DNA from: a virus
Length of the DNA stretch: 27,900 nt
Reading direction: 5' to 3' (one strand)
IMG/VR virus record: IMGVR_UViG_3300033553_000832
Location: 1 to 27,900 of that record
Below the pieces are notes generated by a model that was not told the DNA's origin, did not search any database, and saw nothing but the letters and a program-made list of their open reading frames with translations. The position numbers were made by a program, and so were the translations under genes. This document shows, in pieces, positions 1 to 27,900 of this stretch. Position 1 is the first letter of the stretch. Every line of letters starts with the position of its first letter.

Positions 1-1941
1 ACAGCCCTGATCCCCGAACAAACCCTCCCGCTGGAGCGCTGGTTCTCGCCCCGTCTTCGCGCGCGCCTCTCCGGCCGCACCCTGGCGCTGGAGGTCCCCC
101 GGCCGCTGCGGCATGTGCTTCGGGTTCCGCGCAAGATCCCGGTCAGCGAGCACGCCGAAAAACACCGGGTGGTCACCGGCATCGACGCCACCCCCGGGCC
201 CTGGCGCCCCGAACTGGTCCCCCACGCCAAAAAGCCCATGGACACTTACGGGCTTCCCTGGGTCGAAGAGGTCTGGATCTGCGCCGTGGAGCGGGCCGCC
301 AAAACCCAGATCACCCTCAACTGCATGAACTGGGCGATCGACTGCGACCCCGGCAACATCTTTTGCCTCAGCCCGACCGAACTCGATTCCGGCAAGATCG
401 TCGGGCGCAAGATCATCCCCATGCTGCAGGCCTCCGCGCGGACCTCCCGGTATCTTTCCCACCGGCAGGACGACACCGGAAAGACGATGATCACCCTGAA
501 CAACGGCGTCACCGTCTTTCCCGCCCACGCCAACAGCGCAAGCTCCATGGCCGCCTTCTACGGAAAGCACTGCTTCGGCGAAGAGGTCGACAAGTATCCG
601 CCCCGCACCGGAAAAGAAGCCGATCCCATCACCCTAATCCGGAAAAGGGGGCGCGACAAACGCGGCTCGAAGCGCCTCTTCTCCTCCACTCCGGCGCAGA
701 AGTTCATCTGGAAGGGCGTGCAGGAATGCCACCAGCTCTGGGAATATGAGCTGCTCTGTCCCTCCTGCGGAAAACACTTTCTCCCCGGCCGCGATCACGT
801 CGTCATCGACCAGGACGCCACCGTCGAGAGCGTCGAGCGGGGCGAATCAAGCATCCACCTCGTCTGCGGGCACGAGGGCTGCGGCGAGCTGATGGGCGAA
901 TCCGAACGCGCCGCCGCCTACCGCTGGGGCCGCTGGGTCGCCACCAAAGGCGCCGACCTCACCCGCCCCAAGAAAGTCGGCTTCCACCTGCCCGCCTGGG
1001 GCCTGCCCGCCGTGCCTCTGGCGGAGATCGGCGCGGCGATCCTCCGGGCGCAAACCGGCGACCTCGGCGCCAAGATCGCCATGGCCAACGGCTACGCCGC
1101 CACCGACTACGAAGAGAACCTCTCCGAGCGCAAGGAAGATCAGATTCTCCTCCTGCGCGACGAGCGCCCCGAGGGCATCGTGCCCACCTGGACCGACGCG
1201 CTGACTCTTCAGGCCGACACCCAGGATGACGGGTTCTGGTACACCGTTCGCGCCTGGCGCTACGGCGGCGCCCTCGAATCGGCCCTGGTGAAAAAAGGCT
1301 TCGTCCAGACTCTCGAGACCCTTGAAGAGATTATCTTCAAGACCGACTGGCTCGATGCCGAAGCCAAGGCCCACCGCATCGGAGCGGCCATCATCGACAC
1401 CGGCGGACACCGCGCCGCCGAGGTCTACGAGTGGTGCCGCCGCACCGGCGTCTTTGCCGCCAAGGGCGCCAGCGGCCGCAAGACCCAGCCCGTCACCACC
1501 AGCAAAATGGAATTTTTCCCGGGGACGAACAAAGCCATTCCCGGCGGACTCATCCTCTACAACCTCGATGTGCACTACGCCAAGGACGCCCTGGCCGTCA
1601 AGCTGCAGACCGATCCCGCCGTCTGGCATCTGCACAGCGGATACACCGCCGAACAGCTCGATTACCTGGCCAGGCATCCCGGCGAGAAGCTCGCCCATAA
1701 CCTCGAAGTCTACGCCCGCCACTTCTGCGCCGAAGGCCGCGACGAAAAGAAGATGTGGCAAAACCCGAAGAACAAGGCCAACCACCTGTGGGACTGCGAA
1801 GTCTACGGCCTCGCCCTGGCGATGTACTTGAGGTTTCAGCACCGAAAAAGCGAAAAAGAAAAGAAAGAAGAGCCCAAACCGCCGCCAGCCGCCGCATCCT
1901 CCGGACGGCTGCCCAGCTGGTTCGTGAATCGCGGGCGCTGA
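1..1941 (+). CDS. Phage terminase large subunit, lambda gpA type (5' end outside window)
   Basis: ATP-driven DNA packaging motor with a C-terminal nuclease that cuts concatemers; acts with a small subunit not seen here. The reading frame is open from base 1, so the start lies upstream; GTG at 115 is only an internal codon. The GpA-family entry region VSEHAEKHRV...PGPWRPE is clear near residues 50-70 counted from the window edge. An ATPase loop position (ERAAKT, about residue 95-102) keeps K-T but has no glycine before them. A Walker B-like GEEVDKYPP lies near 193. A Cys-rich, Zn-finger-like part (CPSCGKHF, then CGHEGCGE) follows at about 255-300, and the nuclease-type QADTQDDGF near 403. The C-terminal tail is Lys/Glu/Pro-rich. 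Family call is firm. Confidence 0.95.
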   Translation, partial: TALIPEQTLPLERWFSPRLRARLSGRTLALEVPRPLRHVLRVPRKIPVSEHAEKHRVVTGIDATPGPWRPELVPHAKKPMDTYGLPWVEEVWICAVERAAKTQITLNCMNWAIDCDPGNIFCLSPTELDSGKIVGRKIIPMLQASARTSRYLSHRQDDTGKTMITLNNGVTVFPAHANSASSMAAFYGKHCFGEEVDKYPPRTGKEADPITLIRKRGRDKRGSKRLFSSTPAQKFIWKGVQECHQLWEYELLCPSCGKHFLPGRDHVVIDQDATVESVERGESSIHLVCGHEGCGELMGESERAAAYRWGRWVATKGADLTRPKKVGFHLPAWGLPAVPLAEIGAAILRAQTGDLGAKIAMANGYAATDYEENLSERKEDQILLLRDERPEGIVPTWTDALTLQADTQDDGFWYTVRAWRYGGALESALVKKGFVQTLETLEEIIFKTDWLDAEAKAHRIGAAIIDTGGHRAAEVYEWCRRTGVFAAKGASGRKTQPVTTSKMEFFPGTNKAIPGGLILYNLDVHYAKDALAVKLQTDPAVWHLHSGYTAEQLDYLARHPGEKLAHNLEVYARHFCAEGRDEKKMWQNPKNKANHLWDCEVYGLALAMYLRFQHRKSEKEKKEEPKPPPAAASSGRLPSWFVNRGR

Positions 1942-2025
1942 AGCTCGCGGCGCGCCATTGAATTTTTTTCATCGCCCGGGCCCGCCTCCGCGCGAGACGG
2001 CCTTTCAAGGAAGGGAGCTTTCATC

Positions 2026-2235
2026 ATGTCGAACCCCCGCATCTTCAAGCCGCCCGCGCTGCTCACCGCCAAACAGGTCGCGCAGCGCCTCGGCTGCTCG
2101 CGCCGCCACGTCTACAACATCATCGCCGCCGGCGGAATGAAAACCTCCCGCATCGGCGATACCCGCGGCCTGCGGATTGCCGCCGACGAGCTCGAAGGCT
2201 TCCTCGAGCGCCGCCGGGTCGATCCCCATGTCTGA
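2026..2235 (+). CDS. Small helix-turn-helix protein, excisionase/MerR-like
   Basis: 69 residues. LLTAKQVAQRLGCSRRHVYN (about 12-31) is the first two helices of the excisionase-type winged HTH, and the following RIGDTRGLRIAADELEGFLERR matches the wing and third helix of that fold. A GGGAG ribosome site lies about ten bases before the ATG. Such proteins bind DNA; in phages they serve as excisionases, small terminase subunits or regulators. Its position straight after the large terminase, not before it, argues against a terminase small subunit. It is the first gene of the accessory block. Exact role unknown. Confidence 0.8.
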   Translation: MSNPRIFKPPALLTAKQVAQRLGCSRRHVYNIIAAGGMKTSRIGDTRGLRIAADELEGFLERRRVDPHV

Positions 2236-2490
2236 CGCGGTGCGGCGGCTTGGAGCGCCATGCGCTATAAACTACCGAAAAGACTAAACTTTTAAATCCG
2301 CATTCATGGTCCGTGCTTTTTTCTGAAAAGGCGGCCCAACATAAGCAAAAAAGCAAAAGAAAACAAATATTTACAGAGTCGATACAACGCGTTTACTTGG
2401 CGAAGGGCAAACCTTCCCCTTCTCCTCAAGGCAAAGACCGCTCACAAGACGAATTTCGCAGCCGCTTTTTCAGGCAGAGAGGAAAAAACG
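2236..2490 (+). other. Non-coding gap before the ParB-like gene
   Basis: 255 bases without a convincing gene. The central part (about 2270-2400) is clearly richer in A/T than the flanking genes, with runs of A and an ATATTTACA segment, so it is a likely place for a promoter. I could not fix a convincing -35/-10 pair. An open frame here (from 2313) runs out of frame through the ParB-like start and has no ribosome site. Confidence 0.4.
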
Positions 2491-3030
2491 ATGAAAATCA
2501 AACAAATTTCACTTTTCGACATTCGACCGGCGGATTACAACCCCCGCAAGATCGCCCCCGAGGCGCTGTAACGGCTCATCCGCAATATCGAGGAATTCGG
2601 CCTGGTCGATCCGCTCATCGTCAATAAGGACATGACCCTCATCGGCGGCCATCAGCGCCTGAAAGCCTTGAACTCTCTCGGGTGGAAAACGGCCCCCTGC
2701 GTCGTTCTCGATCTGTCCAAGGATAAAGAGCGCCTGCTCAATATCGCCATGAACAAGATCGGAGGCGAGTTCGACAAGGGCCGTCTCAAGGACCTGCTTC
2801 TCGATCTGGACGATTCCGGAGCGGATCTCTCCCTCGCCGGACTGGAGGATGTCGAACTCGAGAAACTTCTCCTGCCCCCGGAGCCCGCCGAAATCAAGAC
2901 ATGGAACCTCGAAGAGACGTACGAGCCCTTCTGGATCACCATCCGCGGCCCCCTCGAATCCCTGCCCGACATCAAAAAAGCGCTCTCCGCCGCCGATCTC
3001 GGCGCGTGCAGGGTGGAGGCTTCGGCATGA
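2491..3030 (+). pseudogene. ParB/Srx-like nuclease-domain protein, interrupted by an in-frame TAA
   Basis: Reading from ATG 2491 (GAGAGG upstream) gives MKIKQISLFDIRPADYNPRK, then after a stop at 2569-2571 the same frame continues RLIRNIEEFGLVDPLIVN and IGGHQRLKAL. Together these are a complete ParB N-terminal nuclease-like domain (N-P-R box, GGHQR motif) of 179 codons. The stop falls in the helix where other members read AL-x-RL; a single C to T change from CAA would create it. Translation could restart at ATG 2632, giving 132 residues that lack the N-P-R box. In phages such proteins often sit next to DNA or RNA methyltransferase genes, as here (ATGA overlap at 3027). It may be a real nonsense mutation or a base-call error. 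Confidence 0.85.
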
Positions 3031-3620
3031 GTTCCAAGGCCTGGCAAAGCGCCGACAATACCGATCGAGGCGAAAAAATCGCCATCCGCAAGCGCCTTCT
3101 TGCGCAGATCGACGCCCCATCCGTTCTGGAATGCTACGCCGGAGACGGCGCCATCTGGCGCGAATGCTACCAGGGCCTGCCTTGCCTCGGCCTCGATCTC
3201 AAGCCGATCCGCGACGGCCGCACCCTTCTTCAGGTCGACAACCGCAAGTTTCTGCGCAGCGCCGACCTTTGCCGGTTCAATGTCTTCGACCTCGACGCCT
3301 ACGGCTCGCCCTGGCATCAGTGGCTCATCCTGCTTCACCGCCGCCCTTTCGCGGCCGGCGAAAAGGTCGCGGTCTTTCTCACCGACGGTCTCGATTTCAA
3401 GATGCGCATGAGCAGCATTCCCCAGGGACTGCGCCCCTATCTCGGCATCCCAGCCGGCATGGACATCCCCTGCCTGCACGCCCACCACGATTTCATCAAC
3501 GCCCTCGTGGTCGCACGCTCCACCCGCGCCGCCGGCCTGGATATCCTCGAGGCCCGCGAAGCGCAAAACCCGCGCGGAAACATGCGGTATTACGGTTTGA
3601 TATTAAAAAAAGTGTTGTAA
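3027..3620 (+). CDS. SAM-dependent methyltransferase-like protein with Trm1-type motif
   Basis: 197 residues; the start overlaps the previous stop (ATGA), which rejects earlier in-frame starts. VLECYAGDGAIWREC (33-47) is a class I motif I SAM-binding loop, GLDLKP (55-60) fits motif II, and FDLDAYGSPW (87-96) resembles the D-P-F-G-S/P catalytic motif IV of the tRNA guanine-26 methyltransferase Trm1. The C-terminal half (FINALVVARS, YYGLILKKVL) looks like closing beta strands of the fold. The target could be tRNA, another RNA or DNA. Only the fold and the SAM site are supported. The stop codon lies within the -35 of the next promoter. Confidence 0.65.
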   Translation: MSSKAWQSADNTDRGEKIAIRKRLLAQIDAPSVLECYAGDGAIWRECYQGLPCLGLDLKPIRDGRTLLQVDNRKFLRSADLCRFNVFDLDAYGSPWHQWLILLHRRPFAAGEKVAVFLTDGLDFKMRMSSIPQGLRPYLGIPAGMDIPCLHAHHDFINALVVARSTRAAGLDILEAREAQNPRGNMRYYGLILKKVL

Positions 3621-3642
3621 TTCCGGATAGTTGTGATATTAT
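3615..3642 (+). promoter_or_regulatory. Putative sigma-70-type promoter for the DUF6908-like gene
   Basis: TTGTAA at 3615-3620, a 16-base spacer, then TATTAT at 3637-3642 within a TGATATTATATAA stretch. The same -10 with the same spacing occurs upstream of the gene at 5273, which supports both. The -35 overlaps the stop codon of the methyltransferase-like gene. Confidence 0.6.
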
Positions 3643-3654
3643 ATAAACAACTTC

Positions 3655-3720
3655 GGGGGCAATCAGGCCCCACCTGATCCGCCATCCGTCCCAGGACGGA
3701 AAGAGCGAAAGGAGAACATC
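3655..3720 (+). promoter_or_regulatory. Structured leader RNA, copy 1
   Basis: Two hairpins separated by a conserved linker: GGGGC (3656-3660) with GCCCC (3667-3671), then ACCTGATCCGCCAT, then TCCGTC with GACGGA (3685-3700), followed by AAAGAGCGAAAGGAG holding the ribosome site. A second copy lies at 5210-5272 with different stem bases but kept pairing. Confidence 0.65.
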
Positions 3721-4128
3721 ATGGCCGCACTCAAAAAGATCAACCAGCCCGCCCGCAAGATCATGGATATCCTCACCCTCGACCTGCGCCATCCTGGCGA
3801 TCACAAGAAGATCGACAATACCGAAAAAACCTTCATCCCCGTCACCGTCGAGTGTATCGACCTGTGCGCCTCGGGTACGATCTTCTCGGTCTGCCATTAC
3901 GGCGAGCAAAACGGCGACCTGATGCGCGACCCCGAAATCACCTTTCTTCGCGACGAGCGCGGCGATTACTACCCCTTGAGCTTTCAGAACGACTATCTCG
4001 GCATCCATCGCGAATCGGTTCTTTTCTCGGACGGCAAGCCCTCCAGGTTCTACCCCTCCATCCAGAGGGACCAGGCCGTTTTCGTCGGCGCCTGGATGCG
4101 CAACATCAAGCAGCAGCAGGGCCTTTAA
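3721..4128 (+). CDS. DUF6908-like phage protein
   Basis: 135 residues starting at ATG 3721 behind a strong AAAGGAGA site. The central VCHYGEQNGDLMRDPEITF (about 57-75) matches my recollection of the signature of DUF6908 proteins from phages and integrated elements; the function of that family is not known to me. It has its own promoter and structured leader, so it is probably expressed independently of the late operon. No membrane segment or signal peptide is seen. Confidence 0.7.
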   Translation: MAALKKINQPARKIMDILTLDLRHPGDHKKIDNTEKTFIPVTVECIDLCASGTIFSVCHYGEQNGDLMRDPEITFLRDERGDYYPLSFQNDYLGIHRESVLFSDGKPSRFYPSIQRDQAVFVGAWMRNIKQQQGL

Positions 4129-4211
4129 TCATCCACGGGGGCCGCGCATCCGAACAACGCGGAAAGAGACATCCGTCCCGCAGGTCCCATCACCCCAAAG
4201 GAGGAAAAACC

Positions 4212-4937
4212 ATGCCCATCATCTACCCGCCCACCGGAAAAGCCCGCGAATACTGCGATCTCGCCGCCAACCTCTACAGCGGCTGCGCGCACGGCTGCCG
4301 CTACTGCTACGCCCCGGCGGCCCTTCGCCGCAAACCCGAAGCCTTTCGGCAGGCCGCCCCGCGCAAGGACGTGATCCGCCAGATCGAAAAAGAGGCCCCC
4401 TCCTACGCCGGGCGGGAGGTTCACCTCTGCTTCACCTGCGACCCCTACCAGGAGATCGAGCGCGAGCACCGCCTCACCCGCGCCACCCTGGAGATCTTCA
4501 CCCGTCACGGCGTGCGCGCCCGCGTCCTCACCAAGGGCGGCGTCCGCTGCCTGGAGGATATCGACCGGCTCAAGCAAAACCGCGCCATCGTCGGCGCCAC
4601 CCTCACCTTCCTGTCCGCAGAGGACTCCCTCGCCTGGGAGCCCGCCGCCGCCCCGCCCGCCGAGCGCCTGCGCGCCCTGGCCGATCTCCGCCGCGCCGGC
4701 GTCGAGACCTGGGCCAGCCTCGAGCCCGTCATCGACCCCGTCCAGAGCCTCGCCATCATCCGGCGCTATCACGGCTTTATCGACACCTTCAAGGTCGGCA
4801 AGTGGAACCACGCCAAGGACGCCGCCGCCATCGACTGGGAGAAGTTCGCCCGGCAGGCCGTGGAGCTGCTCGACTCCCTCGGCGCCCGCTACTACATCAA
4901 GGACGATCTCAGAAAACATCTCGAAGGGAGGGGCTAG
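4212..4937 (+). CDS. Radical SAM protein, DNA-repair-photolyase/SPL-like group
   Basis: 241 residues. C25-A-H-G-C29-R-Y-C32-Y is the CxxxCxxC cluster motif that binds the 4Fe-4S cluster and SAM. The surrounding N-x-Y-x-G-C-x-H-G-C-x-Y-C-Y, and downstream CFTCDPYQEIE, RVLTKGG and WASLEPVIDPVQSL, fit the COG1533 group that includes spore photoproduct lyase relatives. The start has a GGAGG site about seven bases away. Family members carry out radical chemistry, some on DNA lesions; substrate here is unknown. A predicted radical enzyme inside a late operon suggests a cargo gene acting on nucleic acid or a peptide. It is followed after one base by the next small gene. Confidence 0.88.
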   Translation: MPIIYPPTGKAREYCDLAANLYSGCAHGCRYCYAPAALRRKPEAFRQAAPRKDVIRQIEKEAPSYAGREVHLCFTCDPYQEIEREHRLTRATLEIFTRHGVRARVLTKGGVRCLEDIDRLKQNRAIVGATLTFLSAEDSLAWEPAAAPPAERLRALADLRRAGVETWASLEPVIDPVQSLAIIRRYHGFIDTFKVGKWNHAKDAAAIDWEKFARQAVELLDSLGARYYIKDDLRKHLEGRG

Positions 4938-4938
4938 A

Positions 4939-5142
4939 ATGAGGGCCCTGCACCCGAGAAGATTCAAGACGCCCGAGGGCCGAACGGTATCCATCCGGAC
5001 CATGGCGAAGGCTTTGCGCGCGATCAGGCAAAACCCGGACGCAGAATACCCCGGATGGAATTGGTTTCCTACGCCCGGCCGAATGATCGTAAGCGAGTTT
5101 CGGCGCGGCTTGCACGACCGCATTAACCGCCGATATTGCTGA
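4939..5142 (+). CDS. Small basic hypothetical protein
   Basis: 67 residues, starting one base after the stop of the radical SAM gene behind a GGGAGGGG site, so it is probably translationally coupled. The sequence has an Arg-rich N terminus, an aromatic core PGWNWFPTPG (about 38-47) and FRRGLHDRINRR at the C terminus. I do not recognise a named family. The close spacing and strong ribosome site support it as a real gene. It could be a partner of the radical SAM protein. Confidence 0.65.
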   Translation: MRALHPRRFKTPEGRTVSIRTMAKALRAIRQNPDAEYPGWNWFPTPGRMIVSEFRRGLHDRINRRYC

Positions 5143-5170
5143 TTTCTTCGGAATTTCTTTCGTTTTTCCG

Positions 5171-5198
5171 TTGACATCATACCCAGGTATGATATTAT
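5171..5198 (+). promoter_or_regulatory. Promoter with operator-like palindrome in the spacer
   Basis: TTGACA (5171-5176), 16-base spacer, TATTAT (5193-5198). The spacer is a perfect inverted repeat ATCATACC-CA-GGTATGAT at 5176-5193, which overlaps the edges of both promoter boxes. A dimeric repressor bound there would block RNA polymerase. The matching promoter at 3615 lacks the palindrome. Confidence 0.7.
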
Positions 5199-5209
5199 TA
5201 CAATCAACA

Positions 5210-5272
5210 GGGGGCGATAAAGCCCCCACCTGATCCGCCATCCCGAAGGGAAAGAGCGAAAGGAGACCCACC
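5210..5272 (+). promoter_or_regulatory. Structured leader RNA, copy 2
   Basis: GGGGGC (5210-5215) pairs with GCCCCC (5222-5227), then ACCTGATCCGCCAT, then TCCC (5241-5244) with GGGA (5248-5251), then AAAGAGCGAAAGGAG. Linker and 3' part are nearly identical to the copy at 3655, while both stems differ in sequence and keep pairing. Confidence 0.65.
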
Positions 5273-6040
5273 ATGACCGCACAGACCACCCTGACTCGCA
5301 GCAGCTACGGAGAAATCCTCGTTTCCAGCACGACCAGCACAGAGCACCGCATCCTGATTTCCAATGCATGGCACCTGGTCAAAAAAGCCGCCAAAAAACT
5401 GCCCGACGCCCACGACACCCTCAAGCGCGACCGCAAGGGTCGCTGGGACGGCGAAGCCCTCCACCACGAACTTTTCGACATCACCCCGACCGGCTCCAAG
5501 GTCCTGCTCTGCTGCCGCCAGGTCGAGGGTAGCAAGTACGGCGTCAAGACCCTCTCTAAAACCTACTACCTGCTCACCCGTCACGGCCGGGGCGTCAAGG
5601 TGGCCGAAGCCAACAAAGCCGTCGCAGCCAAAGCCGCCAAAGCCGCAGGGCAGGTCATTGGCTATGCCATCGAGGTCATCGAAGGCAAAAGCCGTCTCAA
5701 GGTCAAGGGGCAACAACCCCGCCACGGTTATAAGGCAATCACCCTCGATGAGTCCGGCAACCCGGTCTCCGTATGGGACGGCTCCTCGTGGACTCTCGGC
5801 AAGACCCGCACCGAAAAAGCGACCGACGATCACACCGGCGGGTTTTATTACTACCGCACGCTCGATGAAGTTCTCGCCTCGGCCCACCAGGGCGATATCT
5901 TCGGCGGCGCCCGCGAGCATCACGATCTGGTCATCGCCCGAGTGGAAGTCTCCGGCCGCGAGATCGGACCCTGCTCCAGCGGGAAACGTTGCGTCACGCG
6001 CATCAAACCCCTGGAGATCGTCGCCAGTGTCACCGTCTAA
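5273..6040 (+). CDS. Conserved phage hypothetical protein
   Basis: 255 residues behind a strong AAAGGAGA site, its own TTGACA/TATTAT promoter and the structured leader. The N-terminal half is Lys/Arg-rich (KKAAKKLPDAHDTLKRDRKG), and an Ala/Lys helix lies near 105-125. The C terminus (GFYYYRTLDEVLASA, then VIARVEVSGREIGPCSSGKR) looks like a compact alpha/beta domain of the kind seen in small phage proteins with a Y-R-S/T-L-E/D-E start. I do not recognise a function. A GC-rich hairpin follows the stop. Its private regulation suggests expression out of step with the late genes. Confidence 0.7.
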   Translation: MTAQTTLTRSSYGEILVSSTTSTEHRILISNAWHLVKKAAKKLPDAHDTLKRDRKGRWDGEALHHELFDITPTGSKVLLCCRQVEGSKYGVKTLSKTYYLLTRHGRGVKVAEANKAVAAKAAKAAGQVIGYAIEVIEGKSRLKVKGQQPRHGYKAITLDESGNPVSVWDGSSWTLGKTRTEKATDDHTGGFYYYRTLDEVLASAHQGDIFGGAREHHDLVIARVEVSGREIGPCSSGKRCVTRIKPLEIVASVTV

Positions 6041-6047
6041 AACGAAT

Positions 6048-6072
6048 CCCGGGGCCGCGACCCGGCCCCGGG
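6048..6072 (+). terminator. GC-rich hairpin after the 5273-6040 gene
   Basis: CCCGGGGCC (6048-6056) pairs with GGCCCCGGG (6064-6072) over a seven-base loop, and the stem can be extended by a few weaker pairs. No T-run follows, so it is a possible pause or weak terminator and not a classical intrinsic one. Confidence 0.45.
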
Positions 6073-6088
6073 GTTAAGAGAAGAGACA

Positions 6089-6472
6089 ATGTCCGGAAAG
6101 TCGAATGACAAACAGCGGGAATATAAGCGCCGCTGGCAACAAATGAATCCTGAACGCCAGAAAGAGCACTACCGCCGATGGAAAGAAAAATTTCCCGAAA
6201 AGGTCAGGGCTCTGGCCGCGGCGTGGCAAAAGAAAAATCCGGACAAAGTCCGCGAATACAGCCTCAGGTACTACCGGAAAAACCGGAACAAATACCTGGC
6301 GGAGCGAAGAGCCAAAGGTATACAACCCCGGCCCCGACAACGTCTTACCTCGGAGGAAAAACAACAGAAGCTCCGCGAGTATAACCGCGCCTACTCCCAT
6401 TACCGACGAAAGGGCAACAGCGCCCCTCTCGAAGATTGGCGCCGCAAATGGCACCCCAACCAGGAGGATTAA
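6089..6472 (+). CDS. Basic, repeat-containing hypothetical protein
   Basis: 127 residues, very rich in Lys, Arg, Gln and aromatic residues. Units of roughly 19-20 residues recur (KRRWQQMNPERQKEHYRRW, KEKFPEKVRALAAAWQKKN, PDKVREYSLRYYRKNRNKY). Each has a Pro-Glu/Asp-Lys/Arg turn followed by a helix with Trp or Tyr. Such basic helical repeats occur in phage proteins often found near HNH nucleases and may bind nucleic acid; that is inference. No HNH motif is present here. The ribosome site is weak (AGAGAAGAG). The stop overlaps the region of the next ribosome site. Confidence 0.6.
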   Translation: MSGKSNDKQREYKRRWQQMNPERQKEHYRRWKEKFPEKVRALAAAWQKKNPDKVREYSLRYYRKNRNKYLAERRAKGIQPRPRQRLTSEEKQQKLREYNRAYSHYRRKGNSAPLEDWRRKWHPNQED

Positions 6473-6474
6473 CC

Positions 6475-6915
6475 ATGTCCAGCCGAAAAACCATCTACCT
6501 CACCGCCGAGGCCCTCGAGGCCATCGGCCCGATCGACGACGACGAATCCCTGTCGGGGCGCATCGCCACCACGCTGATCCGCTACGACCACATCCGCCTG
6601 GACGTTTGCCCCGAGCTCACCGAAAAAGAATGGCTCGCCATCTGCGACGCCAACAACAGCAGCTGGCTCCAGGCCGAGGCCGGGGAAAACGACCCCGCCC
6701 GCTTCGCCTGGATGAACGTGGCCGACGCCGAAGAGCTCGACGACAAGTGGGCCGTCGACCGTCTCGATCTCGCCCGCCGCATGAAAGCCATGCCCTACCC
6801 CGAGCAGTGCAGCATCATCGAGGTTATCGCCCGCTTCTGGAAAAACTCCAGCCACCAGGAAGGCGTCACCTACGCCGAACTGCTCCGCCAGGCCGGGGCG
6901 AAGATCGAGGAATAG
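6475..6915 (+). CDS. Hypothetical phage protein
   Basis: 146 residues. ATG 6475 is preferred over the earlier ATG 6436 because AGGAGG lies at 6462-6467, with the previous stop between it and the start, giving coupled translation. The protein is acidic, with RKTIYLTAEALEAIG at the N terminus, a Trp-containing centre (EKEWLAICDANNSSWLQAE) and a helical C terminus. No named family recognised. Its place between the basic repeat protein and the next unknown suggests the same accessory transcript. Confidence 0.6.
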   Translation: MSSRKTIYLTAEALEAIGPIDDDESLSGRIATTLIRYDHIRLDVCPELTEKEWLAICDANNSSWLQAEAGENDPARFAWMNVADAEELDDKWAVDRLDLARRMKAMPYPEQCSIIEVIARFWKNSSHQEGVTYAELLRQAGAKIEE

Positions 6916-6977
6916 GAGGACGAATATTACTTAAAGAGATGCTTGAGGCTGAAAACACTGACACCGGGAGATGACCC

Positions 6978-7331
6978 ATGGAAAAACAGACGTACGAATC
7001 ACGGACGGTCGTGGAAGAGATGCTGACAGGCATGACCCTGCCCGCAACCAACATCGCCGCCGAGGTGGGGCTGATTGTTTGGGAGCCCGTCGGCGAGAGC
7101 GAATACCCCACCGAGGCAAAATTCGTGAAGGAAAAATGGGAAGACTATGTTGAAGCCTGTCGGAAAGCGGGCCTCTCCGCCGGCGAGATCGGACGCATAG
7201 AGATGGTAGCTGTGGACAGATACAAGCGACTGGCAGGCGCTCATATCGCCGATGCCGACAAGTGCCCCGCGTGCGGGAAGCGAGACTGCGGCTGGGGCTG
7301 GACAAAAACCCCTTTCCCCATATTGCCTTAG
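6978..7331 (+). CDS. Hypothetical protein with C-terminal Cys motif
   Basis: 117 residues from ATG 6978 with a GGGAG site seven bases upstream. The body is helical and acidic. Near the C terminus, CPACGKRDCGWGW holds a C-x2-C-x4-C arrangement that may form part of a small metal site. No named family recognised. It is the last gene of the accessory block before the head genes. Confidence 0.6.
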   Translation: MEKQTYESRTVVEEMLTGMTLPATNIAAEVGLIVWEPVGESEYPTEAKFVKEKWEDYVEACRKAGLSAGEIGRIEMVAVDRYKRLAGAHIADADKCPACGKRDCGWGWTKTPFPILP

Positions 7332-7353
7332 AAAACCCCCCGCCGTTCTAATT

Positions 7354-7416
7354 TTGTGTGCACCATGCGCATGGAGCGCATGGTGCGCATGACAATTCCA
7401 TAAATCCCGCACACAA
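7354..7416. repeat. Nested inverted repeats with three tandem 9-bp units
   Basis: Outer arms TTGTGTGC (7354-7361) and GCACACAA (7409-7416) enclose a perfect inner inverted repeat GCACCATGCGC (7360-7370) and GCGCATGGTGC (7376-7386). Within it lie three direct 9-mers, GCGCATGGA, GCGCATGGT and GCGCATGAC (7367-7393). It sits just upstream of the gpW-like start and could be a protein-binding site or a regulatory hairpin. Confidence 0.7.
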
Positions 7417-7424
7417 TCGGGGGC

Positions 7425-7667
7425 ATGACTCTTACCCCCTTATTCACCGCCGCTGAACTCACCGCGCAGATCGCCGCGTACAAGCAGGCGCTTCTCGATC
7501 TGGCCGCCGGTAAGGCCGCCACCGTCGACACGGGAGGCGTCCGCCGCTCGTTCGAGGCGCACGAGACCGACAAGGTTTTGGGCGTGCTCGAATTTCTCCA
7601 GAACCAGCGCGCCGCCCTCGAGCTCGGCTCCGGCCCCCAGGTCCTCACCGGGAGGCCCCGCCGATGA
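7425..7667 (+). CDS. gpW-like head-tail joining protein
   Basis: 80 residues. Length, position just before the portal gene, and the pattern TAAELTAQIAAYKQALLDLAAGKAATV...RRSFEAHETDKVLGVLEFLQNQRAAL fit the gpW family, a small protein that plugs the portal vertex after DNA packaging. Family members have two helices around a short hairpin carrying a T/S-V-D/G turn, which is visible at about 31-45. ATG 7425 follows a G-run. The stop overlaps the portal start (ATGA). Confidence 0.78.
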   Translation: MTLTPLFTAAELTAQIAAYKQALLDLAAGKAATVDTGGVRRSFEAHETDKVLGVLEFLQNQRAALELGSGPQVLTGRPRR

Positions 7668-9280
7668 GACTCACCCAGAGAAAAGCCCTTGCCGCCTCGA
7701 AGATAACCTCGGTCTCCCGCTCCGGCGCCGGAAGCATCGGCACCCTCTCCAACTGGCGTCCCAAGCGCCAGACCTGGCGGGGCGAAGGGAGCGAGCGCGA
7801 TCTTCTGCTCGAGCGGGCCAATGATATCGCCCTGAACGACGCCCACGGCGCGGGGCTGATCGATTCCATCGCCGTCAACACCGTCGGCCCCGGCATCTGG
7901 CCCCAGAGCCGTCCCAACTTCAAGCGCCTGGGGATCACCGAAGAGCAGGCCCGCGAAATCGCCGAAGCCGCCGAATGGGAGTTCGAACTCTGGAACAACG
8001 AGGCCGACGCCTCGGCGCTCACGCCCGAAACGGCCACCGTCGATTTCTACGGCATCCAGTTCATGAATCTGTGGTCGATGCTGGTCAACGGCGAATTTCT
8101 CAACCTTCCCCTCATGCTGGACCGCCCCGCCCGCCGCTATTCCCTGGCCCTGCAGACCGTCGACCCGGTTCGCCTTCGCACCCCGGCAGCCTTATGGGGC
8201 GATCCTTCGGTTCGCGACGGCATCCGCCTGGGGCCCGGCGGCGAAACGGCCGGTTTTTTCCTGGCCGATCCCCCCGACGGCCGTCTCATGCCGCATCTCG
8301 ATCTTTCCGCCTTTCGCGAGCTGTCCGCCGCCCGAGGGCATCGTCCCACGGTGATCCACCGCTTCCATAAAAAAACGCCCGAGCAGGTGCGCGGCTCATC
8401 GGTCCTGGCCCCGGCCATGAAGTTCTTCCGCGACCTCGCCGATTATCTCGATCACGAGCTGGTCGGCGCGATCGTCGCCTCGTCCTTCCCCGTCTGGATT
8501 GAGAAATCCTTCGCCTACGACGCCAACGGACTGCCCTTCGCCACCCAGGAGACCGGCGCCGACGGGCAGGACCGCTATTACCAGGAGGTCGCGCCCGGCG
8601 GAGTCTTCTACGGCAACCGCGGCGAAAAGCCCCACATCCTCAAGAACGACCGCCCCGGCTCCAGCTTCGGCTCTTTTATCGAGACGATCCTTCGCGCCCT
8701 GGGCAGCGCCACCGGCATGCCCTACGAAGTCATCGCCAAGGATTTTTCGAAGACGAATTATTCAAGCGCCCGCGCCGCCCTCGAGGAGGCCTGGCGCGTC
8801 TTCGCCCTATATCAGGACTGGCTGGTGAACCGCTATTGCCAGGTCGTCTGGGGGATGTTCTTCGAGGAGGCCTTTTTGCGCGGGCGGATTCGCCTGCCCA
8901 AGGGAGCGCCGGACTTCTACGCCGCCCGGGCCGAATATCTCGCCTGCAACTGGATCGTGCCCAAGCGCACCACCCTGGACCCCGTCAAGGAAGTGGTCGC
9001 CGCCGTCATGGCCAAGCAGAACAACATGGGCACCGACGCCGACTGGTACGCTTCGCGCGGCGAGGACTGGGAGGCGAAATACGAGCAGCGCAAACGCGAG
9101 CGGGACAAGGCGGCCGAGCTGAAACTGCCGCTGGAGGTCGCATCGAAGCCCTCCGCCCAGAAAAAGCCGACCGACCCGGACGATCCGGAAGCCTCGGCCG
9201 ATGCCGTCGCCGGGATCGTCGCCGAAGCCGTCCGGGAGGAAGTGCGCCGGGCGATCAAAACAGAGGAGCGATCAACGTGA
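7664..9280 (+). CDS. Portal protein, lambda gpB type
   Basis: 538 residues, close to the length of lambda gpB. It forms the dodecameric ring at the capsid vertex through which DNA enters. Family hallmarks are the N-terminal R-A-N-D-x-x-L-N-D-x-x-G-x-G-L-I-D-S segment (about 46-68), NTVGPGIWPQ, WNNEADA, FMNLWSMLVNGEFL, and the ATGMPYEVIAKDFSKTNYSSARAA region (about 347-370). The C-terminal tail is charged and coiled-coil-like. It overlaps gpW upstream (ATGA) and the protease downstream (GTGA), so expression is coupled. Firm family call. Confidence 0.95.
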   Translation: MRLTQRKALAASKITSVSRSGAGSIGTLSNWRPKRQTWRGEGSERDLLLERANDIALNDAHGAGLIDSIAVNTVGPGIWPQSRPNFKRLGITEEQAREIAEAAEWEFELWNNEADASALTPETATVDFYGIQFMNLWSMLVNGEFLNLPLMLDRPARRYSLALQTVDPVRLRTPAALWGDPSVRDGIRLGPGGETAGFFLADPPDGRLMPHLDLSAFRELSAARGHRPTVIHRFHKKTPEQVRGSSVLAPAMKFFRDLADYLDHELVGAIVASSFPVWIEKSFAYDANGLPFATQETGADGQDRYYQEVAPGGVFYGNRGEKPHILKNDRPGSSFGSFIETILRALGSATGMPYEVIAKDFSKTNYSSARAALEEAWRVFALYQDWLVNRYCQVVWGMFFEEAFLRGRIRLPKGAPDFYAARAEYLACNWIVPKRTTLDPVKEVVAAVMAKQNNMGTDADWYASRGEDWEAKYEQRKRERDKAAELKLPLEVASKPSAQKKPTDPDDPEASADAVAGIVAEAVREEVRRAIKTEERST

Positions 9281-10362
9281 ACGAGAAAACCAAATGGTTT
9301 GAAATCAAGGCCGCCTCGGACCAGACCCGCGCGCAGGTCTACATTTTCGGCGCGATCGTCGATTTCAAATGGTTCGATGAGGACGACGACGTCACCGCCA
9401 AGGAATTCATCGACGCCGTCAAGACCCTTGGCGACTTCGACCTGCGCATCAACAGCCCCGGCGGAAGCGTCCCAGCCGGAAACGCCATTTACAACGCGCT
9501 TCGAAGACACAAGGGCGAGGTCGATGTTTATGTGGAAGGCATGGCGCTCTCCATGGCCTCGGTCGTCGCCATGGCCGGCAGTCGGGTGATCATGCCGGCC
9601 AACGCCATGATGATGATTCACGACCCCTGGTCCTACGCCGTCGGCAGCGCCAAGCAAATGCGCAAGGCCGCCGAGACGCTCGATAAATTCAAGTCCGGCC
9701 TGGTCGCAGCCTATCAGGCGAAAACCGGAATGGAGCCGGCTGAAATCGAGCGCCTCATGTCTGAAGAAACCTGGATGACCGCCGCCGATGCGCTGGAGAT
9801 GGGGTTTGCCGACGAGATAGAGGAGCCCGTCCAGATGGCCGCCCAATTCGACCTGGCCCATTTTCGTAACGTCCCAAAATCGCTTTTGAAACAGGCGCCC
9901 CGCGCCACTGGAACCCATCACAGGGCAAAGGAAAAGGAGAACATTATGGATTTGAAAGAACTGCAAGCCAAACATCCGGAGCTGTTCGCGCAGATCCAGG
10001 CCGCCGCCCGTGAGGGCATGATCGCCCAGGCCGATGCCGATACGGCCCGCACCGAAGCCGTCGCAGCTGAAAACACCCGGGTCATGGCCCTGGTCACCGC
10101 CGCCGTCGGCGAAGAACCGGCGAAGAAGATCTCCGCCGCGGCCGCGAAGGGGCTCACCGCCGAAGACCTGCAGACCCTGGGCGTCAGTCTGGCCCCCGTG
10201 GCTTCCGGCGACAGCGCCGACGAAGAGAGCCGCAAGCAGATCCTGGCCGGTCTCCAGGGCGCCGCCCCCGAGGGCCTCAAGCCCGCTGCGGGCAAGCAGG
10301 GCGAAGCCGCCGAACGCTCCGCCGCCGCCAAGGCCATCGCCGCCGGGGCGGGAGTCAGGTGA
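9277..10362 (+). CDS. ClpP-type prohead protease with C-terminal scaffold region (lambda C-like role)
   Basis: 361 residues from GTG 9277, which overlaps the portal stop (GTGA) behind a GGAG site; earlier in-frame codons lie inside the portal gene. The ClpP fold is seen as INSPGGSVPAGNAIYNAL (59-75), nucleophile Ser92 in GMALSMAS and His115 in MMIHDPW. The domain ends near residue 190. After a linker, residues 224-361 are Ala/Glu-rich and helical, as expected for a scaffold. Such proteins help assemble and then digest the internal scaffold during prohead maturation. A second start for the scaffold alone lies at 9946. Confidence 0.93.
   Translation: MNEKTKWFEIKAASDQTRAQVYIFGAIVDFKWFDEDDDVTAKEFIDAVKTLGDFDLRINSPGGSVPAGNAIYNALRRHKGEVDVYVEGMALSMASVVAMAGSRVIMPANAMMMIHDPWSYAVGSAKQMRKAAETLDKFKSGLVAAYQAKTGMEPAEIERLMSEETWMTAADALEMGFADEIEEPVQMAAQFDLAHFRNVPKSLLKQAPRATGTHHRAKEKENIMDLKELQAKHPELFAQIQAAAREGMIAQADADTARTEAVAAENTRVMALVTAAVGEEPAKKISAAAAKGLTAEDLQTLGVSLAPVASGDSADEESRKQILAGLQGAAPEGLKPAAGKQGEAAERSAAAKAIAAGAGVR
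9946..10362 (+). CDS. Nested in-frame scaffold protein (Nu3-like)
   Basis: 138 residues, same frame and stop as the protease. ATG 9946 has an AAGGAG ribosome site six bases upstream (9934-9939), unusually good for an internal codon, and the preceding stretch (about residues 205-223 of the protease) reads as a linker. This mirrors lambda, where Nu3 is made from an internal start in C. The product MDLKELQAKHPELFAQIQAA... is helical and Ala-rich, as scaffold proteins are. The protein itself is predicted from start signals and analogy only. Confidence 0.7.
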   Translation: MDLKELQAKHPELFAQIQAAAREGMIAQADADTARTEAVAAENTRVMALVTAAVGEEPAKKISAAAAKGLTAEDLQTLGVSLAPVASGDSADEESRKQILAGLQGAAPEGLKPAAGKQGEAAERSAAAKAIAAGAGVR

Positions 10363-10380
10363 TTTAGTTTTTCGCCAACC

Positions 10381-10401
10381 ACTAATCACTAATCACCTAT
10401 C
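10381..10401. repeat. Heptamer array ACTAATC x3
   Basis: ACTAATC, ACTAATC, ACCTATC in tandem with exact period seven, in the short gap between protease/scaffold and decoration gene, just upstream of the GAGGAG ribosome site. Confidence 0.75.
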
Positions 10402-10425
10402 ACGGTTTTATAGAGGAGATCAGCC

Positions 10426-10776
10426 ATGGAAACCTTGAATCACGACAACCTGCTGGCGAGCGATTACCCCGCCGTCACCGACATCCGGACCATCGTCTCC
10501 GGACAGAACCTGTCCCGCGGCGCCGTGCTCGGCAAGATCACCGCCAGCGGCAAATACACCCTGTGCGACAGCACGGCCGTCGACGGCAGCGAAAACCCCG
10601 TCTGCATCCTGGCCGAAGACTGCGACGCCTCCGACGCCGACGCGACGGCGGTGGTCTTTCTCTCCGGGTCGTTCAACGAGGGGCAGCTCACCTTCGGGGG
10701 CGCCGACACCGCTGACGACCACCGCGACGCCCTTCGCGACCTGAACATTTATCTCAAAAAAGCGGTGAACGCGTAA
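10426..10776 (+). CDS. Head decoration protein, lambda gpD-like
   Basis: 116 residues. The sequence SGQNLSRGAVLGKITASGKYTLCD (about 25-48), followed by NPVCILAEDCDASDADATAVVFLSGSFNEGQL, is the beta-barrel pattern of the lambda D/SHP decoration family. These proteins sit as trimers on the expanded capsid and stabilise it. Position between scaffold and capsid genes matches lambda D. It starts at ATG 10426 behind TAGAGGAGAT. Firm call. Confidence 0.9.
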   Translation: METLNHDNLLASDYPAVTDIRTIVSGQNLSRGAVLGKITASGKYTLCDSTAVDGSENPVCILAEDCDASDADATAVVFLSGSFNEGQLTFGGADTADDHRDALRDLNIYLKKAVNA

Positions 10777-10780
10777 AGTC

Positions 10781-10815
10781 AGCTTCAAGCCGCCAGCTGC
10801 AAGCTGCAAGTGAAA
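10781..10815. repeat. Heptamer array AGCTTCA/AGCTGCA x4-5
   Basis: AGCTTCA, AGCCGCC, AGCTGCA, AGCTGCA and a decayed AGTGAAA, period seven, between the decoration and capsid genes. Confidence 0.7.
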
Positions 10816-10846
10816 ACCAAAATCCCTACTTTCAGGAGAACTCATC

Positions 10847-12049
10847 ATGAAAAATCATTTTTCCACCTTCTGCATCTGGGGCGCGCTGCTCGTTGCGGCG
10901 GTCCTGGTTTTCCCGGGCGCCGCAACGGCGGTTGCCTCCGAACCCTCCGGCGGCGGTATCGCAGGTCTGGGGCTGATCGGCGTCGCCGGTCTCATCGACA
11001 TTTTCGACACCCGCACCATGCTCGAAGCCGTCGAGCAGATCAAGCGCCCCTTCAACTTCTTGAGGGACACCTTCTTTCCCAAAATCCACCAGTTCGAGAC
11101 GGAGACGGTCGATATCGACATCGTCAAGGGCAAGCGCAGGATGGCGCCTTTCGTTCATCCCATGGCCGAGGGAAAAGCGGTGGAGCGCATCGGCTACAGC
11201 ACCAACACCTTGAAGCCCGGCTATATCAAGCCGCACATGCCCACCAGCGCCGCCGATCTGCTCAAGCGCCAGCCGGGGCAGATGCTCTATTCCGGAGGGC
11301 AGAGCATTCAGGACCGCGCCTCGGCCCAGCTGGGCAAGGACCTCTCCGAGCTGATGGACATGATCGACCGCCGCGAAGAATGGATGGCCGCCAAGGCCAT
11401 GGACCTGGGCAAGGTCACCATGAAGATCAAGGGCGAAACGGCGGACAAGACCGTCGAGGTCGATTTCCTCATGGCCGCCGACCATAAAATCACTCTCACC
11501 AGCACCGATGTGTGGAGCGATACCGCCAACTCCGATCCCATCGCCGATCTGCAGGCCTGGGCCAGCAAAATCCGTCAGGACAGCGGCATTAACCCCACCG
11601 ACGTGGTGATGGGCGGCGATGCGGCGGCGGCTTTTATCAACCACACCAAGGTCCAGAAGGTGATGGACATGAAAAACGTGGAGATGGGCCGCATCGATCC
11701 GCGCCAGCTCCCCAATGGCGTCAGCTATGTCGGCACCGTGCGCGCGCCCGGCCTCACCGTGGACGTCTGGACCTACGAGGAGTGGTACATCGACGAGGAC
11801 AGCGGCACGGAGACCGCCATGGTTCCGGCCAAAAAGGTCTGGATGGGCTCGCCCAGCACCGCCAACGCCCGCCTCTACGCCGTGATCCAGGACATCGAGG
11901 CGATCGAAGAGGGGCAGGCCGCCGTGCAGCGCTTCCCCAAATCGTGGGTGAGCAAAAACCCCAGCGCCCGCTGGCTGCAGGTGCAGAGCGCGCCCCTGGT
12001 GGCGATGCTGCAGCCCGACGCCTTCGTGAGCGCCACGGTCCTCGCCTGA
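10847..12049 (+). CDS. Major capsid protein (lambda gpE-like) with signal-peptide-like N terminus
   Basis: 400 residues. From about residue 48, IDIFDTRTMLEAVEQIKRP and the following FLRDTFFP match the start of lambda gpE-family capsid proteins, and the C-terminal part (NGVSYVGTV, VDVWTYEEWYID, VMLQ-like end) fits the capsid axial domain. The first 32 residues are unusual: a Lys near the start, a hydrophobic stretch (about 10-26), then A-T-A and A-V-A sites, as in an exported protein. ATG 10847 has AGGAG about eight bases upstream, and no later ATG precedes the capsid domain, so the extension appears translated. Capsid identity is firm; the meaning of the extension is open. Confidence 0.92.
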   Translation: MKNHFSTFCIWGALLVAAVLVFPGAATAVASEPSGGGIAGLGLIGVAGLIDIFDTRTMLEAVEQIKRPFNFLRDTFFPKIHQFETETVDIDIVKGKRRMAPFVHPMAEGKAVERIGYSTNTLKPGYIKPHMPTSAADLLKRQPGQMLYSGGQSIQDRASAQLGKDLSELMDMIDRREEWMAAKAMDLGKVTMKIKGETADKTVEVDFLMAADHKITLTSTDVWSDTANSDPIADLQAWASKIRQDSGINPTDVVMGGDAAAAFINHTKVQKVMDMKNVEMGRIDPRQLPNGVSYVGTVRAPGLTVDVWTYEEWYIDEDSGTETAMVPAKKVWMGSPSTANARLYAVIQDIEAIEEGQAAVQRFPKSWVSKNPSARWLQVQSAPLVAMLQPDAFVSATVLA

Positions 12050-12072
12050 TTTCGAGCCGTAAACATAACGTA

Positions 12073-12094
12073 GGGGCGCGATTCGTCGCGCCCC
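12073..12094. repeat. Perfect GC-rich hairpin between capsid and FI-position genes
   Basis: GGGGCGCGA (12073-12081), loop TTCG, TCGCGCCCC (12086-12094). The nine-pair stem with a stable tetraloop has no T-run. It may act as a processing or mRNA-stability element that keeps capsid mRNA abundant, or be a scattered palindromic repeat of host origin. Confidence 0.7.
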
Positions 12095-12120
12095 CGCACC
12101 GAATCCCAACGAGGTAAAAA

Positions 12121-12447
12121 ATGGCAAAAAAAATAGAAATCATCACCCTTCAGGGGGTCAAGCACGAGGGCAAGTATCAGCCCGTGGGCGTCGCCATCAA
12201 AGTGGACAAGGCCGAGGCCGAGCGCCTGATCGCCCTGGGAGCGGCCGATCTGCCCAAGCCGAAAATAGAGGAGAAGGAAGCGCCGCCCAAGCCCCCGACG
12301 AGCGCCGAGCTGATCGAGAAAATCAAGGCCGCCCAGACGATGGACGAACTCCTGTCCCTCGGCATCGGCGACGACGAAACCCGGCAGACCGTGCGCGAGG
12401 CCTTCGCGGCCCGATACGCCGAACTCAACCCCGCCCCGGCCGCATAG
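12121..12447 (+). CDS. Small head protein in the lambda FI position
   Basis: 108 residues between the capsid and FII-like genes. The N-terminal half reads as a small beta unit ending in VDKAEAERLIALGAAD (about 29-44), a pattern also seen in the gene at 15085 (DDAAAFIRDGRATA). A Pro/Lys/Glu linker follows, and a helical C terminus (ELIEKIKAAQTMDELLSLGI). Position suggests a packaging or head-completion accessory factor like FI, but sequence similarity to FI is not evident to me. Start ATG 12121 follows CGAGGTAAAAA. Confidence 0.65.
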   Translation: MAKKIEIITLQGVKHEGKYQPVGVAIKVDKAEAERLIALGAADLPKPKIEEKEAPPKPPTSAELIEKIKAAQTMDELLSLGIGDDETRQTVREAFAARYAELNPAPAA

Positions 12448-12464
12448 TTTTCCCGCACCCCGGG

Positions 12465-12485
12465 CCTTGAACCTCGAACCTGGAG
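12465..12485. repeat. Heptamer array CCTTGAA/CCTCGAA/CCTGGAG
   Basis: Three tandem units of seven bases between the FI-position gene and the FII-like gene. The last unit supplies the GGAG that can serve as ribosome site for the TTG start at 12496. Confidence 0.7.
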
Positions 12486-12495
12486 CACAGCGACC

Positions 12496-12825
12496 TTGTT
12501 TAATGATCTTCTCGAAAAAACCGACGCCACGGTCTTTAAGATCTTCAGGGAATCCGAGGGGTTTCTGCTCGACGACGGCACCTTCGGCGGCCTGGAGATC
12601 GAAGGGATTTACGACGCGCCTTCGGTGCGACCGGCTCTTTTTACCGACGGCCCGGGCGTAGCCGGCTACAGCCCTCGGCTCACCATCTCAAGCTTCGCCG
12701 TCGCGCACCTGGACCTCCACGACCGCGAGGTGACCCGGCGAAAGACGGGAGAGACGTTCACCGTCGCCGATCCCCAGCCCACCGGCGACGGCCTGACCGT
12801 CCTCATCCTCAGCGAGGACCCCTGA
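12496..12825 (+). CDS. FII-like head-tail connector
   Basis: 109 residues. The pattern LLDDGTFGGLEIEGIYDAP, then PRLTISSFAVAHLDLHDREVTRR and YTV-like beta strands ending in DGLTVLILSED is the barrel of the lambda FII (head-tail joining) family, which docks at the bottom of the portal and receives the tail. The proposed start is TTG 12496 (weak GGAG at 12482-12485); no ATG precedes the conserved part. The stop overlaps the next start (TGATG). Confidence 0.75.
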   Translation: MFNDLLEKTDATVFKIFRESEGFLLDDGTFGGLEIEGIYDAPSVRPALFTDGPGVAGYSPRLTISSFAVAHLDLHDREVTRRKTGETFTVADPQPTGDGLTVLILSEDP

Positions 12826-13244
12826 TGGGCGAGCCCTGCGGAAAGATTCAAGAGATCGCGGATCTTCGGGCCAAAAACAACGCTTTGGAGAACGCCCTCT
12901 CCGGAATCCGGCGGGCGCTGGAGGAAAATAACAAACTTCTCTCCTCGATCTCTGAACAGGGAGCCGAGATTCGACACCTGCGCGAGGACAACACCCGAAA
13001 CGAAAAAGACATCGACGCGCTTTACAACCGCGTGCGCCTGGTCGAGATGGCCATCGACCCGAAACAGGTCGACGCGCTGAAAAAATGTATCGAGGAACTC
13101 TCCAAAGAGATCAACGAGATCAAGAGCCTGCCCGCCCGCCGGGCGTCCAAATTCTTTTGGGCGCTTGTGACCACCATCTCCGCCTGTCTGGGCGCGACCG
13201 TTTCGGGCCTGCTCGTCTGGGCGCTCACCAAGGGGGCCGCATGA
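12825..13244 (+). CDS. Coiled-coil protein with C-terminal membrane segment, holin/lysis-accessory-like
   Basis: 139 residues. Residues about 6-100 form a long heptad-rich coiled coil (LRAKNNALENALSGIRRALE, ALYNRVRLVEMAI, ALKKCIEELSKEINEIKSL). A basic stretch (PARRASK) precedes a single hydrophobic segment at about 111-133 (FWALVTTISACLGATVSGLLVW). This is the layout of XhlA-like or other membrane-anchored lysis accessory proteins. It overlaps FII (TGATG) and the lytic transglycosylase (ATGA), which supports a lysis role. It could alternatively be a structural membrane-anchored protein. Confidence 0.65.
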   Translation: MGEPCGKIQEIADLRAKNNALENALSGIRRALEENNKLLSSISEQGAEIRHLREDNTRNEKDIDALYNRVRLVEMAIDPKQVDALKKCIEELSKEINEIKSLPARRASKFFWALVTTISACLGATVSGLLVWALTKGAA

Positions 13245-13867
13245 AACACGAAAATCGCTTTGACCTGCTCATCCACGACAAGGCGCAAACCCACTTTCAC
13301 GAGCTGCTCGAGGACCTCACCGCCTACGGCTGGCTCTTCGTCAAGGCCCAGATGTGGCAGGAGAGCCGGTTCAACCCCGAAGCGATCTCGCCCGCCGGCG
13401 CGCAGGGGCTCCTGCAGCTCATGCCCGCCACCGCCGCTGAGCTCGCCATCGAGGACCCCTTCGACCCGAAGCAGAACATCGCCGGGGGCATGCGCTACCT
13501 CGCCGATCAGTACCGCCACCTCGGCGAGATCCCCAACCCCTGGGAGCGGATCCGCTTTGCCCTGGCCAGCTACAACGGCGGCCGAGGCTACGTCAACGCC
13601 GCTCTCGCCCTGGCGCGAAAGGCCGAAGGCTACCCCGAAGAGTTCACCACCTGGCGAAAAGCGGGCAGCCCTCCCGGCTTCTGGCAGATGTGGGAGAGCG
13701 CCGCGCACTACCTGCGCCAACCCGACTGCCGCAGCGGAGGCAAAACCCCCGACTGGCGCCAGATGATGGAGTACGTCGAGAAGATCGAGAGCCGCTTTCG
13801 GTTCTACGCAAAAGCCGCAGGCGCCGACCAGAGACACCCGGCGCTTTCAGAGACTGTAGAGGTATAA
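13241..13867 (+). CDS. Lytic transglycosylase (SLT/GH23 domain), probable endolysin
   Basis: 208 residues from ATG 13241, which overlaps the previous stop (ATGA). Glu41 in MWQESRFNPEAISPAGAQG is the catalytic acid of the soluble lytic transglycosylase family, followed by GLLQLMPATA and the NI-AGGMRYLADQY and LASYNGG (109-115) motifs. It would cleave peptidoglycan between MurNAc and GlcNAc. No signal peptide is seen, so release would depend on a holin-like partner such as the preceding gene. In lambda the lysis genes lie elsewhere; here they separate head from tail genes. Confidence 0.9.
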   Translation: MKHENRFDLLIHDKAQTHFHELLEDLTAYGWLFVKAQMWQESRFNPEAISPAGAQGLLQLMPATAAELAIEDPFDPKQNIAGGMRYLADQYRHLGEIPNPWERIRFALASYNGGRGYVNAALALARKAEGYPEEFTTWRKAGSPPGFWQMWESAAHYLRQPDCRSGGKTPDWRQMMEYVEKIESRFRFYAKAAGADQRHPALSETVEV

Positions 13868-13888
13868 CCACCGACAGGACTTGAGCCC

Positions 13889-14059
13889 ATGTCCAAACCA
13901 CAGCAGGGAAAATGCTGGTGCATCGAGAAAAGAAGTCTCTTCTGCTGCGTGCGCGACTGTGATCGCCCCGCACGACTCTGCGTCCCCTGCCACACCTGGA
14001 AGGGCCGAACCTCCTGCCTGCAGACGGGCAGAACCAGAACAGAGATGGTGAACGCATGA
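13889..14059 (+). CDS. 56-residue Cys-rich small protein
   Basis: MSKPQQGKCWCIEKRSLFCC..., 56 residues with eight cysteines (positions 9, 11, 19, 20, 24, 31, 34, 43) and many Arg/Lys. The C-V-P-C knuckle at 31-34 and C-x-C at 9-11 suggest zinc binding or disulfides. The ATG is 13889; the stop at 14057-14059 overlaps the next start (ATGA), which strongly suggests it is translated. No lipobox or membrane segment is present, so it is not an Rz1-like spanin. The upstream ribosome site is weak (ACAGGAC). I recognise no family. Confidence 0.6.
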   Translation: MSKPQQGKCWCIEKRSLFCCVRDCDRPARLCVPCHTWKGRTSCLQTGRTRTEMVNA

Positions 14060-14562
14060 TCCTATTTACCCCCACAGAGCAGCCCGACAACCGCCCCATC
14101 GGCGGAGGCCTCTACGAGACGCGCCTTCCGATCCGCTACGAGTGGCAGGACAAGGCCGCCCGCTTTCGCCTGGTGGTCCCTCCCGGGTTCGTCAACGACG
14201 GGGCCAGCGTTCCGCGCCTGCTCTGGACCCTCGCGGGCCTCACGCAGGACGGGGAGATCCGTGCCGCGGCTATCCTGCACGACTTCATTTATCACCACAA
14301 GGGCGATCCAGCGGCCATGGAGGGGTGGTTCGTCGGGGCTTTTGATCAGTGGGTCGTCTGCAACAAGCCGATCACCCGGCCCGAGGGCGATACTCTCTTT
14401 CGCCTCTATGCGCTGAAGTTCGGCCTCTCGCCCTACCGCGCCCGCCTCGCCTGGCTGGGAGTGCGCGCCGCCGGGTGGTGGGCCTGGAAGCGAAACGATG
14501 CAAAGCGAAAACTTGTCAAACGGATCGATGCCGATCTCGCCGCGGCATCGGCAAGCGAATGA
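14056..14562 (+). CDS. DUF1353 family protein
   Basis: 168 residues; start overlaps the Cys-rich gene (ATGA). The family core is GFVNDGASVPRLLWTLAGL (about 48-66) and AAILHDFIYHH (about 77-87), with an aromatic and basic C-terminal helix region (YRARLAWLGVRAAGWWAWKR). DUF1353 proteins are common beside phage lysis and tail genes; the conserved H-D pair suggests metal binding or enzymatic activity, but the reaction is not known. The hydrophobic C-terminal stretch may touch membrane. Confidence 0.85.
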   Translation: MILFTPTEQPDNRPIGGGLYETRLPIRYEWQDKAARFRLVVPPGFVNDGASVPRLLWTLAGLTQDGEIRAAAILHDFIYHHKGDPAAMEGWFVGAFDQWVVCNKPITRPEGDTLFRLYALKFGLSPYRARLAWLGVRAAGWWAWKRNDAKRKLVKRIDADLAAASASE

Positions 14563-14570
14563 TTTTCCGC

Positions 14571-14598
14571 GTCACGCGTCACGCGTCACTCGTCACGA
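14571..14598. repeat. Heptamer array GTCACGC x4
   Basis: GTCACGC, GTCACGC, GTCACTC, GTCACGA, period seven, ending a few bases before the GAGG ribosome site of the tail gene at 14609. The same heptamer recurs at 15304. Confidence 0.8.
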
Positions 14599-14608
14599 GG
14601 TTTTATAA

Positions 14609-15085
14609 ATGAGCCTCCGCCAGTCCATCATCGACGCCATCGTCACCCGCATGAAATCCATCCGCTCCGGCGTGGAGGTGACCCTCAGCGACGGCAGCGC
14701 CTACACCTACCAGACCGACCTGGGGACGAAGGTCGAGAAGTGGCGCACCCGGCCCATGCCCGAGGGGCAGGCCTATCAGCTGACCATCCGCGACACCGAA
14801 AACCCCAAAGAGGCCGTGCAGACCGGGACGATTCGGCACGCTCTGACGGTGGAGCTCGACATCCTTGTGGCCGAGAGCACGCCCGACGACAAGGTGCGAA
14901 AGATGATCGAGGACGTGAGCGCCTGCGCCGGGGTTGATCCCTTCTGGACCGTCACAGGCACGCGCCTGGCCCGCTGGACGGCGATGCGCGAAGGCGCCCT
15001 GATGGTCGATGAGTCCGGCTTCAAAATGGCCGGCGCCCGGGTGGTCATGGAAGTGACCTACGACACCGCCCTATGGAGGACCTGA
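14609..15085 (+). CDS. Tail terminator-like protein (lambda gpU position)
   Basis: 158 residues. The helical start MSLRQSIIDAIVTRMKSI, then beta strands with TGTIRHALTVELDILVA, a helix DDKVRKMIEDVSACAG, and a closing GARVVMEVTYDT fit the fold of tail-terminator proteins that cap the tail tube and join it to the head. Position after the connector/lysis genes and before the tail tube gene agrees with lambda U. No strong diagnostic motif, so the call leans on fold pattern and order. Its stop overlaps the next start (TGATG). Confidence 0.7.
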   Translation: MSLRQSIIDAIVTRMKSIRSGVEVTLSDGSAYTYQTDLGTKVEKWRTRPMPEGQAYQLTIRDTENPKEAVQTGTIRHALTVELDILVAESTPDDKVRKMIEDVSACAGVDPFWTVTGTRLARWTAMREGALMVDESGFKMAGARVVMEVTYDTALWRT

Positions 15086-15288
15086 TGCACGTCACATTCA
15101 CAAAAGATTTTCTCTCGCCCGCCTACGGCCACTGCCGTCTAGGTGAGACCCGCGAAGTTTCCCCGGACGACGCCGCCGCCTTCATCCGCGACGGACGAGC
15201 GACGGCACCCGAAAAGAAAAACACCGCCATTTCCAACTGTCCGATATTTTCGGACAGTTCAGGCGCCCGAAAAGGCGGCAAAAAATAA
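15085..15288 (+). CDS. Small phage protein with palindrome in its 3' end
   Basis: 67 residues. ATG 15085 is chosen over ATG 15073 because GGAGG lies at the right distance and the start overlaps the previous stop. The first 45 residues form a small beta-like unit, SPAYGHCRLGETREVSPDDAAAFIRDGRATA, with the same E-V-S/D...A-A-x-F-I-x-x-G-R-A end as the FI-position protein. The last 20 residues are low-complexity and Gly/Lys-rich, and are encoded by a perfect 10-bp inverted repeat (15235-15259) plus a short tail. The C terminus may therefore be a recent addition. Confidence 0.65.
   Translation: MHVTFTKDFLSPAYGHCRLGETREVSPDDAAAFIRDGRATAPEKKNTAISNCPIFSDSSGARKGGKK
15235..15259. repeat. Perfect 10-bp inverted repeat AACTGTCCGA / TCGGACAGTT
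   Basis: Arms at 15235-15244 and 15250-15259 with loop TATTT, inside the 3' end of the 67-codon gene and about 80 bases before the tail tube start. It resembles a dimeric regulator site or an mRNA hairpin. No T-run follows directly, although a T7 run appears at 15292-15298. Confidence 0.75.
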
Positions 15289-15303
15289 CCCTTTTTTTCT
15301 CGC

Positions 15304-15331
15304 GTGACGCGTCACGCGTCACGCGTCACGG
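15304..15331. repeat. Heptamer array GTGACGC/GTCACGC x4
   Basis: GTGACGC, GTCACGC, GTCACGC, GTCACGG, period seven. The final unit runs straight into the GGAGG ribosome site (15330-15334) of the tail tube gene. Confidence 0.8.
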
Positions 15332-15339
15332 AGGTAAAA

Positions 15340-16428
15340 ATGTCCGATCAATATCTTGGCATCGTCGAGGAGACCACCCGGGGCGCCGACCCGGAAAGCG
15401 GTTATCTTTTTTTACCCGTCCGCTCGGGCCTCTCGCCCAAGTTCCAGCCCAACGACGCCCCGCGCAAAGAGTTCCGCGGGCAGGACACCGCCCTGGGCGA
15501 CGCCTCGGTGCGCCGCTTATCGAGCGCCTGGGCCGCCTCGCTCGAGGCCGCACTCTACCCCGGCGCGGAGATGGGCCTGATTTTCAAGCACCTCTTCGGT
15601 TTTGCCGGCTCCCGCTCGGTGATCGACACAAACGCCTACGGCGGCATGCTCTACCCCAAGGCGCAGCCCTACGGCGCCGGAGCGCCCCTGGCGGATAAGG
15701 CCATCGGCCTCATCCCCAACACCGATGAGGAAGGCACGACCAAAAAGCAGTATTACGGCGGCGGACGCATCCGAAGCCTCACCATGAATTTCACGCCCGA
15801 TGAAGACGTGTTCGTCTCGGTCGAGTTCGGCGGCGCAGGCCCCTGGGTGGGCAGCCCCGACCAGGCCGCCCTGGCCGGAGCGGCCTTTCCCGCCGCCGCC
15901 TGCTTCCTCTTTCATCAGGCAAGCTTCTACATCGGATCGGGGATCTCGCGCACCGGAAGCGGCCCGGATTACACCGCCATCGCGCCCGGCTCCATGACCC
16001 AGTTCACGCCCGACGAGGCCACCCTGACGCTGACCAACGGCCTCGAGGACAAGATGGTGCTCAACGGCGTCGCCGGAGCGAGCAAGACGCACCGAAGCGG
16101 ACAGTTCGCCGCCGAGCTGCAGACCACCGTCGATTACCGCGACCCCTCCAGCGGCTTCTCCAGCGCCGATGAGTTCAAGACGCTCTTTTCCGGCCCGCGC
16201 ACCAACAGCCTGCTCATTGTGCTCGATAGCGGGGAGCTCGCCGGCGCGGCAACGCAGAACTACCAGATGATCATCGATCTGCCCACCATGCTGCTCGAGA
16301 CCGAAGGCCCCGAGCGCAACAACGAAGGCCAGACGCCTCCGCTCTCCACCACCTGGCGCAGCCTCTACAACTCGACCACCAAGTATCCCGCAGCGATCCT
16401 CACATTCGACCAGGCCGCCGCGTATTGA
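15340..16428 (+). CDS. Major tail tube protein
   Basis: 362 residues. ATG 15340 is chosen because GGAGG lies six bases upstream; upstream in-frame codons fall within the heptamer array. The family start MSDQYLGIVEETTRG, followed by FQPNDAPRKEFRGQDTALGD, is typical of larger siphovirus tail tube proteins. The centre (RSLTMNFTPDEDVFVSVEFGG, then PDEATLTLTNGLED) gives the beta-strands that stack into hexameric rings. Length exceeds lambda V (246), suggesting an extra surface domain. Order tube, gpG/GT, tape measure is canonical. Confidence 0.87.
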   Translation: MSDQYLGIVEETTRGADPESGYLFLPVRSGLSPKFQPNDAPRKEFRGQDTALGDASVRRLSSAWAASLEAALYPGAEMGLIFKHLFGFAGSRSVIDTNAYGGMLYPKAQPYGAGAPLADKAIGLIPNTDEEGTTKKQYYGGGRIRSLTMNFTPDEDVFVSVEFGGAGPWVGSPDQAALAGAAFPAAACFLFHQASFYIGSGISRTGSGPDYTAIAPGSMTQFTPDEATLTLTNGLEDKMVLNGVAGASKTHRSGQFAAELQTTVDYRDPSSGFSSADEFKTLFSGPRTNSLLIVLDSGELAGAATQNYQMIIDLPTMLLETEGPERNNEGQTPPLSTTWRSLYNSTTKYPAAILTFDQAAAY

Positions 16429-16430
16429 CA

Positions 16431-16446
16431 TGCGGGATCTCCCGCA
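16431..16446 (+). promoter_or_regulatory. Short hairpin after the tail tube stop
   Basis: TGCGGG, loop ATCT, CCCGCA three bases after the TGA. It could reduce read-through so that tail chaperone is made in smaller amounts than tube protein. No T-run follows. Confidence 0.4.
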
Positions 16447-16511
16447 CCCCGAGCGGGTTCAGGCCGGATCCGCTTGGGGGTATTTTAAAACCGGCCAGTA
16501 TGGAGCATGCC

Positions 16512-16853
16512 ATGGAATTCAACGGACCGGACCACGTGTATCGCTGCATCCCGCCCGTGCTGGGCAACGAAAAAGACGAGAGCCCCGTCGCCGTCGGCCT
16601 CAAGGTCGTCGCCGTTCCGGAGATCGACCGGCTGCAGGCCGAGTGCCGCGGACTCGGCCAGGAGGCGATCGACAAGAAGAATTACGAAGCGATCAAGAGC
16701 AAGGTCGTCTTCATCGAGAACCTCAAAATCGACGGACAGGACGTGAGCGATTTCGATACCTTTTACCAGAAAGCTCCGCCCGAGCTGGTGGACTGGGTGA
16801 CCAAGGCGATCTTCTCCACGCTGCACCTCACGAAGGCCGAAAGAAAAAACTGA
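16512..16853 (+). CDS. Tail assembly chaperone gpG-like
   Basis: 113 residues from ATG 16512 (GGAG at 16502-16505); ATG 16500 is a possible earlier start. It lies between tail tube and tape measure genes, where lambda G lies. The sequence is a small alpha/beta protein (VGLKVVAVPEIDRLQAECRG, KVVFIENLKIDGQDV) with a helical end (WVTKAIFSTLHLTKAERKN). It would coat the tape measure during tail assembly. The last codons form the slippery heptamer used to make the longer GT form. Role rests on position and the frameshift signal. Confidence 0.82.
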   Translation: MEFNGPDHVYRCIPPVLGNEKDESPVAVGLKVVAVPEIDRLQAECRGLGQEAIDKKNYEAIKSKVVFIENLKIDGQDVSDFDTFYQKAPPELVDWVTKAIFSTLHLTKAERKN

Positions 16854-17299
16854 TCGCCGGGGTCCGCTTCAGCCTCTACCTGGGCGACAGCCCCGGCAAG
16901 TCCGAAACGAAAAACGCCGATAAATACGATTGCAGCCGATGCGACGAGCGTACACGAAAAGCCCGAAACTGCCACAATCGAAACGGCTTTCAGGAAATGA
17001 TTCTGGAAGGGCCCGAGGAGTGGAAGCGCCTGCCTCGCACCGCCGGCAAACCGTTCAAGATCCCCTGGGCGCCGACCATGTTTCTGGCCTGCCCCCTCTC
17101 CGTGCTCACGGCAAACACCTGGGACGTCATCGACCTGGTCAGCGAGTGCACCGGGGGCGAGAATTGCGACCTGCTGCACCTGCCGTTTCCCGGCCCGCTG
17201 CTCGATCAGCCCCCCTGGTTTCGCGAGGCGGTCAAGATCTATCGACGCGAGCGCAGCGATCACTTCCGCTGGCGGATGAAAAAAGACAGGGAGAAATGA
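16512..17299 (+). CDS. gpGT-like tail chaperone, product of -1 frameshift
   Basis: A -1 slip at 16844-16850 joins the gpG frame to the frame that ends at 17299, giving about 262 residues. The T part begins LIAGVRFSLYLGDSPGKS and carries CSRC, C-x-C-x patterns (CSECTGGENC-like region) and a Trp-rich, basic C terminus (WFREAVKIYRRERSDHFRWR). No ribosome site or good start codon lies in the T part, which supports expression by frameshift. In lambda, GT recruits tube protein through T. The T stop is just before the tape measure start, as in lambda. Confidence 0.8.
16844..16897 (+). promoter_or_regulatory. Programmed -1 ribosomal frameshift signal
   Basis: Heptamer A-AAA-AAC at 16844-16850 in the correct phase, followed at once by TGA (16851-16853). 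A stem GCCGGGG (16856-16862) with CCCCGGC (16891-16897), seven perfect pairs, begins five bases after the heptamer, the usual place for a stimulatory structure. The downstream open frame is the -1 frame. Confidence 0.85.
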
Positions 17300-17303
17300 G
17301 CTG

Positions 17304-19292
17304 ATGGCATCCTTCGAGTCAAGAGAAATCCGTACCATTCTGACCACGAAGAACCAGGGTCAGCGCGAACTGAGCCGCTTTCGCGGTGGACTCGACGGAG
17401 TCACCCGCGCCGCCCGCATGATGGGCATCGGCCTTGGCGCGGCGGGACTCGCCGCCTTCGCCCGCAGCGTGGCGGACGCCTCCATGAGGATGGAGAGCAT
17501 GCAGAACGCCCTCAAGGCCGTCACCGGCTCCACCGAAGGCGCCGCCGCAGAGATCGGCTTTGTGCGCGAGGAGGCCGAGCGCCTGGGGCTCGACCTGGAG
17601 ACCGCCGCCGATAGCTACACCAAACTAGCCGCAGCCTCCAAGGGCACCGCCATCGCGGGTGAGGAAACCCGCGATATTTTCGCCGCCGTGGCTGAGGCAT
17701 CCACCGTGCTGGGCCTCTCTGCCGCAGATACGACCGGGGCGCTCACCGCCATAGGGCAGATGATGAGCAAGGGCAACGTGCAGGCCGAGGAGCTCCGCGG
17801 CCAGCTCGGCGAGCGGATCCCCGGCGCTTTTCAGCTCGCCGCCCGGGCCATGGACGTGACTACGCAACAGCTCAACGACATGCTGGACCAGGGCAAGGTC
17901 CTAGCAGACGACTTCCTGCCGCGCTTCGCCCGGGAGCTGCGCGCCACCTACGCCGAGGCCCTGCCCGAGGCGGTCAACTCCTCCCGCGCGAGCATGAACC
18001 GCTTGCAGACCGCCATCTTCGGCCTCAAGACCGAGATCGGCGATTCGGGATTCATGGCCTCGATGAACGAGGGGATGAACCGTACCGCCGAGATTCTGGG
18101 AAGCCAGGAGATGAAAACCGGCATCCGGGCTTTCGGGGACTTTGTCGGGGTGATTTCCGACAACGGGCAAGTCCTCACAGATGTGCTCGACGGCATGGCT
18201 TATGCCTTTAAAGATGTCCGCGACCACATCCGGGATATCAAAAGCGATCTTTCTCCTATTCTTGAGAACAAGCTTGTCCAGTTCCTGATAGAAAAAGGCC
18301 CCAGAAACGCCCTGCCCCCTGGAATGGCAGCCCTGTCCGCCTATGGCGAAGCCCGCCGCCTCATCGATTCGCCCGAGGGCGCCGTGGCACGGGGCGGCAC
18401 GCGTGTGGCCATCGGCTCGGATACGGCTGGTTTTGGAGGCTACGCCGGCAGCGGCGCAGGGGGCTCCGGCGCTGAAGACGGCCCCGAGGCCGCCATTGAG
18501 GCCATGCGCGAGCGCCGATTCAACCAGCGCCGCCTCGAGGCCCAGTGGGACGAGGAGGACCGCGCAGCCAACCAGACCGCCTACGAGCGGCGCTGGCGCA
18601 TCCAGGCCGAGCAGGAGCAGGCCCTGCTGGAGCTGAAAAAAGAGTCCGCTTTCGAGCTGCGCATGTTCACCATGGAGCAGCAGAACGAGCAGCGCGAGTT
18701 CGAAGAAGAGCAGACCCTCATCAAGCTGGAGCGGCTGAAAAGAGAAGAAGAGGAGCGCGCCCGCATCATATCCGAGGGCGAAACCTACGTGATGAACATG
18801 CGCCGCGGCAATATAGGCATGGCCCTGGGCCTGATGCAGCAGTTCGCAGGAGAGTCCAAGGCCATCGCCATCGCGGGACTGGCCATCCAGAAGGGCCTGG
18901 CGATATCGGAGACCTACATTAACACTCAGTCCGCCGCCGCCGCCGCTCTCGCCCCGCCGCCCCTGGGCCTCGGCCCGGCCCTCGGTGAGCCTCTGGCAGC
19001 CGCCATCGAAACGCAGGGATATATCCGCATGGGCCTGATCGCCGCCACGGGCCTGATGGATGGCGCGCGGATCGCCGGGAGCAAAAGCAGCGGCTTCGGC
19101 TACGGCGGAGGCACGCCGAACAGCCCCATCGTCACCCAGACTCCCGCGCCGTCCGGCCCGCAGGACATCACCATCCGCCTCATCACGGACGCCAAAGGCG
19201 CGTTCACCGCCGAGGCCGTGGAGGAAACCCTGATCCCCCACCTGAATCGGGCCAACCGCCGCGGGGTCAAAATCATCGTGGAGACGCAATAA
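17304..19292 (+). CDS. Tail tape measure protein
   Basis: 662 residues. The N-terminal third has the tape-measure signature: ADASMRMESMQNALKAVTGS, FVREEAERLGLDLETAADSYTKLAAASKGT and LSAADTTGALTAIGQMMSKGNVQAEELRGQLGERIPGA (to about residue 180). A charged helical coiled-coil lies at about 405-500 (QAEQEQALLELKKES, EEEQTLIKLERLKREEEE), and hydrophobic Ala/Gly-rich stretches at about 510-590. It sets tail length and helps DNA entry. At roughly 0.15 nm per residue the tail would be near 100 nm, shorter than lambda's. Start ATG 17304 is five bases after the GT stop. Confidence 0.93.
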   Translation: MASFESREIRTILTTKNQGQRELSRFRGGLDGVTRAARMMGIGLGAAGLAAFARSVADASMRMESMQNALKAVTGSTEGAAAEIGFVREEAERLGLDLETAADSYTKLAAASKGTAIAGEETRDIFAAVAEASTVLGLSAADTTGALTAIGQMMSKGNVQAEELRGQLGERIPGAFQLAARAMDVTTQQLNDMLDQGKVLADDFLPRFARELRATYAEALPEAVNSSRASMNRLQTAIFGLKTEIGDSGFMASMNEGMNRTAEILGSQEMKTGIRAFGDFVGVISDNGQVLTDVLDGMAYAFKDVRDHIRDIKSDLSPILENKLVQFLIEKGPRNALPPGMAALSAYGEARRLIDSPEGAVARGGTRVAIGSDTAGFGGYAGSGAGGSGAEDGPEAAIEAMRERRFNQRRLEAQWDEEDRAANQTAYERRWRIQAEQEQALLELKKESAFELRMFTMEQQNEQREFEEEQTLIKLERLKREEEERARIISEGETYVMNMRRGNIGMALGLMQQFAGESKAIAIAGLAIQKGLAISETYINTQSAAAAALAPPPLGLGPALGEPLAAAIETQGYIRMGLIAATGLMDGARIAGSKSSGFGYGGGTPNSPIVTQTPAPSGPQDITIRLITDAKGAFTAEAVEETLIPHLNRANRRGVKIIVETQ

Positions 19293-20048
19293 ATGTACCA
19301 GCCCGCCGTGCTCTACACCGAATACGCCGGCGCCGTCTCCGTGACGGCCACCGATTCCCTCGCGGACTCCGATCCCGAGGACGTGCTGCTCGCCACCGAG
19401 GACACCTGGTGGGCGCCCGCGAACCAGTCGGGCTCCAAATCCCTGATATTCGACTTCGGCGCCGGCTACTACTACAACGCCATCGCCCTGCTGGGGCGCG
19501 ATCTGGACGGCGTGACGGTGGAGATCCGCGGATCGACCGACAATTTCTCCGCCAGCGATTTCCAGATCAAGGCCCCCACGGCGCTCTCCGCTCCGGTCAA
19601 CGCCGGCTGGCTCATCGCTCCGGGCTCCACTGTGCGCTATCACAAGGTGATATTTTCCGGCTTCTCCAGCGACTTTCGTGTGGCGCACGTCTGCCTCGAC
19701 CAGATCCGTCCGCTCCCCTACCTGAGCGAGGATTTCGACCCGGACGGCTTCGACGCCGCGGGCGAGCAGCTCGTCTCCTCCTCGGGCGTCTACGTGGGCT
19801 CGACCCTGCAGCGCACCATGCGCGAGCTGCCCCTGGATCTGGGGCAGGTGACCGACAGCGAATACGCCATCATCGCCCACTGGGCCGAAAACCGCCTCCG
19901 GCGACTGCTGCCGTACTTCTTTTTGCCTGAGCAGTGGACCTACGACACGGCCTATTTCGGATGGAACAAAGACGGACGATTCAGCGCCCCGCTCAAGGAC
20001 GGAGTACGCACGGTGGCGCCCATGACCTTTGTTACGAGGGCTCTCTGA
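19293..20048 (+). CDS. Tail protein downstream of tape measure, distal-tail-like
   Basis: 251 residues, beginning right after the tape measure stop (TAA then ATG). The sequence is beta-rich, with SKSLIFDFGAGYYYNAIALLGRDLDGVTVEIRGSTD (about 48-83) suggesting a galactose-binding-like sandwich, and a C-terminal SEYAIIAHWAENRLRRLLPYFFLPEQ. The position matches lambda M/L or distal tail proteins that close the tube. No catalytic motif is seen. It is coupled to the next gene by near overlap. Confidence 0.68.
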   Translation: MYQPAVLYTEYAGAVSVTATDSLADSDPEDVLLATEDTWWAPANQSGSKSLIFDFGAGYYYNAIALLGRDLDGVTVEIRGSTDNFSASDFQIKAPTALSAPVNAGWLIAPGSTVRYHKVIFSGFSSDFRVAHVCLDQIRPLPYLSEDFDPDGFDAAGEQLVSSSGVYVGSTLQRTMRELPLDLGQVTDSEYAIIAHWAENRLRRLLPYFFLPEQWTYDTAYFGWNKDGRFSAPLKDGVRTVAPMTFVTRAL

Positions 20049-20049
20049 T

Positions 20050-22665
20050 ATGGCCTCCGACGCCTACATCGCCGCCGCGAAAAAAGAGATCCGCATCCCC
20101 GTGGTGCACCTGGCCATCGAGACCATCGACGCCCTTCGCGAGGTGGTCGCCAACCAGGCCGACTGGGAAGCCTCCCAGGGACTCACTCGCATCTCCACCA
20201 CCACCGAGCCGGGCAAGGCGAAGATCGCCGCGCAGAGCCAGAGCGCCGGAGTCAGCGGCTCCGCCACCGCCTCCGAGGCCATGTTCGTCACCGGCATCCG
20301 CGGCACGCTGCGCTTCTCCTGGATGGAGGACTGCGTTTCCTGGGTGAGCGTCGCCGTGCCGGTGGGATCGAAGACCGCCCTTGTCAGCCTCAACCTCAAC
20401 ACCTGCACGGTCTTTGACCCCATCACCCTCGATCTCAACGTGCTGCTGGAGATCGCGGCGCCCTTCGAGCAGTTCTCCGCCTCCGATATCATCACCATCG
20501 GCGACCCGTATTTCGTTTCGATCTCGGCCAGCGGCGCCGCGCAGATGCCCGGCGCGGTCACCGTCGCCTGGGACGGCGCCACCGAGCGCACCCTGCACTA
20601 CATGCCCGCAAACGCCTCGCTGCGCACGATGATCCTTGATCTCGGCGCGGTGCCCACCGTCGCCTCCGTCTTCGGGGCGGCCGACCGGGTTCCGGCCGGC
20701 ACCACCCTCGCCTACACCGCCCGAGGCCGAAACGACCCCGCTGACGCCTGGGCGAGCCTGGGGTGGGTGAGCGACGGGGATGAGCTCACCGCCTACCGCT
20801 ATTACGACGTCTCGGCCGCGTTTTCCACCAACACCGGAGAGAGCCCCGAGCTCAGCGAGATATCCATCACCGGTGGGGACACCCGCCAGCGGCACTACTC
20901 GACCCACCTCGATGCCCCGGTCCAAGGCGCAAAACCCTATCTGAAGGAGAAGAGTCTCTCGAGCCTCACCAGCAAGATCGAGCTCGATAAACTCTCCACC
21001 GTCGGGCAAGTGAGCGCCAAGCTCCACTGGCGGCGCGACAGCGGGGATCTGATCGCCACCGGGTTTCTTAAAAATCGCCGCGTGAGCATTCAGACGGGGT
21101 TTCTCGGCCTTGCCGAAAAGGATTTCGAGCCCTACTTCACCGGCCTCTTCCACGACTGGTCCTCCGACCCGCTGGCCATGGAGATCGAAATCACCCTGCA
21201 GGACGTGCTCAAGCGCTTTTTTAAAGAGAAGATTCCCCGCGGCTCCTTCAACGCTGTCGGCGCGAAAACCCACACGGCCCTGACCTGGCTGAACGAGAAC
21301 GTCATACAGGTGATGCTCGATATCTTTGACGCGATGGACCTGCCCGGCCGCCTGATGGACCGGGTCGCCTTCGAGACGCTGCGCGACGGGGATTTCTCGT
21401 CCGCCGACTGGCAGGTGAGCCGCACCATCGAGGAGCCCACCGAAGCCAAGACGCTTCTCGAAGAGCTCTCCATCCTCTCTGGCGTGTTCATCGTGCCCCT
21501 GCCCTCGGGCAAGCTCACCCCGGTGCGCTACGATCCCGAGGCCGCCAACGCCGCCGTTCTCGATGCTCTGGAGCACCAGCAGCAGGAGATCGAAGGCGGC
21601 CAGGAGGAGCTCTTCACCCGCAACGTCTGCTATTACAATCCCATCGCCGCCGACCCCTCGGACGACCCCGCCGACTACAACAAGGGCTACATGATCGAGA
21701 ACGCCGCCGCCGCCAGCAACTGGGGCGAGAAGGGCGAGAAGACCTATTTTGACAAGTGGGAAGCCTCGGCCGCCGCCATGGTCGCCCTGGCCGAGCGCCG
21801 CGACGCCTGGTATGCCAACCCTCTGTTGCGCACCAGCCTCAAGCAGCTACCCCCGCGCTGGCAGGGCCTGCTGCCCGGACAAGTAATCCGCGTGCAGAAC
21901 CTGCTGCTGCCCTCCGGGGCGTTGAGCTGGGACCGCCGCGCGGACATCCCCTTGCGAACCAGCAAGAAGCGGTTTTTGATCATTAGCAAAAAAACGCATC
22001 CGCTCGATGCGACTTTCGACCTCGATTTAATGGAGGTCAGAAGCGATCGCCTCGCCACCGACTTCTCCGCCGATACGGTGGGGCAGATCCCCTCGGCCTG
22101 GACCGAGCGCTGGGACGCCTCGGGCGATTTCCTCGTTCAGGAGCTGCCCCTGGGCTATCCGGCCGGGCCCAGCTACCTGCAGGGCTCCATCCCCGATGCG
22201 GGCGACTATCTGATCAGCGCCGACGATTTCGACCACGTTCAGGACGGCGAGATCCTGCTCAAGTTCCAGACGCCCACCGAGGCAGAGCAGCGCATCGTGG
22301 CCGCCCGCTGCTCGGGCGCCGCCGGAAACGAGACCGGGTACTATATCGCCATCACCTACAGCCCCTTTCTCGGTCGCAACCTGCGCATGCATGCCCTGGT
22401 CGATGGCGTGCAAAAAAGCGTCTATACCGGCCCGTACAACTGGACGGACGCCACCTGGCACTGGATGCGCTTTCGCGTGGCCGGCCGCATGGTCTACGTG
22501 CGCATGTGGCCGGACGGCGACTCCGAGCCCACCGTCTGGACCAGCGCCGCCGAAACCGACCTGGTGCCCTCCGGGCTGTGGTGGGGGATCGCCGGGTCCC
22601 AGAGCGACATCAACGTCGACTACATCAGCATGGCCGCCGACAGCCTCACCGCCGCCGGGCCATAA
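20050..22665 (+). CDS. Large tail-tip/hub protein with C-terminal lectin-like region
   Basis: 871 residues; ATG 20050 follows the previous stop by one base. The N-terminal segment (KKEIRIPVVHLAIETIDAL) and beta-rich middle with SLTSKIELDKLSTVGQVSAKLHWRR look like a tail hub or baseplate protein. The region to about residue 665 (LPPRWQGLLPGQVIRVQNLLLPSG, then FDLDLMEVRSD) ends the hub part. The C-terminal roughly 200 residues (FSADTVGQIPSAWTERWD... WHWMRFRVAGRMVYVRMWPDG) follow the pattern of concanavalin/laminin-G-like sandwiches and may bind surface glycans. Family names are not certain; the structural role is. Confidence 0.72.
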   Translation: MASDAYIAAAKKEIRIPVVHLAIETIDALREVVANQADWEASQGLTRISTTTEPGKAKIAAQSQSAGVSGSATASEAMFVTGIRGTLRFSWMEDCVSWVSVAVPVGSKTALVSLNLNTCTVFDPITLDLNVLLEIAAPFEQFSASDIITIGDPYFVSISASGAAQMPGAVTVAWDGATERTLHYMPANASLRTMILDLGAVPTVASVFGAADRVPAGTTLAYTARGRNDPADAWASLGWVSDGDELTAYRYYDVSAAFSTNTGESPELSEISITGGDTRQRHYSTHLDAPVQGAKPYLKEKSLSSLTSKIELDKLSTVGQVSAKLHWRRDSGDLIATGFLKNRRVSIQTGFLGLAEKDFEPYFTGLFHDWSSDPLAMEIEITLQDVLKRFFKEKIPRGSFNAVGAKTHTALTWLNENVIQVMLDIFDAMDLPGRLMDRVAFETLRDGDFSSADWQVSRTIEEPTEAKTLLEELSILSGVFIVPLPSGKLTPVRYDPEAANAAVLDALEHQQQEIEGGQEELFTRNVCYYNPIAADPSDDPADYNKGYMIENAAAASNWGEKGEKTYFDKWEASAAAMVALAERRDAWYANPLLRTSLKQLPPRWQGLLPGQVIRVQNLLLPSGALSWDRRADIPLRTSKKRFLIISKKTHPLDATFDLDLMEVRSDRLATDFSADTVGQIPSAWTERWDASGDFLVQELPLGYPAGPSYLQGSIPDAGDYLISADDFDHVQDGEILLKFQTPTEAEQRIVAARCSGAAGNETGYYIAITYSPFLGRNLRMHALVDGVQKSVYTGPYNWTDATWHWMRFRVAGRMVYVRMWPDGDSEPTVWTSAAETDLVPSGLWWGIAGSQSDINVDYISMAADSLTAAGP

Positions 22666-22684
22666 CCGAAAAAGGAGAGACCCC

Positions 22685-23041
22685 ATGGAAACCGTCAACC
22701 AGCCCAACCAGAGCCTGCGCTACCACGGCCCGCTGCATATCTTCAAGGATGCGGCCGTCTTCGACGCCGCCGAGACCCGCACCAGCGGTTTTGTCCGCTG
22801 CGACCTGCTGAGCAAGATCTTCGGCGCCGCCTACGCCGATCAGGCCGGAACTCTGAAAGTCCAGTTCAGCGCCGATGGCGTCAACGTCGATCACGAGGAG
22901 GAGATCAGCATCTCGGCCGGCGCCGCCTCCGGGGGCTTCGTGGTCGATGTGGTCCTGCCCTACGTGCGCCTCTCCTACACCAACGGCGCCAGCGCCTCCA
23001 CCGCGAGCCGGATCAATCTCTTCGGCCGCGCGACCAGCTGA
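22685..23041 (+). CDS. Small tail-tip protein
   Basis: 118 residues from ATG 22685 with AAGGAGAG upstream. The sequence is mostly beta strand (TRTSGFVRCDLLSKIFGAAY, GTLKVQFSADGVNVDHEEEI, GGFVVDVVLPYVRLSYTNGA) and ends in a Ser/Ala-rich segment. Together with the next three small genes it lies between the hub and the receptor-binding target protein, so it is likely part of the tail tip. No named family recognised. Confidence 0.65.
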   Translation: METVNQPNQSLRYHGPLHIFKDAAVFDAAETRTSGFVRCDLLSKIFGAAYADQAGTLKVQFSADGVNVDHEEEISISAGAASGGFVVDVVLPYVRLSYTNGASASTASRINLFGRATS

Positions 23042-23048
23042 GGCCGCC

Positions 23049-23252
23049 ATGAGACTCTACGGCACGAGCAAGGACACGCCGCAGCTCCCGGGAATGTCCG
23101 CCCGGGCGCTCAACTATCTCACCTCCGAGGCGGACAACCTCGCCATGGCCGTGCGCGATTTCTCCGGATCGAACCTGCTGGTGGGCGACTCCGTCGGCGC
23201 CCATGAGCACTTCGTGACCGCCGACGGGGATTTCTTCCGGCTGAGGAGATGA
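23049..23252 (+). CDS. Small tail-region protein
   Basis: 67 residues from ATG 23049, eight bases after the previous stop, with GAGG overlapping that stop. It contains MSARALNYLTSEADNLAMAVRDFSG and a C-terminal VGAHEHFVTADGDFFRLRR. No family recognised. Position and tight spacing support it as real. Confidence 0.55.
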   Translation: MRLYGTSKDTPQLPGMSARALNYLTSEADNLAMAVRDFSGSNLLVGDSVGAHEHFVTADGDFFRLRR

Positions 23253-23256
23253 CGCC

Positions 23257-23610
23257 ATGACCAAAACCCACCGCATCCAAAGCCGCACCTCAGAGGCTTT
23301 GCTTCTGCGGATCAAGGTGATCGACTTTGTCACCCGGGCCTACGTCCCTTTTGACGGCTGGCAGGGGCGCGCCCGCATCTACGATCCGGCGGATCCCGAG
23401 ACGGCTCTCGCCTCGCCCACGGTGACCTTCAAGCCCGACGGCGTGGCGGAGATCTACCTCGCCCAGGCCGATGTCGCGGCTCTGCTCTCGGCCGATGCGG
23501 ACGCGGCCGATCTGCGATGGGAGGTTCTCGTCAAGCCCGACGCGGACTACCCCGTCTCGCTCGCCGCAGGCGTCTGGCGCCTCACCCGGGGAGGTCCGCC
23601 GTGGACATAA
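23257..23610 (+). CDS. Tail-fibre-associated beta-sandwich protein
   Basis: 117 residues, four bases after the previous stop, with GAGGAG overlapping it. The layout, SRTSEALLLRIKVIDFVTRAYVPFDGWQGRARIYDP, then TVTFKPDGVAEIYL, LRWEVLVKPDADYPVSLAAGVWRL, resembles the N-terminal domain of baseplate upper proteins (BppU-like) and other phage Ig-like modules. Inference from pattern only. It overlaps the next gene by ten bases. Confidence 0.6.
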   Translation: MTKTHRIQSRTSEALLLRIKVIDFVTRAYVPFDGWQGRARIYDPADPETALASPTVTFKPDGVAEIYLAQADVAALLSADADAADLRWEVLVKPDADYPVSLAAGVWRLTRGGPPWT

Positions 23611-23756
23611 CCGTCGAATTTCGCCGCGATCCGCTCATCACCGTCGCGATCAGCGACTATCCCAACCGCTTCGACCTCTTCGTCGCAAACAGCCTCGGAG
23701 GCATCGAGCCGTTTACGACCTCGGAAAACGAACAATTCAGAGCAAAGGAGATCTAA
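23601..23756 (+). CDS. Short tail-region protein with GTG start
   Basis: 51 residues from GTG 23601, behind GGGGAGG and overlapping the previous gene. The frame extends further upstream but those codons read as a shadow of the preceding gene (many Arg). The product, MDITVEFRRDPLITVAISDY followed by PNRFDLFVANSLGGIEPF, is compact and beta-like. No family recognised. Its last codons carry the AAGGAG ribosome site of the DGR target gene. Confidence 0.55.
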   Translation: MDITVEFRRDPLITVAISDYPNRFDLFVANSLGGIEPFTTSENEQFRAKEI

Positions 23757-23760
23757 ACCC

Positions 23761-25353
23761 ATGGCCTACCAATCCCAGTACACCGGAGCGCAGATCGACG
23801 CCGCCGTCGGCAGCCTCGTCGGCACCCTCAACAGTATCGGCACCGCAGGCGCGGCCGGCTTCGGCGTGGGCGTCGCCCCGCCCGAGGCCGTATTCGACGG
23901 CATGACGCCTCTTTTCGGCTACACCGACCCCACGCACGCCAATTACGGAAACTACCAGTTCTCCGACGGCTCGGTGATGTGCTGGATCCCCAAGTTTTAC
24001 TACAAGATCGGCACGGGGAGCAACGGCCTGGCCGTCAACGTGACCGATGTCAAGGGGGTCAAGACCTACGCCACCCGCTATGAGGCCGAGGCGGCGGGGT
24101 ACGCGCTGCACCGGGCGTTTATCGACGGCGGAGACGAAAAGGACGGCTTCTTCATCGACAAGTACATGGCCAGCAAAAACGCCAAGGGCGCGGGGTTCAT
24201 CGCCTCTTCCATCGCCGGGGGGCTGCCGATCTCGACGCACGCCGACCACAACCCCATCGCGGATCTGACCGCCTGCGCCGGCAATTATTATTACGAGGCG
24301 ATCAACGCGGCCCATGCCCGCGACGGCGCGGACGGTGCGGTCAACGCAAGCAGCCGCTTCCATGTGGTCTCCCGCTTCCAGTGGGCGGCCCTGGCGCTGC
24401 TGTCGCTGGCTCACGGGCAGGCGGCGAGCTCCGCCACGTACTGCGCCTGGTACGACGCGGGGGGCTCGACCAATTTTCCCAAGGGGTGCAACAACAACGC
24501 CCTGGGGGACACCAACGACGCGGAGGTCGCCTACGTCTCCGACGGCTACAGCAACGCCGCCAAGACCGGCAGCGGCACCCCGTTTGCCAAAACCACCCAC
24601 AACGGGCAGGCCTGCGGGGTGGCGGACGTGAACGGGCTGATGTACGACCTGAACATCGGGATCACCTGCATCGCGACCGCCGTCAGCATCACCGCCGCCA
24701 GCCAGGCCAACCCCTGCCAGATCACCGCCGCAGGGCACGGCCTGACCACCGGCGATCCCGTTATGATCACCTCGGTGGGCGGCATGACGGAGATCAACGA
24801 CAAGATCTTCGCCGCCACCGTGGTCGATGCCAACAATTTCACCCTGGACGGAGTGGACTCCAGCGCGTTTGCCGCCTACACCTCCGGAGGATCGGCCACC
24901 GTAGGCACGTTCTACGCCGCCAAAGAGGCGACGGCGATGCGGGATTTCACCGCCGGCAACACCCTGGCCACCGATCACTGGGGCGCGGCGGGCGTAGCGG
25001 CGCTGATGGACGCCATCGCCCCGGCCTTCGAGACCGCCTATCCGAACAACGGCTTCGCACAGAGGATGGGCGACGGGGCGGGGCAGGTCCTCTCCGAAGC
25101 CGCCAGCGGCAACGGGTGGCTGCTCACCGGCCTGGGGCTCCCCAAGGATGCGGCCGGAATCTCCCCCTCGGGAACAAACCTCTTCGGCAGCGATTATTTC
25201 TATCAGTACATCCGGAATGAACTGTTCCTGCGCTCGTCCCTGAATTGGAACTATGGGTCGACTGCGGGTGTCTGGGGGCTCCACTTGGGCCTCAGCCGGA
25301 CGGTCTCGGGCGACGTTGTGGGGTTTCGGGCCGCCTGTTACCCTGGGGCCTGA
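23761..25353 (+). CDS. DGR target protein: tail receptor-binding protein with C-type-lectin-like variable domain
   Basis: 530 residues. A short N-terminal helix/coil (1-45) is followed by a sulfatase-modifying-factor/C-lectin-like scaffold from about 75 (MCWIPKFYYKIG, FIDKYMASK, SRFHVVSRFQWAALALL). An FCCH-like insert lies at about 305-381 (ANPCQITAAGHGLTTGDPVMI... FTLDGVDSSAFAAYTSGG). The C terminus (about 492-527) is the variable region: NWNYGSTAGVWGL...GFRAACYPGA, the usual layout of DGR-diversified lectin folds. It would bind the host receptor at the tail tip. It is followed by the Avd-RT gene. Family call firm; receptor unknown. Confidence 0.9.
   Translation: MAYQSQYTGAQIDAAVGSLVGTLNSIGTAGAAGFGVGVAPPEAVFDGMTPLFGYTDPTHANYGNYQFSDGSVMCWIPKFYYKIGTGSNGLAVNVTDVKGVKTYATRYEAEAAGYALHRAFIDGGDEKDGFFIDKYMASKNAKGAGFIASSIAGGLPISTHADHNPIADLTACAGNYYYEAINAAHARDGADGAVNASSRFHVVSRFQWAALALLSLAHGQAASSATYCAWYDAGGSTNFPKGCNNNALGDTNDAEVAYVSDGYSNAAKTGSGTPFAKTTHNGQACGVADVNGLMYDLNIGITCIATAVSITAASQANPCQITAAGHGLTTGDPVMITSVGGMTEINDKIFAATVVDANNFTLDGVDSSAFAAYTSGGSATVGTFYAAKEATAMRDFTAGNTLATDHWGAAGVAALMDAIAPAFETAYPNNGFAQRMGDGAGQVLSEAASGNGWLLTGLGLPKDAAGISPSGTNLFGSDYFYQYIRNELFLRSSLNWNYGSTAGVWGLHLGLSRTVSGDVVGFRAACYPGA
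25236..25345 (+). other. DGR variable region (VR) with probable IMH at its 3' end
   Basis: Codons for N-W-N-Y-G-S-T-A-G-V-W-G-L-H-L-G-L-S-R-T-V-S-G-D-V-V-G-F-R-A-A. Positions that are Asn (AAC) in typical template repeats read Y, T, G, H, G, L, V, G, D, V here, while the G-, W-, R- and F-codons between them keep the frame of the family. GGGTTTCGGGCCGCC (25320-25334) is the invariant GC-rich end expected of the initiation-of-mutagenic-homing site. No matching template repeat was found in the window. Confidence 0.75.
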
Positions 25354-25378
25354 GCGATAGCGAGGGGGTGATTTTACG

Positions 25379-26326
25379 ATGAGCAATATCCACGCCGAAG
25401 CGCAGCTGTGCCGCAAGTTCACTCAATTCGCCAAGCTGCTCAATATTTATCTCAATCATTTCCCGAAGGCGGAGCGGTACGCGCTGGCGAACCGCATCCG
25501 CAATTCGGCCTACGAGGTCTACGATCTGATCACCGAGGCCCAGAAGCGCTACATCAAAAAGACGACCCTCACCAACCTGGACATCGCCCACGAGCGGCTG
25601 CGCATGCAGATCTACCTGGCCTATGAGCTGGGGCACTTCAGGTTCAAGGATGGCCGCAAGGGCGACGACGCCGCGGCGCTGGAGAGACACAGGTACACGA
25701 CTCTGGGCGAGATGGTGGATGAGCTGGGCCGGATGATCGAGCACAAGATCAAGGACGAGCGGCTGCTCAATGTCATGATGATGTACGCCGATCACGAGGA
25801 GCCGGTGGGGATCCCCATCGGAAACCTGCTCAGCCAGCTCTATGCGCTGATCTACCTCAACCCCGTAGACCACTACGTCAAGCGCGGCCTGGGCATCGCG
25901 TATTATGCCCGCTATGTGGACGACATGCTGATTATGGGCGTCAGCCGCGAGCAGGCCGTCTTTTTGCGCGATCGCATCGGGGAGTTCCTGGCCGAGCACC
26001 TGCACCTGGAGTATTCGAAGACGAGCATCGCCAAGGTGCGGCGGGGCGTGAACTTCGTCGGCTACCGCACCTGGCGCCGCTTTCGCTTCACCCGCAAGCA
26101 TAGTCTCTACAAATTCCGCCGCGCCGTCAAAAAAGGCGATGCGGCCGCAGTGGTCTCGATCCTGGGGCACGCCAAAAATACACAATCCCTTCCGTACCTG
26201 GTGCGGACCATCATGGAGGCCGAACATGACCAAAATCTACCGCTGTCAAATCGCGTCCGACGAGCACACCACCTACCGCCCCCAGGGCACCGAAGAGGCC
26301 CCCGTTCAGGAGCTGTGCACCATTAA
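25379..26326 (+). CDS. Avd-like domain fused in frame to C-terminal half of a DGR reverse transcriptase (defective)
   Basis: 315 residues from ATG 25379 (GAGGGGGTG upstream). Residues 1-120 have the four-helix Avd pattern (FAKLLNIYLNHFPKAERYAL, LITEAQKRYIKKTTLTNLDI, LRMQIYLAYELG, GEMVDELGRMI). From about 121 the text is RT: KIKDERLLNVM, IPIGNLLSQLYALIYL (145-160, the DGR-type IGxxxSQ motif 4), YARYVDDMLI (176-185, catalytic motif 5), NFVGYRTWRRF. RT motifs 1-3, including the first catalytic Asp, are absent, as is the avd-rt spacer that normally holds the template repeat. Polymerase activity is therefore not expected. The last 34 codons overlap the next gene. Confidence 0.88.
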   Translation: MSNIHAEAQLCRKFTQFAKLLNIYLNHFPKAERYALANRIRNSAYEVYDLITEAQKRYIKKTTLTNLDIAHERLRMQIYLAYELGHFRFKDGRKGDDAAALERHRYTTLGEMVDELGRMIEHKIKDERLLNVMMMYADHEEPVGIPIGNLLSQLYALIYLNPVDHYVKRGLGIAYYARYVDDMLIMGVSREQAVFLRDRIGEFLAEHLHLEYSKTSIAKVRRGVNFVGYRTWRRFRFTRKHSLYKFRRAVKKGDAAAVVSILGHAKNTQSLPYLVRTIMEAEHDQNLPLSNRVRRAHHLPPPGHRRGPRSGAVHH

Positions 26327-26657
26327 CGGCTTCACCTACTTCAGCGGCCCGGACGAGCTGCCGCCCCAGCCGCCCCAGATCGCGGCAGAGCCTGTCATCA
26401 TGGATGACGCCCTGCGCGAGCAGATCAAGGCCGCAAGCCCCCAGTGCCGGCTGATCGCGGAGCGCATGCAGCAGCGCATCAAAGAGCGCTACCCGAGAAC
26501 CGAGGACGAGCTCTTTCTCGCCCGCATCAGTATCGGACAGATCATGGGCACCTACGCCATGAGCCCCGAAGAGCAGCAGGAGGTCGGCGAGTATCAGGCG
26601 CACGTCGAATCCGTCCGCCAATGGGGACGAGACCAGCGGGCGGAGCTGGGGCTGTAG
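26226..26657 (+). CDS. Hypothetical protein downstream of DGR, tail-fibre-assembly-like position
   Basis: 143 residues; ATG 26226 lies inside the end of the Avd-RT frame (101-base overlap) with GGAGG about nine bases upstream. The N-terminal half (TTYRPQGTEEAPVQELCTINGFTYFSG, then PPQPPQI) is the kind of short beta unit plus Pro linker seen in phage fibre-associated proteins. The C-terminal half is helical (RLIAERMQQRIKERY, LARISIGQIMGTY, EVGEYQAHVESVRQWGRDQ). It could be a chaperone or partner of the target protein; no named family. It is the last phage gene. Confidence 0.65.
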   Translation: MTKIYRCQIASDEHTTYRPQGTEEAPVQELCTINGFTYFSGPDELPPQPPQIAAEPVIMDDALREQIKAASPQCRLIAERMQQRIKERYPRTEDELFLARISIGQIMGTYAMSPEEQQEVGEYQAHVESVRQWGRDQRAELGL

Positions 26658-26667
26658 GCCCTGCCCC

Positions 26668-26687
26668 CGTAGATGTTCGTAGATGTC
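26668..26687. repeat. Two tandem 10-bp repeats near the putative right attachment site
   Basis: CGTAGATGTT (26668-26677) and CGTAGATGTC (26678-26687), between the last phage gene and the terminator. Direct repeats of this size near an att site can be arm-type integrase sites; that is inference. Confidence 0.5.
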
Positions 26688-26693
26688 GGCCGC

Positions 26694-26734
26694 AAAAAGG
26701 GTTAGCCCGAAATTCGAGCTAACCCTTTGTTTTT
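26694..26734. terminator. Bidirectional intrinsic terminator
   Basis: AAAGGGTTAGC (26696-26706) pairs with GCTAACCCTTT (26718-26728). A T-run follows on the + strand (26730-26734), and the A-run at 26694-26698 gives a T-run on the - strand. It can end both the prophage late transcript and the tRNA transcript coming from the right. Confidence 0.88.
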
Positions 26735-26736
26735 GC

Positions 26737-26813
<77 letters not shown>

Positions 26814-26818
26814 TTAAA

Positions 26819-26895
<77 letters not shown>

Positions 26896-26905
26896 AAAAG
26901 GAGAA

Positions 26906-26934
26906 TCTCTAGCATGTGGTGGGGTTTTTTGCAA
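26906..26934 (-). promoter_or_regulatory. Putative tRNA promoter
   Basis: On the - strand TTGCAA (26929-26934), 17-base spacer, TAGAGA (26906-26911) with a TGC extension before it. The tRNA-Pro 5' end lies ten bases downstream of the -10, a usual spacing for a tRNA operon. Confidence 0.6.
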
Positions 26935-27138
26935 CCCGAAAGTGTCACTTGGTTTGTTGTCAGCGAAGTGGCGGACAGATGATTCCTTCGGACCAGACCG
27001 CAGATCCTTTCTGGACTCTGGAGGAATGGCAACTGAAAAGATAAATCAATTCGGCTAGTTGTAATTTGACCTTTCACCACTCGTCGGATATGTTTAAGTG
27101 ATATGTGATAAGCCGCTCCCTTGAAGAGGAGGTTTACC
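26935..27138. other. Intergenic region between tRNA promoter and HAD gene
   Basis: About 200 bases with no credible gene. The distal part (27055-27115) is A/T-richer and may hold the promoter of the downstream HAD gene; I could not fix the boxes. GAGGAGGT at 27126-27133 is the ribosome site of that gene. Confidence 0.4.
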
Positions 27139-27900
27139 GTGATTGAAAAATGGAATTTTTCCGATCTACCCCAGCATTTCGATGCCGTTCTTTTTGATCT
27201 CGACGGCGTCCTGACCGCGACCGCCAGCATTCACGCCGTCTGCTGGAAAAGGATGTTCGATGACTTTCTTAAGAAACGCGCCCTGCAGGAAAACGACTTT
27301 TACCAGCCCTTTGATATCGAGGACGATTACAAACGGTATGTGGATGGAAAGCTTCGCTACGATGGAGTCCGAAGTTTCCTGGAGAGCAGAGGGATCGAAC
27401 TCCCCGAGGGGAGCCCCGAGGATCCTCTGGAAAAGGAGAGCGTCAGCGGTCTGGGCAATCGCAAGGACAGGATGCTGAAAGAAGTCCTAGAGACCCAGGG
27501 GGTCGGGGTTTTTGAAGGATCACTGAAACTGCTCCGCAAAGTACGTGAGGCGGGGTTGAAGACCGCCGTAGTTTCGGCCAGTAAAAATTGTGAAGCCATT
27601 CTTAAAGCCGCGGGAATCGAGGATCTGTTCGACCTGCGAATGGACGGTGTGGAGGCGGCGCGTCTGAACCTTCCCGGAAAACCCGCGCCGGACACCTTTC
27701 TGGAAGCCGCGAAAATGCTGGATGTTGAACCCTCCCGCGCCATCGTCATCGAAGATGCGATCAGCGGGGTACAGGCGGGACGAGCAGGAGCTTTCGGCCT
27801 GGTCGTCGGGGTGGACCGGGAAGGAGACCCGGAGGGCCTGAGGCAGAACGGAGCCGATATTGTCGTTCGGGACCTCGGTGAGTTGACCGATTCATATTAA
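27139..27900 (+). CDS. Beta-phosphoglucomutase-family HAD hydrolase (host gene)
   Basis: 253 residues from GTG 27139, chosen because GAGGAGGT lies six bases upstream; TTG 27121 has none. HAD motif I is FDLDGVLTA (18-26), motif II VVSASKN (about 144-150), motif III Lys in GKPAPDTF and motif IV VIEDAISGVQAG. The cap domain has PFDIEDDYKRYVDGKLRYDGVRSFL, and RKDRMLKEVL follows. This subgroup of beta-phosphoglucomutase-like enzymes often precedes a GH65 disaccharide phosphorylase and converts beta-glucose 1-phosphate to glucose 6-phosphate; whether such a gene follows is not visible. It belongs to the chromosome outside the prophage. Confidence 0.88.
   Translation: MIEKWNFSDLPQHFDAVLFDLDGVLTATASIHAVCWKRMFDDFLKKRALQENDFYQPFDIEDDYKRYVDGKLRYDGVRSFLESRGIELPEGSPEDPLEKESVSGLGNRKDRMLKEVLETQGVGVFEGSLKLLRKVREAGLKTAVVSASKNCEAILKAAGIEDLFDLRMDGVEAARLNLPGKPAPDTFLEAAKMLDVEPSRAIVIEDAISGVQAGRAGAFGLVVGVDREGDPEGLRQNGADIVVRDLGELTDSY

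Follow-up and report, generated by a model that had tools for sequence, protein, structure and literature searches.

Diversity-generating retroelements (DGRs) are usually described as diversity engines that are retained. The window, by which we mean the whole stretch of 27,900 nucleotides analysed here, contains a single open reading frame (ORF) on the + strand, from 25379 to 26326, in which a truncated Avd, the DGR accessory protein, continues without a change of frame into a DGR reverse transcriptase (RT) that lacks its N-terminal part. The locus raises the question of whether this frame encodes a working fusion protein or is what a deletion left of a DGR.

Identity of the fused reading frame

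The ORF encodes 315 aa from an ATG start with no internal stop, and its composition was established from the ORF reading, Pfam, PHROG and the alignment of relatives. The original prediction had assigned residues 1-120 to Avd and residues 121-300 to the palm and thumb of a DGR RT bearing IGNLLSQ and YVDD, and profile searches bore out both assignments. Residues 1-120 (25379-25738, + strand) share 78% identity with the Avd of an intact relative, L003, across residues 1-118. Pfam bAvd matched residues 12-122 of the fused ORF with an E-value of 5e-13, above the bAvd cut-off, and the PHROG family 'Avd protein of DGR' matched residues 4-85 (1e-14). This Avd is incomplete, with RT sequence standing where a normal Avd has its C-terminal ~14 residues.

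The RT remnant (25739-26326, + strand) takes in the final portion of the palm, including motif 4 (GIPIGNLLSQ), together with YVDD and the thumb. Pfam RVT_1 matched residues 142-230 of the fused ORF with an E-value of 1e-6, entering at position 120 of the 205 in the profile, the PHROG reverse transcriptase family matched residues 118-253 (6e-42), and our local RT profile covered the remnant at positions 151-336 of 340. The SQ motif of motif 4, (I/V/L)GxxxSQ, is present as IGNLLSQ at residues 147-153 (25817-25837), and YVDD lies at residues 179-182 (25913-25924). The best match to the remnant among solved structures was the RT chain of 8ub7 from residue 164 onward (E 2e-20), which we take to be the RT of the BPP-1 DGR; the match to BPP-1 brt was 41% over residues 119-250. 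The full set of seven RT motifs, with the aspartates of both motif 3/A and YxDD, is lacking, since the remnant starts just before motif 4 and every preceding motif is missing, including LDIRKFF with the catalytic Asp of motif 3/A. The structure predicted for the fused protein was of low confidence (pLDDT 62, pTM 0.40).

Intact relatives and the deletion junction

At related loci in IMG/VR and GTDB, avd and rt are separate genes, and only separate avd and rt genes were found among ~600 relatives of the host. The nearest intact relatives are L003 (IMGVR 3300031485_000072), L004 (3300029199_000006), L006 (3300035548_000461) and L007, of which the first three are from uncultivated phages. All four have the order target, avd, template repeat (TR), rt, downstream gene, which they show to be that of the ancestor as well. 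Their identity to the window is 67-73% in the target, 73-78% in Avd, 60-62% in RT and 54-62% in the downstream gene. It had been proposed to look for an intact avd-TR-rt at the same site in related prophages, and the relatives do have one, between the same target and downstream gene. The window thus has the gene order of L003, L004 and L006, but these possess a full avd, TR and rt, whereas the window has only parts of avd and rt in that place, as in an inactivated DGR. The motifs preceding motif 4 and the avd-rt spacer, which had been noted as gone, are all carried by the relatives at this position.

In alignment with the intact relatives, residue 120 (base 25738) is the last of the Avd part, which closes with ...LGRMI; the RT part opens with (I)EHKIKDERL, where the relatives read ...DIRKFFYSIDRSIL.xLIERKIKDxRL. 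At the nucleotide level, the relatives have ATGATCGGCGGCTGG in avd and CTGATCGAGCGCAAG in rt, and the window has ATGATCGAGCACAAG. The predicted junction at about base 25739 agrees with this alignment to within the hexamer TGATCG (25734-25739, + strand), which is common to the avd end and to the RT entry point of the relatives and is the probable microhomology behind the deletion. The length absent from the window, measured against ten relatives, is 762-864 nt. Since the nearest intact relative is just ~62% identical in RT, both the microhomology and the exact deletion length are approximations from alignment. A search of IMG/VR with a degenerate DNA pattern for the window's own junction gave no match, that is, no sibling sharing it.

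The comparison with intact relatives supports the earlier proposal that a single deletion took the Avd tail, the TR and the RT fingers and froze the DGR while keeping the frame. We consider it very probable that the ORF is the deletion scar of a once-active phage DGR. One deletion of ~770 nt, probably through the 6-nt microhomology, would have fused the avd end to rt just upstream of motif 4. Going by known RT chemistry, removal of the TR, the RT fingers and the motif-A aspartate would leave neither reverse transcription nor a template for it.

The same junction would appear if the contig had skipped about 770 nt that are actually present, and the assembly is indeed a draft (68 contigs, 87% complete, with ~13% of the genome missing). 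However, the sequence shared at the junction is ~6 nt, far under any assembly k-mer; a collapse of the TR/VR repeat would have deleted avd, yet avd is present; and similar but distinct junctions occur in many independent assemblies. Such an artefact is extremely unlikely.

The target gene and its lost template

Upstream of the scar lies the DGR target gene (23761-25353, + strand), encoding a 530-aa tail/adhesin-type protein with PHROG tail-protein matches, whose counterparts in the intact phage DGRs occupy the same position. Its C-terminal variable region (VR; 25222-25338, + strand), recognised by comparison with the TR of L003 and by a DNA search of the assembly, has lost its template. The VR differs from the L003 TR at 18 of the 28 TR adenines and at 14 of the 89 other bases (Fisher p=2e-6). 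The target therefore carries a signature of past adenine mutagenesis, and its retention in the VR indicates that mutagenesis acted, and the DGR worked, before the deletion. In the relatives, TR/VR mismatches are overwhelmingly at TR adenines, for example 15/15 in L003, and in L003, L004 and L006 they are confined to them. The TR was found between avd and rt in 17/17 relatives examined. A TR with adenine-specific mismatches is absent from both the locus and the assembly of the window, where a DNA search with the VR matched the VR alone. The VR would thus be frozen at its last variant.

Two other features of the targets were observed. In the window target, residues about 303-384 form a domain of the E1_FCCH type. 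It seems to be missing from several relatives, whose matches are split at 302/384, and may have been gained or lost between phages. In L011, two target-like paralogues (302-1804 and 3280-4842) lie upstream of a single DGR.

A frozen VR presupposes that no other DGR supplies a full RT and TR in trans, and there are precedents, as in Treponema (PMC4891356), for DGRs whose targets lie at a distance. No second DGR-type RT was found in the assembly, in which about 13% of the genome is missing, and it lacks a TR-like copy of the VR. Contig C16 carries two more RT genes that could be read over their whole length, both of the group II intron type (TPQGG..SPLLAN). There is also a short RT fragment on C28, and the portion of it that is present shows no DGR motif. 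Similarly, the records of other scars, on contigs of up to 64 kb, contain no further full RT. Continued activity in trans is exceedingly improbable.

Prophage context

Genes for terminase, portal, protease, major capsid, tape-measure and tail are present. The phage looks otherwise complete; among the parts checked, the DGR alone is broken. The prophage is bounded on the right by the 3' end of a tRNA-Arg gene (26737-26813, - strand), which is probably the attachment site. On contig C61, at about 18536-19784 (L180:8537-9785), a tyrosine integrase adjoins a partial tRNA-Arg 3' end, which differs from the right boundary of the window's prophage by one mismatch in about 46 nt, and a CII-type regulator is also on this contig. 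C61 probably holds the other end of the prophage.

Judged by major capsid protein, the closest phage is L162 (68%). Nothing in its record or in those of other capsid relatives matches the fused protein, and none of the capsid relatives tested for the target carries it. It is likely that the block of target, DGR and downstream gene has been exchanged between phages.

Recurrent loss in related loci

Sampling was made blind to the RT by searching IMG/VR with the downstream gene, merging near-copies and keeping loci with both target and downstream gene. Among the matches listed, the best 80 for each of three related queries, there were 89 distinct loci, 62 with a full RT and 27 without, a proportion of 30% that is valid for this sequence neighbourhood only. 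When all searches were pooled, 146 distinct loci were among the matches listed and 31, the window included, were without a full RT: one has a frameshifted RT (L114), 16 including the window have remnants, and 14 have none or other genes. Target and downstream gene are kept at every scar, and the junctions differ between scars.

In a phylogeny built from the downstream protein, the 16 remnant-bearing loci are dispersed among intact loci and need 15 changes, at least 11 of them forced by well-supported branches. This number and this scatter indicate that loss occurred many times, and the relatives would thus have undergone the same kind of loss as the window, with different junctions. IMG/VR loci are fragments of uncultivated viruses and some scars may be assembly errors, but such error is unlikely as a general cause since the junctions differ across independent assemblies.

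Several loci show other arrangements. L199 (3879-4501) and L216 (3288-4408) have a full avd and no rt; L199 also has a TR-like repeat, and in L216 an unrelated stretch occupies the place of rt. In L229 (3900-4048) the downstream gene follows the target after 24 nt and the target end is asparagine-rich and TR-like (WALNLNNVRANANNGVG); this could be a VR/TR recombination that deleted the DGR in a single step. In L105 (3100-4040) a deletion fuses the target VR straight to RT, before SFACRKG, with avd and TR gone and the target end altered. In L106 (2768-3568), from an Omnitrophota MAG, an RT tail from PIGNLLSQ is joined in frame to an unrelated ORF, and this contig is possibly chimeric. Apparent frameshifts, at about motif 5 or beyond it, divide the RT of L113, L114 and L304; these are either further inactivated DGRs or sequencing errors.

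Reading frame across the scars

L112 and L116 were the first relatives in which further fusions were recognised, an Avd start running in frame into an RT tail. Among scars in which a beginning of avd and a tail of RT are both legible, the two frames agree at the junction in 8 of 11 (the window, L303/L234, L391, L252, L390, L112, L116 and L347), and are out of register in L314, L250 and L197. L116 has ATC in place of the avd start, and L347, in frame at its junction, has a 1-nt frameshift after it. Against a chance expectation of one third, the excess has a binomial p of about 0.009, a value to be read with the junction frames having been judged partly by eye and the window itself having been picked for being fused. 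Among the scars with an avd start codon and at least one possible open frame, the avd frame is open through to the start of the downstream gene in 10/10; the chance of this is (1/3)^3 x (2/3)^4, about 0.007, or 0.02 without the window. Together with the modest frame bias, this suggests that selection acts to carry translation on into the downstream gene. Deletions may be favoured when no stop interrupts the frame between the avd start and the downstream gene, since translation of that gene is then sustained, an interpretation for which the statistics are modest.

The frame bias was also considered as proof of a working fusion and rejected, since junctions vary and some scars are out of frame. 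That the Avd-RT fusion works as a non-catalytic protein, for example by binding RNA, the target mRNA or the RT of another DGR, would fit the open frame, the existence of several in-frame fusions and the intact conserved residues of both parts: at columns conserved among relatives, the fused ORF deviates at 0 of 41 in RT and 1 of 33 in Avd. The intact columns indicate either that the deletion is recent relative to the divergence from the relatives or that the remnant is still constrained, and their lack of decay is equally expected of a functional fusion. Against such a protein, all the junctions differ and the fusions keep 10 to 120 residues of Avd and ~20 to ~190 of RT, with no protein common to them; in three scars the frames are out of register, and at further loci no remnant survives. 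The role originally suggested, with the RNA or RT of a second DGR, found no partner, neither a second DGR RT nor a TR being present in the assembly, and the junction is not conserved in relatives. We regard a working fusion as very unlikely and a deletion scar as the better account of the ORF.

The downstream gene

The conserved downstream gene (26226-26657, + strand) encodes a protein of 143 aa with no Pfam or PHROG match and overlaps the RT tail by ~100 nt; it follows rt in the aligned relatives, with 44-62% identity. In 399 genomes of one order, its single match was the query's own source. Its Shine-Dalgarno sequence, GGAGG (26215-26219, + strand), lies within the RT remnant, and a purine-rich motif of this kind precedes the downstream gene in 14/16 scars and in most intact loci. 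This location could alone explain why deletions spare the RT tail. The RT tail has probably been retained for the ribosome-binding site and start codon of the downstream gene, both of which lie inside it, and not for a working fusion protein.

Comparison with known systems

The locus is a module of the same kind as the DGR of Bordetella phage BPP-1 (bRT, Avd, TR, VR), with target, avd, TR and rt as its parts, and the window target likewise has a VR-type C-terminus. Unlike the BPP-1 DGR, the window is without TR, Avd tail, RT fingers and motif-A aspartate, its avd and rt are fused, and it cannot work in cis. Inactivated DGRs with RTs cut by a nonsense mutation, an insertion element or a frameshift were described in DiGReF (PMC3521204). 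These resemble the window in having a recently broken RT beside a target with an adenine-mutation signature in its VR, but they retain their VR/TR pairs, whereas in the window a single deletion also took the TR and left avd and rt as one continuous frame. In Treponema denticola, targets with A-type variation remain after loss of RT and TR (PMC4891356). The window is alike in that its target outlasts both, but the Treponema losses show no avd-rt fusion scars and no phage operon context, whereas the window and its relatives are phage loci with partial-deletion remnants. In the part of the literature covered, we found neither an account of deletion scars that join avd to rt in frame nor one of repeated loss from a single phage operon. 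Taken singly, the loss in the window is of an ordinary kind and concerns a known element; the interest lies in the recurrence and the frame bias.

Based on these observations, we hypothesise, at somewhat below even chances, that this phage family routinely uses and then locks its DGRs, the mutagenic engine that separates the host-recognition gene from its downstream neighbour being repeatedly deleted and selection for continued translation producing in-frame Avd-RT scars. An annotation of 'Avd-RT fusion' can denote a scar rather than a new enzyme. Within one phage adhesin family, sampled through the neighbouring gene and not by way of the RT, about three loci in ten are without a full RT and have kept the target. 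The scars are a fossil record of when and how phages cease to diversify a receptor-binding protein, and this record lends itself to tests of cost, timing and host range.
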